Below are positions 1 to 64,000 of a stretch of DNA of 64,000 nt, piece by piece; position 1 is the first letter of the stretch; each line of letters starts with the position of its first letter. The position numbers and the translations under genes were made by a program. Below the pieces are notes generated by a model. The model did no database searches. It had not been told where the DNA came from and saw only the letters and a program-made list of their open reading frames with translations. Source of the DNA: Gimesia maris (GTDB taxonomy: Bacteria > Planctomycetota > Planctomycetia > Planctomycetales > Planctomycetaceae); the NCBI RefSeq assembly GCF_008298035.1, contig NZ_CP042910.1, positions 2,867,001-2,931,000 of the forward strand, in the 5' to 3' direction.

Positions 1-315
1 CGGTTGTCATGCGTTCCAACAGTTCTTCCCGGTCAGGGTAGTCAGCAGGGTTATCACTGGGGGTGGTACCGTTCGTGAAACGTTCTCTGTGTTCTGCCGG
101 CAGACAGCTGGGTTCATCAAGAAATGCAGAACTGAATGCATCATCGGCGAATGCCAGATGCCCCATGATCCACAGGGCATGGTTTCCACCGCCGACACGC
201 AGATGCAACTGATCGTCGGATAAAGTCTCTAAAAGTGCCAATACAAAATTGCGAGAGCGATGCAGTTGCTCGATAGCGAGTTCGGCCAGGGAGAGTGTTT
301 GTTGTTGCATCGACA
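1..315 (-). CDS. DinB-like four-helix protein, C-terminus beyond window
   Basis: Partial gene: the start is at 315 and the reading frame runs off the left edge with 105 residues visible. The visible part has a helical N-terminus followed by GNHALWIMGHLAF, the His-containing signature of DinB-type four-helix bundle proteins (DinB_2-like). These are metal-binding enzymes of thiol-dependent or stress chemistry whose exact substrate varies. The start is chosen because AGGAG lies 8-12 bases upstream. It is the third gene after the ArsR and AHSA1-like genes, 46 bp downstream of the latter, so probably co-transcribed. ArsR-AHSA1-DinB sets are a common bacterial arrangement. Substrate unknown. Confidence 0.7.
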
Positions 316-361
316 TGAGTCGTCTCCTGGTTTGGTTTGTAAGAGGTTGTTAACAGTGCGT

Positions 362-811
362 TTAAACTGAATGTTCGGCTCGTTGTTTGATTTGTTCCAA
401 TATATACTCCCAGCCGGGGACAACGTTTTCCGCATGTGAGGGATCGATATGACCCGTGGCCCGATGCAGAAACTGCAGCGTGGTGGCGTCTCCCTTTTCA
501 ATAAGGCGATATTGCACGTGCGACATGACCGGATAAGACATAAAGAGTGGCCCGATGATTTCGATCAGCGCGGGGGGCTTGATCACCTGCACATGACCCC
601 AAAGATGTCCGGCATTCTCTCCCAGATCGCGAAACCAGCGTCCGCCGGGCCAGGCTTCCAGTTTCATCGGGAGAGGTGTTCCGTCCGGCAGTGTAGAACC
701 AGGGCCGATTTGTTCGAGCAGTGCTTCAAATGTCGTTTGAATGGGGGCCGCGATTTCCAGTTTGCGTTCAATGTGGAGTGATGAGAGTGAATTGTCTGTC
801 GCTGAAACCAT
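362..811 (-). CDS. SRPBCC / AHSA1-like (START-fold) protein
   Basis: 149 residues, the usual length for the Activator-of-Hsp90-ATPase-1-like branch of the SRPBCC superfamily, which form a hydrophobic-pocket helix-grip fold. Visible family features are the N-terminal IERKLEIAAPIQTTFEALLE strand-helix, a central GGRWFRDLG segment and a C-terminal long helix (WEYILEQIKQRAE). It begins 6 bp after the ArsR gene, so translation is likely coupled and expression controlled by that repressor. Members of this family next to ArsR regulators are usually of unknown ligand. Cytoplasmic; no signal peptide. Confidence 0.8.
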   Translation of the reverse strand: MVSATDNSLSSLHIERKLEIAAPIQTTFEALLEQIGPGSTLPDGTPLPMKLEAWPGGRWFRDLGENAGHLWGHVQVIKPPALIEIIGPLFMSYPVMSHVQYRLIEKGDATTLQFLHRATGHIDPSHAENVVPGWEYILEQIKQRAEHSV

Positions 812-817
812 GATTGT

Positions 818-1177
818 TTATCCTTCTTTCTGTCTGCTGGATTTCTTTTGTTCCGCCGCTTTGACTTCCGCGACGGCTTTGATATTTAATAACTGGTGAT
901 CCCAGAAACGCTCGAATGTCTGGACCCAGTCAAAAACGGGTTTGAGCTGTTTCGCATTCAGACTGTACCAGCGGTGTTTGCCCTCTTGCCTGACAGTCAC
1001 CAGATTCACCTCTCGCAAGACGCGAAGATGTTTGGAAATTTGCGGTTGCGGAACGCCGAGCGACTCAGCCAGATCGTTGACGGAACACGCTTTTCCCGCC
1101 AGTTGCTGGATGATGTCGCGTCGCCGCTGTTCGGCAATCGCGTTAAATGCGTCAGTGGTTGTGGGTGATCTAGGCAT
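818..1177 (-). CDS. ArsR-family transcriptional repressor
   Basis: 119 residues with a winged-helix domain: RRRDIIQQLAGKACSVNDLA, then the recognition helix SLGVPQPQISKHLRVLREVN and wing LVTVRQEGKHRWYSLN. No Cys pair of the metal-sensing ArsR/SmtB type is obvious, fitting the subgroup that precedes AHSA1 proteins. I place the start at 1177 (MPRSPTT) and not at 1186, because the ATG at 1186 overlaps the apparent -10 box TACAAT. Transcription would then begin at or next to the 1177 ATG, making this a candidate leaderless mRNA. First gene of the ArsR/AHSA1/DinB operon and probably autoregulated through the palindrome in its promoter. Confidence 0.85.
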   Translation of the reverse strand: MPRSPTTTDAFNAIAEQRRRDIIQQLAGKACSVNDLAESLGVPQPQISKHLRVLREVNLVTVRQEGKHRWYSLNAKQLKPVFDWVQTFERFWDHQLLNIKAVAEVKAAEQKKSSRQKEG

Positions 1178-1184
1178 GCCGATC

Positions 1185-1212
1185 ATTGTATTCCCATATG
1201 GGAATATGTAAA
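1185..1212 (-). promoter_or_regulatory. ArsR operon promoter with palindromic operator in the spacer
   Basis: Read on the minus strand: TTTACA (1207-1212), a 16 bp spacer, then TACAAT (1185-1190). The perfect 18 bp palindrome TATTCCCATATGGGAATA occupies 1189-1206, that is, the whole spacer plus the edge of the -10 box. A dimeric ArsR bound here would block polymerase. The palindrome is seen directly; operator function is inferred. Confidence 0.7.
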
Positions 1213-1618
1213 GAGAGGTTTTGCGAAAAAAATGATTTTCAATGAGGATTTTATATTTTCACTGACCTGCGTTGGATTATGGTAGTGATTGATACTTCGT
1301 GGCATCCACGTGCAAAGGTCGTTTGTCTGTTCTGTGTTGAGATGCCAGAATAGCATCGGTGGCTGCCCTGTTTGTATTCCTTGTGATTGCTGGAAAGAGA
1401 TGTGGTGCTGTTGAGATGGATCCGATAAGTCAGGAAAGTGACTATAAGATTCCGTAGCTGTTTTCAAAATTGGTTGAGAAGAATTCGATATCGATTGCGA
1501 ATAACTTTAATAGCTGATGTGTCCGATTCGATTGAGTGATCGAAAACAGCAGGCGTTTCGTAAGGCGGAGGTGGCTTCGAAGGAGATGCTGTGAATATTA
1601 AACGAATCCATTTCCAGG
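1213..1618. other. Intergenic region, no gene recognised
   Basis: About 400 bp upstream of both the minus-strand ArsR operon and the plus-strand gene at 1619. No reading frame with a plausible ribosome binding site and family look was found. A small CGTGG-cat-CCACG hairpin lies near 1295-1310. The region presumably holds the promoter of the 1619 cluster, but I could not identify convincing boxes. Confidence 0.5.
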
Positions 1619-1951
1619 ATGATGAGATCAATGAAAGCTGTTGAATACTTGTACCAGGCAAGTCCCTGGCTGTTGCTCTGCCTGGAAAGTATCGCACTGA
1701 TTGTGGTACTGACCTGGCCTGCGGTCAAAGGAAAATGGTGGCTGGTCACTTCGCTGCTGGTGTTCGTGCTGGTTGGATTGTGTACTCAAATGCTGAGTTC
1801 CAGCTCCACTCTTTCCGAACCTGTTCTGCTGGGAGCGGATGAGTATCAGCAACTCTGGAATGACTGGTTTCAGTTAAGCTGTCTGGCTCTGGTGGGAAAA
1901 GTACTGTTTGTGATCGCCGTGTTTCAGTTAGGCGTAGGACTCAAACGATGA
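1619..1951 (+). CDS. Small three-span membrane protein, unknown
   Basis: 110 residues with three predicted membrane segments: about residues 13-33 (WLLLCLESIALIVVLTW), 40-59 (WWLVTSLLVFVLVGLCTQML) and 84-106 (LSCLALVGKVLFVIAVFQLG). No catalytic motif recognised. Two ATGs stand in tandem at 1619/1622 and a third at 1631; the exact start is uncertain because no strong Shine-Dalgarno is present. It opens a same-strand run of small membrane and exported proteins reaching to 9718, typical of planctomycete regions of unknown function. Confidence 0.6.
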   Translation: MMRSMKAVEYLYQASPWLLLCLESIALIVVLTWPAVKGKWWLVTSLLVFVLVGLCTQMLSSSSTLSEPVLLGADEYQQLWNDWFQLSCLALVGKVLFVIAVFQLGVGLKR

Positions 1952-1992
1952 CTGTCACCTGTTTCCAGTGACTATCATGCGAGGGAAATCTG

Positions 1993-2235
1993 ATGGAACC
2001 CATGGAATTCTGTGTGCTGGCTGGATTGATTCTGGTGGTGATCGCCACTCCCTGCATGATGGTGGTGTTTATTAAGGATCTGTTTAGCCACAAAAACAGA
2101 ACCCGATCAGGATCCGGCGGCGGTGGAATCATTGGTGCGATGATGGAGATGGACCGGATCGTGAATCCCGCGGGTCAGCATGTGCAGGAGGCGAAAGAAG
2201 TCGAACAGGAAGAAGAAGGCATCGGCGGCGAATAA
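1993..2235 (+). CDS. Small single-span membrane protein with charged tail
   Basis: 80 residues. One membrane helix at about residues 6-28 (FCVLAGLILVVIATPCMMVVF), a basic stretch (KNRTRSGS), a glycine run and a strongly acidic C-terminus ending VEQEEEGIGGE. The GAGGGA 9-14 bases upstream of the ATG at 1993 supports the start. It sits 41 bp after the previous small membrane gene and 89 bp before a zinc-ribbon membrane protein. Function unknown. Confidence 0.55.
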   Translation: MEPMEFCVLAGLILVVIATPCMMVVFIKDLFSHKNRTRSGSGGGGIIGAMMEMDRIVNPAGQHVQEAKEVEQEEEGIGGE

Positions 2236-2324
2236 GCTGCGGAAAAATGCTGATTTCATCTGCTGAATTCATTATAATACAGGGACGGTAACGAGACTGC
2301 GATCTGTTTTATCGGGAGGCGCGT

Positions 2325-3407
2325 GTGATTTCTGCTGTTTGTCCCCGTTGCAAAGAACCGATTCTCGACGAAGCGGTGCTGTTGTGGAATGACAGGCACT
2401 ACTGCCGGAGTTGTGTGGAAGCGATTTCGCCTGACCTCTACACATTCGCGACAGAGGGGGGACAACTGGTCGATCTGCTTGAGCCAGACGATATCAGTGT
2501 GAGCCAATACTGGCGTCGTTTTCAATTCAAAGTCGGAATCGCCGGAGGTTTGCTCTTTCTATTACCTCTGACTGTCATGCTGATTCGAAACAATGCGCCC
2601 CTGGAAGTGGTCATCGGGTTCCAAGGTATCTGTCTGAGCTTTGTCATGTTCTATTGCTGGTGGATCTCCTGCGGAAAAGTGAAACATTTCCGTACCCATC
2701 TGCCGCGCAAGGTGGTTCTGGAGAGACTTCATATAAAAGTGGTGACTCCGGATGGAGAACAAACTTCACTCCTCACCGATTGCCAATGGAAGCCTGGTAC
2801 GTCGTCTGCAGACGAAGTCCTGTTTGCCACCAGTCTGAAACAGGGCATGACGATTTATACGCCTGACGCCGTCATCAATTGCGGACATTCGTCTGAATTG
2901 TTGAAACCCTGGTGCGCCTTCTTTCGGTTAGTAGAACTGCCCGTATATACTCCGAGCCGGTTTCAGAATTTTCTCTCCCTGGTTGGTGGTGGTGTGGCAG
3001 GTTATCTGGTCGGCCTGTTGTCGGGGAAGCTTTACGCCATCGAGTTGAACAATCCCGCCTGGGAGTTCCTGTTGCCCATTCTGGGTGTACTGGATGGGGT
3101 CTGCCTGGTGGGACTCTCTATCATCAGTCGAAAACCCAGCTCAAGACTGGCTGATCAACTCCTCCACCCTGCTCTCTGGGGAGCGGAATTTTTCAAGATG
3201 GGGGGGAGTCTGGGATTTTTTGCCGGTTTTCGTCTGGGAATTCCTTCCGCAATCATATCGTGTCTGATCTGTGGCAGTCTCAATGCGATCATCGGTGGCT
3301 TCGCAGCCTGGCATTTCCGGTCTCAATTGCAGTTGCGAAAAAAGAATATGGTATTGAGAGCACCGGAAAAGCAGGCATCGAAAGCGGGGTACCGCTATGA
3401 AGTCTAA
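2325..3407 (+). CDS. Membrane protein with N-terminal zinc ribbon
   Basis: 360 residues from a GTG start preceded by GGGAGG. The N-terminus carries two Cys pairs, CPRC (about residues 6-9) and CRSC (about 27-30), a treble-clef or zinc-ribbon-like knuckle. Then come membrane segments at about 66-83 and 90-112, a soluble region of about 100 residues, and four further hydrophobic segments from about residue 212 to 325 with Gly-rich helices (GGGVAGYLVGLLSG). The last residues overlap the start of the next gene by 11 bp, so the two are probably translated together. Planctomycetes have many such zinc-ribbon/membrane proteins of unknown role. No enzymatic motif seen. Confidence 0.65.
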   Translation: MISAVCPRCKEPILDEAVLLWNDRHYCRSCVEAISPDLYTFATEGGQLVDLLEPDDISVSQYWRRFQFKVGIAGGLLFLLPLTVMLIRNNAPLEVVIGFQGICLSFVMFYCWWISCGKVKHFRTHLPRKVVLERLHIKVVTPDGEQTSLLTDCQWKPGTSSADEVLFATSLKQGMTIYTPDAVINCGHSSELLKPWCAFFRLVELPVYTPSRFQNFLSLVGGGVAGYLVGLLSGKLYAIELNNPAWEFLLPILGVLDGVCLVGLSIISRKPSSRLADQLLHPALWGAEFFKMGGSLGFFAGFRLGIPSAIISCLICGSLNAIIGGFAAWHFRSQLQLRKKNMVLRAPEKQASKAGYRYEV

Positions 3408-4029
3408 AGACTTGATCGTATACATTCTGTTTGCATTTTCTGCGATTGTTGCTTTACCATTATGCACATGGTTATTATTGGCTCCTTATGGAAGCGGATT
3501 GATTCTGTGTGTGACGATGATATATCTCTTCTCCTTTCTGGCAGCGCTGGTGATGCTGCCGATCGTGCTGGTGCGGCTCTGCTGGAAACAGACCCGTGCG
3601 CGTGCCCTGCTCTGGTTGCTGGTAATCGTCGTGTATGTTCCCTGTTTTCTGTTGGGGAACGCTTGGGAGCGGCGTGTCTGGACCGCCCGCTGGGAAGCGT
3701 TTTCGCATCGCAGTCAACCGCTCATTGCCGCGATCAATGATTATGAACGTCAGCATGGTGCGCCGCCTGAGTCGTTAACTGTGCTGGTTCCCGATTACCT
3801 GCCTGCCGTGCCCGATACCGGGATGCGGGCCTGTTCTGAATTTCAATATTTCACCGGTGAGGATGCCCGTCAACAGTATGCAGGCAATCCCTGGGCTCTG
3901 CAGGTGCTGCCACCTGTCTTCGGAGTGGGATTTGATCTGATGTTGTACTTTCCCAAACAGGACTATCCGGAAAACGGATATGGCGGCTGGCTGGAACGCG
4001 TGGGCGACTGGGCCTACGTGCATGAATGA
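3397..4029 (+). CDS. Membrane protein with extracytoplasmic C-terminal domain, unknown
   Basis: 210 residues overlapping the previous gene by 11 bp. Three N-terminal hydrophobic helices lie at about residues 7-29, 33-60 and 70-90. After WERRVWTARW a soluble domain starts with IAAINDYERQHGAPPESL and a VPDYLPAVPDTG segment. That layout (helix, then 'YPPSLEALVPEYLP'-like wording) recurs in planctomycete type-II-secretion-like and exported proteins. Likely a partner of the preceding zinc-ribbon membrane protein. No catalytic residues recognised. Confidence 0.6.
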   Translation: MKSKDLIVYILFAFSAIVALPLCTWLLLAPYGSGLILCVTMIYLFSFLAALVMLPIVLVRLCWKQTRARALLWLLVIVVYVPCFLLGNAWERRVWTARWEAFSHRSQPLIAAINDYERQHGAPPESLTVLVPDYLPAVPDTGMRACSEFQYFTGEDARQQYAGNPWALQVLPPVFGVGFDLMLYFPKQDYPENGYGGWLERVGDWAYVHE

Positions 4030-4144
4030 CCGCCGAAAGATTGAATTGCAGCGAAACCTGTTGATTTCTTTCAGATCTGGTTTACAAATAAAGGGTATCG
4101 CTTCTGCAGTATGAGAGAGATGTCGCGCTCAGATCTGTAGATTT

Positions 4145-4897
4145 GTGAATCTTGCATTTGTCATGTTGCGTAGTGATGGTTTCATGGAATTAAATTCAGA
4201 GCGGACAATGCGTAAACTGGCGAAAGCAAGGCTGACTGGCGGGGTGATTGCCTGCACTGCGATCTGTGTGACTCTGTTTTTTGCAAAGCTTGCGTTTGAC
4301 TATCAACATACTTTTCGTGGGTGGATTTCAGCACATCCCATGGAGGTTATGCTGGATCTTTCACGACCTGGCACGGTGACCGTGCCTTTTCACCAGACCT
4401 GTAGTGTCTCCCATGGCGAAGGGGTTTTTGTGGATGGGGGGCTTAAAGATGATGGGGAACAAATACCGCAGGCTGAATTGAATGGTCTGTCCGGATCCAT
4501 CGTGATCCAGAATGCAGCTGACGAGGAAATCGTCGCTCGCCATTTTAAAGTCAGCGAAGCGACGCTTTCTGACAGTCCTGGGAATTCAGGTTTGGTGAGC
4601 GGAGGGCAGATGCTCGTAGAAATTCCCACATTCAGTCAGGGTGAATACACGGCAACCATTACAATTGAGAAGGGAGTTGCAGCGCTTAGTGGTCAAACCC
4701 AGAGGCTCTACGCGAAATATCAGTTGTGTGGTTTGGAGCAGATCCCAGTGGTCGTATTGGGTTTTATTTCTTTTTGTGCCGGCGTTGTGGGATTATTCGC
4801 GCTAGTGGCGGTGCTCCCCGGGTTCTTAAGGAGCGGAATCTGGCGGGAGGTTATCAAGGCACCTCCCCCGCCCGAGAGTCAGTCGGAGGAGACCTGA
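4145..4897 (+). CDS. Two-span membrane protein with extracytoplasmic domain, unknown
   Basis: Up to 250 residues. One helix near the N-terminus (GGVIACTAICVTLFFAKLAF, about 32-51), a beta-rich domain of about 150 residues in between and a second helix near the C-terminus (VVVLGFISFCAGVVGLFALVAVL). The tail is proline-rich. The start is unclear: GTG 4145 gives the longest frame, while ATGs at 4163, 4184 and 4208 are all possible and none has a clear ribosome binding site. 4208 has the best match (AGAGCGG). No family recognised. Confidence 0.55.
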   Translation: MNLAFVMLRSDGFMELNSERTMRKLAKARLTGGVIACTAICVTLFFAKLAFDYQHTFRGWISAHPMEVMLDLSRPGTVTVPFHQTCSVSHGEGVFVDGGLKDDGEQIPQAELNGLSGSIVIQNAADEEIVARHFKVSEATLSDSPGNSGLVSGGQMLVEIPTFSQGEYTATITIEKGVAALSGQTQRLYAKYQLCGLEQIPVVVLGFISFCAGVVGLFALVAVLPGFLRSGIWREVIKAPPPPESQSEET

Positions 4898-5029
4898 CCG
4901 CGGCGGAGACGAATCTGAGAATGGAATGAGTGTTGGGTGGCTGTTGCGGTTCAGGATGTGGTGTTAAACTTAATAAGTCAAAGTTACTGATTCATCACCT
5001 GAAAAATGACTTCACTCAGGAGCAATTCA

Positions 5030-5464
5030 ATGTTATTCAGCTCAGATAAACTGCTGGCGATACTGGGGATTGCGGTCGCTTTATCTGCTTATCTGTCGGG
5101 GATTCGATTGTTTTTAATTCAGAAGATTCGTGAGATTCCCAAAGAAGACCCGGAGAAAGCAGAGAAAAAATTCGAGATTCAGAAACAGCTGGGGTGGCTG
5201 ACACTGGCGGATGCTCCCATCGTTTTGTCTGCCTTCCTGCTGGGAGTGAAACTGCTGTGGTACCCCCTCACTGGTATCCCTGCTCCCGACTGGATCCTGT
5301 CACTGGGACTGTGGTTGTTTCTGCTGGCGGGCACCATGATGGTGATTCAGCATTTCCTGGCCTGGCATAAAACGCTGACCGAACTGTTGCCGATTGGGCT
5401 ACTCGTCGTCATCGGCATTCTCATCATGTTTGCGTTGATGATCTGGAAAACATTTTTAATGTGA
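5030..5464 (+). CDS. Four-span membrane protein, unknown
   Basis: 144 residues from the ATG at 5030, chosen over the ATG at 5006 because AGGAG sits 7-11 bases upstream. Hydrophobic segments at about 8-26, 61-80, 92-110 and 120-140 are separated by a charged amphipathic region (EIPKEDPEKAEKKFEIQKQL). No family recognised. Separated by 40 bp from the HEAT-like gene at 5505, with which it may share an mRNA. Confidence 0.55.
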   Translation: MLFSSDKLLAILGIAVALSAYLSGIRLFLIQKIREIPKEDPEKAEKKFEIQKQLGWLTLADAPIVLSAFLLGVKLLWYPLTGIPAPDWILSLGLWLFLLAGTMMVIQHFLAWHKTLTELLPIGLLVVIGILIMFALMIWKTFLM

Positions 5465-5504
5465 ACACAGATCTCTTAAAATCAGTCGAAATCATATCAG
5501 GGGA

Positions 5505-6026
5505 ATGATGGTGGAGATCAGACGTCTGTTAGAGAATCAGCAGAAGTGGACTGTCGAGGAATTACAGTCACTCTATGATCGTATCAGTGGAGAACCGGAG
5601 TTCTGCAACGCATTGGTGAAGCTGTTAGCTGATCCCGAGAGACAGCAGGCCGCCAGTTGGCTGTTGAAACAGGCGCTGGAAACAGGACAGGATGTCACTC
5701 GGATGGATTGGTCGCCTTATTACCGAAGTTTATCGGAACTACAAAACTGGGAAACGCAATTGCATCTACTGCAGTGCCTGCCTTACCTGACGATTGACAC
5801 ACGGGAAGTGAAGCAACTCGAACCATTTTTACGCCGCTGTCTGCAGAGTGAAAATAAATTTGTCAGAGCATGGGGCTATAACGGTTTCAATGAACTGGCA
5901 CTGCAGCATGCTGACTTCAAACCGGAAGTGGATTCTTTACTGGCAGCGGCTCTGGAAGAAGAAGCCCCTTCCGTGAAAGCGCGCATCCGGAATATTTTGA
6001 AACAACGTCTTTCGCATGGCTTTTGA
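5505..6026 (+). CDS. Helical HEAT-like repeat protein
   Basis: 173 residues, almost all predicted alpha helix and soluble. The C-terminal half has two HEAT-like units (FVRAWGYNGFNELALQ and SVKARIRNILKQRL), each with the Arg/Asp-type pattern of HEAT or ARM repeats. The N-terminal half resembles degenerate repeats. Such proteins usually serve as protein-binding scaffolds. Two tandem ATGs occur at 5505 and 5508 after AGGGG. It is followed 12 bp later by a small membrane protein, suggesting an operon. Confidence 0.55.
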   Translation: MMVEIRRLLENQQKWTVEELQSLYDRISGEPEFCNALVKLLADPERQQAASWLLKQALETGQDVTRMDWSPYYRSLSELQNWETQLHLLQCLPYLTIDTREVKQLEPFLRRCLQSENKFVRAWGYNGFNELALQHADFKPEVDSLLAAALEEEAPSVKARIRNILKQRLSHGF

Positions 6027-6038
6027 AGGGAAAATCGT

Positions 6039-6281
6039 ATGGATCTGCAGACTCTGACCGCGTTTTTCATGTGGTGCACGATTGTGAATGGGTCAATCCT
6101 GATTGTGTGGACCCTGATTTTTCTGCTGGCGCCGGAACTGGTGTATCGATCGCAGAATGCCTGGATTCCGCTGCCTCGAGATTCGTTTAATGTGGTAATG
6201 TATTGCTTTATCGGCCTGTTCAAACTGCTGTTTCTGGTGTTTAATGCAGTACCTTATCTGGCTTTGCTGCTGATTACCTGA
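6039..6281 (+). CDS. Small two-span membrane protein (DUF6868-like look)
   Basis: 80 residues starting MDLQTLTAFFMWCTIVNGSI. Two hydrophobic helices lie at about 6-29 and 52-78, with a short loop containing YRSQNAWIPLPRDSFNVVMY. I recall bacterial 80-residue proteins with this 'FFMWCTIINGGLL' opening grouped as DUF6868, but the assignment is from memory. Twelve bp after the HEAT-like gene, with GAAGGGAAAA upstream as ribosome binding site. Function unknown. Confidence 0.6.
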   Translation: MDLQTLTAFFMWCTIVNGSILIVWTLIFLLAPELVYRSQNAWIPLPRDSFNVVMYCFIGLFKLLFLVFNAVPYLALLLIT

Positions 6282-6313
6282 ATCTGAATCAAAAGTGAAA
6301 ATCTTATATTCTT

Positions 6314-6820
6314 ATGACAGAGAAACCACCCTGGGAAAAATCAGGCCCGCTGCCCGGCGAACGGGACTTTGATCCTGATGCAGGAGACCTCGACGCGCAG
6401 GTCGCGTGGAAACACTTTGGTGGCCTGACGCTGTCGGAAGCCTATCAAAGGTTCCAGGAAGATCCGGAAAAGCATACAGAAGATTTCATGTATATGGGGG
6501 GCAAAGCGTTCGCCTATTATTTTCCGGTGCTGGAGCGTTACCTGCTGGTCACACCAGTCTGGCGCGAGGAAAACGGAGTGGAGTGGTGCCAGATTCTGGG
6601 GCTGGGAGCGGCGATTCAATTTCAGTTTACGAAAGAGACTCTACCGGAAGTACGGGAGCTGGTATCCCACGTGTTACAGCTGATTTCGTACGTGAAAGAA
6701 TCGATCAAGGTGCATGTCGCCAGCGGCCATCCCTATATTTCCAATCCGGAAATCCAGCAGCATGTCATCGCAGAATGGGACGCGCTCGAACAGCATCTGC
6801 AGCAGTTAAAGGAGCAGTGA
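6314..6820 (+). CDS. Soluble protein of unknown function
   Basis: 168 residues, no signal peptide or membrane segment. The N-terminus is Pro/Asp-rich, then LTLSEAYQRFQEDPEKHTED and an aromatic-rich helix (GGKAFAYYFPVLERYLL). A long amphipathic C-terminal helix ends in QHLQQLKEQ. The pattern resembles small bacterial proteins predicted to be immunity or SMI1-neighbour proteins, but I cannot name a family. It lies 32 bp after the small membrane protein at 6039 and could end that operon. Confidence 0.5.
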   Translation: MTEKPPWEKSGPLPGERDFDPDAGDLDAQVAWKHFGGLTLSEAYQRFQEDPEKHTEDFMYMGGKAFAYYFPVLERYLLVTPVWREENGVEWCQILGLGAAIQFQFTKETLPEVRELVSHVLQLISYVKESIKVHVASGHPYISNPEIQQHVIAEWDALEQHLQQLKEQ

Positions 6821-6944
6821 GCAGGTATGGCACTGGATGTGGGACTCGAACTGCTGGAAACTGCTGGCATTCGAGAGTCTGTCTCTGTTAAAATTAAAGC
6901 AGCCTTACTTTGTTCTGGTTGTTTCCAACGGGTAACGATCTGAC

Positions 6945-7394
6945 ATGAACCGAAAAAATCAATTCATCATGGCGGGAGTGATTCTGCTGGGAGTGGTCGC
7001 GACGATCTGGGTCGCGTTTTCTAAACCACCCCGCGAGGATATCGTTGTGTTCGCAGCAAAAGAGGGAGATCCCGGTCAGGAGCGTTTCGGTATCTATTAT
7101 TCGTCGGACAAATCAAAACCAGATGCCCCTGCACTGAAAGGGATTCGGCAGAAGATTGTCTTAAAAAACGTCAAAGTTTCCACGAACCTCAAAACTCCCC
7201 GGATTGAATTTTTTCCTCCTCAACCTCAGACCGTTTCGAAGCAGATTAAAACGTTTGCGACTCCTGAAGGCTTAACGCTTGAAGGTTATGGACATAAAAT
7301 TTCTGCCACCGCGCAAAGCGTGCAGGTTGATGGAAAAGACTATGCCTGGGATGAGACGCAGCCGATCATCATTACCGAGTCGCTTGAGAACTGA
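6945..7394 (+). CDS. Membrane-anchored extracytoplasmic protein, paralogue of 7798
   Basis: 149 residues. One N-terminal helix (about residues 8-26, MAGVILLGVVATIWVAF), then a beta-rich extracytoplasmic domain. The C-terminus (VDGKDYAWDETQPIII) matches the C-terminus of the gene at 7798 (VDGKQYDWKDQTPIAL), and both share the helix-plus-beta-domain layout, so the two are diverged tandem paralogues. ACGGGT lies about 14 bases upstream of the ATG. No known domain recognised; role in the envelope is inferred from topology only. Confidence 0.55.
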   Translation: MNRKNQFIMAGVILLGVVATIWVAFSKPPREDIVVFAAKEGDPGQERFGIYYSSDKSKPDAPALKGIRQKIVLKNVKVSTNLKTPRIEFFPPQPQTVSKQIKTFATPEGLTLEGYGHKISATAQSVQVDGKDYAWDETQPIIITESLEN

Positions 7395-7797
7395 TAGAAA
7401 TCTGGTCTGTCAGACTGGCGATGCTGAGAATGAGTGACTCGACCTCTCTCCATTCATTCAGAATTCCCGTTTTCAAAATTGTAAAAAAATCTGAATTGCA
7501 GAAATCTGCAGGAATGCAGCAGAGCCGCGTGCAGATCGTTTCCGATTGTGAAAGATCTTGCACGATTTATGCAGAGGGCTGCAGTCGTGACAAATCAGAT
7601 TCCTGTTTGAGAATTTGATGGATCAAAATTCTGCTTTCCCCCGAATAGGGTATCTCTATAATAATATCCAGGAAGAGCACAACACAGGCCCGGCAATGTT
7701 GCTGCTCTGATATGGTGCACGAACTGGAAAATGGATTTTTCGATTCGCTGGTTCTTTCCTCATTTTTAATCGAGATAAGCCAATTCAAAAACAAATA
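7395..7797. other. Intergenic region between tandem paralogues
   Basis: About 400 bp with no convincing gene. A good -10 box TATAAT is at 7657-7662 on the plus strand but without a clear -35. It may drive the gene at 7798. Short reading frames here have no ribosome binding site and unusual composition. Confidence 0.4.
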
Positions 7798-8211
7798 TTG
7801 AAAAACATTCTGATCTATCTTGGCGCGGGTCTGGTGTGTGTAGGTCTGTTGTTCTGGTCTCTGGAATCATTTAACGCTTCTCAGGGACACTGGGAAGCAG
7901 AAATTGGTCAGGCGGAAACACAACTGGCGCTGACATTGAGACTGGCGGGTCGCGAGGATCGACCTTTCAACCGTCAGATTGTGATTACAGATCGCGAAGC
8001 GGTTACTTACCCGGCGGGAATCTTTTCACTACCCGATCAGGCAGCACAGATGCCGGGCAACAGACAGACCTTCCAGGATACGACGATCCGTCCGGGGCGT
8101 GTGACCTTTCAATGGGAAGGTCACGAATTCGACCTGATGCTGAATGGTCTGAGAGTGGACGGGAAACAGTATGACTGGAAAGATCAGACGCCGATTGCGC
8201 TGGTGCGTTGA
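7798..8211 (+). CDS. Membrane-anchored extracytoplasmic protein, paralogue of 6945
   Basis: 137 residues from a TTG start (LKNILIYLGAG read with Met). The N-terminal helix at about 4-22 is followed by a beta-rich domain ending VDGKQYDWKDQTPIALVR. It resembles the 6945 product in layout and in this C-terminal motif. There is no better ATG upstream in frame, and the membrane segment would be lost with a downstream start, which supports the TTG. Function unknown. Confidence 0.5.
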   Translation: MKNILIYLGAGLVCVGLLFWSLESFNASQGHWEAEIGQAETQLALTLRLAGREDRPFNRQIVITDREAVTYPAGIFSLPDQAAQMPGNRQTFQDTTIRPGRVTFQWEGHEFDLMLNGLRVDGKQYDWKDQTPIALVR

Positions 8212-8269
8212 GTCAAAGCGATTTGTCAAAGCGGAGCAGGCATTTCAGGAATTCTCTGAATTTAAGTGC

Positions 8270-8299
8270 TTGACCTGAGTGTGAGTGAATTGGTATAAA
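8270..8299 (+). promoter_or_regulatory. Promoter of the macro-domain gene
   Basis: TTGACC (8270-8275), an 18 bp spacer and TATAAA (8294-8299). Transcription would begin near 8306, which excludes the longer reading-frame start at 8285 and favours the ATG at 8336. Confidence 0.6.
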
Positions 8300-8335
8300 A
8301 CCTGTCTAGCATTCAGAAAGGTGCCCTGCTCTTTT

Positions 8336-8965
8336 ATGGCTCTGCCCATTGATCTCTGGTTGATTCATCCCGAATCAGAAATGTGTGATGCATTTCAAAC
8401 ACGTTTTGAAAGTCTCCCTCGTGTAACGGTCATCGAAAGCCGTTTTGAAGACCTCCCCCCGCACGACTGTTTTGTGACCGCCGCGAATGCCTTCGGGATT
8501 ATGAATGCGGGCATCGATGCCGCCGTGATCCACTTTCATGGCGTCGAACTGATGCAGCGGATTCAGCATCGCATCCTGGATGAGTATCTGGGCGAGCAGC
8601 CGATCGGCACTTCTTTAATCGAGCCTACCGGCAATTCGGATTATCCTTATGTGGCCCACAGTCCGACGATGCGTGTACCCGGTTCGATTTCCGGAACCGA
8701 CAAAGTGTATGCGGCGACCTGGGCTTCGCTGCTGGCCGTGTATCAGCACAACGTGCGACAGACGGATGAAAGGCAGAAGATTAACTCGGTCGTATTTCCC
8801 GCGATGGGAGCCGGCTTCGGGAATGTGCCTTACAAAGAGGTGGCCCGCCAGATGGCGGTCGCTTACGCGCATTATCTGAGTCCACCTCACCGGATGAACT
8901 GGGATACGGTGATTGGCCGCCAGAAAGCGATTGCCTACGACGAGGGGAAACTGGTGGTCCGTTGA
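8336..8965 (+). CDS. Macro-domain protein (ADP-ribose binding/processing)
   Basis: 209 residues. It has the macro-fold order: an N-terminal strand (PIDLWLIHPE), a strand-loop with FVTAANAFGIMNAGIDAAV that corresponds to the ADP-ribose-contacting 'NAAN..L..GGGVA' region, and a C-terminal VVFPAMGAGFGNVPYKEVAR corresponding to the 'FPAIGTGIYGFP' phosphate loop. Known macro proteins bind or hydrolyse ADP-ribose derivatives. Here the glycine loop is diverged (MNAGID in place of GGGVD), so catalytic activity is uncertain. Cytoplasmic, monocistronic with its own promoter. Start supported by promoter position and the AGAAAGG about 15 bases upstream. Confidence 0.75.
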   Translation: MALPIDLWLIHPESEMCDAFQTRFESLPRVTVIESRFEDLPPHDCFVTAANAFGIMNAGIDAAVIHFHGVELMQRIQHRILDEYLGEQPIGTSLIEPTGNSDYPYVAHSPTMRVPGSISGTDKVYAATWASLLAVYQHNVRQTDERQKINSVVFPAMGAGFGNVPYKEVARQMAVAYAHYLSPPHRMNWDTVIGRQKAIAYDEGKLVVR

Positions 8966-8975
8966 AATCTATTTG

Positions 8976-8984
8976 TGCTATAAT
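8976..8984 (+). promoter_or_regulatory. Extended -10 promoter element
   Basis: TGCTATAAT, an extended -10 (TGnTATAAT), 42 bp upstream of the ATG at 9026. The nearby TTGAAA (8962-8967) is too close to serve as -35, so an extended -10 promoter is likely. Confidence 0.5.
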
Positions 8985-9025
8985 ACAGTCAGAAAAAATG
9001 GTACATTTTAGAAAAGTTTTCAGCG

Positions 9026-9718
9026 ATGAATCTGATTGAGAACCCAGAAGAACAGATCATTTCGCCAGCGGTTGAGGATTGGCAGGGACAAGAATCCGGG
9101 TTTGTATTTGAGATCAACACGCTCGCCTGTTTTTATACGGTCTGGGCGTTTTGTTTTGCTTTTTATGGTTTGAAAGTTAATGATTTCAATCGACTGAAAT
9201 TTGAGCCGCCTGCCTTTGGTTTTCTACAGGTAGTAGGAGATCAATTTACTTCCCTGGGATATAATCTGCTCTTCTTTTGTCTTGTCTCATCCGCACTGTT
9301 TACCGGTCTTCTGTTTGGGCTGCGTGCGGTTTTACCAGTCCACTTCAAGAAGTATCTGTGCTGGAGACTGCCTGCAGGATTTCAGTTTCCAAAGAAGGTG
9401 AATCGTGCCTGGCCTGCCGTGCTGTCGGCCTGTATAAGTTTCGCTTCTACTACGGTTCTGTTTTTTGCCTTCACGCATCTGCGTGCAGAACGATCTCGGG
9501 GGCAAGCCGTAGTGTGGTATGAGGGACCTGCAGCTGATTATATAAACTGGGTTTTCGTAGCAGGTTGGACTCTCTCATATCTGGCAGTTTACTTCGCGGC
9601 ATTCACAGACAGTTATTTTGCCAGTCGCTGGAACTGGCTGGGTAAATTTGCGTCAGGCGTCATTGGTGTTAACCTTACTGCTTCCCTTATTATCATGGTA
9701 GTTGTCTACGAAGACTGA
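9026..9718 (+). CDS. Four-span membrane protein, unknown
   Basis: 230 residues. Hydrophobic segments lie at about 34-51 (FYTVWAFCFAFYGLKV), 78-98 (NLLFFCLVSSALFTGLLFGL), 133-152 (LSACISFASTTVLFFAF), 177-196 and 207-226. It is preceded by an extended -10 promoter. No catalytic motif or family recognised. It closes the run of membrane and exported unknowns that begins at 1619. Confidence 0.55.
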   Translation: MNLIENPEEQIISPAVEDWQGQESGFVFEINTLACFYTVWAFCFAFYGLKVNDFNRLKFEPPAFGFLQVVGDQFTSLGYNLLFFCLVSSALFTGLLFGLRAVLPVHFKKYLCWRLPAGFQFPKKVNRAWPAVLSACISFASTTVLFFAFTHLRAERSRGQAVVWYEGPAADYINWVFVAGWTLSYLAVYFAAFTDSYFASRWNWLGKFASGVIGVNLTASLIIMVVVYED

Positions 9719-9864
9719 CATGAGAATTCTATGTCCACGACGCATAACCACACCAGTTCCTGAGAAATATCAGAAATTCTCCCCTCAACATCTGCAGTGT
9801 CGGTACTATAAATCTTGATATGATATCAAGTTCTATTTCCTGTTAAGCGAAAGTGAAATCATAG

Positions 9865-11364
9865 ATGGTTGAGAATGAACAAGCGGCGAATTCCACAGCC
9901 GACCTGGTTCTGCTGACTGGTGCGACCGGTTATGTCGGCGGACGATTGCTGCAGGCACTAGAACAGCGGGGACAGCGACTGCGGTGTCTGGCGCGGCGGC
10001 CTGAAAATCTGCGTGCGCGGGTGGGGGAAAATATTGAAGTTGTAGCCGGCGATGTGCTGGATGCGGAGACACTGCCGCCAGCGCTGGAGGGCGTGAAGGT
10101 GGCGTATTACCTGATTCACTCGATGGGTGAGAAAGGTTCGTTTGAAGAGAATGACCGCCGGGCTGCTGAGAATTTTGCCAACGCGGCCCGGGACGCGGGT
10201 GTCGAGCGGATCATCTATCTGGGTGGACTGGGGAATGAAGCAGAAACACTCTCGCCACATCTGCGGAGTCGCCAGGAAGTGGGACAGATCCTGCGAGAGT
10301 CGGGCGTGCGGGTGCTGGAGTTTCGGGCGTCGATTGTGATCGGTTCGGGCAGCCTGTCGTTTGAAATGATCCGCTCTCTGGTGGAACGTCTACCCGTTAT
10401 GATTACACCCAAATGGGTCATGCGGTCGGCACAGCCGATTGCGATTGAGGACCTGATCGCTTATCTGACTGCAGCGCTGGATGTGTCGTTACCGGAAAGC
10501 CGAGTGTATGAGATTGGCGGAGCCGACGAAGTTTCATACGCGGAAATTATGCGCGTGTATGCCCGCTGTCGCGAGATTCGCTTGCGTATGATTCCGGTGC
10601 CGGTACTGACGCCTTACCTGTCGAGTCTGTGGTTAGGTCTGGTGACGCCGCTCTATGCCCGCATTGGTCGCAAGCTGATTGAAAGTATCGTGCATTCAAC
10701 GGTTGTGCAGGATCAGAGTGCGTTGCAGGCGTTCGATATCAAACCGATGGGCATTGAAGCCGCGATCCAGCGGGCGTTGATCAATGAAGAACAGGAGTTT
10801 GCTGAGACGCGCTGGTCGGATTCGCTGTCTTCGTCGGGTTCCCTGCCCACCTGGACCGGGGTCCGTTTCGGAACGCGGTTTATTGATTCCCGTTCTGTTG
10901 ATGTCGCGCGACCTGCAGAGATCACGTTTACGCCGATTCGCAGGATTGGCGGCGATACGGGCTGGTATGCCTGCAACTGGTTGTGGCATCTGCGGGGCTG
11001 GCTGGACCTGTTGGTCGGCGGGATTGGTGTGAGACGGGGACGGGCGAACGCAGAAACGCTGCGTGTCGGCGATACGGTCGATTTCTGGCGGGTTGAAGCT
11101 TATGAACCGAATCGGCGGTTGCGACTGCTGGCGGAGATGAAGCTGCCTGGTCGTGCGTGGCTGGAATTCGAAGTGACCGGCACAGGTGAGACGTCGACGA
11201 TCACGCAGACAGCGATCTTCGATCCCGTGGGGCTGTGGGGGCGATTGTACTGGTATGCGGTCTGCCCGCTGCATCACTTTGTGTTTTCCGGGATGATTCA
11301 CAACATCGCGGCTGCTGCAGAAGCGATTCCGGAACGTGATACAGGTTCTGCAGAAATCGGGTAG
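9865..11364 (+). CDS. NAD(P)-binding SDR protein fused to DUF2867-like domain
   Basis: 499 residues. Residues about 10-240 form an atypical short-chain dehydrogenase (NmrA/YbjT-like) with the Rossmann signature TGATGYVGGRLLQAL, an acidic-residue-containing GDVLD after the third strand, and YYLIHSMG. The C-terminal ~170 residues (from VRFGTRFIDSRSV) match the START-like DUF2867 domain that is usually fused to this Rossmann type: WRVEAYEPNRRLRLLAEMKL and a TQTAIFDPVGLWG strand. The family is linked to oxidative stress or quinone chemistry, but the substrate is unknown. Cytoplasmic. Promoter not identified. Confidence 0.8.
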   Translation: MVENEQAANSTADLVLLTGATGYVGGRLLQALEQRGQRLRCLARRPENLRARVGENIEVVAGDVLDAETLPPALEGVKVAYYLIHSMGEKGSFEENDRRAAENFANAARDAGVERIIYLGGLGNEAETLSPHLRSRQEVGQILRESGVRVLEFRASIVIGSGSLSFEMIRSLVERLPVMITPKWVMRSAQPIAIEDLIAYLTAALDVSLPESRVYEIGGADEVSYAEIMRVYARCREIRLRMIPVPVLTPYLSSLWLGLVTPLYARIGRKLIESIVHSTVVQDQSALQAFDIKPMGIEAAIQRALINEEQEFAETRWSDSLSSSGSLPTWTGVRFGTRFIDSRSVDVARPAEITFTPIRRIGGDTGWYACNWLWHLRGWLDLLVGGIGVRRGRANAETLRVGDTVDFWRVEAYEPNRRLRLLAEMKLPGRAWLEFEVTGTGETSTITQTAIFDPVGLWGRLYWYAVCPLHHFVFSGMIHNIAAAAEAIPERDTGSAEIG

Positions 11365-11466
11365 CTTCCCTGCTCTCATTTGCGTTAAATTATTCGGCAG
11401 GCTGCCTGTTGTATGACTCAGTAAACTGCAGACAGCACAATTATTCACTCTGACGTGAGGCAACTC

Positions 11467-12135
11467 ATGAAAAAAGTTTTGCTGACTGGTTTTGAAGCCT
11501 ATGGTTATACGCCGATCAACCCCGCTGAATCGGTGGCGCGGGCGCTGGAGGGGACAACAGTTGGAGACGCGGAGATTGTCTCGCGGATTGTGCCGAATAC
11601 GTTTTTTAAATGTATCGATTTCGTCACCGCAGCGATCGAAGAAGTCCAGCCGGAACTGGTGGTGATGATGGGCGAATACGGGGGCCGGTCGATGGTTACC
11701 GTAGAGCGACTGGCACAGAACCTGAATGACGGGACGCGGTACGGTTTAACCGACAATGCGGGCCAGTCACCGCAGGAGGATTTGACGGCTGCAGAGGGGC
11801 CCGTTGCGTATTATGCGACGCTTCCCCTGCGCGCCATGGTCAAAGCGATGCGGGAGGCAGGCGTTCCCGCCGACATCTCGGATGCAGGGGGAACGTTCTG
11901 CTGCAATCACCTGATGTATGGCGTTCTGCATTATCTCGCACAGAAGCAGTCAGCCATCCGGACGGGTTGGATTCATCTCCCGTTTCTACCCGCGGTGGCG
12001 GCCCTGGAGGAAAATCTGGGGTCTCCCAGCATGTCTGTTGAGACTGCCGTCGCGGGAGTGAAAATGGGGATTCAGGCAGCCCTGGACTATCCTGAGGATC
12101 TCAATGAAGCCAGCCCTTCCCGCCTGTTGATATGA
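11467..12135 (+). CDS. pcp: Pyroglutamyl-peptidase I (peptidase C15)
   Basis: 222 residues, the expected length. Removes N-terminal pyroglutamate from peptides in the cytoplasm. Family landmarks: KKVLLTGFEAYG at the N-terminus; the catalytic Glu region GGRSMVTVERLAQN; the catalytic Cys in GGTFCCNHLMYGVLHY; and the catalytic His in WIHLPFLP. All three residues of the Glu-Cys-His triad are present. Start at 11467 because GTGAGG lies 6-11 bases upstream; the GTG at 11455 is itself part of that site. Lies 100 bp downstream of the SDR gene on the same strand. Confidence 0.9.
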   Translation: MKKVLLTGFEAYGYTPINPAESVARALEGTTVGDAEIVSRIVPNTFFKCIDFVTAAIEEVQPELVVMMGEYGGRSMVTVERLAQNLNDGTRYGLTDNAGQSPQEDLTAAEGPVAYYATLPLRAMVKAMREAGVPADISDAGGTFCCNHLMYGVLHYLAQKQSAIRTGWIHLPFLPAVAALEENLGSPSMSVETAVAGVKMGIQAALDYPEDLNEASPSRLLI

Positions 12136-12224
12136 CGTAAAGACCTATATGTAAGTTGTTTATATCAATCGGTAGATGTCCGAAATGGATTTCGACATTT
12201 TTCTCCGCTTTCTTATGAAGCGAC

Positions 12225-12254
12225 TTGACGCTTTCCTTTCTGGCTCGCTATATT
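12225..12254 (+). promoter_or_regulatory. Promoter of DUF1559 gene with long leader
   Basis: TTGACG (12225-12230), 18 bp spacer, TATATT (12249-12254). Start of transcription near 12261 would give a leader of about 240 nt before the ATG at 12501. I see no strong hairpin or known riboswitch in that leader. The rest of 12136-12224 contains nothing recognisable. Confidence 0.55.
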
Positions 12255-12500
12255 GTTGATATTGAGACTCAGTGTCAGTTTTGTGTCTGGGCTCAATAAG
12301 AATCAATGTTTCGTTTCCGGATTAGCCCGCAAAAGGTATCAGGACCAACGCGAAGGCAGTGTTGAGAGTATTTGATTGCTCCCCTGTTCTTCTGAAATAG
12401 AGGTCTCCTCAGTAGCCAGCCAATCGCTCCGGCGAGTTTCACGTCCATGTGGGATGTGAATGACCCCTTTACTGGTTTCCAACTGAAGGAGATACCCACC

Positions 12501-13487
12501 ATGTTGTCTCGTACAACACATCGTCCCCGTTTCCGCGCTCCGCAGCGCGCTGGTTTTACTCTGATCGAACTACTGGTCGTGATTGCGATTATTGCGATTC
12601 TGATTGCGTTGCTGTTACCCGCCGTTCAACAGGCACGTGAAGCGGCTCGCCGTTCGCAGTGTAAGAATAATCTGAAACAGGTCGCCCTGGCGACTCATAA
12701 TTTCCACGATACGTTTTTGCGGTTCCCGTTTGCGGTTTCAGACTATGAAGTCACTGCTGATCTGTCGGATCCGAATAATTTACCTGGTGCGACCTGGATC
12801 ACGGGACATATTGAAATTATGCCCTACCTGGAACAGGATGCCGTAGCACGGCGCTGGGATAAAGAGCAGCCACGAAACAGCACTGATGATTCGGATGGAG
12901 ATGGCTTCACCAATGCGATGCTGGTGCAGATGATCGTTCCCACATTTTTATGCCCCTCAATGACAATGCCCAGTGCACCCCTTAGCGATAACCGGGCTCC
13001 TGCCAGTTACATTTTCTGTTCAGGGACAAAGGATCCGATGCATTTTCAATATCCCGGTGCTTTTGCTGCTGAGGAAGCATTCGATGGTGCAATTATTCCG
13101 AGGCGATTAAATCCCAATGACTCTGCAAGTCCCAGTTATCAGAAAAAAACAAAAATGCGTGATATTACAGATGGGACAACCAATACGTTCCTGTTAGGGG
13201 AAACTGATTTTGCACCCCAGGGTAAACCATCAACTACCTATGGCTGTGTCTGGGCTTATGGATATATCGGCTACTCATGGGGGAATACTTATCATCGCTT
13301 TAATAACCATAAAGTAAACTCTGCGGATCTATTTTATACCTACGGTGCTTTTCGCAGCCAGCATCCTGGAGGAGCACATTTCGCAATGGCAGATGGTTCC
13401 GTCCATTTTCTTTCAGAAAATATTAACTATGAATTGTACCAGGCACTCTCGACTCGTGCCGATGGTGAGATCGTTGAATTTCCTTAA
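12501..13487 (+). CDS. DUF1559 protein with prepilin-type N-terminus
   Basis: 328 residues. The N-terminus has the prepilin processing site and helix ([19 protein letters not shown], Gly just before Phe), followed by [20 protein letters not shown], the hallmark of planctomycete DUF1559 pseudopilin-like proteins. The body ends with [20 protein letters not shown], the typical H-X9-DG terminal motif. Presumably processed by a prepilin peptidase and assembled or displayed in the envelope. Start at 12501 because GAAGGAG lies 9-15 bases upstream, giving a basic leader of about 17 residues before the cleavage site. Followed by a small lipoprotein gene, the usual partner arrangement. Confidence 0.88.
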
Positions 13488-13559
13488 TCATAGGTTGAAT
13501 ACCAGGCTGCGACTCGCATGAAAATATACCGGTCGCATGCCTGTGTTCAGGAGAGAAAT

Positions 13560-13856
13560 ATGTTTCGTGTTGTGTGTGTGCTACTATTGCTGTGGCCAGT
13601 GTTGCTGACTGGTTGTGGCGGTTCTGATTCTGATGTGCAGATTGGCGTTCCCTCTGATGTTTCCACGCCTCCACCAATCTCGCTGGATGAATGGAATCAG
13701 ATGACGGACATCAATCAGAAATATGATGTTGACACCCTGGAGCGATTGAGAGCCAGTGATCCCGAGCTGGAAAGTGAGAATGCCTGGAACCAGTTTATGA
13801 AAGAGGTGGTCATGCCAAAAATGAAAGAGGAACAACCACGTCCTCCACAACATTAA
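13560..13856 (+). CDS. Small lipoprotein downstream of DUF1559 gene
   Basis: 98 residues. Signal peptide FRVVCVLLLLWPVLLTGCGG with lipobox LTGC (Cys at about residue 19), so exported and lipid-anchored. The mature part is acidic, helical and has no known domain (ISLDEWNQMTDINQKYDVD). Start at 13560 with AGGAGAG about 6-12 bases upstream; the longer frame from 13518 would bury the signal peptide. Seventy bp after the DUF1559 gene and probably co-transcribed with it. Confidence 0.65.
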   Translation: MFRVVCVLLLLWPVLLTGCGGSDSDVQIGVPSDVSTPPPISLDEWNQMTDINQKYDVDTLERLRASDPELESENAWNQFMKEVVMPKMKEEQPRPPQH

Positions 13857-14456
13857 CCTGCTCTTCAGGTTTAGCGATTCGTCTTCTGCATCCTCAACCG
13901 GCATGAGCAACCAGGGCGGGTCAACGTACTGTGAGCTGGGATCTTCCTGCTATTGAATAGCTGTTCGATTTCAAATCACCTCTGTTTCCGCAGTCGATCA
14001 ACCGCTGTGAGAAGTCTGGATGTCAGAGCTTCTCACAGCGGGGATTGACGCTGCCCTGCTCCCTACAGCCATTCTGTCGCAGTTCGCTGTTGTAACAGAA
14101 TCTGCTCTGCGCGTTTACCACTCAGGTTGTCTGACACGCGACCGCCATTCCAGGCAAATCTCCGCGCCAACTCCTGTATTTACAGGATCTTCTTTGAATG
14201 CTGCTCACCGGCATACGATTTGCGTTCTGATTTTCTCAGCTTCGAAACAGCAACCAATATTGCGCGTACGCGTTGAACAACTTTGAAGTCAGGACAGATA
14301 GATACCCATATCTGTGATTGTCCTTTATTCGAAAGACTGTTTCCGGTTTTACTGTAGCGTTTTCCGGGCCATTCAGGCCGAGTGTATTTGTTTGGGAGAC
14401 GCTACGGTGAAATGCGATGTGGTCAAAAATCATATACCATTTTAAGGAGGAAGAAA
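13857..14456. other. Long intergenic region with two inverted repeats
   Basis: 600 bp without a credible gene. It holds the strong hairpin at 14002-14041 (separate entry) and a weaker inverted repeat ACAGATA (14294-14300) / TATCTGT (14309-14315), flanked by AGGACA and TGTCCT. The latter lies 140 bp upstream of the cysteine-rich copper protein and might be an operator. Frames such as 14020-14286 look non-coding. Confidence 0.5.
14002..14041. repeat. Strong hairpin, 13 bp perfect stem
   Basis: CCGCTGTGAGAAG (14002-14014) pairs with CTTCTCACAGCGG (14029-14041) without mismatch. The loop can add four pairs, TCTG (14015-14018) with CAGA (14024-14027), leaving one bulged G and a 5-nt loop. No T-tract follows on either strand, so it is not a standard intrinsic terminator. 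It could be a processed RNA structure or a mobile palindromic element. Confidence 0.7.
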
Positions 14457-14774
14457 ATGAGTCTCAAACAATCCTGTATCGACGCCTGTCTGAAATGCGC
14501 GACAGACTGTGAATTCTGTCTGGACGCCATGATTGGAAAAGAGAGCGATAACGACTGCCCTCACTGCTGTCGCGAGTGTGTTGATATCTGTCTTTATACA
14601 GCGCAGGCGCTGGCCCGTAACAGCAAATATTCATCACAGATCAGCCAGTTATGCGCTGACATCTGTACCTGGTGCGCAGAGCAGTGTGAGGCCCACGAAC
14701 ATTATCACTGTCAGGCATGCGCCGCTTCCTGTCGGAAGTGTGCCGCGGAATGCAAAGAAATCGTCACTGTCTGA
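14457..14774 (+). CDS. Cysteine-rich four-helix copper-storage-type protein (Csp/DUF326-like)
   Basis: 105 residues with 19 cysteines arranged as CxxxC and CxxC pairs along helices (for example CIDACLKCATDCEFC and CQACAASCRKCAAEC). This is the pattern of the Csp/DUF326 four-helix bundles that fill their core with Cu(I) thiolates. No signal peptide or Tat motif is present, so it is a cytosolic Csp3-like form. Start at 14457 with an excellent AAGGAGG seven bases upstream; the frame from 14382 is an extension without a binding site. Followed 138 bp later by a DJ-1/PfpI protein. Role in copper storage is inferred from family knowledge. Confidence 0.88.
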   Translation: MSLKQSCIDACLKCATDCEFCLDAMIGKESDNDCPHCCRECVDICLYTAQALARNSKYSSQISQLCADICTWCAEQCEAHEHYHCQACAASCRKCAAECKEIVTV

Positions 14775-14912
14775 CAGTCGTTGTATTCCAGGGGAGCAAC
14801 ATGATTCAATTGTCTTCCGCACCCATGGCGGCTGTAGAGGAAATTGTGAACTTACTCCCCTGGTCCCGTAGAAGCAGATCATTTTTCAAAGAAACAATCG
14901 AGGTTTAATCTT

Positions 14913-15479
14913 ATGTCGAAATTTAATTTAGAGGGAAAGCGAATTGCATTTCTGGTAACCGATGGATTTGAGCAGGTCGAACTGACTGAGCCCTGGGAGG
15001 CAGCCCTGCAGGCAGGTGCGGATGTGCAACTGATCTCATTGAATGCAGGCAAGGTTCAGGGAGTGCATCACGATGAAAAAGGCGATCAGTTTGCGGTCGA
15101 TCAAACCGTCGATGAAGTGAGCGCGGAGGATTTTCAGGGACTGGTGCTTCCCGGCGGCGTATTCAGCCCTGATGCGCTGCGGGTGCATGAAACCGCAATG
15201 GACTTTGTGCGCGACTTCTTCAAGCAGGGAAAACCGGTAGCCGCGATCTGCCATGGCCCCTGGTCACTGGTGGAAGCAGATGTGGTCTCTGGTCGTCGTG
15301 TGACCTCTTGGCCGAGTCTGAAGACCGACCTCAAAAATGCCGGCGCGACGTGGGTGGATGAGGAATGCGTCTGCGATGAAGGCCTGGTGACCAGCCGTAA
15401 TCCGGATGATCTGCCTGCGTTCTGTAGTAAAATGCTGGAAGAGTTTGCCGAAGGGAAACACGCAAAACAGACCGCTTGA
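14913..15479 (+). CDS. DJ-1/PfpI family protein (YhbO/protease I-like)
   Basis: 188 residues, normal length for PfpI/YhbO proteins. N-terminal KRIAFLVTDGFEQVELTEPW carries the conserved acidic residue (Glu in EQVEL). The nucleophile elbow is VAAICHGPW with Cys about residue 113 followed by His, and a C-terminal DLPAFCSKMLEEF. Members are glyoxalase/deglycase-type or stress chaperone-like enzymes in the cytoplasm. It lies downstream of the copper-storage-type gene on the same strand, suggesting a stress-linked pair. A small hairpin CCGGG/CCCGG (15494-15513) after the stop may act as terminator. Confidence 0.87.
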   Translation: MSKFNLEGKRIAFLVTDGFEQVELTEPWEAALQAGADVQLISLNAGKVQGVHHDEKGDQFAVDQTVDEVSAEDFQGLVLPGGVFSPDALRVHETAMDFVRDFFKQGKPVAAICHGPWSLVEADVVSGRRVTSWPSLKTDLKNAGATWVDEECVCDEGLVTSRNPDDLPAFCSKMLEEFAEGKHAKQTA

Positions 15480-15543
15480 TTAGTTTGATTCAGCCGGGAC
15501 AATTTACGCCCGGATTGAGCTGAGAAAAACATGCCAGGACGTA

Positions 15544-15590
15544 CCCTGCAGTGGATGTGATTTAATCACAAGCAGAGATCCATTGCAGGG
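15544..15590. repeat. Nested hairpin element
   Basis: Outer stem: CCCTGCA (15544-15550) with TGCAGGG (15584-15590), a G-T wobble, then TGGAT (15552-15556) with ATCCA (15578-15582). The loop holds a second hairpin, GTGAT (15557-15561) / ATCAC (15565-15569). No T-tract follows. It sits in the 324 bp gap between the PfpI gene and the gene at 15804 and is of unknown role. Confidence 0.65.
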
Positions 15591-15688
15591 CGTTCTGCAT
15601 TAATGGGTTGAATCAAAAGTCGTGCGGGTTGTTGCGATGCCCGTATCGAGTTGATTGTTAAGTGTTTGTTTAAGTGCATCTCGGCGTG

Positions 15689-15716
15689 TTGACTTCGGAA
15701 AATGCTGTGCCATAAT
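15689..15716 (+). promoter_or_regulatory. Promoter of gene at 15804
   Basis: TTGACT (15689-15694), 16 bp spacer, CATAAT (15711-15716), giving a leader of about 80 nt. Confidence 0.5.
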
Positions 15717-15803
15717 AAGTGTTCGTGTGGCCAGGGTTCTGTTCTGGAAGAGAGATTCCTGGTTTATGTGATGTCGAAAATTGACTGAAGTGAGCAGCTT
15801 ATC

Positions 15804-16355
15804 ATGGCAGCAGAAGAATATCAGAGACCGCGACGTAAGCGCAAACGAAAATCGACCGCTGAAGGGTTGACGAACACGAAAAAGTCAACGGGTGTGAAAA
15901 CGGAGACCAGTCAGAAAGGTAAGAAAAAGAAAGCGAAATCACAGGCTGATGAACCGTCAACACATAAACTCATCGCGCTGGTGATGCTGGGGATTGCGGT
16001 GTTTGGCTGGGCGTGTGCTGCAGCCGCTTATGCACATGTGAAAGAGGGCTGGCGCAACAACGAAACCGAACGCTTCGCTGCCGAAAACGGAGGCGATCTG
16101 GAATCTGAACTTCATACCACGCGACGTCGAGCCGCCCGGAGCGCGATGCTCAAGACCGCCTTTGTTTCGCTGATGGATTTCATTGGAAATGCGTTCCGCC
16201 AGATCCCTAATTTCTTCTCGGTGGTCGCGTTTACTTTTTCAGAACGTCTGTGGCTGGTGATATTGTTCGCGGTTCTCGAAGGAGGCGCCGTGGGACTGGG
16301 GTACATCATGGAAAAAGTAGGCGAAGGTTTTGTTGATACGCCTGAGTACCCGTAG
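15804..16355 (+). CDS. Membrane protein with very basic N-terminal tail
   Basis: 183 residues. The first 50 residues are Lys/Arg-rich (RPRRKRKRKS and KGKKKKAKSQ), then a helix (LIALVMLGIAVFGWACAAAAY, about 53-73), a charged linker, an amphipathic helix and a second hydrophobic segment near the C-terminus (LWLVILFAVLEGGAVGLGYIM). The basic tail could bind nucleic acid or acidic lipid, or only reflect topology. No family recognised. It is convergent with the sialidase-like gene; a hairpin element lies between them. Confidence 0.6.
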   Translation: MAAEEYQRPRRKRKRKSTAEGLTNTKKSTGVKTETSQKGKKKKAKSQADEPSTHKLIALVMLGIAVFGWACAAAAYAHVKEGWRNNETERFAAENGGDLESELHTTRRRAARSAMLKTAFVSLMDFIGNAFRQIPNFFSVVAFTFSERLWLVILFAVLEGGAVGLGYIMEKVGEGFVDTPEYP

Positions 16356-16526
16356 ACACTTTCCCTTACGTTCTTTCGTGGTAGAAAAGATAAAACGCTT
16401 CTATCAGTCTCATCAATGTCGTGAAGTTCGCTTGAAACCCTCCTGACGTGCGGATACATGGACCTGTACCCTGCTCTGAGAGAGTTGGTTCTGTTCCTCT
16501 CAATGGAACACTTTCTCTGTCAGTTT

Positions 16527-16574
16527 CCTGTTGTCTGCGACAGCCCCGAATTGCATTCGGGGCTACCCAGGATG
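16527..16574. repeat. Dispersed single copy of the two-hairpin repeat module
   Basis: A ~48 bp segment similar to the 3' part of the ~271 bp repeats at 29-33 kb. First a GTTGTC-tgc-GACA-type hairpin, then the perfect 9 bp stem GCCCCGAAT (16543-16551) / ATTCGGGGC (16555-16563) and CTACCCAGGA. Relative to the array copies (CCTCGAAT/ATTCGAGG) the stem differs by paired substitutions that keep base pairing. It is followed by TTTTTT (16575-16580), so it may terminate the 15804 transcript. Confidence 0.6.
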
Positions 16575-16623
16575 TTTTTTGATGCCTTAACTTTCTCTGG
16601 TGTGAAGCAGGACTGAAGACTCG

Positions 16624-17754
16624 CTATTTATCTTCGGGTTTCGATAACTCATCAAGTTTGAACCGTACGGCGACGACGGAGTTTTTGTCTTTGTTATCGC
16701 GGTATTTGACATAGGTGGTGGCGACGATGGTGCCATCGGGGAGCAGTTCCACACCGGGATAGCCACAATCACCGGTGCGTCCATGATGATGCAGCAGCTT
16801 GACGCGGTACTTGCCATCGCGGCCATTGACGATGTCGTCGTATGTGCCGACCCAGGCAACGAAGTGTCCGCGGCTGGAACTGCCGGGCGCCTGGTCACGG
16901 AAGCAGATGACAAGTTGCCCGTCCTGAGTGAAAACCTGTTTGTGACGGTCGCCAGTTAAACCCCAGGGAGTGTCGACCGGTTTAGTCCAGGTGGCGCCTT
17001 CGTCGTTGCTGAACATCATCAGGCTATTACCTTTGTGAGTATTTTCGCGCATCAGGCAGCAGAGCTGATTGCCGTCCGGGCTGCGGAAGACACAGGGTTC
17101 ACAGGGGTTTTTGCCAGCGACTTCGGCGACCACCTGCGGTTTCGACCAGGTGAAGCCGCCATCGGCGGAGATGGTCTGCAGCACGACCAGCGGGGCACGG
17201 TCTTTGCCGTCCGGTCCTTTATGATACAGGCCGAGATAGCGACCATCTTTCAGGCGGACCATGCTGCTGAAGGTCATGACGCAGGGGAACCCGAGCGGGG
17301 GCATCTCTTTCCAGGTGGCGCCGTTGTCTTCACTCATGATGCTGGGCATCCCGGGGCCACCGCGTTTGCCGAGTGCCGCGGAAAAGACCCAGAGGCGGGC
17401 TTTCCCTTTCGAATCAATCATGCGGTAGATACTGGGGCAGTTCTGATGTGTCGAATAACCGGCGGGTAGGCGTTCATCGATGCGGGACCAGGTTTTGCCG
17501 CCATCTTCACTTCGAGCCATCGGGCCGGCTGAACCTCCGTGGTTAATGCACCAGACGGCCAGAAGCGTTTTCTGATCGGGCAGCAGTAATGTCGTGGGGT
17601 GCCCCTGGTAGACCTGAGGCGTGCCAGCGGCGATAACAGAATGCTGCTCTGTCTGTCCGGAGACATCGATCAAAGGGAGTTTGTCGTCTGCTGAAACCGG
17701 GAGTGTATTTGTCATCAGAAATAAAAACGTGAGGAGGGAAAACAGGAGTTTCAT
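16624..17754 (-). CDS. Exported BNR-repeat sialidase-like protein
   Basis: 376 residues. N-terminal signal peptide ([20 protein letters not shown], cleavage near ADD). The mature protein is a six-bladed propeller candidate with Asp-box/BNR motifs [24 protein letters not shown] and SNDEGATW, and a C-terminal Arg-containing segment. The exo-sialidase superfamily cleaves terminal sugars, but many planctomycete members are of unknown substrate. No sulfatase neighbours lie in this window. Two small lipoproteins and DUF1559 genes lie upstream. Start supported by the signal peptide. Confidence 0.8.
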
Positions 17755-17841
17755 GAAATTTCTTTCTCGCTATTCACAGGTAGAGAAATCAGTGTAAGGT
17801 TCAAAAGTGTCTTCGTTTGCATGCGTTACATTATGAACATG

Positions 17842-18267
17842 TCAGGACTTCAGATCAAAGTCTTTCCTGACCGGATCGGAACTGGACTGGATATCGGTTG
17901 TCAGTTCTGTTTTCTCATTAAAACGTGCGGGTAAATATTGGGTGGTGGGAATTTCTTCGGGACCGCCGTCCGAAACGATTTTGATTTCCTCCTGCGGACG
18001 TTCAGCAGTAATTTTTACCTGGCAGGCACCGATGGGTACGCCTCCCTTATTTTCGACCCGGTATTGTCCCTCTTTGATAATTGCACCGGCCTGGGGCGCT
18101 TCTCTGCCGGCTGCCGGGATGAACCAGATTTCGCCTTGTGAGACCGGTTTTCCATCAAAGGTCACGCTTCCTGTGACGATGACACGTTCGGGGCCGGTCG
18201 CCTCAGAGCCACAGCCTGAAAAGTTCAGCCCGAGAAATACGCTGGTGATGAATAAGAGTGATTTCAT
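17842..18267 (-). CDS. Small lipoprotein with carboxypeptidase-regulatory-like fold
   Basis: 141 residues. Signal peptide and lipobox (LGLNFSGCGS, Cys about residue 19). The mature part begins RVIVTGSVTFDGKPVSQGEI, the beta-sandwich opening common to planctomycete lipoproteins next to DUF1559 genes, and continues with the paired strands AGAIIKEGQYRVENKGGVP. Presumed structural or carbohydrate-contacting envelope protein. Located 170 bp downstream of the DUF1559 gene at 18438-19343 on the same strand, so probably its operon partner. Confidence 0.75.
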   Translation of the reverse strand: MKSLLFITSVFLGLNFSGCGSEATGPERVIVTGSVTFDGKPVSQGEIWFIPAAGREAPQAGAIIKEGQYRVENKGGVPIGACQVKITAERPQEEIKIVSDGGPEEIPTTQYLPARFNEKTELTTDIQSSSDPVRKDFDLKS

Positions 18268-18371
18268 AAGTCGTCACTTTCGTGTGAATATGAGTTTGTT
18301 TTGCAGACTGGTGCACCGTGTTCGGAATGCCTGCAGGTGATTTTTGTGCCGGCAACCTGTAGCGACAATGC

Positions 18372-18398
18372 CGCTCTCGATTACAGAAATCGAGAGCG
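18372..18398. terminator. Hairpin between DUF1559 gene and lipoprotein gene
   Basis: CGCTCTCGAT (18372-18381) / ATCGAGAGCG (18389-18398), 10 bp stem and 7-nt loop. No T-tract, so it is more likely an intercistronic stabilising or attenuating hairpin than a full terminator. Confidence 0.45.
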
Positions 18399-18437
18399 AC
18401 ACCGTCAGCAGGCACAAGAGTAAGTGGAACACACCTG

Positions 18438-19343
18438 TTAAGGGAAGCTGACCGCTTCACGGCCTGCACGTGTGGTTAACGATCGCAAGACGCCCGCGTC
18501 GATGTTTTCCGAAATAAAATGGACACTGCCGTCACCCATCAGAAAGTGGCAGCCGCCCGTATGCCAGCTTGACGCTTCCTGTGAAGCGAGGGTCCAGGTT
18601 CCGTTTCCGGGAGAGGTATGCGGCCCGTTGATGCCACCGGCGGTGTCGATATGGTTGACGACGCTCCAGTGATTGCAATCGAACGAACCCGGCAATCCGC
18701 CGGCAACTTCCGCGACAAACAGCGTATTGCTGGAACCGTCAATGACGTCGCGCATTCTGGTATTCGAATTGTTATACAGCATGCCATCTCCGTCGGAACG
18801 TCCCCAGTTGGTGGCACATTCCCAGGTTCTGGAGTCAGCGACTCCTGCCATATTGGAACGTCCCAGGTCGTCTTTATTTCCAGGGCCGCCATTGTTGATC
18901 CCGCCGGTACGGTTGCAGCGTGGTTCAGACTGGGGATCGGAAGGGCATAAGAAGACATTGATGGTGGCACCAACTGCCTGAATATGATTGGAAGGGGCAA
19001 CATTATAATTGGTGCTGAAATCGATATTCTTGTAGATCGCGTTTGCTTCCAGAAAAGGAAGAATCATGGCACCCCAGCTATAGCGATAGACGGCATTCTG
19101 TGACCAGACCGCGCCGGAGCAGCCCCGCCCTGAATCACGGTGATCCGAAAGCGGGAAAATGGAGTGGGTTTCATGATAATTATGCAGCGCCAGGCCGACC
19201 TGCTTGAAATTATTTTTGCAACTGGAACGCCGCGCCGCTTCACGGGCCTGCTGGACGGCGGGGAGCAGGATGGCGATCAGAATGGCGATGATGGCAATTA
19301 CGACCAGAAGTTCAATCAGTGTAAATCCGCGCTTGATTTTCAT
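18438..19343 (-). CDS. DUF1559 protein with prepilin-type N-terminus
   Basis: 301 residues, starting [20 protein letters not shown] followed by [20 protein letters not shown]. Ends TGGCHFLMGDGSVHFISENI, the usual C-terminal motif. Exported pseudopilin-like envelope protein by family knowledge. It is divergent from the GntR gene at 19550, with a shared 206 bp region that contains the GntR promoter and palindrome, so it may be a target of that regulator. CTGGAGAAAATC upstream of the ATG serves as ribosome binding site. Confidence 0.87.
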   Translation of the reverse strand: MKIKRGFTLIELLVVIAIIAILIAILLPAVQQAREAARRSSCKNNFKQVGLALHNYHETHSIFPLSDHRDSGRGCSGAVWSQNAVYRYSWGAMILPFLEANAIYKNIDFSTNYNVAPSNHIQAVGATINVFLCPSDPQSEPRCNRTGGINNGGPGNKDDLGRSNMAGVADSRTWECATNWGRSDGDGMLYNNSNTRMRDVIDGSSNTLFVAEVAGGLPGSFDCNHWSVVNHIDTAGGINGPHTSPGNGTWTLASQEASSWHTGGCHFLMGDGSVHFISENIDAGVLRSLTTRAGREAVSFP

Positions 19344-19466
19344 GATTTTCTCCAGAGAAGTCAGGGAAATGAAGTAGATGGAAATATCGTATGTCTCTCC
19401 CGAAGCTCAGAACTGGTGTGAATCTTTGTGGATTCTGATAAAAAAAGAGACCAGTCTGAAAAACGT

Positions 19467-19495
19467 TTGACATAATGTGATAACGTGTTATAACA
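19467..19495 (+). promoter_or_regulatory. GntR gene promoter with overlapping palindromic operator
   Basis: TTGACA (19467-19472), 16 bp spacer, TATAAC (19489-19494). The perfect palindrome TGTTATAACA (19486-19495) covers the -10 box. Similar half-sites follow (ATGTTACAT near 19498-19506) and precede it (TGTGATAAC). GntR-family proteins bind short AT-centred palindromes, so autoregulation is likely, and control of the divergent DUF1559 gene is possible. Confidence 0.6.
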
Positions 19496-19549
19496 TGATG
19501 TTACATATTCTCAGCGAAGGAGAATGGTTTGTCAACCGGAAAATGAAAA

Positions 19550-20254
19550 ATGTATGAAGTCACACAGAATCTGGCCGATCGGGCCTATCGTTATATCAAG
19601 CAGGAAATGCAGCAGGGGTCACTGGTACCCGGCTCGCAACTGGTGAATCGCAAGCTGGCAGCGGAGATTGGGGTGAGCGTCATCCCGGTTCGGGAAGCGA
19701 TTCACCGCCTGGTTTCAGAAGGTCTGGTCGAGCATGTTCCCGGCGCAGGCGCCTTTGTACGGAACCCGAATCGCGAGGACCTGGAAGAACTGTATATGCT
19801 GCGGGATGCGCTTGAGAGTTGCGCCGCTGCAGAAGCATCGCGGTATATTACGCCGCATCAGCTGGACGATCTTGATGCGATGCTGGACGAGTTCGCTGAA
19901 ATTCGGGATCTGATCCGCGAGCGGAGTGATGGCCATGCCACTCCGGCCCAGTTTCATCGCTGGCTCGATCTGGAAGAAGCCTTTCATGAGACGGTGATTG
20001 ACGCCTCGCGGAATCGTCTGATCGCCAAGGTCATTCGCGAACATCGTGCGGTTTCGACGGTATTTGAATCGCAGCGAAACAGTTCGAAAATTCTGACGAT
20101 TGACCTCGCAGAGAAAACCTGTGACAGCAAAAAAGAGCTGCTGCAGGCGCTGCGTGATGGAAACGGTCCCCTGGCCCGCGAAGTGATGAGTGCCCAGATA
20201 CAGCGTGGCTGTCGCGATGTGCTGGCATTCCTGAGACAGGAACGGCGTTCCTGA
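19550..20254 (+). CDS. GntR-family regulator, FCD subfamily
   Basis: 234 residues. N-terminal winged helix (about 8-75): AYRYIKQEMQQGSLVPGSQL, then VNRKLAAEIGVSVIPVREAI and a wing VEHVPGAGAFVRNP. The C-terminal all-helical FCD ligand domain (about 82-225) carries LYMLRDALESCAAAEASRY and the histidine positions FHETVIDASRN and a later EHRAVS, which in FadR/VanR types bind a metal for organic-acid ligands. The regulator likely senses a sugar acid or carboxylate. Divergent from a DUF1559 gene. Confidence 0.88.
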   Translation: MYEVTQNLADRAYRYIKQEMQQGSLVPGSQLVNRKLAAEIGVSVIPVREAIHRLVSEGLVEHVPGAGAFVRNPNREDLEELYMLRDALESCAAAEASRYITPHQLDDLDAMLDEFAEIRDLIRERSDGHATPAQFHRWLDLEEAFHETVIDASRNRLIAKVIREHRAVSTVFESQRNSSKILTIDLAEKTCDSKKELLQALRDGNGPLAREVMSAQIQRGCRDVLAFLRQERRS

Positions 20255-20271
20255 AAAGGTGTCTGCTCTCA

Positions 20272-20306
20272 CACTGCGGGAGGACACACAGGTCCACCCC
20301 GCAGTG
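20272..20306. terminator. Hairpin between convergent genes
   Basis: CACTGCGGG (20272-20280) / CCCGCAGTG (20298-20306) with a 17-nt loop, between the ends of the GntR gene and the lipoprotein gene at 20336. T-tracts are poor, so efficiency is uncertain. Confidence 0.4.
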
Positions 20307-20335
20307 ATTGTGAGATCAAAAATGGTGAAACGCGA

Positions 20336-20779
20336 TTATTTTTTCTTCAAATCGAAGTTGAAGGTGTTTTCGCCGGGTTGGACATCGGCTTCGAGTGTTG
20401 TCTTGCTGTTGTATTTCGCCGGAATTTCATTCTCTTCAGTCGTGGTGGGCATGACGGCGTCGTCCCCTTCCATTTCCATCTCATCCTCTTCACCGGAATT
20501 GCTGATCATCACGGTATTATGCCCCAGCTTGCAGCCAGGTGTATTGCGGATGTAAATTAATTCATAGGTTCCGGCCACGTCGGTTTTTCCAGTAGCAGGA
20601 CGGCCACTGTCCGGAGAAAATGTTACGGAAACCCCGGCCAGGGGGCTGCCATCCATGGTGACGGTCCCTTTGACCTGCCCCAGTTCCGGCTGGTCATCTA
20701 CTCCCCCTCCGCAACCGGCCAGGCTGAAGCTCAGTGCCAGCAGTGTGATTGTCCATAGAGATTCTGTTTTTAATTTCAT
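20336..20779 (-). CDS. Small lipoprotein with carboxypeptidase-regulatory-like fold
   Basis: 147 residues. Signal peptide WTITLLALSFSLAGCGGG with lipobox LAGC. The mature part has GQVKGTVTMDGSPLAGVSVT and a GTYELIYIRNTPGCKLG strand pair, the same beta-sandwich type as the 17842 lipoprotein. It also has an acidic Glu/Met-rich loop (EEDEMEMEGDD). ATG at 20779 is preferred, but a GTG at 20791 (adding four residues) has GAGAG upstream and is possible. It lies downstream of the DUF1559 gene at 21005 and is probably co-expressed, although a terminator-like hairpin intervenes. Confidence 0.72.
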   Translation of the reverse strand: MKLKTESLWTITLLALSFSLAGCGGGVDDQPELGQVKGTVTMDGSPLAGVSVTFSPDSGRPATGKTDVAGTYELIYIRNTPGCKLGHNTVMISNSGEEDEMEMEGDDAVMPTTTEENEIPAKYNSKTTLEADVQPGENTFNFDLKKK

Positions 20780-20957
20780 TATTCTACTCACTCTCTGTTT
20801 GAAGTATCAGATCAGGGCTGCTCTCGATTCAGGTGATATTCTGCAATCCGGGGACCGCAATCAGGACAAACAGTTTACTCAACCAGTTCATTACTCAAGT
20901 CGCCTGTTTCTAATTGAGAGCGCCTTTTCGAATCAATACGGTGATCCGAATGGAAAA

Positions 20958-20989
20958 GAACTGCGTCGCTGTGTATGGCGACGCAGTTC
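20958..20989 (-). terminator. Intrinsic terminator of DUF1559 gene
   Basis: GAACTGCGTCGC (20958-20969) / GCGACGCAGTTC (20978-20989), 12 bp stem with 8-nt loop, followed on the minus strand by TTTT. It lies 16 bp after the stop of the 21005 gene. Confidence 0.65.
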
Positions 20990-21004
20990 GAATCGCGGTG
21001 TGTC

Positions 21005-21958
21005 TTAGTAGTCAGCGCCTAATGTTTCCCGTTTGGCTCTGGTGCTGAGGGCCCGGTACAGGGTCATGTCGATGTTCTCGGAGAGAAATTTCACTCTGCC
21101 GTCACCAAACACGAAGTGGGCACCACCGGTGTGATAGCTGCCGGCGGCTTCTTCGCCGTAGGAGTTGATCGGGTCGTTGCTCTCCGCAGCGATCAGGTAT
21201 TCCGTCATTTCAGTAGGCGGGTTGCTGTCGGCTCCGTTAGAGAAGCAGTGCTTGCGGTCGCTGCCACCACCACCCAGCATGTCGGCATCTCCGCCCGAGT
21301 CAATCACTTCGCTGACGAAGATGGTATTGGAGAGGCCATCGGTGACATCGCGGAAGGCGACGCTACTGCTGATATAGAAGACGCCGTCGCCGCCCATGCA
21401 GCCACCTGTTGCAGCCATGCCGGCGGCAGTGGTAATACCACCACTATAGCAATCGTCTCCCGAGCTGCCGATCAGCGTGCCCATGTTGCCATTGTAATTG
21501 GAAGGAGAGTATCCGTTCTTCTGGACTCCCTTGGTCACATCAGGCTGGGAAGGACACCAGAAGACGGACAGGACTGTCTGCCCGGCCAGTTGTTGCTTGG
21601 GATCATTGACCCCGCCGGATTCGGCCCCCATCCCGCTGGAATCTGGTCCCTGAATGGCATCGTACAGGTTGGCCTGATCGAGATAAGGCAGCAAACTGGC
21701 ATGCCAGGTCCAGCCATGACCATTATAAGTATCACCGGCAGCGTTGAGCAGCACAATACTCCCTGGTGGCAGCGAGCTGAAGGCTTCATGATAATTGTGG
21801 ATCGCCAGACCGATCTGCTTAATGTTGTTTTTGCATGTGTTGCGACGGGCAGCTTCTCGTGCCTGCTGGACCGCAGGCAACAGCAGGGCAATCAGAATCG
21901 CAATAATTGCGATGACCACCAGTAACTCAATCAAAGTGAACCCTCTTCGATTTTTCAT
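21005..21958 (-). CDS. DUF1559 protein, near-duplicate of 24393
   Basis: 317 residues. Opens [20 protein letters not shown] and closes with [20 protein letters not shown]. It is very similar along its whole length to the product of 24393-25340 (315 residues); both contain the rare stretches [20 protein letters not shown] and [18 protein letters not shown] (or close variants). The similarity extends into the upstream DNA, showing a segmental duplication. Exported pseudopilin-like protein by family knowledge. Confidence 0.87.
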
Positions 21959-22396
21959 AAAAACCTCTTCTTAAAAAATTGTTTAGCAGGAACGTGTACT
22001 GGAAAAAATAAAGATATTACGTGCTGATGGAATTCTTCTGTTAAATCAGAAATGGGTATTAACTGACGGGAAGAAATGCCTTTGAGAATGCTCCCCGTGA
22101 TTGACTAAAAAGAATTCTCATTCGACATGTTTGGCGGGATTCTAATCCTGCCATGTGAATACATTGTGAAGAATGTGTGATCTTAGAAAGAGTTAAACTG
22201 ATACTTATGTGATGTTATTCAGTTAAGAAACAATGAATAATTTCGTGATGTGACTTCATAGTCCGGTTGAGAGATTATTTTTCGCGAACTATTCGCCGAG
22301 CTGACGTGTCCGAGTTACGAAAAGAACTGAAATTCAGGGATCTGCAGAAATCAGGCAGGATTCATTGATTCTTAATGCGAAATACAAGGAAAGATC
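21959..22396. other. Intergenic region, diverged copy of 25341-25790
   Basis: 438 bp between divergent genes. Blocks such as TTCATTGATTCTTAATG (near 22360) recur with few changes near 25750 (TTCATTGAATCTTAATG), and GATGTTATT also recurs, so this is the upstream part of the duplicated DUF1559 block. No gene seen. Confidence 0.55.
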
Positions 22397-22705
22397 ATGA
22401 AAGTCTATCTGGACGACGAACGAACGGCGCCGCCCGGCTGGCAACAGGTACGCTGGCCGGAAGAAGCGATTCAATTTTTAAAGACCGGCGTTGTAGAAGA
22501 GATCAGTCTCGATCACGATCTGGGCGATGACGCGCGTGGTACGGGCTACGATGTGTTGCTCTGGATTGAAGAGGCGGTCGTCACGTGTGACTTTGATCCT
22601 CCCGTTATTCAGGTGCACACTGCCAATCCGCCGGCGCGCAATCGCATGATCGCTGCCGTCCGAACAATTCAACGTCTGACGGAGTGTTGCTGCGGCGCAG
22701 ACTGA
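22397..22705 (+). CDS. Cyclic-phosphate-processing receiver-domain (cREC-like) protein
   Basis: 102 residues. It opens MKVYLDDERTAPPGWQ with the double Asp of a receiver-like fold, followed by ISLDHDLGDDARGTGYDVL and ending with VQVHTANPPARNRMIAA. This matches the small standalone receiver-derived family predicted to process cyclic nucleotides or cyclic phosphate RNA ends. The His and Asp of SLDHDLG and the H of VHTAN are the likely active-site residues. Cytoplasmic. Its 5' region is part of the segment duplicated from the neighbouring DUF1559 locus. Confidence 0.8.
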   Translation: MKVYLDDERTAPPGWQQVRWPEEAIQFLKTGVVEEISLDHDLGDDARGTGYDVLLWIEEAVVTCDFDPPVIQVHTANPPARNRMIAAVRTIQRLTECCCGAD

Positions 22706-22828
22706 AATGATTTTCAAAACGCAGAGGGCTCCCTGTGGCTGCCGGTAAAATCAGCTGCTTTGATTTTATCCCGGGATGCCCCTGCCGTTTTTGTTGTCAG
22801 GGTTGATTGAGTATTTTGTTGAATGGAA

Positions 22829-23308
22829 TCAGCACTCCTGATCACCTTCCTCAAACATGGCGTTGAAGCGACGCTGCATTTCTGCTGGTGTGACCTTTTC
22901 GATTTCCGAACCAAGCAGCCATTCATGACCGAACGGATCGCGAATTTTCGCCGCGCGTTCTCCATAGAACTGGTCCGCGGGTTCCATGATCAGCGTGGCG
23001 CCGGCCTGGACAGCCTGCTGCGTCATGGCGTCGACATCCTGCACGTGGAGATGAATCGCAGAACCGGTCAGCGCGGATTCGGCGGGCGCATGGATGCCGT
23101 ATTCTGGGTACTCATCCGAAACCATGATGGTGGCTGCACCGAATTTGAGTTCCGCATGGCCGATCCGTCCGCCGGGCTCTGTCAGACGAAAATCCTCGAC
23201 CGCTTCGAAGGCCTGCTGGTAGAAATCGATGGCAGCGGCAGCGTCCCGGGTCCGCAGGTAAGGAAAGACTTCATGGATCTGGTTTGCGTCAGGATTGCTG
23301 TTGGTCAT
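22829..23308 (-). CDS. VOC-superfamily protein (PhnB/glyoxalase-like)
   Basis: 159 residues with two paired beta-alpha-beta-beta-beta units: PYLRTRDAAAAIDFYQQAF and HLHVQDVDAMTQQAVQAGAT, ending RDPFGHEWLLGSE, which is characteristic of the PhnB-like branch. These are metal-binding dioxygenase/glyoxalase-fold proteins, often of unknown substrate. A decayed AraC-family C-terminus directly follows upstream of it (23396-23715). Ribosome binding site GAAACGATG is weak. Cytoplasmic. Confidence 0.85.
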   Translation of the reverse strand: MTNSNPDANQIHEVFPYLRTRDAAAAIDFYQQAFEAVEDFRLTEPGGRIGHAELKFGAATIMVSDEYPEYGIHAPAESALTGSAIHLHVQDVDAMTQQAVQAGATLIMEPADQFYGERAAKIRDPFGHEWLLGSEIEKVTPAEMQRRFNAMFEEGDQEC

Positions 23309-23395
23309 CGTTTCAATTCCTGTATCGGGTCGGGTGAAGTTTTAAGACGTCAACCAGTCTACTCTGAAGGAAGTGGCTTGTATTGGAAAAAATGA

Positions 23396-23715
23396 TTACC
23401 CAGAGCCTGGCAGCATATGGTTTTTCCGATCCGGGGCGACCGGTCTGGATTCCGGCGGTGTGACACCCGTAAAATCTCGGAATTCATGAATCAGATGGGA
23501 CTGGTCGTAATAACCGTTCTCGAGAGCCAATTTGCCCCAGGGGATCTGTTCGCCGCTGACAATCTGATCCAGGACGGACTGAAAACGCTGAATGCGGAAA
23601 TACGGTTTGGGGGTGAGTCCGACCGAATTCTGGAACTGCCGAATGAAACGCTGGTTAGCGACAGACTGATTCGCTGCATTGTATGCTACTGCGAAGCGGG
23701 AGTTCGTTCCACCGG
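23396..23715 (-). pseudogene. AraC-family regulator fragment, 5'-truncated
   Basis: Reading the minus strand to the TAA at 23396-23398 gives an AraC/XylS-type C-terminal DNA-binding half: VANQRFIRQFQNSVGLTPKP, then FRIQRFQSVLDQIV, and GYYDQSHLIHEFRDFTGVTP. This is the classical second helix-turn-helix. Upstream in frame there is a stop codon (TGA near 23743), no start codon with a ribosome binding site and no N-terminal domain. It is therefore a remnant of a longer regulator, perhaps one that once controlled the adjacent VOC gene. No frameshift-rescued upstream part is apparent. Confidence 0.7.
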
Positions 23716-23767
23716 GTGTCTCCTGAGTTCCGCAGGGGGCGAACCGAAGTCAGCCCGCGTCTCTACC

Positions 23768-23817
23768 AAAAAAATTTCCCCCCATTCCTGCGTTCAAAGA
23801 ACAGCAAAAACGGGGGG
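23768..23817 (-). terminator. Intrinsic terminator of the 35-residue basic protein
   Basis: On the minus strand: CCCCCC, an inner TGC-t-GTTC-ttt-GAAC-GCA hairpin, GGGGGG, AAA, then seven T residues (plus-strand A-run 23768-23774). It lies 33 bp downstream of the stop at 23850. Confidence 0.65.
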
Positions 23818-23849
23818 CTGAAAGTCTGCCTTGGAGTCAGGCAGCAAGA

Positions 23850-23957
23850 TTATTTCTTCTTGCTGGTTTTCCCTTTGGCAGTTTTGGTTGTTGGCTCAAC
23901 AGTTTTGCCAGTTTGCTTTTTGGCACCTTGCCCAATCTTAGAAGTAGATTTGGCCAT
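23850..23957 (-). CDS. 35-residue lysine-rich protein
   Basis: A very small gene: 36 codons from ATG (23957) to TAA (23850-23852), with GGAG 8-11 bases upstream and an intrinsic terminator right after it, which together argue for a real gene. The protein starts AKSTSKIGQGAKKQTG and ends TAKGKTSKKK. It has about 31% Lys, many Thr, Ala and Gly, no hydrophobic segment, and an isoelectric point that must be very high. The composition resembles histone-H1-like tails or small nucleic-acid-binding proteins. No family recognised. Confidence 0.6.
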   Translation of the reverse strand: MAKSTSKIGQGAKKQTGKTVEPTTKTAKGKTSKKK

Positions 23958-24294
23958 CACTCGTTCTCCAGTAATAAGGAGGTTAAGAAACAGGTATGAA
24001 CTAAGATATTCATATCGACGCGTAAATTACCAATCTTTGCAGAATTTGAAATATCAGAGTTCACAATTTTTAAATATTTGCGAAGAATATTTTCAGATAG
24101 TCTTTTCGCGGCGTTCTCTCGAGGCATCACAGCAACGACGTAGTGTCGCTGTCGGTGATTGTGAGAGTTACGCTCCCCTGCTCTGTTCCCGCTTTCGCTG
24201 ATGGAAAAATCGGCGACTGGTCCTGGCATGGGAGCATCGAAAATCTGCCAGAGTGTTCGAGTGATGAGAGGCAGCAATCCCGTTCTGCGAAAGC
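23958..24294. other. Intergenic region
   Basis: About 340 bp. It should hold the promoter of the small basic gene. A copy of the 14-mer GCTCCCCTGCTCTG lies at 24172-24185. No gene recognised. Confidence 0.45.
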
Positions 24295-24323
24295 AAAAAC
24301 GGGCGGACTTGAGTGTCCGCCCG
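24295..24323 (-). terminator. Intrinsic terminator of DUF1559 gene at 24393
   Basis: CGGGCGGAC (24300-24308) / GTCCGCCCG (24315-24323), 9 bp GC stem with 6-nt loop, followed on the minus strand by TTTTT (plus A-run 24295-24299). Confidence 0.75.
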
Positions 24324-24392
24324 CGTGGCTGATTGACCGGAGTGAGGATGGTTTCCGTTTGCTCCGGCGTCCTGTTTTTATGCTATTTCAGC

Positions 24393-25340
24393 TTAAAAAT
24401 CAGGTCCCAGCGTTTCCCGCTTGGCCCTGGTGCTGATGGCCCTGTAGAGGGTCATGTCCATGTTTTCGGAGAGAAAGCGAACGCGGCCATCGCCGAACAC
24501 GAACTGCGCACCACCGGTGTGATAGCTGCCGGCTGCTTCTTCTGCATAGCCGTTGATCGGGTCGTTACTTTCAGCGGCGATCAGGTATTCGCTCATCTCT
24601 GTCGGCGGGTTGCTGTCGGCGCCGCCTGAGAAACAGTGCTTGCGGTCACTGCCGCCACCACCCAGTCGATCGGCGTCTCCCCCCGAGTCAATCACTTCAC
24701 TGACGAAGATGGTGTTGGAGAGACCGTCAGTGACATCACGGAACGCGACGCTACTGCTGATGAAGAAGATACCGTCAGCGCCCATACATCCACCCTTGGC
24801 AGCCATCTGGGCGGGCGTGGTAATCGAGCCGCCGTAGCAGTTATCTCCTGAGTTACCGATGAGCGTACCCATGTTGCCATTATAGTTGGAGGGAGAGTAT
24901 CCCCCTTTTTGTACGCCGGTGGTCACATCGGGTTGTGAAGGGCACCAGAAGACGGAGAGCACGGTCTGACCTGCCAACTGCTGTTTGGCGCTGGTGGTAC
25001 TTCCTGATTCGGCGCCCATGCCACTGGAGTCAGGACCCTGGATCTGGTCATACATATTCGCCTGGTCGAGATAAGGCAGGATGCTGGCGTGCCAGGTCCA
25101 GCCATGACCGTAGTATTTGGTACCGTTGTAGTAAACAATGCTGCCCGAGGGCAGAGATTTGAAACTGGAGTGGTAGTTGTGTAATGCCAGCCCGATCTGT
25201 TTCAGGTTGTTTTTACAGCTGTTGCGGCGAGCGGCTTCCCGGGCCTGCTGGACCGCCGGTAAGAGCAGTGCAATCAGGATCGCAATAATGGCGATCACGA
25301 CCAATAGTTCAATTAATGTGAATCCTTTTCGATTCTTCAT
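24393..25340 (-). CDS. DUF1559 protein, near-duplicate of 21005
   Basis: 315 residues. Opens [20 protein letters not shown] with [20 protein letters not shown], closes [20 protein letters not shown]. It is collinear with the 21005 product throughout, with most changes conservative. GGGGGAG lies about 7 bases before the ATG. The paralogue pair is separated by cREC, VOC, AraC-remnant and small basic genes, so the duplication was followed by insertion or was not strictly tandem. Confidence 0.87.
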
Positions 25341-25952
25341 TCGTCTCCCCCTTGAAAGAATTAAGTATGCAGGAACATGCAGTGAAAGAAAAAAGCTGGT
25401 TGAGATGGAATCGGTCTGTCTTATAAACAGACTGGTATATTGCTATCTGGAAGAGTCATCATTGATGAGCGTTTCCAGCAGTTAAAGATTGATGAGACGA
25501 GTTCTCGTTTGACGGGTGTGCCGGGAGTCTACAGCAGAATTGTGAAGGTTTTGTGAGGGGAGTGTGATGTTATTAAGGGGTAAGCGAGCACTGATGTAAC
25601 TCTTTATGGTTAAGAGTTTATGAATAATGGAGGGCTGGTTTTTAAACTGTGATTTCCGGAGGCGATTTCAGGTGATCAAATCCTCTGGCAGACGTGATTT
25701 CCTGTTAGGAGAGCCTGAAAAAACAGGGGTTTGTGGAATCACGATACGGTTCATTGAATCTTAATGAGAAGCACAGGAAAAATTCATTTAAGATGGTTTT
25801 GAGAGCGCGGAACGGCCTGGTGGGAAGTGGGCCGGATCGGATAATTTATGAATTTTTTGTGGATCGAAAAGAAAAAACGAATCCTGTTCAGTCTCCGGGG
25901 GTTCTTCCCGGCTCTCCAGGTGATCAAATGAGATTCCGCTCCCCTGCTCTGC
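25341..25952. other. Intergenic region, diverged copy of 21959-22396
   Basis: 612 bp. The first ~450 bp resemble the region upstream of the 21005 gene. The remainder contains CCGGG/CCCGG (about 25896-25912), which could terminate the DUF4132 operon, and the 15-mer GCTCCCCTGCTCTGC (25939-25953) that recurs at 38322-38336. No gene recognised. Confidence 0.5.
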
Positions 25953-28610
25953 TCAGGTTCTGGCTTGGATCTGACTGACGATGGTCGGGTCTTTGATTTT
26001 AGTATCGTCTGCCAGCAGAAAGGCTTTGCTGAGAATGATCGACAGCATCTTATCCCCTTCAAATGGTAGGAACAGGTTGTTCGTGCTTTTATCGGCCATC
26101 GACTGATTGGGGACGATGCAGAGATAAGCGTCGTGAGGCGACATCAGAATGTTCCCGCTCCCCAGGTGGATTTTGTAGGTGTGCAGTGTTCCCTGGACGA
26201 GCAGAAATTTCTCTTTGAAGGAACACTGGCTGGCGATTTTGAGTCGCGGGACGAGTCGCTGCAGGATCTCTTTACGGGTCTGGGCGGTCTCAGTCAGCTC
26301 GCCGAATGAGTAGCTTTGCCAGTAATCGACGTAACGTCCTTCCGGTCCGCCGTCGGACCAGGTGGGATCATTGGCGACGGAAGCGACGCCGACAAACAGG
26401 TCAACATCGCGCATCAGTTCGCTGAAAACCAGTGGCGGGATCTCTTCCAGGTTGATCGGATTGTCGTTCCCCTGCTCTCCCCAGGTGCCATAACCGCCTC
26501 CACCGGCGTGGGACACCCGCGCGGCTGCTTCCAGTGGATAAAAGCGGACCTGGTCCGTCGCGAGATAGAGGTATGTCCCCGCATCATTGGTGTCGACTCC
26601 GTAATTGTCGCCGATCCCTTCCACCCAGAATTCCGCCCGCAGGTTCCATTTGGGGAGCAGTTTTCTGGCCGGGAGATAGAAGTCATCGACCATCAGCCGC
26701 AACTGGTTTTTCCAGCCCCGGGCACCGCAGAGGGCATTGAACTGGTGCTGTTTGATGATATGAGCCGCATAGCGGTTGGAATAGATGCCTGTATTCCGTT
26801 CCGCGTCGGTCAGCAGGTAGACTTCCCGGTGTGCCTGTTTGAAGGGCTGCTGAATTTTGTGTTCTTCCAGCCAGTCGCGCCAGGCAATGATCTCCTCGGT
26901 CGCATGTTCAATCGGGTGCCAGAGTGTGACGGTTGTGGTGGCAGTCAGGTTTTCTATGGGGGTGCTGCTGCGATCAACCAGTTGACCGTCGAGCCAGATG
27001 CCGTCGACGACGTCGTCACCTGATTTGAAACTCCAGATGATCCGCCGGGCCAGCGTGCCGACCAGGGGGTGATCGAGATACCGTTCTTTCCAGATCTCGA
27101 ACGGCCAGACTTTCTGTTCCAGGAACAGGTTGTCGATGCGTTCGCGCTGGGCGGGGAGCATCTTCTGGATGTCCCTGGCACCCGCTTTGAGTTCTTTCAG
27201 CTCCTCGGGGAAGTCTTTCTTGACGGCTGCGGGAACCGATTTTTGCGGTTTACCGTCTGCTTTGAGCCATGTGAGTTGCGTCGTTGTAGTGCCGGTGATG
27301 GTGAGCTGGGCGGTGAAGTCGCCTAATGGCTCTTCGAGCTGGCCGACCTCTGTCAGACCGTAAGCGGGCACGCCCATTTCTTCGATCTCTTCCCGGGGCA
27401 CCTGCATGCGTTCGGCGGTTTCGTTGAGTGCTTTTTCGATCCCCTTCTGGGCGGTGCCGAACTTGACCTTCACCTTCAGGAATGCCAGTTGACCGAGCGC
27501 CGTCTCATTGGAAATCTGTCCCAACGCCCAGACACAGGCGTTGCCCACCTTAATGGCGCGGGGACCGACGCCGGGAACTTTCTTGTAGGTGGAAATCGCC
27601 AGTGCAGCCAGAGCGCGAGCCAGTCGAGGATCATCGGTCAGGCTGCAGCACCAGGCGAGGCCTTTGAGGGTATCGGTGTGAATGTCGATGAGCATCATAT
27701 TCGGGTCGGGACCCCAGCGGCGGGGATTCAAAGACTGTGTGCGGGGCTTGTCGACCAGGGGGAACCACTCCAGCAGAGTGTTGGTGAATTGTTCTTCGCC
27801 GATCTCGCCAACCAGGGGTGTGGCTGTCTTCACCCATTTAGCGGAGGGCTTGCCGGCCGAAGCGGTCTGGCAGTGCGAGAGTAAGGCCCCCCACGCATTT
27901 TGCAAAGGGCCGGGCATCTCTGCACTGTCGGCCAGGGCTCTGTCCGACCAGGCTTCCCCCGCTTTGAGCGGAAACCGGGTATGATTGTCACTGAGAGCCT
28001 GCAGTGTTCTGATGAGCGGGAAGACTTCCTCGTCCTTTAATTTGAGCAGAGCTTCTGCCAGTCCGGACAGTGATTGTTTGAGCTGGTGGTCTGGCTGTTC
28101 TTCGGATTTATCCAGATAACCTTTGATGCGCTTGACGAACGCTTTTATGTGAGGATGACTCCACTCGTCGTGGGCCCTGGTGCAGGCACAGCAATCTGCC
28201 AGCCAGGCATATTCGGGCATGGTGAAGGGGAGATTGCGACTGATCAGCCGGGCTGCAACGTGGACAGGCACTTTAGAATACTCAGGTCTCTGCTCTGGCA
28301 GTGAATCATAAATTTGTTGGAAGTTCTCGGGCCAGATGTTGTTGTAGCGGTCGTCGTAGCCCAGATACCTCAGACCGAACGCCAGAAAGATAAAATCACG
28401 CTGGACGTCTTTCTGCTCTGCCATGATCTCTTCCACGCAGGAGAGACTGGCAATTTCTGAGAAGTCGCAGACCTCTTTGTTTTCTGTGGCGATCAGTAAC
28501 TTTCGATAGAGTTCATCAGCGCGGGAAGAGTATTGCATGGGTGTACTGTCAGTTCCGGGGTGAGGGGCAGCGGGTGAACGGTCGGTCGAGCGAGTGTAGC
28601 GATCAGCCAC
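25953..28610 (-). CDS. DUF4132-like large cytoplasmic protein
   Basis: 885 residues, soluble. The N-terminal ~450 residues are helical and repeat-like (HEAT/ARM-like). The C-terminal half has the DUF4132 hallmarks QQPFKQAHREVYLLTDAE, YSNRYAAHIIKQHQFNAL, GWKNQLRL, a PLEAAARVS strand, PPLVFSELMRDVDLFVGVAS, and YKIHLGSGNILM near the end. DUF4132 occurs in E. coli YehI/MolR, whose biochemical activity is unknown. The GTG start at 28610 lies inside the end of the upstream gene (8 bp overlap), implying translational coupling. ATG 28538 (MQYSSRADELY) is an alternative. The upstream partner is the Gly-Gly-ending protein. Confidence 0.7.
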   Translation of the reverse strand: MADRYTRSTDRSPAAPHPGTDSTPMQYSSRADELYRKLLIATENKEVCDFSEIASLSCVEEIMAEQKDVQRDFIFLAFGLRYLGYDDRYNNIWPENFQQIYDSLPEQRPEYSKVPVHVAARLISRNLPFTMPEYAWLADCCACTRAHDEWSHPHIKAFVKRIKGYLDKSEEQPDHQLKQSLSGLAEALLKLKDEEVFPLIRTLQALSDNHTRFPLKAGEAWSDRALADSAEMPGPLQNAWGALLSHCQTASAGKPSAKWVKTATPLVGEIGEEQFTNTLLEWFPLVDKPRTQSLNPRRWGPDPNMMLIDIHTDTLKGLAWCCSLTDDPRLARALAALAISTYKKVPGVGPRAIKVGNACVWALGQISNETALGQLAFLKVKVKFGTAQKGIEKALNETAERMQVPREEIEEMGVPAYGLTEVGQLEEPLGDFTAQLTITGTTTTQLTWLKADGKPQKSVPAAVKKDFPEELKELKAGARDIQKMLPAQRERIDNLFLEQKVWPFEIWKERYLDHPLVGTLARRIIWSFKSGDDVVDGIWLDGQLVDRSSTPIENLTATTTVTLWHPIEHATEEIIAWRDWLEEHKIQQPFKQAHREVYLLTDAERNTGIYSNRYAAHIIKQHQFNALCGARGWKNQLRLMVDDFYLPARKLLPKWNLRAEFWVEGIGDNYGVDTNDAGTYLYLATDQVRFYPLEAAARVSHAGGGGYGTWGEQGNDNPINLEEIPPLVFSELMRDVDLFVGVASVANDPTWSDGGPEGRYVDYWQSYSFGELTETAQTRKEILQRLVPRLKIASQCSFKEKFLLVQGTLHTYKIHLGSGNILMSPHDAYLCIVPNQSMADKSTNNLFLPFEGDKMLSIILSKAFLLADDTKIKDPTIVSQIQART

Positions 28611-29001
28611 CCACGAGCAGCGTCAGCTTCAGGAACGACACTTCCGATTGCGGCGTGATCTTGATCTCTTCGTCCAATGATTCGGCCTGCCGCTCGTTCA
28701 CCAGAATCAGGATCTGGTTCCGTTCGAAGGCTTCGACGGCTTTAGCGAACTGCTCGTGCCAGTCGATCTCGCGACTTTTTTTCAGCTTGAAGCCATTGAG
28801 GGTTTCTTCGGTATCCGTGGGCTGGATCAGTCCCCGGAAATGCTCAGTCTGCTTTGCGTTAAAATCTTTGACTTCCTGGTAGACGCGGCTGCGGATCAGT
28901 TCGCGTACGGTGATGTTTTCCGTCAGGAATTCGAGCGTGATTTCGCCGGTAATTTTCCCGGCCATGGTTTCATCACGAATGGTCAAAGTGGTCGCAGACA
29001 T
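28603..29001 (-). CDS. Ubiquitin-like beta-grasp candidate ending in Gly-Gly
   Basis: 132 residues. Predicted order is strand (TTLTIRD), strand (GEITLEFLTENITV), helix (RELIRSRVYQEVKDF), an insertion of about 45 residues with another helix, strand (QILILVNERQ), then SLDEEIKITPQSEVSF and a last strand LKLTLLVGG-stop. Order, spacing of the last two strands and the exact C-terminal Gly-Gly resemble ubiquitin/ThiS/MoaD proteins. That is my reading of the sequence, not a known family. It is the first gene of an operon with the DUF4132 gene, overlapping it by 8 bp. AAGGGAACC precedes the ATG. Alternative: an unrelated small DUF4132 partner whose Gly-Gly end is coincidental. Confidence 0.6.
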   Translation of the reverse strand: MSATTLTIRDETMAGKITGEITLEFLTENITVRELIRSRVYQEVKDFNAKQTEHFRGLIQPTDTEETLNGFKLKKSREIDWHEQFAKAVEAFERNQILILVNERQAESLDEEIKITPQSEVSFLKLTLLVGG

Positions 29002-29127
29002 GAAGGTTCCCTTCTATAAAGCTCAAGAAGAACAGAATAGTCTTACTGTGCGATTGTACTCTGGTCGGATTTCGGATGCCAGTCTTGCTTCTGCCGGAAA
29101 GTCTGATTCATTTGATCTTCATCTTTC

Positions 29128-29965
29128 TACCACGAAAAGTACGAAATGACACGAACGTTTCTGACCGCTGAGATCACAAACCCGGGGTGGTCCCGGATGT
29201 CATCCGGGACGAGCGAAGCGAGCAGGAGGTCTCAACTGCCGGTGACGAATGTTTCGGGAAAAGAGCAATCGGTCTGCAGGAGAGAATCAGGTCAGTCGTT
29301 TCTTAATCTCTCGATTTCTCTGTTACCTCCTGTTGCCTGCGGCAACCTCGAATTCCATTCGAGGCCACCCGGAGAGAATTGACAGGTTCTCTTTTTTCTA
29401 CCACGAAAAATTCGAAATGACACGAAAGTATCTGACCGGTGAAATTACAAACCCGGGGTGGTCCCGGATGCAATCCGGGACGAGCGGAGCGAGCAGGAGG
29501 TCTCAGCTGCCGGTGACGAACGTTGTGGGATGAGAGCGATCTGCCTGCGGAAGCAAGTCAGGTCAGTTGTTTCTCAGTTGATTGATTTCCCTGCGACCTC
29601 CTGTTGCCTGCGGCAACCTCGAATTACATTCGAGGCCACCCGGAGAGAATTGACAGGTTCTCTATTTCTACCACGAAAAGTACGAAAAGACACGAAAGTA
29701 TCTGACCGGTGAGATCACAAACCCGGGGTGGTCCCGGATGTAATCCGGGACGAGCAGAGCGAGCAGGAGGTCCCAGTTGCCGGTGACGAACGTTGTGGGA
29801 AACGAGGAATTAGCTTGCGGGAGAGAATCAGGTAAGTGGTTTCTTAATCTCTCGATTTCTCTGTTACCTCCTGTTGTCTGCGACAACCTCGAATTCCATT
29901 CGAGGCCACCCAGGGAGAATAGACAGGTTCTCTTTTTTTCTACCTCGAAAGTCACGAAAAACACG
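29128..29965. repeat. Repeat array A: three ~271 bp tandem units plus start of a fourth
   Basis: Units begin TACCACGAAA at 29128, 29399 and 29669 (spacings 271, 270) and a diverged start TACCTCGAAA at 29941 (272). Each unit contains three hairpins in fixed order: GTCCCGGAT-nnn-ATCCGGGAC, GTTGyC-tgc-GrCAAC and CCTCGAAT-nnn-ATTCGAGG. These are separated by conserved text such as CGGTGACGAACG. Reading frames inside the units are by-products of the repetition. The fourth unit breaks off after about 25 bp, where the membrane gene's upstream region begins. Confidence 0.85.
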
Positions 29966-30112
29966 AAAACTGACAGTAGCGAAATGGACGTGTTGATGAT
30001 GGATTTTCATTTGTCTGCAAGACTGATTGGAAACAATCGTGTGCATCGTCTAATCTGGAGATCGCCTCGCCAGTTGCTCAAATTGAAGCTGCTTTCATTC
30101 AGGGAGTTCATT

Positions 30113-30352
30113 GTGGAAGTCCGTCGTAAACGGGAACTCTATTCCATCGGCAGTATGATTCTGCTGTTGATTGTCTGGCTGCTGGTGTGGTCGATTCAGT
30201 TTGAATTGATCTATCCGCAACTCCCCTTCTGGTCGCGCTGGGTTACCGGCGATCCCCTGGATGTTCTCTGGTACTGCGTGGGAGCTGCGATCAGTTCACT
30301 CTGGTGGTGGTTTTATTATCAGAGACGGCTGGCAACACAGGCTGCTGGCTGA
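30113..30352 (+). CDS. Small two-span membrane protein between repeat arrays
   Basis: 79 residues from a GTG at 30113 with AGGGAG 6-11 bases upstream; the frame is open further upstream (ATG at 29983) but that part shows no protein-like character. It has two hydrophobic helices, about 16-37 (MILLLIVWLLVWSIQFELIY) and 53-70 (LWYCVGAAISSLWWWFYY), and a basic start (EVRRKRELYS). No family recognised. It is the first gene in the 2.4 kb segment enclosed by the two repeat arrays. Confidence 0.5.
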   Translation: MEVRRKRELYSIGSMILLLIVWLLVWSIQFELIYPQLPFWSRWVTGDPLDVLWYCVGAAISSLWWWFYYQRRLATQAAG

Positions 30353-30403
30353 TGCAGAACGACTGTTTTTTCAGCGAGTAGATGCTGTTTGACTATACAG
30401 GTG

Positions 30404-30433
30404 TTGCATGCGGGGGCATGCTGGCGTTAATAT
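30404..30433 (+). promoter_or_regulatory. Promoter of tandem paralogous exported proteins
   Basis: TTGCAT (30404-30409), 18 bp spacer, TAATAT (30428-30433). The spacer holds the inverted repeat GCATGC (30406-30411) - gggg - GCATGC (30416-30421), a possible operator. The leader to the ATG at 30496 is about 55 nt. Confidence 0.5.
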
Positions 30434-30495
30434 AGTGAATCAGCGCTGACACATTCCTAGAAGACCTGATACAGACAGTTACGAGGACAAATCCC

Positions 30496-31419
30496 ATGAC
30501 CGGCATGATTTCCAAAGCGAGACAAACAGTAATCCTATGGGGAATTCTGCTCGTCTGCGGAACGGCAACCGTGCAGGCGGCGGAACCGATCTGTGTCTGG
30601 GAAGTGGTCACCACGTATCGCACTTATCTGGATGACGGGCGGATGACGCTGATGTCAGACGGAAAGTCTGACAAGGGACTCTCCTGGACGATTATTCGTG
30701 ATTCCGTTGACTTCGGTAGAGAAGGCAAAGCCGTGCGGCGTGCAGACGGAACATTTTTCAAAGGGAACTGGATTGGCGGCTGGCACCTGAATGCCCGCGT
30801 CATCATGAATAACGCCATCATCAAGTCGGAATATGTTGCTCCCGAAACCATGCCTAAGGATGCGGGCGAAAGTCTGATCGGCACAAAACCGGCGCCGGGT
30901 CTGCAGGATTCGATTGTCGACCTGTGGGAGTTTGTTGCGATACTGCCGGGGACAAACAGATTTATCAGGCTGACCTGTGACTTCACGCCGAACAAACTGG
31001 TATTGGACGGCGATCGGAAGATCGGGACGTATGAATTTCAGAAATCAGCGGTGGTGGTCAACTTCATCGACCCGCAATTTGGTCGCATCGTGTTTGCAGA
31101 GAAACCCGACAACGTCCTTTCGGGCAAAGGGAAAGCGGTGAACCGCAAACGCTGGGAACTGCAGTTTACCCGCGTGCAGCGACAGGCCGTCTATAAGACT
31201 GCCGACAATAAGGACTTTATTCTCTACACCAACCATCGTGTGAATTCGCCGCGTTATACGCCGGACTACTATACGACGTTTAACTGGTATTTCTACACAG
31301 AGGGAGGGACACGACGACTCGCGTGCCAAAGCGGCGACGCCACGCTTTCCGCCGGCGGACGGGAGCTCACCTGGTCGGGCCAGAAGATGATCCTGATTGC
31401 AGGCGTCCCGCCTCGATAA
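30496..31419 (+). CDS. Exported protein, tandem paralogue 1
   Basis: 307 residues. Signal peptide (QTVILWGILLVCGTATVQAA, cleavage near AAE). The mature protein is beta-rich with VCVWEVVTTYR-like opening (here ICVWEVVTTYRTYLDDGRMT), a central RLTCDFTPNKLVLDGDRKIG and EFQKSAVVVNFIDPQFG. The paralogue downstream has the same length; the two starts are exactly 1000 bp apart and most of the sequence is shared. Ribosome binding site GAGGAC. No known fold recognised; a lipocalin-like or TIGR03067-like barrel is conceivable. Envelope location follows from the signal peptide. Confidence 0.65.
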   Translation: MTGMISKARQTVILWGILLVCGTATVQAAEPICVWEVVTTYRTYLDDGRMTLMSDGKSDKGLSWTIIRDSVDFGREGKAVRRADGTFFKGNWIGGWHLNARVIMNNAIIKSEYVAPETMPKDAGESLIGTKPAPGLQDSIVDLWEFVAILPGTNRFIRLTCDFTPNKLVLDGDRKIGTYEFQKSAVVVNFIDPQFGRIVFAEKPDNVLSGKGKAVNRKRWELQFTRVQRQAVYKTADNKDFILYTNHRVNSPRYTPDYYTTFNWYFYTEGGTRRLACQSGDATLSAGGRELTWSGQKMILIAGVPPR

Positions 31420-31495
31420 GAAACCGGAGACGCGCCTCTCCGGATTGAAATCCCAGACTCAAAACCTGTATCAGACTACAAAGAGAACCGAACCA

Positions 31496-32419
31496 ATGAC
31501 CGGCATGATTTCCAGAGCAAGACAGACGTGTATCCTATGGGGAATTCTGCTCGTCTGTGGAACGGCAACTGAGCAGGCGGCGGAACCGGTCTGTGTGTGG
31601 GAAGTGGTTACCACGTATCGCAAGCACCTGACTGACGGGCGTCTCACGCTGATGTCGGATGGCAAGACGGATAAGGGACTCCCCTGGACTCTGATCCGCG
31701 ATACCGTCGATTTCGGCCAGGAGGGCAAAGCCGATCCGCGTGCGGGCGGCGCGTTTTATAAAGGGAACTGGGTCGGCGGCTGGAACATTGATGCACGCGT
31801 CATCATGAATAACGCCACGCTCAAGACGGAAATCGTCGCGCCGGAAACGATGCCCAAGGAAGCCGGGGAAAGTATGATTGGTACCAAACCCGCGCCTGGC
31901 CTGCAGGATTCGATTGTCGATGTCTGGGAGTTCGTGGCGATCCTGCCGGGAACGAACAGTTTCATCAGGCTGACCTGCGACTTCACACCCAACAAACTGG
32001 TGATGGACGGCGACCGTAAAATCGGTACGTACGAATTTCAGAAGTCGGCGGTGGTGGTGAACTTCGTCGACCCGCAGTTTGGCAGCGTTGTGTTTGCAGA
32101 GAAGCCGGACAACGTGCTTTCGGGAAAAGGGAAAGCGGTGAACCGCAAACGCTGGGACCTGCAGTTTACCCGCGTGCAGCGACTGGCCATCTATCGCTCC
32201 CAGGATAATAAGGATCTGGTGCTGTATACGAATAATCGTGCGCATGCCCCGCGTTACACACCTCATTACCAGACGACCTTTAACTGGTATTTTACCCAGG
32301 TCGGGAGACAGAAGAAGCTGATGATTCGCGGTCTGGAAGCAAAACAGTCCGCCGGCGGTCGCAAGCTGACCTGGTACAAAGAAGACTTGGTCCTCATCGC
32401 CGGCGTCCCGCTCAGGTAA
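31496..32419 (+). CDS. Exported protein, tandem paralogue 2
   Basis: 307 residues, start set at 31496 because the sequence from MTGMISRARQ aligns with the start of paralogue 1; the frame continues upstream to 31397 but that stretch has no counterpart. Signal peptide ILWGILLVCGTATEQAA. The N-terminal and central parts are nearly identical to paralogue 1; the C-terminal ~60 residues are more diverged (RQKKLMIRGLEAKQSAGGRK versus TRRLACQSGDATLSAGGREL). Between the genes lies a 7 bp hairpin CCGGAGA/TCTCCGG (31424-31443). Function unknown. Confidence 0.62.
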   Translation: MTGMISRARQTCILWGILLVCGTATEQAAEPVCVWEVVTTYRKHLTDGRLTLMSDGKTDKGLPWTLIRDTVDFGQEGKADPRAGGAFYKGNWVGGWNIDARVIMNNATLKTEIVAPETMPKEAGESMIGTKPAPGLQDSIVDVWEFVAILPGTNSFIRLTCDFTPNKLVMDGDRKIGTYEFQKSAVVVNFVDPQFGSVVFAEKPDNVLSGKGKAVNRKRWDLQFTRVQRLAIYRSQDNKDLVLYTNNRAHAPRYTPHYQTTFNWYFTQVGRQKKLMIRGLEAKQSAGGRKLTWYKEDLVLIAGVPLR

Positions 32420-32429
32420 CATCGCAATG

Positions 32430-33190
32430 GTTCCCCACCCGGCGAAAATTGTCAGGTACTCTTTTTTCTACCACGAACAGCACGAAATGACACGAACGTT
32501 TCTGACTGGTGAGATCACAAACCAGGGGTGGTCGCGGATGTAATCCGGGACGAGCGGAGCGAGCAGGAGGTCTCAGCTGCCGGTGACGAACGTTTCGGGA
32601 AAAGAGCAATCGGTCTGCGGAAGCAAGTCAGGTCAGTTGTTTCTCAGTTGATCGATTTCTCTGTTACCTCCTGTTGTCTGCGACAACCTCGAATTTCATT
32701 CGAGGCCACCCAGGGAGAAATAGACAGGTTCTCTTTTTTCTACCACGAAAAATTCGAAATGACACGAACGTTTCTGACTGGTGAGATCACAAACCAGGGG
32801 TGATCCCGGATGTAATCCGGGACGAGCGAAGCGAGCAGGAGGTCTCAGCTGCCGGTGACGAACGTTTTGGGGAGAGAGCGATCTGCCTGCAGAAGCAAGT
32901 CAGCTCAGTCGATTCTCAGTTGATCGATTCCCCTGCGACCTCCTGTTGCCTGCGGCAACCTCGAATTACATTCGAGGCCACCCGGAGAAAATTGTCAGGT
33001 ACTCTTTTTTCTAGCACGAACAGCACGAAATGACACGAACGTTTCTAACCGGTGAGGTCAGAAACCAGGGGTGGTCGCGGATGTAATCCGGGACGAGCGG
33101 AGCGAGCAGGAGGTCTCAGCTGCCGGTGACGAACGTTTTGGGGAGAGAGGCATCTTCCTGCAGGAGTCGTCAGCTCAATCAAGACGTTGT
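32430..33190. repeat. Repeat array B: tail of one unit, two full units and a truncated third
   Basis: Begins with the tail of a unit (ACCCGGCGAAAATTGTCAGGT near 32436), then units starting at 32469 and 32741 (272) and 33012 (271). The last breaks off near 33190 after GACGAACG and CTGCAGGAG. Same three hairpins as array A; here stem 1 often has one mismatch (GTCGCGGAT) and stem 2 shows GTTGTC/GACAAC or GTTGCC/GGCAAC pairs. Together with array A it encloses the segment 29966-32430. Confidence 0.85.
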
Positions 33191-33245
33191 TACTTCTGGA
33201 ACGCTGGCAGGTATTTAAATTGCCCCCAATGTCTTATTGTAAAAC

Positions 33246-33755
33246 TCAGGTGTCAGCGTATTCCGGGAATCGATTTACAGCTATTTGAATGAGACGCATC
33301 AAGTCGCGCCCTTGGCCTTTTGTTAAAGATTTCCAAACGGAAAAATCATGATTTACAGGAGCTGAACTGGGAGTAGCGTGAGGCCATGGATACTCTGTAT
33401 TGGGTCCATTGTTGGCAAGAGCTGGAGAAATTCGTTCCAGGTCATAGGCGATTGGTAATACAGATCGCAACCAACTTTGGAATTGATTGTAATTTGTAAA
33501 AGTAAAAAGAGTCGCAATTCGTTCTCGATCCGTCTGACGGATTTGTCCTAAGAATCTGAGAAAATGAACAAAACCAGCATAACTTCTTGGAGGAGGGGAA
33601 CCAGACCTCCAGAGATATGCCTTTGCTATTTTTTCCGTCACCATCTGAAGGTAATGGAGCGTGTGGCATTGAGCGATACCAGCGCTTTTTAAGAGGATAA
33701 AGGCCTCATGATCGGATTTTGCCTGATGCCACCATTGTTCCTGGTAACTATTCAT
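33246..33755 (-). CDS. HEPN-like protein, last gene of an overlapping three-gene cassette
   Basis: 169 residues, mostly helical. The first helix pair (WWHQAKSDHEAFILLKSAG, then HYLQMVTEKIAKAYLW) has the HEPN layout. The motif RSYAGFVH fits the Rx4-6H active-site pattern of HEPN ribonucleases. It starts within the end of the gene before it (4 bp ATGA-type overlap). Family knowledge: HEPN proteins are common toxins or RNases in toxin-antitoxin and defence systems. That it is a toxin here is inference. No MNT nucleotidyltransferase partner is seen. Confidence 0.62.
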   Translation of the reverse strand: MNSYQEQWWHQAKSDHEAFILLKSAGIAQCHTLHYLQMVTEKIAKAYLWRSGSPPPRSYAGFVHFLRFLGQIRQTDRERIATLFTFTNYNQFQSWLRSVLPIAYDLERISPALANNGPNTEYPWPHATPSSAPVNHDFSVWKSLTKGQGRDLMRLIQIAVNRFPEYADT

Positions 33756-34102
33756 TGGGGAAGGGTTTCAAACTGGTCATTGGGGAATGCGATCAAATCG
33801 TCTAGTGACCAGCCGTTTGGCAATGACAAATTTTCAGATTGAATCTGTTGCCATTGAGCAGGTGTCACATCAAGAACAAAGAGTCTGTGAGCATTTTCAG
33901 TTCCCGTGTCGATACCAAAATCGATTGGTTCCAACGAGTCCTCAGTTCGATCTCCTATCAATGTATTAATTTCAACAAAGTGAATTTCGCGTTCATCTGC
34001 ATTCGTTGGCAGATAGAAGATCTTTTCAATTCCAGGGTCAGTCTTAAGATGTTCTTGAGCATACCAACTTGCCCAGGAGTCTCTGTCAAAATTTTCTGGC
34101 AT
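33752..34102 (-). CDS. Unknown middle protein of the HEPN cassette
   Basis: 116 residues, acidic, soluble. Features: DRDSWASWYAQEHLKTDPGI near the N-terminus, KIFYLPTNADEREIHFVEIN strands, DFGIDTGTENAHRLFVLDVT, and a C-terminal WSLDDLIAFP. It begins inside the 3' end of the upstream gene (17 bp overlap) and ends inside the start of the HEPN-like gene, so all three are translationally coupled. I cannot name a family; a role as antitoxin, adaptor or substrate of the HEPN protein is possible. Confidence 0.55.
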   Translation of the reverse strand: MPENFDRDSWASWYAQEHLKTDPGIEKIFYLPTNADEREIHFVEINTLIGDRTEDSLEPIDFGIDTGTENAHRLFVLDVTPAQWQQIQSENLSLPNGWSLDDLIAFPNDQFETLPQ

Positions 34103-34364
34103 GATTCCTGCTTCCGGTTATTACTGTGTCATAGTCGTTGTAAATATCCATTGCAGGATCGTTCCAGTCACTGGATTCATAGGAACGGGCGAGCAGCTTG
34201 CGGAGGTCTTCTTCGGTTAATTCATCGGAACCTGCTTTTCTGAGCACACCACAAATCTTGGCATAGATGTCCTTACGTACCAGAACACAATCTGTCCCTT
34301 CGACATCCACGGGGATTTCTTCTCCGCGAGAAATCGCATCAGATTGTTCTTTTGTCAGTTTCAT
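34086..34364 (-). CDS. Antitoxin-like first gene of the HEPN cassette
   Basis: 92 residues from ATG 34364, chosen over the frame start at 34409 because GGAGGG is 5-10 bases upstream. Sequence KLTKEQSDAISRGEEIPVDV followed by CVLVRKDIYAKICGVL resembles small planctomycete/cyanobacterial proteins that commonly precede PemK/MazF-type toxin genes. That resemblance is from memory. The C-terminal half is acidic (DELTEEDLRKLLARS, DWNDPAMDIYNDYD). It leads the cassette and overlaps the second gene by 17 bp. Confidence 0.55.
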   Translation of the reverse strand: MKLTKEQSDAISRGEEIPVDVEGTDCVLVRKDIYAKICGVLRKAGSDELTEEDLRKLLARSYESSDWNDPAMDIYNDYDTVITGSRNHARKF

Positions 34365-34441
34365 GAAACCCTCCAGAGAAATTATTGCAGACCAACGGCG
34401 GCGTGGCAATCTTTTTTATCTGGATTGGGATGTTTTCTGAT

Positions 34442-34463
34442 CACTGTTGGCGAGCCAACAGTG
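34442..34463. repeat. 22 bp inverted repeat upstream of HEPN cassette
   Basis: CACTGTTGGC (34442-34451) - ga - GCCAACAGTG (34454-34463), perfect. It lies 78 bp upstream of the cassette's first start codon, in the 220 bp gap before the terminase-like gene. It may be an operator for the cassette or a dispersed palindrome. Confidence 0.6.
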
Positions 34464-34585
34464 CCACTCGATGGCTGGGTACTCATACACCACTACTTCT
34501 CAACATTCACCTCCCCTCCCCCGTGCCGATTCTTATCATTCTTTCTGTTTCTCTGCTGGTCTTTTTTGGGGGCTGGTGGGGTTGG

Positions 34586-34969
34586 TTATCTGTGGAGGCC
34601 CAGGAGTTTGTCCAGGCGTTTGCGGGCGTGGAGTTGTTCGCGGGTGCTTGTTTTGGGGTCCGCGATGATGTTCTGGTAGAAGTTTACTGAATCGGCGAAG
34701 AGTTGTTCGGTCCGTTTTTCTTCCAGCATGATCAGCAGTTCGAGGCTGGCGGCGACTTGTTGCTGGCTGTCGCGGCTTTCGATTTCACGGCGGGCTTTCT
34801 GGATGTAACGTTCGATGGAGCGTGGCTTGAGGCCGGTTTCGGCGGCGCACTCGGTTTTGATGTCACAAACGCGCGCGTTCAACTCCAGCTGGAGCATGAT
34901 CATATTGATCAGTTGGGTCCGTTGTTCGAGGCTCAGACGCTGGCGGGTTTTAAGAAGGGAGTCGGTCAT
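34586..34969 (-). CDS. HTH protein resembling phage terminase small subunit
   Basis: 127 residues from ATG 34969 with AGAGAGG 9-15 bases upstream. It has an N-terminal helix-turn-helix-like region (ELNARVCDIKTECAAETGLK followed by RSIERYIQKARREIE), a helical middle and a C-terminal TREQLHARKRLDKLLGLHR. The last motif is typical of terminase small subunits (the '...KALELLGKHLGL' end). No other phage genes (large terminase, portal, capsid) lie nearby, so it may be an isolated remnant or a domesticated DNA-binding protein. Confidence 0.5.
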   Translation of the reverse strand: MTDSLLKTRQRLSLEQRTQLINMIMLQLELNARVCDIKTECAAETGLKPRSIERYIQKARREIESRDSQQQVAASLELLIMLEEKRTEQLFADSVNFYQNIIADPKTSTREQLHARKRLDKLLGLHR

Positions 34970-35390
34970 GAGTTTGTTTCCTCTCTGTAATTTCTGGTCG
35001 GGTGATCGCGTGCCGTGCCTGCCCGGGGGTGTCAAGGATCTTCGCGAAGGGCGCGCTCGGGTCAAGGGGCATCTGAAGAAAACGAGTGGTCGATATGAGT
35101 CGATACCGGGGCGATCCGCCGCGACAGCCGGGTGGTTCGGGGACGACGGACTGCGAAGTGCGGCGACCCGCAGGCATACAGCGCGAACTACTGCCGTTTG
35201 TGCCCGTAAATTTCGGCGATTTTCACTATGGATTCCAGTGAAGATCGGGAACCGGTGTCGCGTGTTTCAGTGCTCTGTAAACTGGGCACGCGCGCGACCC
35301 GAAACAACGCTTATCGCTGTTGGCGCGGCGCGGTCAAGTGCATTCTATGCAGCGGGAGTGCGGGGATGTGCAGCAGCAGGTGCGGGACGT
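34970..35390. other. GC-rich intergenic region
   Basis: About 420 bp between the terminase-like gene start and the hisD stop. Noticeably GC-rich with CGCG clusters. Six-frame reading gives only short frames with odd composition (Arg/Ser/Pro-rich). It may hold a decayed gene, but nothing is recognisable. Confidence 0.4.
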
Positions 35391-36767
35391 TCAGTCGTCA
35401 AGACGGATGGTGACGCTGGCGGCGTGGGCGGTGAGGCCTTCTTTTTCGGCGAGCAGCGTGATGCCGGGCGCGTCGTTTTTGAGTCCCTGCTGGTTGTAGT
35501 AGATCACCGAGGACCGTTTGAGGAAGTCGATCGCACACAGACCGTTGGCGAAGCGGGCCGTCCCTCCGGTGGGGAGCACATGAGACGGGCCGGCGTAGTA
35601 GTCACCTGTCGCGACCGGGGTGTAGTGGCCCATGAAGATCGCGCCGGCGTTCTGGATTTTGGCGAGCTGCTGATCGGGGTTGGCGGTCGAGATGTGCAGA
35701 TGCTCGGGAGCCAGGAGATCGGTATAGCGGGCGGCTTCGTCTTCGTCGCGGGCGAGAATCAACGCGCCGTAGTCGAGCAGACTCTGACGGGCGAGATCGC
35801 CGCGCGGGAGTTCGCCCAGCTGGCTGATGAGTGCATCGCGGACGGCTTCGATCAGTGGCGCGTGCCAGGTGATGAGGACGCCGGAACCGGGGCTGTGCTC
35901 GGCCTGCGAGATCAGGTCGCTGGCGATGAACGCGGGGTTGGCGGTTTCGTCGGCGAGTACGATGACTTCACTGGGGCCGGCGATGCTGTCGATGTCGACT
36001 TCGCCGAAGACGTGACGCTTGGCGAGGGCGACGAACAGATTACCGGGGCCAACAATTTTATCGACGCGTTCGATGCCTTCGACGCCATACGCGAGTGCGG
36101 CGACGGCCTGGGCACCGCCGACCCGGTAGATTTCGGTGATGCCGAGTTCCTGGCAGGCGGCGAGGATGTCGGTGTTGTAACCGCCGAAATCGGTGGGTGG
36201 CACGACGACGACGATCTCTTTGACGCCGGCGGTCTGTGCGGGGATGGCGGTCATCAGCAGTGTGGACGGATACGCGGCCGCACCGCCGGGAATGCAGACG
36301 CCGACCCGTTTCAATGGGAGATAACGCTGGCGGAGCTCGACGCGGGACTCCCCTGCTTCGCGGAGGACTTTGACGTCGTCGGGCAGCAGAGCGGACTGGA
36401 ACTCAATGATGTTCTCGCGGATGCGACGCAGCGTGGCGAGGTACTCGGGCTCGGCCTTGGCGTGCGCCTGTTTGAGTTCCTCAGCCGAGACGCGCATGGT
36501 CTCGGGGGTGAGCTGCTTGCGGTCGAGCTTTTCCGAGTAATCAAGCAGCGCGGCGCGACCTTTGTCGCGGACATCGTTGCAGATGCGTTCGACGACTTCC
36601 TGCGGCGAGAGGGGTTCGCCGAAGAGTTCGATCGTGCGTTGACGGCCGGCTTCCGAGACGACATTGCCGCGCGGGCTGAGCTTTTCGCGGAGTTCGCTGA
36701 AGAGCGCGGTGGCATCGTCGCGGGTGCAGTCGATGGTGGTGATGTCGAGTTCGCTGTGCTGTGTCAT
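35391..36767 (-). CDS. hisD: Histidinol dehydrogenase
   Basis: 458 residues, a little longer than the usual ~430 because of an N-terminal extension of about 25 residues. Catalyses the last two steps of histidine synthesis (histidinol to histidine, two NAD+, Zn2+). Landmarks: VGVCIPGGAAAYPSTLLMTA, GGAQAVAALAYG, the GPGN segment, GPSEVIVLAD, the zinc and catalytic residues in DLISQAEHSPGSG, and PEHLHIST. It is 18 bp downstream of glyA on the same strand, so the two form an operon that pairs one-carbon and histidine metabolism. No other his genes in the window. Confidence 0.95.
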   Translation of the reverse strand: MTQHSELDITTIDCTRDDATALFSELREKLSPRGNVVSEAGRQRTIELFGEPLSPQEVVERICNDVRDKGRAALLDYSEKLDRKQLTPETMRVSAEELKQAHAKAEPEYLATLRRIRENIIEFQSALLPDDVKVLREAGESRVELRQRYLPLKRVGVCIPGGAAAYPSTLLMTAIPAQTAGVKEIVVVVPPTDFGGYNTDILAACQELGITEIYRVGGAQAVAALAYGVEGIERVDKIVGPGNLFVALAKRHVFGEVDIDSIAGPSEVIVLADETANPAFIASDLISQAEHSPGSGVLITWHAPLIEAVRDALISQLGELPRGDLARQSLLDYGALILARDEDEAARYTDLLAPEHLHISTANPDQQLAKIQNAGAIFMGHYTPVATGDYYAGPSHVLPTGGTARFANGLCAIDFLKRSSVIYYNQQGLKNDAPGITLLAEKEGLTAHAASVTIRLDD

Positions 36768-36785
36768 GAGTCGGGTATCAGTCTG

Positions 36786-38027
36786 TTACGCGATGCCGGG
36801 CACGGGATAGCTCTGGGCGAATTCCGCGATTTCCCCTTTGACGGTTTCGATGTTGGCTTCGTCTGCGGGAGCACCGAGGACTTTGAGGATCCAGGCACCG
36901 ACCTTTTTCATTTCGTCTTCTTTCATGCCCCGGGTGGTGAGGGCGGCGGTTCCGATGCGGATGCCGCTGGGATCGAGCGGTTTACGCTGATCGTAGGGGA
37001 TCATGTTTTTGTTGACGGTGATGCCGGCCTTGTCGAGTGCTTCTTCGGCGATTTTACCGGAGAGGTCAATCGCGGTAACATCACAGAGCATGAGGTGGTT
37101 GTCGGTTCCGCCAGACGCGAGTTTGATGCCGCCTGCCATCAGGGTCTCGGCGAGGGTTCTGGCATTGGCGACGATCTGTCGGGCATAGGCTTTGAAGTCG
37201 TCGGTATTGGCTTCCTGGAAGCAGATCGCTTTGCCGGCGATGACGTGCTCGAGGGGACCACCTTGAATGCCGGGGAAGACTTCGCGGTTGAGGTCTTTGG
37301 CGTATTTCTTTTTCATGAGGACGAAGCCGGACCGGGGGCCACGCAGGGTTTTGTGAGTGGTGGAGGTGACGAAGTCGGCGACTTCGACGGGGTTGTTGTG
37401 CATGCCGCCGGCGACGAGACCGGAATAGTGGGCCATGTCGACCATCAGAACCGCACCGACTTCGGCGGCGATTTCGGCGAACTTGGGGTGGTCGATTTCA
37501 CGCGGGTAGGCGGAGGCACCGGCGATGATCATTTTGGGTTTGTGTTCGCGGGCGAGTTTGGCGACCTGGTCGTAGTCGATCTGGTGGTTATCTTCACGCA
37601 CGCCGTAAGGAACGGGATTATAGAGGGTTCCCGAGAAGTTCAATTTCATGCCGTGCGTGAGGTGACCGCCGTGTGCGAGGTCCATGGCGAGGAAGGTGTC
37701 GCCTGGTTTCAGCACGGTGAAGTAGACGGACATGTTGGCCTGGGAACCGGAGTGCGGCTGGACGTTAGCGTATTCGGCTCCGAAGAGGCTGCAGGCGCGA
37801 TCGCGGGCGAGGTTTTCGACGACGTCGACATATTCGCATCCGCCGTAGTAACGACGTCCAGGGAGTCCTTCGGCGTATTTGTTCGTGAGGATCGAGCCGG
37901 CCGCTTCCATAATGGCGGCGCTGGTGTAATTTTCAGAGGCGATCAGCTCCAGGCCATTCTTCTGGCGCTGGGCTTCAGACTGAATACACTTCCAGATTTC
38001 GGGATCACACGACTCGAGCACGGACAT
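36786..38027 (-). CDS. glyA: Serine hydroxymethyltransferase
   Basis: 413 residues. PLP enzyme interconverting serine and glycine with tetrahydrofolate, the main source of one-carbon units; cytoplasmic. Landmarks: [37 protein letters not shown], the PLP-lysine motif [15 protein letters not shown], and HVIAGKA. Start at 38027 (MSVLESC) with GGAG about 10-13 bases upstream; the upstream in-frame ATG at 38057 adds ten residues without a site. Followed by hisD. I looked for a glycine riboswitch upstream and saw none. Confidence 0.96.
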
Positions 38028-38278
38028 TCCAATCAACTCCCATGGATATATGGTCAAATTTGGGGGTACAAACGGTACCTTCAGCAGGAAAAAACATATT
38101 TTGCTCCCTTATAATGAAGGATTGCCCTGAAAGCTACCCAACGGATTCCCGTATCATTATCCTCGGAGAAAGTTTACTGCTGTTTTACCTCTCTGGGGGG
38201 TATGATATTTTTGCATCTGGCATTTGGTAACCCCCTTTTTACTCGATATTTCTGAATTAATGCATTATTACTTGATCT

Positions 38279-39544
38279 ATGTCTGAGACTGAAGAAGAAC
38301 AACCTGATCAACTGCTTCAAGGCTCCCCTGCTCTGCAGGGAGAACGCGTGGTGTTTACGGGCACGCTTGCTTCGATGACACATCAGAAGGCGGGCGAGTT
38401 CGTCGAGGAGCATGGTGGGCAGGCCGCTCAACATGTGAGTCGACAGACAACGCTGCTGGTAGTGGGCGAAGAGGGGTGGCCGCTGGAAGCGGACGGATCG
38501 CCTTCGGTGAATCTGACGCATGCCCAGGAGCTGATTGCCGAGGGTGTTGCGATTCAGATCATCAAGGAATCGGACTGGCTGGCGCTGATTGAGCTCCGCG
38601 AGCCGGGCGTGAATGTGGATCAGCTTTATACGCCGGCGATGCTGACGCAGATGCTGGATATACCCGTGGGGACGATTCGCCGCTGGGAACGTCAGGGACT
38701 GATCAAGCCGGCGCGGAAGATTTACCGTCTGCCTTATTTTTCCTTTCAGGAAGTGGCGAGCGTACGGCGGCTGTCGCAGTTGCTGGAATCGGGAGTGAAT
38801 CCGCGGGAGCTGGAAAGCAGCCTGCAGCACCTGGGGAAATTCTTCAACGAGATCGACGCACCGCTCTCTCAATTAACCTTACTGGCACAGGATGCACAGT
38901 TGCTGTTGAAAGATGAGCGGGGTCTGATTGATCCGCGGCACGGTCAGCGGGTGTTCGACTTTGGAACTGCAGAGACCGAAGTGCCTGAGCTGGCGGACGA
39001 GGAAACGTTCGAGGGAACAATTGAGTTCACAGAGCATCTGAAGCCAGCAGAACCAGTGGACCGGAGTGCGGACGAATGGTTCGACGAAGGCTGCCAGCTG
39101 CTGGATGCCGGCGAAGCGAAGCCGGCAATCGAAGCATTTCGTCTGGCGTTATTGGGGCAACCCGATATGCCCGAAGCGCATCTGCATCTGGCGGAGGCGC
39201 TGTACCTGGACGGGAAGGCCGAAGGGGCGCTGGAACGCTATTACGCGGCTGTGGAATGGGATCACGATTACATTGAGGCGTGGACGCAACTGGGGTGCCT
39301 GCATAATGAGCTGGGGGATCCGGAGGCGGCGCTGCAGGCATTTGAGATCGCACTACGGGTTCACCCCGATTACCCGGATGCGCATCTGCATAAAGCAGAA
39401 GTGCTGCATCAGCTGAACCGGGTCGAAGAAGCGGTTCCCCACTGGAAGATCTACCTGGACTTCGATGAGATGGGCCCGTGGGCAGACCTCGCGCGACAGC
39501 GTCTGCAGGAATACGACGACGGCGAAGATCTGCAGTTCCCGTAA
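38279..39544 (+). CDS. BRCT - MerR - TPR fusion protein
   Basis: 421 residues with three parts. Residues about 20-105 resemble a BRCT domain of the NAD-ligase type (GERVVFTGTLASMTHQKAGE and HVSRQTTLLVVGEEG). Residues about 115-185 are a MerR-type winged HTH (YTPAMLTQMLDIPVGTIRRW, then RQGLIKPARKIYRLPYFSFQ). Residues about 265-415 hold four TPR-like units (WFDEGCQLLDAGEAKPAIEA and similar). The protein is cytoplasmic. The combination suggests a DNA-binding regulator with two protein-interaction modules, possibly linked to DNA damage or cell-cycle state. Domain identities are by motif reading. Confidence 0.8.
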   Translation: MSETEEEQPDQLLQGSPALQGERVVFTGTLASMTHQKAGEFVEEHGGQAAQHVSRQTTLLVVGEEGWPLEADGSPSVNLTHAQELIAEGVAIQIIKESDWLALIELREPGVNVDQLYTPAMLTQMLDIPVGTIRRWERQGLIKPARKIYRLPYFSFQEVASVRRLSQLLESGVNPRELESSLQHLGKFFNEIDAPLSQLTLLAQDAQLLLKDERGLIDPRHGQRVFDFGTAETEVPELADEETFEGTIEFTEHLKPAEPVDRSADEWFDEGCQLLDAGEAKPAIEAFRLALLGQPDMPEAHLHLAEALYLDGKAEGALERYYAAVEWDHDYIEAWTQLGCLHNELGDPEAALQAFEIALRVHPDYPDAHLHKAEVLHQLNRVEEAVPHWKIYLDFDEMGPWADLARQRLQEYDDGEDLQFP

Positions 39545-39711
39545 CGGTTGAACTGTAGGGTTTGGGGGCAGTGAACCTCTTTCACTATTTCGTTCACGGC
39601 TCAGGTCTGTACGTCTGATATTCATCTATTGCCCGCTGCGCCCCTCCTTATAATTGTTACTCAGTTCTTTGGCATAATTGCTTGCTTCCCAAATGCTTTC
39701 GGGTTATGTTG

Positions 39712-39731
39712 TTATTTTGACGCCAAAATAA
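39712..39731 (+). promoter_or_regulatory. Palindrome upstream of sugar-acid operon
   Basis: TTATTTTG (39712-39719) - acgc - CAAAATAA (39724-39731), a perfect inverted repeat 28 bp before the ATG at 39760. A weak promoter TTGCTT (39682-39687)/TTATGT (39704-39709) precedes it, so a protein bound here would block initiation or elongation. Candidate operator of the four-gene operon. Confidence 0.5.
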
Positions 39732-39759
39732 AACCCTGGAAGACTGGAACCAATTCCCG

Positions 39760-40938
39760 ATGAAAATAGAACGCATCGAAACTCTGGTGTGTTATGCCCG
39801 GATGCGAAACTGGGTGTTTGTCAAAGTAATCACCGATCAGCCGGGCCTGTATGGCTGGGGAGAAGCGACGCTGGAGTGGCATACGCGTGGCGTCGCGGGG
39901 ACGATTGAAGATCTGTCCCAGTTGTTGATTGGCGAAGATCCGCGGCGGGTGGAATATCTGTGGCAGATGATGTGGCGTCAGCATTTCTGGCATGGGAGTG
40001 GCGTGACGCGATCGACGGCGATTGCGGGAATAGACCTGGCGCTGTGGGACATTCTGGGGAAAGTTCATGGTGTGCCCTGCCATCAGTTGTGGGGCGGACC
40101 GGTTCGCGATTACATCCGGCTGTATTGTCACCTGGGTGGCGGGAACATGGAATCGTTCTACCAGACTTCGACCGATAATGCGGCGCAGTTTGCAGATCTG
40201 GCGCAGGAAGCGGTCGCCGATGGGTTTTCGGCGTTCAAATCGATGGCGGTTCCGCCGACGATGCCGATCGAGGGATTGAAACCGATCAAGGCAGCCGAAG
40301 ACTGTGTTGCAGCGATGCGGGATGCGGTGGGTGATGACGTGGATATCATGGTGGACTGTCATGCCCGCCCTTCACCGGCGATGGGGCTGCAGTTCGCGAA
40401 GGCGCTGGATCCTTACGGTCTGTATTTCTTCGAAGAGCCCTGCTGGCCGGAATCGATGGACAGCCTGGCGACGATCAATGCCGCGGTGACGACGCCGATT
40501 GCAACGGGCGAACGGTTAACGCATCTGGCGGCGTTTCGCGATCTGTTTGAGAAACGGGGTTGTGAAATCTGTCAGCTGGACCTGACACATTGCGGCGGTT
40601 TCACGGAAGCACGCCGGATCGCTGCGCTGGCGGACGCGTACCGGATTTCGCTGGCGCCGCATAATCCACAGGGGCCTGTGAGTACGGCGGCTTCGCTGGA
40701 ATTCGGGTTCTCGCAGCCAAGCTATATCATTTGTGAATCGGTGCACGACGATGTACCCTGGAGACAGGATGTGGTGGAAGAAGGTTTTGTAATCGATCCC
40801 AAAACGCGGACGGTCAAGCCGAACCAGAAGCCGGGACTGGGGATTTCGATTAACGAAGCGGAAGTGAAGAAGCATCCGTTTCAGCAGGAAACCGTGCAGC
40901 GCGTCTTCTACCAGGATGGCGCCGTCGGGGACTGGTAA
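39760..40938 (+). CDS. Enolase-superfamily sugar-acid dehydratase (DgoD-like)
   Basis: 392 residues of the mandelate racemase/muconate-lactonising type. Capping domain opens [12 protein letters not shown] and [20 protein letters not shown]. The barrel carries [17 protein letters not shown] and the metal ligands: Asp in [10 protein letters not shown], Glu in FFEEPCWPE and Glu in [10 protein letters not shown] catalytic His sits in [10 protein letters not shown]. This layout fits the D-galactonate/related acid-sugar dehydratases, which make 2-keto-3-deoxy acids. With the DapA-family aldolase and MFS permease downstream, a sugar-acid catabolic operon is inferred; the exact sugar is unknown. First gene, 28 bp after a palindrome. 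Confidence 0.82.
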
Positions 40939-40999
40939 GGCGCGGCTCACGCCTGGCTCTCTCAATTCTTCAACTCTCATTCGATGAACGGAACGACTC

Positions 41000-42400
41000 A
41001 TGAGTGAATCAACTCTACAGGCGAAAACACAGTCTGCCTTTCGGGGACGGATTGGAGTGGCGACCGTTGATATCACGCCACCGACTGGAATTTACGCCCG
41101 CAACTGGGGAGCCGCCAAGCATGATGTGGCAGACTGGATTCACCGCCGTCTGACGCTGAATGCACTGGTTTTGAGTGAGTCCAATTCCAAACGGCCGCTG
41201 GTATTTCTGGATGCCGATCTGGGCTGGTGGCGTTCGCTGCCGACCTTTCGCCGGTTTCAATCAAGACTGCTGGAAGAGCTGGAACTGGATGAAGCGTCGC
41301 TGATTTTTGGAGTGAGTCACACGCATGCTTCGCCGCCACTGACCGATCCCGACCCGGATCTGCCCGCGAGTGCATCGCTGGCGGAGTATCTGGAGACGGT
41401 GTACCTGGCTGCTGTTAAAGTCACACGGGCGGCGATGAAGAATGCGACGGAAGCGGTACTGGAGTGGAAGACCGGATGTTGCGGACTGGCATCAATGCGG
41501 GACCTGCCGGACCCTGATCCGGAGGCGGAGCGAATCATCTGTGGCTGGAATCCGGATGAACCAGCTGACGATACTCTGGTTGTGGGGCGGATCACGGATC
41601 TGGAGGGAGCGTTACAGGCTGTGATCGTCAATTACGCGTGTCATCCGACGACGCTGGCCTGGGAGAATACGGCGATCTCACCCGACTATCCGGGAGCGAT
41701 GCGGGATACGATCAAGGAGACGTTGGACGTTCCTGCGCTGTTCATGCAGGGGGCTTCGGGAGAGCTTTCGCCGCGCTATCAATATGTGGGTGATGTTGCG
41801 GTCGCAGATCGACATGGTCGGCAACTGGCGTATGCAGTGCTGGCGACGCTGGAAGATATGGAACCGCCGGGAACGTGTCTGAAATATTCGGGGGTAATGG
41901 AATCCGGGGCGCCGCTGGCGGTGTGGAAGCATGTGGTGGACAAGCCGGGACTGAAGCTGAAGACATTACAGACACTGGTGGAAATTCCATTGAAAGACTG
42001 GCCGACGGCGGATGAACTGGAAGCGCAGCGACAGGCGTGTACGGACCGGGCATTGGAAGAACGGTTACGGCGACGCAGGAATATTCGTCGAGGAATCGGA
42101 GACGGCAAGACGCTGGAATTACCGATCTGGGTGTGGCAGATGGGAGAGACGATTCTGATTGGCAGCCCGACGGAAGCATATTCAATTCTGCAGCGGGAAC
42201 TGCGGCGAAGGTATCCCGAGCGGACGATTGCCTGTCTGAATCTGATCAACGGAACGACCGGATATCTGGCACCGGCGGAGTTGTATGATCTGGACTTGTA
42301 CCAGGTATGGCAGACACCGTTTGAACGCGGCGGACTGGAGCAGGTCATCGAAGCGATGGCGGATGCGATCGGGCAGATCATCGAAACGGAAACAGTTTGA
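41000..42400 (+). CDS. Neutral/alkaline ceramidase-like protein
   Basis: 466 residues. N-terminal GVATVDITPPTGIYARNWG, then LVFLDADLGWW and the metal-binding GVSHTHASPPL, VNYACHPTTL and QGASGELSPRY. These are the zinc-site and core motifs of the neutral ceramidase superfamily. No signal peptide is present, unlike true secreted ceramidases, and the C-terminal immunoglobulin-like domain is missing. Sixty-one bp after the DgoD-like gene and followed by a DapA-family gene, so it is part of the sugar-acid operon. A deacylase or amidase of an N-acylated or amino sugar-type substrate is more likely than ceramide cleavage. That is inference. Confidence 0.78.
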   Translation: MSESTLQAKTQSAFRGRIGVATVDITPPTGIYARNWGAAKHDVADWIHRRLTLNALVLSESNSKRPLVFLDADLGWWRSLPTFRRFQSRLLEELELDEASLIFGVSHTHASPPLTDPDPDLPASASLAEYLETVYLAAVKVTRAAMKNATEAVLEWKTGCCGLASMRDLPDPDPEAERIICGWNPDEPADDTLVVGRITDLEGALQAVIVNYACHPTTLAWENTAISPDYPGAMRDTIKETLDVPALFMQGASGELSPRYQYVGDVAVADRHGRQLAYAVLATLEDMEPPGTCLKYSGVMESGAPLAVWKHVVDKPGLKLKTLQTLVEIPLKDWPTADELEAQRQACTDRALEERLRRRRNIRRGIGDGKTLELPIWVWQMGETILIGSPTEAYSILQRELRRRYPERTIACLNLINGTTGYLAPAELYDLDLYQVWQTPFERGGLEQVIEAMADAIGQIIETETV

Positions 42401-42444
42401 GCTCGCGAAAAATATTTGAATTTCCAGACGGGAAGAAGAGACAG

Positions 42445-43356
42445 ATGGCGACATTGATTCAGGGTGTGTTACCGGTTCTGCATACGCCTCTTTGTGAGGA
42501 CGAGACGATTGACGGGGACGCGTTCGCGCGGGAAATTGACTGGTGTTTCGAACGGGGCGCGGATGGCGTGTGCGGCGCGATGGTTTCAGAAGTGCTGCGA
42601 CTGACCTATGAGGAACGACTGAATCTCACGCAGTTCATGGTGGAACTGACGGCGGGGCGTGGGACGGTGATTGCCAGTGTGGGAGCAGAGAGTACGCGGC
42701 AGGCGGTTGCCTTCGCGCGTCAGGCTGAGGATACTGGTTGTGCAGCAGTGATGGCGATTCCCCCGGTGACGACTGCCCTGCCCGACGGGGCGCTGTGGGA
42801 TTATTTTACGACGCTGGCAAAACAATGCAGTCTGCCGCTGGTGGTGCAGGATGCTTCGTCTTACGTCGGTCGGGCGATTTCGATCGAGTTTTATAAACGA
42901 CTGCTGGATGAGTTCGGTCCCGAAAAGATTCTGTTCAAACCGGAAGCTTCGCCGATCGGCCCCAATCTGTCTGCGCTGCGGGATGCGACGGGGGGACAGG
43001 CCCGGATCTTTGATGGATCGGGGGGCATTCTGCTCGTGGATGCTTATCGGCGTGGGATCAGTGGTACGATGCCGGGCGTGGATCTGCTGGATGGGATCAT
43101 GGCTTTGTGGAAGGCGCTGCAGGCGGGCGATGATGCGGCCGTCTATCGGATCTATTTTCCGATCTGTGCGATTGTGGCGCTGCAGTTACAGGCGGGGCTG
43201 GACGGTTTTCTGGCGATTGAAAAATATCTGCTGGTCAAGCGGGGGATTTTCGGTTCGGATCGTCGCTGTGAACCCAACGCGTGGAGTCTGGATGAAGAGA
43301 CTCGAGTGGAAGTGGACCGCTTGTATGAACTGTTGATGGAATCATTAGACGAATAA
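42445..43356 (+). CDS. Dihydrodipicolinate synthase-family aldolase
   Basis: 303 residues from ATG 42445 (MATLIQGVLPVLHTPL); the in-frame start at 42397 overlaps the previous stop and adds residues with no match. TIM-barrel class I aldolase/lyase of the DapA/NanA/KDG family: FERGADGVCGAMVSEVLRLT, GVGAEST-like ASVGAESTRQAVAFA, a Schiff-base Lys in KILFKPEASPIGPN and a C-terminal barrel closure. The usual YNVP signature is replaced by QDASSYVG, so substrate differs from DapA. In context a 2-keto-3-deoxy-acid aldolase or dehydratase is likely. Confidence 0.82.
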   Translation: MATLIQGVLPVLHTPLCEDETIDGDAFAREIDWCFERGADGVCGAMVSEVLRLTYEERLNLTQFMVELTAGRGTVIASVGAESTRQAVAFARQAEDTGCAAVMAIPPVTTALPDGALWDYFTTLAKQCSLPLVVQDASSYVGRAISIEFYKRLLDEFGPEKILFKPEASPIGPNLSALRDATGGQARIFDGSGGILLVDAYRRGISGTMPGVDLLDGIMALWKALQAGDDAAVYRIYFPICAIVALQLQAGLDGFLAIEKYLLVKRGIFGSDRRCEPNAWSLDEETRVEVDRLYELLMESLDE

Positions 43357-43383
43357 GACCATGAGCCGAGAGGGACGATCTTT

Positions 43384-44745
43384 GTGACTGATCAGGACGA
43401 GCCGAAACTCATTTCCGAAGAAACACCCACGCGAGCACGTTTCAAGGTGCTGACACTATTGTGTCTGGTGGCAGCGGTGGCTTATATCAGTCGCAATGCG
43501 ATTTCTGTGCCTGCGAAACTGATCCAGGAAGAGCTGGATATCAGCCAGACACAGATGGGCTGGGTGATGAGTGCCTTTTTCTGGAGCTATGCCCTGTCAC
43601 AGATACCGAGCGGCTGGGTCGCGCATGTCTGGGGGACGCGACGGTCGCTGACCGCGTTTGCTGTTCTGTGGTCAATTGCAACCGCATTGACGGGAATGGT
43701 GACCGGGTTCGGGATGCTGATTGGCGTGCGTCTGATTTTTGGGATTTCGCAGGCGGGAATCTTTCCCTGTTGTGCGAGTACGATTTCGAGGTGGCTACCA
43801 CATGCACGGCGGGGGCTCGCCAGTGGTCTGCTGGGAAGTTTCATGTCGATCGGCAGTGCCTTCGGAGCGTTCAGCATTGGTTTGCTGCTTGCGGGATTTC
43901 AGATTGGTGGCAACCAGATTCCGGGAATGAGCTGGCGAACGATCATGTATCTCTGCGCGGTGCCGGGAGTTGTGTGGGCGATAGTATTTTATTACTGGTT
44001 CCGCGACCGACCTGAAAAGCATCGTGGTGTGAATGCGGCAGAGCTGGAGCTCATTCGGGGTGACGAAGCCTTAACGCCAGCGGAACAGACAAAGGGCCAG
44101 GAAAAGGAAGAACATGTCGAGCCGACGCCCTGGGATCAGATCCTGACAAGTTTCTCGATGTGGATGATTTGCGGCCAGCAGTTCTTTCGGGCTGCGGGGA
44201 ATATTTTTTACATGACCTGGTTTCCGGTTTATTTACAGGAGGCGCGGGGTATCAGCCTGGCCTCTTCCGGGCTCTTGACGAGTCTCCCTTTGCTGACGTT
44301 TGTCGTAGGGAATTTTCTGGGGGGCGTCGTGGTAGACTGGGTGCTGAAGCGCACTGGAAGCCGTCGCTGGAGCCGGCAGGGAGTCGCGATTGTCGCGATG
44401 CTGGGCTGTGGACTCTGTACGCTATGCGCCTACTTCGTGCAGGAAATGACGCTGGCGATGACACTGATTTCAGTCAGTATGTTTTTTGCCGGACTGGGTG
44501 GAGCCTGCGGTTACACGGTGACAATTGACAAAGGAGGTCAGCATGTGGCACCGATATTCGGGATGATGAATATGACGGGAAACCTGGGAGCCGCTTTGCT
44601 GCCGGTGATAGTCGGTGTGATGTTCGATGCAGGCTGGTATGAAACGGTGCTGATTCTGATGGCGGGGATTTATGTGAGTGCTGCGGTCTGCTGGATGCTG
44701 CTCAATCCGAATGGGACCGTGTTTGAAGAAAAACGCTCCCGGTAG
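43384..44745 (+). CDS. MFS transporter, anion:cation symporter family
   Basis: 453 residues from a GTG start with GAGAGGGA upstream. Twelve hydrophobic helices with the ACS-family marks: SRNAISVPAKLIQEEL, MGWVMSAFFWSYALSQIPSG and GTRRSLT after helix 2, plus a G-rich VRLIFGISQAGIFPC. The central loop is charged and lacks hydrophobicity. ACS members import sugar acids such as glucarate, galactonate or hexuronates with protons. Last gene of the four-gene operon, 27 bp after the aldolase. A bidirectional hairpin terminator follows. Confidence 0.87.
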   Translation: MTDQDEPKLISEETPTRARFKVLTLLCLVAAVAYISRNAISVPAKLIQEELDISQTQMGWVMSAFFWSYALSQIPSGWVAHVWGTRRSLTAFAVLWSIATALTGMVTGFGMLIGVRLIFGISQAGIFPCCASTISRWLPHARRGLASGLLGSFMSIGSAFGAFSIGLLLAGFQIGGNQIPGMSWRTIMYLCAVPGVVWAIVFYYWFRDRPEKHRGVNAAELELIRGDEALTPAEQTKGQEKEEHVEPTPWDQILTSFSMWMICGQQFFRAAGNIFYMTWFPVYLQEARGISLASSGLLTSLPLLTFVVGNFLGGVVVDWVLKRTGSRRWSRQGVAIVAMLGCGLCTLCAYFVQEMTLAMTLISVSMFFAGLGGACGYTVTIDKGGQHVAPIFGMMNMTGNLGAALLPVIVGVMFDAGWYETVLILMAGIYVSAAVCWMLLNPNGTVFEEKRSR

Positions 44746-44751
44746 CGGGCG

Positions 44752-44787
44752 AAAAAAAACTCTGACAGGCCGAAACTGGTCAGAGTT
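44752..44787. terminator. Bidirectional intrinsic terminator
   Basis: AACTCTGAC (44758-44766) / GTCAGAGTT (44779-44787), 9 bp stem, 12-nt loop. On the minus strand it is followed by eight T residues (plus A-run 44752-44759), ending the small gene at 44821 and the PIG-L gene. On the plus strand the T-tract is weak but the position suits the MFS gene. Confidence 0.75.
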
Positions 44788-44820
44788 AAAATCTCATTTG
44801 TGATTCCAGGCAGAGCGGAA

Positions 44821-44991
44821 TTAATTCTTCAGGCTCCAGAAAATGACATAGGTGCCGACAATCACGGTGTAGCTGAAGGTGCAGACCATTAACACGGTGA
44901 GAAACTTTCCCGCGCTGGCATCTTCAGTTGCCATTGTTTCAATTTCTGTCTCGGTGTAAGGGAGTTCCTGACTGGTTTGTGGATCATTCAT
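44821..44991 (-). CDS. 56-residue single-span membrane protein
   Basis: A small gene of 57 codons from ATG 44991 to TAA 44821. N-terminal half is acidic and polar (NDPQTSQELPYTETEIETMA); the C-terminal half is one membrane helix (FLTVLMVCTFSYTVIVGTYV) followed by IFWSLKN. It begins 38 bp after the stop of the PIG-L deacetylase gene and is followed by a strong minus-strand terminator, supporting a two-gene operon. No family recognised. Confidence 0.6.
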   Translation of the reverse strand: MNDPQTSQELPYTETEIETMATEDASAGKFLTVLMVCTFSYTVIVGTYVIFWSLKN

Positions 44992-45029
44992 GTTGTCGGC
45001 TCTATTTCTGACTGTCTGGAGTGTGGGGT

Positions 45030-45794
45030 TTACTTTTCAAGCAGTTGCAGTAACAGGTTACTGGAAGGGTACGGGTGTCCGCAATGTTGGACGAAGGCTT
45101 CTCCGTAGGCGGCGCCAATTTTTTCCCCGCGGGCTGCTGACCAGCGTTCGGTTCCGTCTAGATATTCATCCAGGCCATGCTGTTTGCGAAGCCAGGCCCG
45201 CTGGCTTTCATGGCAGGCCAGCATGTTGATTTTCAGATCGAACGTTTCTGAGATATCGATGATGAACTGTGGTTCGATCGGGTTCCCGAAGTAATCACAG
45301 CCTTCAATGGGATCAACATAGTACAGGTGCGGAATTTTCTCCGTGGGAGGAGCGGGCTGAAACTGATGGGTGGTGTAGTTGGGAGCAGAAGCGCCAAAAC
45401 AGGCATCCCGGACGAGGCGGCTGGTCATTTCGTGATCACTCATATAGTCAACCGGAGGTGCAGTGATGACGATATCCGGGCGGGCTTTACGAACGGCTTC
45501 GGTAACCCGTTGACGGGAATCCTGATCGATTACGATAGACAGATCGCGGAATTCGAGGCACATGTAATCGGCTCCCAGCATATCTGCCGCTTTTTTGGCT
45601 TCGGCGCGGCGGACATTGGCGATTTCCACCGGTCCCATTTCCGCACTGCCACAGTCGCCAGCGGTCATCGTGGCAATGGTGATGTGGCATCCCAGATTTT
45701 TCAGCCGGGCTAAAGTGCCCGCGCACTGGATTTCAATATCGTCAGGATGGGCGTGAATCGCGAGAATTCGTAGAGATTCTGCCTGATTTGCCAT
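45030..45794 (-). CDS. PIG-L family N-deacetylase
   Basis: 254 residues. Zinc-dependent deacetylase of the LmbE/PIG-L family: the signature [20 protein letters not shown] near the N-terminus, TMTAGDCGS, and the third ligand region [16 protein letters not shown]. Known members remove acetyl groups from GlcNAc conjugates (bacillithiol, mycothiol or GPI precursors). Here no thiol-pathway neighbours are visible. No signal peptide. It is followed by a 56-residue membrane protein and is divergent from a NagB/PIG-L fusion that carries the same type of deacetylase domain. Confidence 0.87.
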
Positions 45795-46110
45795 GGAATG
45801 TTCTCTCTCTGTACATTTAGGTCAGTTTATTGGTAGTAAGGTTATCAGCAGATTAGACTGTATTCCGTTTTTACTAAAGCGTCTGCAGAGTAATTGGAAC
45901 CGAGCATATTAGTTCGCAAGACGCTATGGTAAAATGTGTTGAGCTCCAGTTATAATAAACATTCATAAAAAAAACACGCACACCGGGGTTACTGTTCGCG
46001 TGGTTACTTTAAATTTGTGGTCCAGTCCGGTGAAATCGTTAAAAATAGAGATGTGATTCTGCTGGAGAATGGTTCCGCTTCTTTCTTGCTTTACAGGTAA
46101 AACTCGACTG
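45795..46110. other. Divergent intergenic region
   Basis: 316 bp between two deacetylase-type genes. TATAAT lies at 45951-45956 on the plus strand. An 8-A run (about 45968-45976) next to CACGC (45977-45981)/GCGTG further on would read as a hairpin plus T8 on the minus strand, a possible terminator or attenuator for transcripts entering the PIG-L gene. No small gene recognised. Confidence 0.4.
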
Positions 46111-48009
46111 ATGGCAATCGATATTTCACGTTCTGTTCATGTTACTCCCAAGTCTAAATTTGTACGACATACGAAAGTACCTACGGTCATTTTCGAAACG
46201 TCGTCTGAACTGGCCAAATATGTGGCCGGGGTGGTAGCAGATCTGATTCGAAAGAAAAACAAGGCCGGCAGCGCAGCCATCCTGGGGCTCCCTACCGGTT
46301 CGACTCCCCTGGGCGTGTACCGCGAACTGATTCGCCTGCATAACGAGGAACGGCTGGACTTTTCTAACGTGATCACGTTCAACCTGGATGAATACTGGCC
46401 GATGGATCCGGAATCGATTCACAGCTATCACAAATTCATGCAGGAGAACTTTTTCGATCATGTGAATGTGAAACCGGAAAATATTCATATTCCCCGCGGT
46501 GATATTCCGGCGGAAGAAGTAGACCTGTTCTGTGAAGAGTATGAACGAACCATCGAACAGTTTGGCGGCCTGGATCTGCAACTACTGGGGATTGGACGTT
46601 CGGGGCATATCGGATTCAACGAACCGGGAAGTGCCCGCAACAGTCTGACGCGCCTGGTGAATCTGGACCCCGTGACCCGGCGAGATGCTGCGAGTGGCTT
46701 TTTTGGCGAAGACAACGTACCCCATCACGCAATCACGATGGGTGTGGGGAGTATTCTGTCCGCCAGGAAAATCATCATTATGGCTCTGGGAGAACATAAA
46801 GCTTCCGTTGTCAAAAAAGCGGCTGAACTCGAAGTGACCGATGACGTTTCCGCGAGTTTTCTGCAGACCCATACCAATTCCGTGTTCGTCGTTGACAGTG
46901 CGGCCGCTGCAGAACTGACGGCGGTGAAAACTCCCTGGATCGTCGGGAATATTGAATGGACTCCTGTCCTGGAAAAAAAAGCGGTGATCTGGCTCTCTCG
47001 AGAAGTGGGAAAGCCACTACTGAAGCTGGAAGAAGAAGACTTTCTGCATAATCACCTGCATCAGATGCTGCATAAATATGGTTCCGTGGCACAGATTCGG
47101 GAGAGCGTATTTGATTCTCTGCTGGAAGGAATCTGTACCAAACCAGCGGGCATTGAGCCTCAGCGCGTGATCGTGTTCAGTCCGCATCCTGATGACGATG
47201 TGATTTCGATGGGGGGGACACTGATTACCCTGGCCGACCAGGGACACGAAGTGTATATCGCTTACATGACCAGTGGAAATATAGCCGTGTTTGATCATGA
47301 TGCATTGCGGCATATCGATTTCGTCTGTGAATTTCACAAGCTGTTTCATGCAGATGATCGGGTGGTGCTGGAGAATCTACAGAACCTGAAGACAAGTATT
47401 GAAAACAAAAAAGCCGGAGACCTGGACACGGAGGAGATGCTCGGAATCAAAGGTTTGATCCGAAAAACAGAGGCGACTGCCGGTGCGGATGTCGCGGGGG
47501 TACCGGAGGAACGTCTGCGGTTTCTGGATTTGCCTTTCTACCGTACAGGTCAGGTCTCCAAGAAGCCAATCGGTGAAGAAGATATTGCCATCGTGGCAGA
47601 CCTGCTGAGGGAAGTGAATCCGCATCAGATTTATGTGGCTGGCGATCTTTCCGATCCGCATGGGACTCACCGGGTTTGTGCCGAAGCCGTGATCAATGCG
47701 GTGAATGTAGTGGCTGATGAAGGTATTGCTCCGGAGTTCTGGATGTATCGCGGGGCCTGGGAAGAGTACGAACCGCATGAGATTGAACGGGCGGTTCCCT
47801 TGAGTCCGGAAGTGGTGCTTCGCAAACGGGAGGCGATTTTCAAGCATGAGTCACAGAAGGACAGTGCCTTCTACCCCGGGAGTGATAAACGGGAATTCTG
47901 GGTACGAGCGGAGGATCGAACTCGTAATACAGCCAGAGTTTACAATGAACTGGGATTGCCCGAATATTTTGCCATCGAAGCCTTCAAACACTATCATGGC
48001 GAGCTTTGA
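46111..48009 (+). CDS. NagB-like deaminase fused to PIG-L deacetylase
   Basis: 632 residues. N-terminal ~280 residues are a glucosamine-6-phosphate deaminase/isomerase-type domain: ILGLPTGSTPLGVYRELIRL, FNLDEYWPMDPESIHSYHKF, LLGIGRSGHIGFNEPGSARN, VGSILSARKIIIMALGEHK. The C-terminal part (about 365-620) is PIG-L: VFSPHPDDDVISMGGTLITL and DLSDPHGTHRVCAEAV. E. coli NagB has Asp141 two residues before the active His; here that position is Ser. Fusions of this kind are known in Bacteroidota and Planctomycetota and suggest coupled deacetylation/deamination of an amino sugar. ATG 46111 is preferred; the start at 46069 adds 14 residues unlike NagB. Confidence 0.85.
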   Translation: MAIDISRSVHVTPKSKFVRHTKVPTVIFETSSELAKYVAGVVADLIRKKNKAGSAAILGLPTGSTPLGVYRELIRLHNEERLDFSNVITFNLDEYWPMDPESIHSYHKFMQENFFDHVNVKPENIHIPRGDIPAEEVDLFCEEYERTIEQFGGLDLQLLGIGRSGHIGFNEPGSARNSLTRLVNLDPVTRRDAASGFFGEDNVPHHAITMGVGSILSARKIIIMALGEHKASVVKKAAELEVTDDVSASFLQTHTNSVFVVDSAAAAELTAVKTPWIVGNIEWTPVLEKKAVIWLSREVGKPLLKLEEEDFLHNHLHQMLHKYGSVAQIRESVFDSLLEGICTKPAGIEPQRVIVFSPHPDDDVISMGGTLITLADQGHEVYIAYMTSGNIAVFDHDALRHIDFVCEFHKLFHADDRVVLENLQNLKTSIENKKAGDLDTEEMLGIKGLIRKTEATAGADVAGVPEERLRFLDLPFYRTGQVSKKPIGEEDIAIVADLLREVNPHQIYVAGDLSDPHGTHRVCAEAVINAVNVVADEGIAPEFWMYRGAWEEYEPHEIERAVPLSPEVVLRKREAIFKHESQKDSAFYPGSDKREFWVRAEDRTRNTARVYNELGLPEYFAIEAFKHYHGEL

Positions 48010-48345
48010 GTTGATTTTGCTTTTGAATTTAAGCGAGTCCCCCCTGCTCTGGGCAGCGAGAGCGGAAAACTATCTGAAATCGGTCCCCGAATTGTAATTT
48101 TTTCCAGCTTCGTCTTGCCTTAGAAGTAGTTTTTCGCGTAAAACTCGCGGCATAAAGTGTTATCCACAGGAATTTTGCTGAGGGAGTAGTAGAATTCGCT
48201 TCAAGGCGTCTTCCGCAGAACTGTAACGGTCATTCATCAAATTGACGCGGGCCAAACGTTACAGAAATCCCAATTCGGGAACAGCTTTCGCGACCTCGGT
48301 TCTTCAAATAGTGACAGACTCTCAAAGGAAGGAGAGCAATAAACG
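48010..48345. other. Intergenic region with one perfect DnaA box
   Basis: 336 bp. A TTATCCACA (48160-48168) matches the DnaA box consensus exactly but stands alone. A CCCTGCTCT copy lies at 48042-48050. No gene recognised. GGAAGGAGAG just before the ATG at 48346 is the ribosome binding site of the next gene. Confidence 0.5.
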
Positions 48346-49713
48346 ATGAGGCATCGACATCAAATCCTTTCGATCGCAGCAGGTTTGCTGTTAATCACTC
48401 AGTTCGGTTGTGGCGACGGAGATTCGGCTGCACCTCAGGCTGCTGGAAATCTCACAGACGGTAAGCTGGATGGCGCCCCTGCGGATCCTCAGTTACAGGC
48501 TGTGCCCAAGGCTTCGATCACCCAGGTTTCCCAGACAGGATCTGGTCCTGCATTAACACCTAATATGGTGCAGACTGCCAGCCTGGAACGCGAGCAGCGC
48601 GACCTGGATGATGTGGATGGGGATGAGCCTTCCCTGGCGGATGAAGAAGTGAAAATTCAGGAATTAAAAGAAGGGACTGCCGAATGGAATGTGCGGGAGA
48701 TTACCCGGCTGAAAGTTCAGGCCATTCCCAAAACCGAGAATGTAGAAGAGCTGAGAACTGCCCGCTCAGAACGAAATAGAAAGATCATTCAACTGGCAAT
48801 GGAAGCGGTCAAACAGACACACGCTGACAAGGAAAAGCAGCGTCTGTTCGCTGTCTGTATTAATCATCTGCTGGAAGCCCACCTGCAACAGGCATTACAG
48901 GGTGATCAGGAAAGTATCGACGCATTGTACGATCATTCTGAGTCCCTGTTTAAACGTGATCCTAAATCGCAGTCTGCTGCCGACGCAGGTTTTACAGTCG
49001 CCAAGTTTGCCAATACGAGTGCACAACGTTTTGCGAAACAGGACCCCCGCTGGATTGAAGAGTTCGTCAAGCAGTCACGACTGTTTGCCTCACGGTTTCC
49101 CCAGGAAACGGTTCGTGCTCCCCAGCTTTTGCAGGCAGCGGCAGAAACCAGCCAGCTTTATGGCTTGAATAAACAGGCACTGGATTGCTGTCTCGACCTG
49201 GAGTCGCGGTTTCCCAGAAGTAATGAGACCGCTCAGGTTCTCGGATTGTCACGCCGGCTGAAGTTGAAAGGGCATCCGCTGCAGTTAGCTGGAGAAACGA
49301 TCGAGGGTGGTTTCGTTTCGATTGATGATTATAAAGGGAGTGTGGTACTGGTCGTGTTCTGGGCAACGACTGCACGACCCTTTATTGAACAGCTACCTGA
49401 AATTCAGGCATTATCACAAAAGTACCGAAAATACGGTTTTGAAATTGTCGGCGTGAACCTGGATCTGGAAGAACCTGCCATTGATGCCTTTCAGGAAAAG
49501 ACACCTCTGGACTGGCGGCAGATCTTTTATTCTTCCCGCGACAAGCGTGGCTGGAACAATCCGGCAGCTGTATTTTACGGTGTGCGGACTGTGCCTATGC
49601 TGATGCTGGTGGATCATACAGGAGTAACGGAACTGGTAACGTCAGATGCAAAAGATCTGGAAGAACCGCTGCGATCACTCTTGCGAAAGAAAACGGCAGC
49701 CAACGCGAAGTAG
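48346..49713 (+). CDS. TlpA-like lipoprotein lacking the CxxC motif
   Basis: 455 residues. Signal peptide and lipobox (LLLITQFGCGDG, Cys about residue 23). A helical TPR-like middle (residues ~110-300) precedes a thioredoxin-fold C-terminal domain (about 305-445) with GGFVSIDDYKGSVVLVVFWA, YGFEIVGVNLD and the cis-Pro region GVRTVPMLMLVD. The place of the WCxxC redox site reads FWATTARPFIEQLPE, so both cysteines are gone and thiol-disulphide chemistry is unlikely. Exported, anchored to the membrane. Start supported by AAGGAAGGAGAG. A strong terminator follows. Confidence 0.8.
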   Translation: MRHRHQILSIAAGLLLITQFGCGDGDSAAPQAAGNLTDGKLDGAPADPQLQAVPKASITQVSQTGSGPALTPNMVQTASLEREQRDLDDVDGDEPSLADEEVKIQELKEGTAEWNVREITRLKVQAIPKTENVEELRTARSERNRKIIQLAMEAVKQTHADKEKQRLFAVCINHLLEAHLQQALQGDQESIDALYDHSESLFKRDPKSQSAADAGFTVAKFANTSAQRFAKQDPRWIEEFVKQSRLFASRFPQETVRAPQLLQAAAETSQLYGLNKQALDCCLDLESRFPRSNETAQVLGLSRRLKLKGHPLQLAGETIEGGFVSIDDYKGSVVLVVFWATTARPFIEQLPEIQALSQKYRKYGFEIVGVNLDLEEPAIDAFQEKTPLDWRQIFYSSRDKRGWNNPAAVFYGVRTVPMLMLVDHTGVTELVTSDAKDLEEPLRSLLRKKTAANAK

Positions 49714-49829
49714 ACGAGATCCCGTTTTACTGTCGCGTTTCCAAGGCTGTTTGACCGGGTAAATCAGATGGAGAGACGCTGCGTTTCAATGTGATGCGCC
49801 CTGGTTGAAAAGAAACAGGCTGAATGATG

Positions 49830-49867
49830 AAAGCTTCGAAGGTTTCTGAAATCTTCGAAGCTTTTTT
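49830..49867 (+). terminator. Intrinsic terminator of TlpA-like gene
   Basis: AAAGCTTCGAAG (49830-49841) / CTTCGAAGCTTT (49853-49864), 12 bp perfect stem, 11-nt loop, followed by T-run to 49867. It lies between convergent genes and can also stop transcription from the minus strand. Confidence 0.8.
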
Positions 49868-49883
49868 CTCAGCGGGAGCAGTT

Positions 49884-52127
49884 TCATGGAAGTGGAGTGG
49901 CAGGTTTGAATTCCTGCAGTCGTTCGCCAACCACTTTATTATCAGGCATCAGCGTTCCCATTACGGATGCCAGCGCCGTATTCAGGCGGGGCTCGGTGGC
50001 GGCCTGGTAGGCTTCGCGGATCGATGCGACTTCTTTGGAATCAACGAGCAGCCCGAATTTCTGAATATGAAATGCCAGTTGCAGGGCGGCGATTTCTTTG
50101 ATGTCATTATCCATCGTTTTATTGGTAACAATCGTCACCAGATCGGCCTGAGCCGTTCGAGTGGGAATTCCGCCTAGTGTGATCAGGGCATTTGAAGCCA
50201 GAGACCGGTCGGAGACCAGTTGCAGTAGAGGCTTTTCCGCCGGCGTCAGATCGTAAATTTTTCCTCGCTGGCTGGATGCGATATGCGAGAGCCAGTAGAG
50301 AGCAGCAGCCCGATATTCTGAACGGAGTTCGCCGGTCAATTCGGGGGTTTTCAGGCTGTTAAGAAATGGTTTAACCTGTGTGGCGATATCTTCAGTGTTC
50401 TCTGATTCCACGACATATTGCACCAGGGGATAATGTCGTGTTACATATTCAATTTTATTTTTAAGACGCAGTGGACCATAGATGATAATGGGGATGTTAG
50501 CCGTACGGGAATCAGCCCTGAGATTGGCAATCGTCTGTGAAAGTCCCCAACGCATGATATTATGTTCGAGAGCAATGAATTCGACATCCATGCGCTGGGT
50601 GGCATCTTTAAAGCCTGCCATCCCGGTCTGAGTATACTCTGTTTCATACCCGAGTTCATTAAACAGCCCCGCCATGGTCTGTCCTCGAGGAATGCTGCTG
50701 TCGACAACAATGGCCGACTGTTTTCCTGCCCCCCCCAGGGCACGGGTCAGGATGGCGATGACGCGCGTTGCCCCTGGAAACGTGTTTGCAGGATCGAGTT
50801 GCATAATCGTGGTTGCTGCAGCGAACTGTACGCGGCGGTCAGGATAATTCAAAGCGGCAATCACGGAGGAGTGCTGATCGAGTTTCTCATACAGCAGGTT
50901 GCGGGATCCAATCTGTCCCAATGCTTTCAAGGCTGCCAGTGCACTGGGGGTATGCCCCTGCTTCATTGCCAGAGCCAGAACCTGGCTGACTGCTTTGGGA
51001 CCGGAGAGTAATGCCAGGTTAAAAGCCGTGCCGGGACCTTCAGGCAGTGGATGATTCCAGCCGACCTGATAGGCTTCCAAGGCGAGTACCATTGACAGAT
51101 AAAGAGTCTGCACGTCCTGTTTGTCTGGTGACATCTCCAGAGCTTCTTTAGCCAGGCGCAGGCCTTCAATCAGGCCGACTTCCTGTGAAGCCAGTTCTTT
51201 CTGTACGACCGTCTGTTGTGTGCTGTCCCAGACCCAGATTTTCTGCTTTTCTGCTGCATCAACGTGATTTTTGTAAAACTGCAAAGCCGCATTTTTTAAA
51301 ACCTGCTGTGCTTTGTGACGGTTGAGTTCATATACATTTCGGGGATCTTTTCCGAGAATTTTTGAGAGTGCCTGGCGGGCAGCGATTTGTACACTCTGTT
51401 CCTGGCTCTCTGAAAAAGCCGGATTCCAGAGATAGAGGGCAGCAGAAGGATCGGCAATGTCTCCCAAAACTTCAGCAGCGATCTTGCGGATTCGATTCTC
51501 CGGGGCGCGTAAAGCAGCGATCAGCGGTTCGACTACCGGTTTTCCAAGTTGTGACAAAGCGAAGGCCAGTTCGTCATTTCTGGTTGGATCCTCACTCTGA
51601 CTCAACTGTTTCAATATGGGAGGTGCCACGATTGATCCGGCAGATTTGAGCTGGATGATCGAAATGTTACGATCTGTGGGAGTTCCAGACAGATCATTGA
51701 TTAACCCGTTAATTCGCGCAGGGTCAGTGGCGAAAGCTCGGAAGGCTGCTTCCATCTGATTCAACAAAGTGACAGATTCCGGCTGCAATGCTTTGTTGTT
51801 TGCGAGTGAAAGAAAGGCTGCGGGACCATGTTCATCTCGGAGTTTCAACAGGGTTTCCTGGTCGGGGTTGGCTTTCAGCAGTTGATCCAGATAGGGTTTG
51901 GCTGAAGCCGCGTGTCCGAGTCCGGTCAACTGTATGACAGCCTGCAGCAGCTGTGCGGGTGTTTCGGGTTTCGACAGCAGTAATTCGTCGGGAGACAGGT
52001 TAGAAATCGTTGCCGGCTTCTGAAATTGCGGAGGAATTTCATCCTGTGACCAGACGTGGGGGGACGTACTCAGGGTACAGGAAATGACCAGAGCAAATGC
52101 TGCCAGGATCCGATTATTAAAAGACAT
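49884..52127 (-). CDS. Exported HEAT-repeat protein with embedded receiver-like domain
   Basis: 747 residues. Signal peptide (ILAAFALVISCTLSTSPHVW). Several HEAT repeats occupy about 80-470: ISIIQLKSAGSIVAPPILKQ, KPVVEPLIAALRAPENRIRK and IGSRNLLYEKLDQHSS. Residues about 470-588 look like a CheY-type receiver: AIVVDSSIPRGQTMAGLFNE, GYETEYTQTGMAGFKDA, VEFIALEHNIMRWG, IPIIIYGP, without the usual phosphoacceptor Asp in place. A helical tail with more HEAT-like units follows. Exported location plus a pseudo-receiver is unusual. Its own promoter lies about 125 bp upstream. Confidence 0.75.
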   Translation of the reverse strand: MSFNNRILAAFALVISCTLSTSPHVWSQDEIPPQFQKPATISNLSPDELLLSKPETPAQLLQAVIQLTGLGHAASAKPYLDQLLKANPDQETLLKLRDEHGPAAFLSLANNKALQPESVTLLNQMEAAFRAFATDPARINGLINDLSGTPTDRNISIIQLKSAGSIVAPPILKQLSQSEDPTRNDELAFALSQLGKPVVEPLIAALRAPENRIRKIAAEVLGDIADPSAALYLWNPAFSESQEQSVQIAARQALSKILGKDPRNVYELNRHKAQQVLKNAALQFYKNHVDAAEKQKIWVWDSTQQTVVQKELASQEVGLIEGLRLAKEALEMSPDKQDVQTLYLSMVLALEAYQVGWNHPLPEGPGTAFNLALLSGPKAVSQVLALAMKQGHTPSALAALKALGQIGSRNLLYEKLDQHSSVIAALNYPDRRVQFAAATTIMQLDPANTFPGATRVIAILTRALGGAGKQSAIVVDSSIPRGQTMAGLFNELGYETEYTQTGMAGFKDATQRMDVEFIALEHNIMRWGLSQTIANLRADSRTANIPIIIYGPLRLKNKIEYVTRHYPLVQYVVESENTEDIATQVKPFLNSLKTPELTGELRSEYRAAALYWLSHIASSQRGKIYDLTPAEKPLLQLVSDRSLASNALITLGGIPTRTAQADLVTIVTNKTMDNDIKEIAALQLAFHIQKFGLLVDSKEVASIREAYQAATEPRLNTALASVMGTLMPDNKVVGERLQEFKPATPLP

Positions 52128-52249
52128 TCAGTCGACTCCGTGTCGTCATGGTTGTCGGCTATTCATGGGGCTGCCGGCGAACAGACCCGTTTCCGGTGCT
52201 GTCTGGCTGGCAGATTGAATATCTCTGATGAGAATACACAGTTACAGAA

Positions 52250-52279
52250 ATTATATACTATTCTTATCACCTTACCCAA
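52250..52279 (-). promoter_or_regulatory. Promoter of HEAT-repeat gene
   Basis: On the minus strand TTGGGT (52274-52279), 18 bp spacer, TATAAT (52250-52255). Start of transcription near 52243 leaves a ~115 nt leader. The rest of the 420 bp gap up to the lysA stop is AT-rich and holds nothing I recognise. Confidence 0.55.
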
Positions 52280-52547
52280 AACAACAGAATTCAATTGTTT
52301 CGGTTCAAGTCTTCACAGAAATCAGGTGCTATGTATTCAAATAGACATATTCAGTGTAGAAGCTTCTGTATCTATTATTATCGTTTCTGACGGCGATAAC
52401 GGTGTAATCGAAGAAAGCGGATGCACGTATCTTTGCTGTACCGAATGTATTACAGAGCGCACGAACTTATTAACTGTTATAACCGTACCCCGGAAAACTG
52501 ATCTTCTGAACATACACGAGAGACTAATCTGTATGTCGGTATTGATA

Positions 52548-53819
52548 TCAGGTCTGTTCCAGTGCGATCAGTTCTTCATAGGTTTCCCGCCGACGAATGA
52601 CCTGATTCTCGCTGCCGTCAACCAGAATTTCTGCACTGCGGGGACGCGCGTTGTAATTGCTGCTCATGACTGAACCATATGCGCCTGCGCTGAACATGCA
52701 GAGATAGTCTCCCCGCTGCATGGGAGGCAGATAGCGGTCTTTGGCAAAGTAATCACAGGATTCGCAGACCGGGCCAACAACATCAGCCGGTTCACAGCCT
52801 TCAATTTCACCTTCACAGTCGAAAGGCATGGGGACCTTTGGTTTGACCGGCCAGACACGATGGTAAGAATCGTACATGGCAGGGCGGACGAGATCGGTCA
52901 TACCACCATCCTGAATGTAGAACAGCTTGCCCCCTTCCCGCTTGGTGAAGACGATCTGGCTGATCAACACGCCTGAGTTCCCGGCAATGAAGCGGCCCGG
53001 TTCCAACGCCAGCCGACAGCCAATTTCTTTAATGGTGGGGACAATGACATCTGCATAAGTTTGAGCTGAAGGACCTTCATCGGTTTTGTAGCTGATCCCG
53101 AAACCGCCACCCAGGTTGAGCCAGTTGGTATTATGGCCTTTCTCCCGCAGTTGGGAGATGACTTCAGCCCCTTTTTTGACTGCTTTCGCATAGGGATCGG
53201 TCGACAGAATAGGAGAACCGAGGTGCATATGAATGCCCGTCAGTTCCAGGTGTTCGTCTTTGAGCACTTTGTCGGCCAGTTCGGTGGCCCGTTCGATATC
53301 CATGCCGAACTTGTTGCCTTTTTTACCGGTTGTGGTTTTGTGATGTGTTTTGGCGTCGATATCCGGATTCAGACGCAAAGCGACGCGTCCCACACAGTTT
53401 AATTCACCGGCGATGCGCGCGATGGCGTCAAGTTCGGCTTCACTCTCGACGTCGAACATCAGAATGTCTGCTTTGAGTGCCTGGCGGATTTCTTCATCGG
53501 TTTTACCGACACCCGCAAAGACGACGCGTGAGGTATCGGCGCCGGCCTGCTGTACCCGGAACAGTTCTCCCCCGGAAACGACATCGAAACTGCTGCCAGC
53601 GTCATTCATAGTCTTGAGAATACTCAAGTTCCCGTTGGCTTTGACGGAATAACAGATGACCGGATCGACTTCCGCAAAGGCGTCCTGAATCTCTTTCAAA
53701 CGACCCAGAAAGTCTGATTTGGAATAAACCCACAGAGGGGTGCCAAACTCTTCTGCCAGTTGAGCGACGGGGACATTTTCACAAAACAGTTCATCATTCT
53801 GGTAATGAAATGCAGACAT
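52548..53819 (-). CDS. lysA: Diaminopimelate decarboxylase
   Basis: 423 residues. PLP enzyme making lysine from meso-diaminopimelate, last step of the pathway. Fold III barrel with PLP Lys in [14 protein letters not shown], the specificity loop [32 protein letters not shown] and the C-terminal catalytic [10 protein letters not shown] with [14 protein letters not shown]. Start at 53819 ([11 protein letters not shown]). It is 103 bp downstream of asd on the same strand; together they cover the first branch step and last step of lysine synthesis. No lysine riboswitch found upstream. Confidence 0.95.
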
Positions 53820-53922
53820 TGCGTAGCCTTTACGAGGTAATCTTTGAAAAAAGGCACTGGCGGGTGGAACTCTTCAAGCAGTAATCCGCCCGCAGTGACG
53901 ATAGTGAAGACGCGAACACAGC

Positions 53923-54936
<1,014 letters not shown>

Positions 54937-55416
54937 TTTGAATTCTCCAGTAAACAAAAAGGTTAAAAGTCTTTTAACAGAATAACTTTAGGTCAATTAC
55001 TATTACTCAGGAATACGATAACAGTAATTTCGTCTCTCTCCTCTCTCTATTGAGGTCTCTGTCTATTGTGACAGATACTTGGAAAAGAGGTTCAGAGCAT
55101 CATCGGGGATCGCAGAGCAATAAAAAACAGATTGAATGGGACATTATATGATCTGAAGGTGGATTCGTCCAATGCTGGACGCGTACTGCCGGAAGAGTGG
55201 TGATTTCTGAAGAAACTTTATTCCCGACCGGCCCTGTTTTATTCTGAAATAGAAGTAATATACGAGCTTTTTAGCAGCAAAGTCCAAATTTCGGGAAGCG
55301 ATGCTACTAGGGGCAAAACAGTGCTGATATACTCCACGGGAGTAGAATCAAGTCAGTGAGAGAGATTGTCTCGCCTGAAATTTTAAGAAGAAGATAACGA
55401 GCAGGTACCGTACACG
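54937..55416. other. Divergent intergenic region between asd and purD
   Basis: 480 bp. An AT-rich hairpin GTTAAAA (54962-54968) - gtc - TTTTAAC (54972-54978) lies in the asd leader; on the minus strand it is followed by CTTTTTG, which resembles a weak terminator or attenuator just ahead of the asd ribosome binding site. No lysine-riboswitch-type core was recognised. Promoter boxes for purD could not be fixed. Confidence 0.45.
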
Positions 55417-56688
55417 ATGAAAGTTTTAGTGATTGGTCAGGGAGGCCGCGAACACGCGCTGGTCTGGAAACTGGCCCAGTCGGAGAGTGTCAGTCAGGTC
55501 TTTTGTGCACCTGGAAACGCAGGAACCCAGCTGGATGGGACGAATGTTGCCATCAGTGTCAGCGATATTCCGAAGATGGTGGCTTTCGCCAAAGAAGAAG
55601 CGATCCAACTGGCGGTGGTCGGCCCGGAAGTGCCTCTGGTCGCCGGGATGTCAGATGCACTGCGTGCCGCCGGGATCTCAGTATTTGGACCTTCCAAGGC
55701 AGCCGCTGAACTGGAAGGCAGCAAATCATTTGCCAAGCAGATGATGTGGAAGGCGAATGTTCCCACAGCCAAATCAGAGACATTTAACAATTTTGAAGCT
55801 GCGGAAGCTTACCTGGAAGAACGCGAAGAACAGCCTCTGGTGATCAAGGCAGATGGCCTGGCTGCTGGTAAAGGGGTTCTGATCTGCGATACCAAGCAGG
55901 AAGCTCTGGATGCCATCAAATCGCTGATGAAAATTCGCGAGTTCGGTGATGCAGGGAAAACCGTCATTATTGAAGAAAAGCTGATCGGTCAGGAAGTCAG
56001 TATTCTGGCAATCGTCAGTGGATCGACGATTGTTCCTCTGGAAACATCTCAGGATCACAAAGCAGCCTACGATGATGACAAAGGACCTAATACCGGTGGG
56101 ATGGGGGCCTACAGCCCTGCTCCCCTGGTAACACCAGAACTGATGGACGAGATTATCGAGAAAATTCTCGTGCCCATGGTCAATGTGATGAAAATTGAAG
56201 ATCGTCCTTTTAACGGTGTTCTTTATGCCGGCCTGATGATTACCAATCAGGGACCCAAGGTACTGGAATTCAATGTCCGTTTCGGCGATCCTGAAGCCCA
56301 GCCGGTCCTGATGCGGCTCAAGACGGACCTCGCACAACTGCTGCTGGCAGCGGCAGAAGAGCGTCTGGACGAGATTGACGACCTGGAGTGGGATGAACGG
56401 CCGACAGTTTGCGTGGTGATGGCGTCTGAAGGATATCCTGATGAATATGAAAAAGGGAGAGTCATTCGCGGCTTGAGTGAAGCGGCTGAACTGCCTGATA
56501 CCAAAGTGTTTCATGCCGGAACAACCATGAAAGACGATCAGGTCGTGACCGACGGCGGTCGAGTACTGGGTGTAACGGCGATTGGTGACAGCATCAGCCA
56601 GGCAAAACTGAAAGCGTATCAGGCGGTCAAATGCGTCCGCTGGGATGGCGCCTGGTGCCGCAAGGATATTTCAGATAAGGCTCGCTGA
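55417..56688 (+). CDS. purD: Phosphoribosylamine-glycine ligase
   Basis: 423 residues. Second step of purine synthesis: joins phosphoribosylamine and glycine with ATP. ATP-grasp enzyme: N-terminal MKVLVIGQGGREHALVWKLA, FCAPGNAGTQ, then VIKADGLAAGKGVLICD, GGMGAYSPAPLVTPE, GVLYAGLMIT and the metal-binding EFNVRFGDPEAQPVL. The C-terminal blade is of normal length. First gene of a plus-strand cluster with comB and glyS. Glycine-consuming, like its neighbour glyS. Confidence 0.96.
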   Translation: MKVLVIGQGGREHALVWKLAQSESVSQVFCAPGNAGTQLDGTNVAISVSDIPKMVAFAKEEAIQLAVVGPEVPLVAGMSDALRAAGISVFGPSKAAAELEGSKSFAKQMMWKANVPTAKSETFNNFEAAEAYLEEREEQPLVIKADGLAAGKGVLICDTKQEALDAIKSLMKIREFGDAGKTVIIEEKLIGQEVSILAIVSGSTIVPLETSQDHKAAYDDDKGPNTGGMGAYSPAPLVTPELMDEIIEKILVPMVNVMKIEDRPFNGVLYAGLMITNQGPKVLEFNVRFGDPEAQPVLMRLKTDLAQLLLAAAEERLDEIDDLEWDERPTVCVVMASEGYPDEYEKGRVIRGLSEAAELPDTKVFHAGTTMKDDQVVTDGGRVLGVTAIGDSISQAKLKAYQAVKCVRWDGAWCRKDISDKAR

Positions 56689-56733
56689 GCCCCCGAGTTC
56701 CCTTAAGCATTGAAAGAATGTGCTCGATCAGCC

Positions 56734-57495
56734 ATGCCTGATGAAATTCGAACCTGCTTACTGCCTGTGTTGTCACAACCGGAAGACTTTTCGGGGAGCA
56801 CTGCCGTGATCCTCGATATTCTTCGCGCTTCCTCTACGATTACGACAGCGCTCCATGCCGGGGCCGCTGCCGTGATTCCCTGTCAGGAAATTGAAGAAGC
56901 ACAGGAGATCGCCGGTAATCTGAGTGAAACTTCTGATTCAGGGGTATTACTCGGGGGAGAACGCATGGGAATCATGATTGATGGTTTCGATCTGGATAAC
57001 TCCCCTGCCCGTTACTCTGCAGATATGGTTACTGGCAAACAGATCGTATTTACGACCAGTAATGGAACACGGGCGTTGAAGCGTGCGGTTCAGGCAGATC
57101 GCATTCTGATTGGTTCGTTTTTGAATCTGGCTGCGGTGGTGAAAGAATTGAGTCAAAGTTCGGGTGTTGTTTACCTGGTCTGTGCGGGGACAGATGGAGC
57201 TGTTACAGGCGAAGACTGTCTGTGTGCTGGCGCAATTGCTGCGGGACTGCAGGAAATTACCAGTGAGAAACTGACACTGGATGATGCAAGCAGAATGGTC
57301 GTCGACTATTATCGAACGCAGATCAGCGGTCCGGGTGGATTGCTGACAGCGATGCGTGCCAGTCAGGGGGGACGAAATCTGATTCAACGTGGCTTTGAAG
57401 AGGATGTTCGACTATGTTCCGAATGTGATCGTTACTCGGTACTTCCTGAGTTCTGTCACGAATCGGGAAAAATTATGTTATCTTCAGCAGGCTGA
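56734..57495 (+). CDS. comB: 2-phosphosulfolactate phosphatase (ComB family)
   Basis: 253 residues from ATG 56734; the TTG at 56710 gives an eight-residue longer form. ComB landmarks: AVILDILRASSTITTALHAG, CQEIEEAQEIAG, GERMGIMIDGFDLDNSP, VFTTSNGTRALKRA, VYLVCAGTDGAVTGEDCLCA and a terminal DVRLCSECDRY. ComB removes phosphate from 2-phosphosulfolactate in coenzyme M/sulfolactate synthesis. Many bacteria carry it without the rest of that pathway, and no comA/comC neighbour is visible here, so the actual substrate may differ. Forty-five bp after purD. Confidence 0.85.
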   Translation: MPDEIRTCLLPVLSQPEDFSGSTAVILDILRASSTITTALHAGAAAVIPCQEIEEAQEIAGNLSETSDSGVLLGGERMGIMIDGFDLDNSPARYSADMVTGKQIVFTTSNGTRALKRAVQADRILIGSFLNLAAVVKELSQSSGVVYLVCAGTDGAVTGEDCLCAGAIAAGLQEITSEKLTLDDASRMVVDYYRTQISGPGGLLTAMRASQGGRNLIQRGFEEDVRLCSECDRYSVLPEFCHESGKIMLSSAG

Positions 57496-57575
57496 ATCGC
57501 TGCTGTCTTAAATAAGTAACCATAAAATCGTTTTACGAGAGTGTCTTACTGAAGACAAAAGGGAAGACCAGAACA

Positions 57576-59243
57576 ATGAAAAAAGAGATGGAGAAAATCG
57601 TAGCGTTGTGTAAACGGCGCGGGTTTATTTTTCAGTCGTCTGAAATTTACGGCGGTCTGCAGGGGTTCTGGGATTATGGTCCGCTGGGAGTCGAGCTCAA
57701 GCGAAATGTGAGAGAAGCCTGGTGGTCTGACATGATTACCACCCACAACGAACTGGTGGCTCCGGAAGGGGCTCCCAAACCGTTCTCCATGACGGGGGTC
57801 GAAACGACCATTATCATGCACCCCAGTGTCTGGAAAAGCTCCGGGCACTTTGACCTGTTTCATGACTTCATGGTCGATTCTAAAGAGTCCAAAGCCCGGT
57901 TTCGTGTCGACCATGTGTCGGTGGCCGTTGCTTATGCTGCTGATCAGACTCCGGTCGCCTGTGAAACCTACATGGCAGATATCGGCGAGGAAGGACTCTC
58001 CAAAACCAAACGCAAACGTCTGGAAAAAGCGCTTGCGGAATACGAAAAAGAGAACAGTCTGGACGCCAGTGAAACTCCCCAGATTTCTGTCTGTAATCTG
58101 ATGGAGTACCGGAAAATGCTGGCGGAAGCGAATATCCCCGCGACCGGTAAACTGGAAGCACGCTGTCCGGAAACGGGTGGCGAACTGACTGAGCCTCGTG
58201 AATTCAACCTGATGTTCAAAACGATCATCGGTGCGCTCTCAGGTGAAGAAGGAACCGCGTTCCTGCGGCCGGAAACCGCACAGGGGATGTTTGTGAACTT
58301 TAAAAATGTGGTCGACAGCGGGCGTGTCAAAGTGCCTTTCGGGATCGCTCAGATCGGAAAAAGTTTCCGAAATGAAATTACACCCCGGAATTATATTTTC
58401 CGTTCGCGTGAATTTGAGCAGATGGAAATGGAGTTCTTCTGTCATCCTGATGAGTCATTTGAATGGTACCAGTACTGGCGGGACCGCCGCTATGCCTGGT
58501 ACATCAAACACGGGATTGCAGAAGACAACCTGATTTTGCGCGATCATACCCAGGAAGAACTGGCGCATTATTCCGTGGGAACGGCAGACGTTGAGTACGC
58601 CTTCCCCTTCATGGAAGAGAATGAATATGGCGAACTGGAAGGGATTGCCCATCGTGGTGATTTCGACCTGCGTTCGCATATGGAAGGCAAGCTGGTACGT
58701 GAAGGAGATCAACTGGTCGTAGAGAAGAACGAACATGGTCAACCCAAATATAAAGGGAGCGGCAAAGATCTGACCTACTTTGACGATCAGACCCGCGAGC
58801 GATTCATACCGCATGTGATTGAGCCCGCCGCCGGTGCAGACCGCGCGACGCTGGCATTTCTCTGCGAAGCCTATTACGAAGATGAACAACCCGATGAAAA
58901 GGGGAATATGCAGACGCGAACAGTCATGCGATTCCATCCGCGACTGGCTCCCGTGAAAGCTGCCGTTTTTCCGTTGATCAAAAAAGCGGGAATGCCGGAA
59001 ATCGCTTCGTCCATTTACCAGCGCTTGAAATCAGCAGGAATTCAAGCCGTTTACGATCAGCAGGGCGCCATCGGTCGCCGATATCGTCGTCAGGACGAGA
59101 TTGGAACACCTTTCTGCTTGACAGTGGATGGGGAGACCGAACAGGATAACTGTGTGACACTGCGTGATCGTGATACACTGGAACAGGTCAGAATTCCGAT
59201 TGACGATGTCGTAACAGAGATTCATAAACGAATTTATGGCTGA
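57576..59243 (+). CDS. glyS: Glycyl-tRNA synthetase, dimeric type
   Basis: 555 residues, the single-chain (GlyQS) form and not the alpha2-beta2 form. Charges tRNA-Gly. Class II landmarks: N-terminal ALCKRRGFIFQSSEIYGGLQ, GFWDYGPLGVELKRN, LRPETAQGMFVNF (motif 1/2 region), FGIAQIGKSFRNEITPR (motif 2), EFEQMEMEFFCHPDES, and the C-terminal anticodon-binding part with YQRLKSAGIQAVYDQQG and GTPFCLTVDGE. It lies 80 bp after comB. A tRNA-Gly(CCC) gene lies 1.67 kb downstream. Confidence 0.96.
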   Translation: MKKEMEKIVALCKRRGFIFQSSEIYGGLQGFWDYGPLGVELKRNVREAWWSDMITTHNELVAPEGAPKPFSMTGVETTIIMHPSVWKSSGHFDLFHDFMVDSKESKARFRVDHVSVAVAYAADQTPVACETYMADIGEEGLSKTKRKRLEKALAEYEKENSLDASETPQISVCNLMEYRKMLAEANIPATGKLEARCPETGGELTEPREFNLMFKTIIGALSGEEGTAFLRPETAQGMFVNFKNVVDSGRVKVPFGIAQIGKSFRNEITPRNYIFRSREFEQMEMEFFCHPDESFEWYQYWRDRRYAWYIKHGIAEDNLILRDHTQEELAHYSVGTADVEYAFPFMEENEYGELEGIAHRGDFDLRSHMEGKLVREGDQLVVEKNEHGQPKYKGSGKDLTYFDDQTRERFIPHVIEPAAGADRATLAFLCEAYYEDEQPDEKGNMQTRTVMRFHPRLAPVKAAVFPLIKKAGMPEIASSIYQRLKSAGIQAVYDQQGAIGRRYRRQDEIGTPFCLTVDGETEQDNCVTLRDRDTLEQVRIPIDDVVTEIHKRIYG

Positions 59244-59299
59244 ATGAATCAGTCCGTATCAAAAACTATTCCTGCAAAATGAATCGAGAGGAGTCTGGT

Positions 59300-60838
59300 A
59301 TGACCAACGAAAATATAGACCGTCGCGTATTCGGTAAGTATCTCGCTGGCAGTACGGCTGCTTTTTTAGCCGGTGCCAATGCGGCTTCTGCAAAAGAACC
59401 GGTGGTCGATGGTGTGACGCGTCCGTCAAATACGCTGTTACTTGACGGAGGCGGTCAGTCAGTCTGGAATTCAACTGCGCAGCATGTACGGACCAGTGGC
59501 TGGGTTTCACCTGATGGGAAAATCTTTCATGAGGCGGCCCGGAATATTCCGATTGTCGAGGAAGATGAAGTCATCGTCTGTGGCGGTGGTCCTGCCGGGG
59601 TTGCTGCGGCTCTGGCTTCTGCCCGCAGTGGTGCGAAAACCCGCTTGCTGGAAGTCAATGGCTGTATCGGTGGTGTCTGGACAGCCGGCGCATTAACGCT
59701 GATCATTGATGCCCAGAATAAGCCGGGCATTATGCGGGAGCTGTTACAGAAGCTGGAAGAACGCGGCGCCAGTAATACCCTGCCCAACGGTTCGGTCGCT
59801 TATGATACCGAAAAAACCAAGCTGTTACTGGAAGATCTGTTGCTGGAAGCGGGCGTCAAAATTCAATTGCACACACGCGTCGTGGGTGCGGTGACCGACA
59901 TTAATAATCGTCTGTCGGTGGTTGTGACCGAATCCAAATCGGGGCGGCAGGCCTGGAGAGCCAAGGCGTTTATTGACTGCTCTGGCGATGGTGATCTGGC
60001 AGCGCAAGCGGGGTGTGCTTACGAGTTCGGCCAGCCTGGTACCGGGTTGACTCAGCCGATGAGCCTGATGGTTCTGCTCACAGGGGTGACACTGGATGGG
60101 ATTGCTCAGTTTGTAAGAGGAGATGCAGAACCCCGCAAACTGGGGAACCCGAAGAAGAATCTACTGGCAGAATTTCAGCGGGCGGGGATTGACCCTTCTT
60201 ATGGCGGCCCGACTATTTTTCGGGTTCGGGATGGCCTGTTTGCGATGATGGCCAACCATGAATACGGGACGCTGGCCATCGATGCTGCCCATGTCACCGA
60301 CGCGACTTTACAGGCCCGGCGTGAAGTGCATAAACTGGTCAACAGCCTGAAAAAACTCGGTGATCCCTGGACCAATCTCGAGATCATTGCGACTGCAGAA
60401 CAGATCGGCACCCGTGAAGGACGCCGAATTATGGGACGTTATCATGTTTCCAGTGAAGATTTGAAAAACGGAGCACGCTTCGAAGACGGTATCTGCCATG
60501 TTCGATTTGGAATTGACGTGCATTCGACCAATCCTGGTAAAACGAAAGCCATTGAAAAGAAACCATTCAAATCCAAGCCTTACGATATTCCCCTGCGGGC
60601 ACTGATTGCCCGGGATGTGACCGGCCTGATGATGGCAGGCAGATGCATCAGTGGAGATTTCATCGCTCACAGCAGTTATCGGGTGACCGGGAATGCCGTG
60701 GCCATGGGTGAGGCGGCGGGGGTTGCTTCTGCTCTGGCAGCGACCACGCAGAAACTGCCTCACGAGGTCCCCTTCCCTGAGGTCGCCAAACAACTGGAGC
60801 TGATTCGCTCCGGTGAAAACCAGCAGGTAAAAAGTTAA
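59300..60838 (+). CDS. Tat-exported FAD-dependent oxidoreductase
   Basis: 512 residues from ATG 59300, with GAGAGGAG just upstream; the ATG at 59279 lies ahead of that site. Twin-arginine signal DRRVFGKYLAGSTAAFLAG, then a FAD-binding Rossmann motif VIVCGGGPAGVAAALASARS, CIGGVWTAGALT and a C-terminal GLMMAGRCISGDFIAHSSYR with GEAAGVASALA. It belongs to the PF12831-like FAD family common in planctomycetes, often beside sulfatases or sugar enzymes, and of uncertain substrate. Folded with cofactor before export. Confidence 0.87.
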   Translation: MTNENIDRRVFGKYLAGSTAAFLAGANAASAKEPVVDGVTRPSNTLLLDGGGQSVWNSTAQHVRTSGWVSPDGKIFHEAARNIPIVEEDEVIVCGGGPAGVAAALASARSGAKTRLLEVNGCIGGVWTAGALTLIIDAQNKPGIMRELLQKLEERGASNTLPNGSVAYDTEKTKLLLEDLLLEAGVKIQLHTRVVGAVTDINNRLSVVVTESKSGRQAWRAKAFIDCSGDGDLAAQAGCAYEFGQPGTGLTQPMSLMVLLTGVTLDGIAQFVRGDAEPRKLGNPKKNLLAEFQRAGIDPSYGGPTIFRVRDGLFAMMANHEYGTLAIDAAHVTDATLQARREVHKLVNSLKKLGDPWTNLEIIATAEQIGTREGRRIMGRYHVSSEDLKNGARFEDGICHVRFGIDVHSTNPGKTKAIEKKPFKSKPYDIPLRALIARDVTGLMMAGRCISGDFIAHSSYRVTGNAVAMGEAAGVASALAATTQKLPHEVPFPEVAKQLELIRSGENQQVKS

Positions 60839-60916
60839 TTGAAATACTGATCATGCTGCCTTCGGAATTGCTTGACCCGAACCAGCGTGATGTTTAATCT
60901 GTCTCTTCCGAGTTCA

Positions 60917-60987
60917 GCGGCTGTCGTATAATGGTATTACCCCAGCTTCCCAAGCTGGTGACGAGGGTTCGATTCCCTTCAGCCGCT
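60917..60987 (+). tRNA. tRNA-Gly (CCC)
   Basis: 71 nt cloverleaf: acceptor GCGGCTG (60917-60923) / CAGCCGC (60980-60986), anticodon stem CCAGC/GCTGG with loop TTCCCAA (anticodon CCC at 60949-60951), and T arm GAGGG-TTCGATT-CCCTT. CCA is not encoded. T-rich sequence follows (CTCTTTTC), which could end the transcript. Reads GGG glycine codons. Confidence 0.93.
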
Positions 60988-61051
60988 CTTTTCAGACTCC
61001 CTGCTTCCCCGAAACTGAGATTGAGTTCAAGCCTGAATCTTCTTTCTGCGA

Positions 61052-64000
61052 TCAGAGTGGCTTCTCAAAGATACTATCCAGGGACTTCGCTTTATCACTG
61101 AAGTCGATTTCGATGGCACTATGCAATCCCTGTAGAATGATTTTATGAAAGCGGGGATCAATCTGCAGCTGCAGGATCGTATCTTTCAGGATATTGTCTT
61201 TAAAACCGATCGTATCTCCGGTACTGGCATCCAGGATTTCCAGCAGGAATGAATAGCTGCGGGTTCGAGATTCCGTCCGGATTTTACTCATAAAGATCAA
61301 AAACGGAAGCTGGTACTGCGAGGTATCAACCCAGGAACGTTTGGGGAGATTGCGGCTCCAGAGAATCTGTCCCGTTTTCCCATCGATGCAGATTAAATCA
61401 TTGTCGACATGCACCACATTCAGAAACGAATCGCTGACGTAAAAATCGTTTTGCGGGGATCGCCTGCGTGGTGAAGTGTAGGAAAAATTGAAGTAGTAGC
61501 GTTCCTGATCTTTGAAGCCGATAAACTTATTGAGGCTTTTCAGGTATTCGTCAGGGATTACCGATTCAATGATGGTCTCTCCCGTTTCCACATTGAGTAC
61601 CCGCAGCCGATTGGGAGGCAGCAGGACGGCAAGCTCTGTTTCAGAAATCTGAGCGGAAAGGCTTGTGTTGGAAACTGGTTCGTCGAGCAGGTGCTGATCA
61701 GTCAGCGGGTCCCAGAGTCGGACCCGTTTTTCAGTGGTCGATGTCGTTTCGTAGAACAGCTTGCGGCCGAAGACGTGGCGGGACCGACTGTTCAAATCCA
61801 GCTCTCCTTTTCGAATCAGTTCTCCTGTAATGGTACTGTAGACATCGTAGTTCGTACGATTAATATTAAACGCAACCAGTGCCTGCTGGTCACCAATCAA
61901 CCCCTTGCTGGAATCGCTGAGGAAACCCGATTTGGAAGGGATATTCCTGCGTTCCCACAAGACTTTCCCTGTAGCTGGATTTAATCCGAACAGACGATTA
62001 TCCCATTGGAAAACACAGACACGCGGCCCGGAAGGACCAACGTAAAACAGTGATTGCGAGTTGTTTAAGTCATCGAATTCCTTCGTCCAGAGCGGCGACG
62101 AAATATCTTCATTCAGTTGCAGCAGCGAGACTCCATGAATCTTGCGGCTGCTGCCGAGTGGAATGAAATGACCGACGCGGGTATTTTGTGAATGATAGGG
62201 ATAGGAAATGCGGTCTGACACTTCGATCTTTCCAATCGTCAGCCCCGCGTGTTTGTTGATGACATGCAGCTGTCCCCCGGCTTTCAACAGCAGTTGAGAG
62301 ATTTCCGGTGGAGGGAGAAACTTACGCTCATAATTTTTATACGTATTTCTGATTTCCGGGGATGGTGTTCCCAGGTCACTCTGGCGAATGATCAGGTGAG
62401 AGACCTCGTGTTTCAGTGGCTGCATGGCCTGAAAGATGTTCCAGGTCTGAGAACTGCGATCAAAGCGATTGACATACTGCTTTCCCGTGATATCGGTGTC
62501 GAGTATGACTTGCGCATATTTGTTGTCCAGTTCACTGAGTAACGCAGCTGCCTCATGAGGCAGCCCTGCCGCCTGCCAGAGTTCCAGAAGTTCACAGGTG
62601 GCATTGGCTGCAATCTGCCCGTCGGGATGACTGCGGTTGAGCATCAGCAGGAATTCTGCCTGTTGGATCTGTCCCTGTTCGGTCAGTCGGGCTGCCAGTC
62701 TGCTGCGGACTGCGACTGCCTGTGACCAGCTGCCATAGGTGTCGAGAAACGCCTGCAATGCGGGAATGGAACCATCTTTCAATGCGGCCTGTTGATCATC
62801 GGTGATTTTTGCATCCAGTGCTTCGCGGTCTACTCGATCTGCTTTCGCGGTCACTTTTTCCATCAGTCCCGCGATCAGGCTTTTGGTGGTGACCAGGTGA
62901 TCGGTGTCTCCCGCCATCGCCAGGGGCTGAATGACATCAATGTTCTTAAATTCTTCGGCAACATCCATCAATGCCTGGTAGTTTTCCTGCTCCAGCAGAT
63001 ATCGGGATTTGCGTGAAAGGTAACGACCTCGTTCCTGCGGGGTGGTGGCAAGCCGTTCGAGTTTCGCGAGGATCTGAAATTCATCCTGGGTCGACTGATT
63101 CAGTTCGGCATAGAGCAATTCCCGTAAGAGCGACTCAGAACGTGATTTGACATTGGCAGCAGTGGGAATGGAGAGCAGAGTCTCCAGCCTGTGTTGCGCA
63201 CTGTTTAAATTACCCAGCGCCAGCTCCAGCTCTGCTTTTAGCAGTTGGTTGCCCTGGTTTTGGGGCGAATTCAGACTCTGGTGATCGATCTGAGGTAAGC
63301 TGGTCAGCATGGCTTCTGCCTGAGGAAAAGCATCAATCTGCCAGAGCCCCAGTGAGATCACCTTGTCTTGATGGGCAATAATATTTCCGGGATACCAGCT
63401 GTGCCTGGACTGGTCATGATTTGATTTCTGCGCAGAGCCCTGATAGGCGTATGCCGCACCCTGACGCAGTTTCTGTTTAAAATCTCTGTTCAGGATCTCT
63501 GTGATTTGTGTGGTATTACTCAGGGTAAAGCCAGATTCTTTTCCCGTGGGAATATCGATACTGAGTACGCTCCCCGTTTTGATGGGCAGCAGGTAGTTTT
63601 TGTGTGACAGAAATCCTTTACCGGTGACAGGACCGACGTGCAGATGCCAGAGTTCTCTCCCATCTTCGATATGCCGGCCTCGGCAATAGTCAGAGCCGAC
63701 AATCAGTACTGTCTCGTCGACCACCGCGGCGACATATTCTGCATCTTCGCGGTGAACTTCTTCCCAGAGCGGGAGACCGGTATTTAAATCGACACAATGA
63801 ATATAGGGGGAGCCTGTCGGAAGATAAAACACGCGATGCTGATCAATTAAGGGGGCACTCGACAGACCGGGATGCCCAAAAGCGAGAGGGCGGTAATACC
63901 GTTTCTGTGAAATCCGGCGGTACTGTTCTCCGTCGCCATAATAGTAGTTCCAGAGGAGATCACCATTTGTCGCATCGATGGCGACCAGAGTATCCATCTG
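61052..64000 (-). CDS. PQQ/WD40-like beta-propeller protein, N-terminus beyond window
   Basis: At least 981 residues, open at the right edge. The ATG at 63997 is probably internal, since the visible start (DTLVAIDATNGDLLWNYYYG) is mid-propeller. The first ~160 residues and the last ~350 carry PQQ-type blades: IHCVDLNTGLPLWEEV, LFGLNPATGKVLWERR, ICIDGKTGQILWSRNL. Between them lies a helical TPR-like region of about 250 residues (ELALGNLNSAQHRLETLLSI and following). Such proteins in planctomycetes are usually exported and very large. No catalytic residues apparent. Its 3' end lies 64 bp after the tRNA. Confidence 0.8.
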   Translation of the reverse strand, partial: QMDTLVAIDATNGDLLWNYYYGDGEQYRRISQKRYYRPLAFGHPGLSSAPLIDQHRVFYLPTGSPYIHCVDLNTGLPLWEEVHREDAEYVAAVVDETVLIVGSDYCRGRHIEDGRELWHLHVGPVTGKGFLSHKNYLLPIKTGSVLSIDIPTGKESGFTLSNTTQITEILNRDFKQKLRQGAAYAYQGSAQKSNHDQSRHSWYPGNIIAHQDKVISLGLWQIDAFPQAEAMLTSLPQIDHQSLNSPQNQGNQLLKAELELALGNLNSAQHRLETLLSIPTAANVKSRSESLLRELLYAELNQSTQDEFQILAKLERLATTPQERGRYLSRKSRYLLEQENYQALMDVAEEFKNIDVIQPLAMAGDTDHLVTTKSLIAGLMEKVTAKADRVDREALDAKITDDQQAALKDGSIPALQAFLDTYGSWSQAVAVRSRLAARLTEQGQIQQAEFLLMLNRSHPDGQIAANATCELLELWQAAGLPHEAAALLSELDNKYAQVILDTDITGKQYVNRFDRSSQTWNIFQAMQPLKHEVSHLIIRQSDLGTPSPEIRNTYKNYERKFLPPPEISQLLLKAGGQLHVINKHAGLTIGKIEVSDRISYPYHSQNTRVGHFIPLGSSRKIHGVSLLQLNEDISSPLWTKEFDDLNNSQSLFYVGPSGPRVCVFQWDNRLFGLNPATGKVLWERRNIPSKSGFLSDSSKGLIGDQQALVAFNINRTNYDVYSTITGELIRKGELDLNSRSRHVFGRKLFYETTSTTEKRVRLWDPLTDQHLLDEPVSNTSLSAQISETELAVLLPPNRLRVLNVETGETIIESVIPDEYLKSLNKFIGFKDQERYYFNFSYTSPRRRSPQNDFYVSDSFLNVVHVDNDLICIDGKTGQILWSRNLPKRSWVDTSQYQLPFLIFMSKIRTESRTRSYSFLLEILDASTGDTIGFKDNILKDTILQLQIDPRFHKIILQGLHSAIEIDFSDKAKSLDSIFEKPL

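What the first reader, a model, noticed from the sequence alone, without database searches (positions are those of the whole stretch)
25953..29001. Candidate bacterial ubiquitin-like protein with C-terminal Gly-Gly in operon with a DUF4132 protein
The 132-residue protein ends LKLTLLVGG-stop. Its order of strands and helix (GEITLEFLTENITVRELI near the start; QILILVNERQ, then SEVSFLKLTLLVGG at the end) lines up with ubiquitin's TITLEVE...ENVKAKI and QRLIFAGKQ...STLHLVLRLRGG. The DUF4132 start codon lies inside the end of this gene, so the two are translated together. No E1, E2 or JAB protease gene is visible nearby, so if it is conjugated, the enzymes are elsewhere or DUF4132 provides the activity. 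What is seen: sequence, gene overlap, terminal Gly-Gly. Known: E. coli YehI/MolR has DUF4132 of unknown activity. Inference: Ub-like fold and a modification function.
Basis: partly seen in the sequence, partly recalled or inferred. Interest (0 to 1): 0.7.

Follow-up and report, generated by a model that had tools for sequence, protein, structure and literature searches.

The report
Ubiquitin-like protein paired with DUF4132-DUF7737
A small bacterial protein that looks like ubiquitin and ends in two glycines travels, across several bacterial phyla, with one large partner protein, and in a radiation-resistant bacterium the pair is switched on by DNA damage; what the pair does chemically is not known but can now be tested.

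Summary
The 132-aa protein is predicted as a beta-grasp (pLDDT 85) with a disordered tail; Foldseek ranks MoaD, Urm1, SUMO and NEDD8 highly, at marginal E-values. Of 79 relatives from eight phyla, 74 end exactly in Gly-Gly. DUF4132 lies beside the Ubl in 67 of 73 loci; over 392 genomes the Ubl follows the DUF4132 subtype with a C-terminal DUF7737 (18 both, 1 Ubl only, 4 DUF7737 only, 369 neither). No ThiF/E1-like gene was found in 80 flanking regions; E1-like proteins exist elsewhere in all 17 genomes of the genus. New: (1) in Deinococcus radiodurans the pair is drA0165-drA0166, DdrO-controlled and DNA-damage-induced; drA0165 has a published oxidative-stress phenotype. (2) Cys831 of DUF7737 is present in 62 of 62 partners of Gly-Gly Ubls and absent in 4 of 4 partners of non-Gly-Gly Ubls; no other conserved column behaves so, but only about 3 evolutionary events underlie this. 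Best reading: a MoaD/Urm1-like carrier, activated at its C-terminus and handed to Cys831 of its dedicated partner. Activation, covalent bond and target are inferred.

The parts
28603..29001 (-). ubiquitin-like (beta-grasp) protein, 132 aa, C-terminal LVGG
   Evidence: ORF and sequence; homologues; AF2 pLDDT 85 with beta-grasp order; Foldseek
28606..28611 (-). codons of the terminal Gly131-Gly132 (GGT GGC), directly before the stop codon at 28603-28605
   Evidence: sequence; conserved in 74 of 79 relatives; 15 codon pairs used
25953..28610 (-). DUF4132-DUF7737 partner protein (885 aa from a GTG start; likelier start ATG at 28538)
   Evidence: Pfam; conservation of Met25; AF2: helical N-terminal part, then mixed alpha/beta, pLDDT 81
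25968..26285 (-). DUF7737 domain (residues 776-881 counted from the GTG start)
   Evidence: Pfam hit 143.7 bits
26118..26120 (-). codon of Cys831 (in YLCIVP), which covaries with the Ubl's terminal Gly-Gly
   Evidence: position computed from the 28610 start and seen in the sequence

Best explanation
The pair is a two-gene, stress-linked module. The small protein is a MoaD/Urm1-like beta-grasp carrier with a free Gly-Gly tail; an E1-like (ThiF-family) enzyme encoded elsewhere in the genome probably adenylates the tail and may turn it into a thiocarboxylate. The activated tail is then passed to Cys831 in the DUF7737 domain of its dedicated partner, as a thioester, acyl-disulfide or sulfur transfer, and the partner uses it on a still unknown target. 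Shown: gene pair, predicted fold, conserved free Gly-Gly, co-occurrence with DUF7737, Cys831/Gly-Gly covariation, and (from the literature plus the motif) DNA-damage control in Deinococcus. Inferred: activation by a shared E1, a covalent bond to Cys831, and the target.
For: Beta-grasp model with disordered tail 129-132; MoaD and Urm1 among the best fold matches, the same list as reported for the Deinococcus member in PMC9650054; hhalign of the last 37 residues with the genome's five MoaD/ThiS-like proteins, probability 65.6%, E 5.8e-5. Free Gly-Gly in 74 of 79, also in 6 of 7 loci with DUF4132 upstream and in the four GG Ubls whose partner is elsewhere in the genome (L027, L054, L056, L073), so it is no by-product of overlap. 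The same 8 of 17 genomes of the genus have both genes (p 4e-5); 392-genome table 18/1/4/369 (p 3e-26). The one genome (G027) whose Ubl ends VAG, and the one (L075) whose Ubl lost its 3' part, have no DUF4132. Cys831: 62 of 62 against 0 of 4, the only one of 40 conserved columns lost in all four. No ThiF relative in 80 flanking regions while 17 of 17 genomes of the genus hold ThiF-family proteins, G002 only two: activation, if any, is shared. DdrO/RDRM control and oxidative-stress phenotype.
Against: No conjugation enzyme beside the pair. Pfam ThiS is not reached (12.9 against 22.5 bits); no Foldseek match reaches E 0.001. Five of 79 Ubls lack Gly-Gly, yet four of these have a long partner beside them with its other conserved columns kept, so some function does not need the tail. 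The covariation rests on 3 changes, 2 on well-supported branches; the sign test gives p 0.5 and cannot reach significance. A divergent Ubl ending VAGG (L095, G095) has no DUF7737 or DUF4132 match in its genome. Cys831 is present in three partners with no Ubl found beside them (L188, L198, L200). In D. radiodurans 157 proteins co-purified with N- and C-terminally tagged protein alike (PMC9650054 section 34), so those contacts do not need a free tail.
Confidence: 0.42

Rival explanations
1. Non-covalent subunit: the Ubl is a structural or regulatory subunit of the DUF4132-DUF7737 protein, and its Gly-Gly tail merely threads into a narrow channel next to Cys831 without ever being activated.
For: No ThiF relative nearby; apparently intact pairs without Gly-Gly exist (Ubls L091, L093, L096, L194); co-IP contacts survive C-terminal tags.
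Against: Gly-Gly is exactly terminal in 74 of 79, as in proteins activated at the C-terminus; the covarying residue is a cysteine, and no other conserved column is lost with Gly-Gly.
Confidence: 0.28
2. Classical sulfur carrier (overlaps with the best explanation): the Ubl thiocarboxylate donates sulfur to a small molecule or RNA made by DUF4132-DUF7737, as MoaD does for MoaE or ThiS for ThiG (recalled), with Cys831 as a sulfur relay.
For: MoaD and Urm1 fold matches; C-terminal profile like MoaD/ThiS; many invariant polar residues in the DUF4132 core.
Against: No gene cluster recurs beside the pair in more than 7 of 60 loci, and the ten cluster members scanned are ABC proteins, pilin-like DUF1559, TPR, nitroreductase, WD40, kinase, FGE-sulfatase and ankyrin proteins (one without a hit), none a known cofactor or thiolation enzyme. 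No MoaE or ThiG among the 50 Foldseek rows shown for the partner.
Confidence: 0.22
3. Protein modifier (overlaps with the best explanation): the Ubl is attached to proteins under stress, with DUF4132-DUF7737 acting as an E2/E3-like enzyme, or by an E2-independent Urm1-like route.
For: Terminal Gly-Gly, candidate catalytic cysteine in the partner, helical N-terminal part resembling helical-repeat proteins; DNA-damage and oxidative-stress link.
Against: No adducts are reported in the sections of the D. radiodurans study that I read; one JAB query found no protease relative nearby.
Confidence: 0.25

Closest known systems
MoaD / ThiS sulfur carriers (PF02597)
   Same: predicted beta-grasp fold, terminal Gly-Gly, small size; C-terminal profile match
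   Different: an insert of about 45 residues between helix 1 and strand 3; below the Pfam cut-off; partner is DUF4132-DUF7737; five proteins over the ThiS cut-off, all ending GG, exist elsewhere in the same genome
Urm1 (and archaeal SAMP)
   Same: fold match; no E2 (PMC12954526, passages); oxidative-stress link
   Different: sequence membership not shown; no E1 gene beside it; mechanism by analogy only
DR_A0165 / SEP068184 of Deinococcus radiodurans
   Same: a member of this family (A2 profile E 2e-23) next to a DUF5724-DUF4132-DUF7737 protein
   Different: PMC9650054 (sections 33-35 and passages read) calls it Deinococcus-only and MoaD-like; the paper is not among those holding the word DUF4132, and no Gly-Gly tail is discussed in the parts I read
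E. coli YehI/MolR (DUF4132)
   Same: DUF4132 domain: the E. coli control genome rings
   Different: no DUF7737 hit in any of 14 control genomes, E. coli included; the E. coli gene's surroundings were not examined
Bacterial E1-E2-JAB ubiquitin-like systems (type II CBASS, Bil and others; partly recalled)
   Same: Ubl with terminal Gly-Gly
   Different: those operons carry an E1 and other enzymes; no ThiF relative was found in 80 flanking regions here; E2 domains were not searched

Membership tests
MoaD/ThiS/Urm1-type beta-grasp carriers | beta-grasp fold | tested here: met
   AF2 pLDDT 85 and element order; Foldseek probability 1.00 for 5mpo_A, 0.98 for 1fm0_D, 0.95 for 1wgk, but E-values 0.01-0.02
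MoaD/ThiS/Urm1-type beta-grasp carriers | free C-terminal Gly-Gly | tested here: met
   74 of 79 sequences; left out: L053 (contig edge), L075 (3' part lost), L095 (divergent, ends VAGG)
MoaD/ThiS/Urm1-type beta-grasp carriers | passes the Pfam ThiS cut-off | tested here: not met
   window 12.9 bits against 22.5; 8 of 70 members match ThiS at E up to 1, best 0.0067
MoaD/ThiS/Urm1-type beta-grasp carriers | E1-dependent adenylation or thiocarboxylation of the tail | not testable with these tools
   needs biochemistry
Bacterial ubiquitin-like conjugation operons | E1-like (ThiF-family) gene beside the Ubl | tested here: not met
   five ThiF-family proteins of the own genome as queries: no match at E 0.01 in 80 loci, 1.10 Mb; positive control rings
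Bacterial ubiquitin-like conjugation operons | JAB protease gene beside the Ubl | tested here: inconclusive
   one JAB query, no match at E 0.01, but its control found only itself; Prok-JAB in 7 of 17 genomes of the genus, 3 of 8 with and 4 of 9 without the Ubl
Bacterial ubiquitin-like conjugation operons | E2 gene beside the Ubl | not tested
   no E2 profile was run on the flanks; only recurrent clusters were looked at
DUF4132 (PF13569) | Pfam cut-off | tested here: met
   175.3 bits against 27
MolR/YehI subtype of DUF4132 | WGR domain and no DUF7737 | tested here: not met
   window protein has DUF7737 and no WGR hit; that MolR carries WGR is from a passage of PMC8533742

The most novel reading that the evidence does not exclude
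An E2-less ubiquitin-like pathway in bacteria: a DNA-damage-induced Ubl is activated by a shared E1-like enzyme and forms a thioester or acyl-disulfide with Cys831 of DUF7737, making DUF4132-DUF7737 proteins a new class of Ubl transferase present in at least eight phyla; lineages that lost Gly-Gly also lost the cysteine and kept a non-covalent version.
Probability: 0.3. Interest if true: 0.92.

Novelty: new variant of a known kind. Interest (0 to 1): 0.76.

Why it matters
Three papers in the library hold the word DUF4132; in the two whose passages I read no activity is shown, and one suggests a role in molybdopterin biosynthesis. Tying one subtype (with DUF7737) to a dedicated ubiquitin-like partner, naming one cysteine and two glycines as the likely reactive groups, and placing the pair in the Deinococcus DNA-damage regulon turns an anonymous gene pair into a testable pathway in a tractable laboratory organism. 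If the tail is covalently used, it would be a new bacterial route for Ubl transfer without E2.

Tried and rejected
Rejected: that Gly-Gly is an accident of the gene overlap (it persists when DUF4132 lies upstream or elsewhere in the genome, and the codons vary). Rejected: a dedicated E1 in the genus (G002 has only two ThiF-family proteins; one type occurs in 17 of 17 genomes, the other in 16 of 17, whether or not the Ubl is present; that the first is MoeB-like is my recall, not tested). Not supported: a known defence system (neither window protein has a PADLOC match). Led nowhere: solved-structure sequence searches (only weak chance-like rows); Foldseek of the DUF4132 model, no match at E 0.001 and mostly helical-repeat proteins in the 50 rows shown; viral contigs (49 and 83 pattern stretches, none a relative); phage records with the Bacteroides partner (none); PHROGs (nothing of use for the Ubl). 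That no paper links DUF4132 to a Ubl rests on the searches (listings; passages of some papers); PMC11674859 was not opened, and subscription papers and preprints are mostly not held.

Rows dropped before counts: 14 records fetched twice, L053 and L075; L095 left out of the alignments. In the covariation count eight of 74 rows were set aside as Ubl absent, unseen or region missing: L175, L176, L197 and L199 lack Cys831; L188, L198 and L200 have it; L062 is cut short of the region. The tree used 40 of 74 rows, chosen by me to thin the main subfamily, and its trait count 37. The 62 'Gly-Gly partners' include close relatives, three partners unlinked to their Ubl (L178, L179, L180) and a tandem pair (L038). 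Cluster C2 is the reverse-strand shadow frame of the Ubl gene, not a neighbour.
Full report
What is there. On the minus strand the window carries a 132-aa ORF (28603-29001) ending LKLTLLVGG-stop, followed by an 885-aa ORF (25953-28610) with Pfam DUF4132 (175 bits) and, at its C-terminus, DUF7737 (144 bits). The overlap of the two genes depends on a GTG start; the first 24 residues from it are predicted disordered, Met25 is nearly invariant, and in four relatives of the genus (L015, L016, L017, L023) no ATG/GTG/TTG precedes that Met in the frame, while in two (L014, L022) one does. The partner therefore probably starts at ATG 28538, 64 nt after the Ubl stop. In D. radiodurans the two annotated genes are 2 nt apart.

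A real, scattered family. The Ubl is present in 11 of 40 relatives' genomes, own included, in 55 loci of the species collection, and in 19 of 392 genomes drawn from the phylum, own included. With plasmid-collection records members come from Planctomycetota, Cyanobacteriota, Chloroflexota, Actinomycetota, Acidobacteriota, Deinococcota, Bacteroidota and Pseudomonadota (record titles and taxonomy; several are metagenome bins).

Terminal Gly-Gly. Of 79 Ubls kept after removing duplicates, 74 end exactly in Gly-Gly. The exceptions are VAG (L011), LSG (L091), LAGA (L093 and L096, two pairs of one genome) and LSGRLW (L194, Bacteroides finegoldii). In an earlier table of 73, 15 Gly-Gly codon pairs and all three stop codons occur; DUF4132 is downstream in 60, upstream in 7 and not seen in the fetched stretch in 6; 6 of the 7 upstream cases keep Gly-Gly. 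As a rough base rate, 5 of 444 neighbouring ORFs of at least 150 aa end in GG.

Fold. AF2 with 70 aligned sequences gives pLDDT 85 and pTM 0.80 with the order strand, strand, helix, insert (hairpin and helix), strand, strand, strand, and a low-confidence tail 129-132. No Foldseek match reaches E 0.001; among the 50 rows shown (E 0.01-0.055) are MOCS2A (5mpo, probability 1.00), MoaD (1fm0, 0.98), Urm1 (1wgk, 0.95), NEDD8, SUMO, ubiquitin and SAMP1, but also staphylococcal superantigen-type proteins, transcobalamin and others; that the superantigens hold a beta-grasp domain is recalled. Pfam ThiS is below its cut-off. The family profile aligns over its last 37 residues with five MoaD/ThiS-like proteins of the same genome (probability 65.6%, E 5.8e-5). 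For the Deinococcus member, PMC9650054 (section 33) lists 5MPO, 3PO0, 1WGK and others as structural neighbours.

Pairing. In the genus the same 8 of 17 genomes carry the Ubl and DUF4132 (p 4e-5). Over 392 genomes the Ubl and DUF7737 (over cut-off) fall 18 both, 1 Ubl only, 4 DUF7737 only, 369 neither (p 3e-26, relatedness not corrected); one further DUF7737 hit is below cut-off and without Ubl (G102). Of the four DUF7737-only genomes, one hit is a 57-aa fragment (G320), in one the contig ends 69 nt upstream of the gene (G073), and in two no Ubl was found nearby (G246; G348). The Ubl-only genome (G095) has a divergent Ubl ending VAGG and no DUF4132 match at E 1e-10. Of the 33 genomes with a DUF4132-profile match, 12 match without DUF7737 and without Ubl. 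A distant Ubl group pairs with DUF4132 proteins that are long where complete (1,620-1,733 aa in L114, L117, L118, L119, L181, L182; 965 aa in L116); in Deinococcus and Bacteroides these are DUF5724-DUF4132-DUF7737. Of five loci with a Ubl but no partner in the stretch whose genomes were searched, four (L027, L054, L056, L073) have a full-length partner elsewhere; the fifth (L011, ending VAG) has none in a 94%-complete genome; the genome of the 3'-truncated Ubl (L075) has none either.

No local conjugation enzymes found. Apart from the Ubl and DUF4132 (and the Ubl's reverse-strand shadow frame), no gene cluster occurs in more than 7 of 60 loci; ten members of the recurrent clusters were scanned and are ABC proteins, DUF1559 pilin-like, TPR, nitroreductase, WD40, kinase, FGE-sulfatase and ankyrin proteins, one without a hit. 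Five ThiF-family proteins of the own genome find no relative at E 0.01 in 80 flanking regions of 1.10 Mb, some of them overlapping, while the control regions ring. A single JAB query found none either, with a weak control; E2 was not searched. All 17 genomes of the genus have ThiF-family proteins, G002 only two; Prok-JAB occurs in 7 of 17 and does not follow the Ubl (3 of 8 with it, 4 of 9 without).

Cysteine 831. Among columns of the DUF4132 core and DUF7737 conserved in at least 90% of 62 partners of GG-ending Ubls and in all 9 divergent ones (40 columns), Cys831 is the only one lost in all four partners of non-GG Ubls (F, F, F, A); 34 of the 40 are unchanged in all four. Of 60 columns invariant in the 9 divergent GG partners (109 without L116), again only Cys831 differs in all four. 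The tree, built without the columns around Cys831, implies 3 changes of each trait, coinciding; only 2 independent contrasts lie on supported branches, so no significance can be reached. I noticed the column by eye with three of the four non-GG pairs in view; the Bacteroides pair was found afterwards and fitted. Rows against or outside the pattern: L188, L198 and L200 have the cysteine but no Ubl was found beside them; L175, L197 and L199 lack both, and L176 lacks the cysteine with its Ubl unseen at a contig edge.

Biology. The D. radiodurans pair (L190) is identified as drA0165-drA0166 by its place after a thioredoxin gene, its DUF4132 partner and the identical RDRM sequence. PMC8533742 (passages): drA0165 has an RDRM at -83 and is putatively in an operon with drA0166; both are strongly upregulated on DdrO depletion; DRA0166-V5 rises after mitomycin C in wild type but not in an irrE mutant. 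I find the motif upstream of the Ubl in 4 of 4 Deinococcus plasmids held (one mismatch in three, two in D. ficus). Counted over the whole locus this is not rare at three mismatches (34 of 200 shuffles for L190), and rare at two (5, 5 and 1 of 200 for L191, L192, L193). PMC9650054 (sections 33-35 and passages) states that no RDRM is present, which disagrees with PMC8533742 and. It reports that deletion raises peroxide survival, total antioxidant capacity and catalase activity, that the protein binds thioredoxin Trx1, and that it is found only in Deinococcus.

Mechanism and limits. The simplest reading that joins these facts is a MoaD/Urm1-like carrier activated by a shared E1-like enzyme and handed to Cys831. 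Urm1 offers the closest chemistry: adenylation, thiocarboxylate, acyl-disulfide with a target cysteine, no E2 (PMC12954526, passages). Nothing here shows activation, a covalent bond or a target. The non-covalent and classical sulfur-carrier readings remain open, and the pairs without Gly-Gly show that part of the function does not need the tail. The confidences of the sulfur-carrier and modifier rivals overlap with that of the best explanation and do not add up to one.

Noticed in passing
L123 (G000:C1:4170001-4184000) 4772-7621: A separate cluster in the same genome with a 107-aa small protein, a weak Prok-JAB hit (18.4 bits, below the cut-off) and a ThiF-family gene; looks like an ordinary bacterial Ubl conjugation operon.
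   Followed up: partly
L122 (G000:C1:1800001-1815000) 7242-8978: 578-aa protein with a Prok-JAB domain followed by a ThiF domain.
   Followed up: partly
L113 (G000:C1:4214001-4228000) 6754-7674: Second DUF4132 protein of the genome, 306 aa, in a row with a 1690-aa and a 408-aa gene; no Ubl found in the stretch.
   Followed up: partly
L190 3332-3346: An RDRM-like motif upstream of the Ubl gene is present (one mismatch), contrary to the statement in PMC9650054.
   Followed up: yes
L186, before G000:C1:3291611: A ThiS-like protein ending ISGG lies directly before a ThiF-family gene: another Ubl/E1 pair.
   Followed up: no
L038 8004-13583 and L026 668-5439: One Ubl followed by two tandem DUF4132 genes, and one Ubl with DUF4132 genes on both sides.
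   Followed up: no
window 21005-21958 and 24393-25340: Two similar proteins with pilin-like N-termini ([34 protein letters not shown]).
   Followed up: no
window 29249-32803: Repeated stretches (translations sharing RDERSEQEVSAAGDER) around two similar proteins at 30496 and 31397.
   Followed up: no
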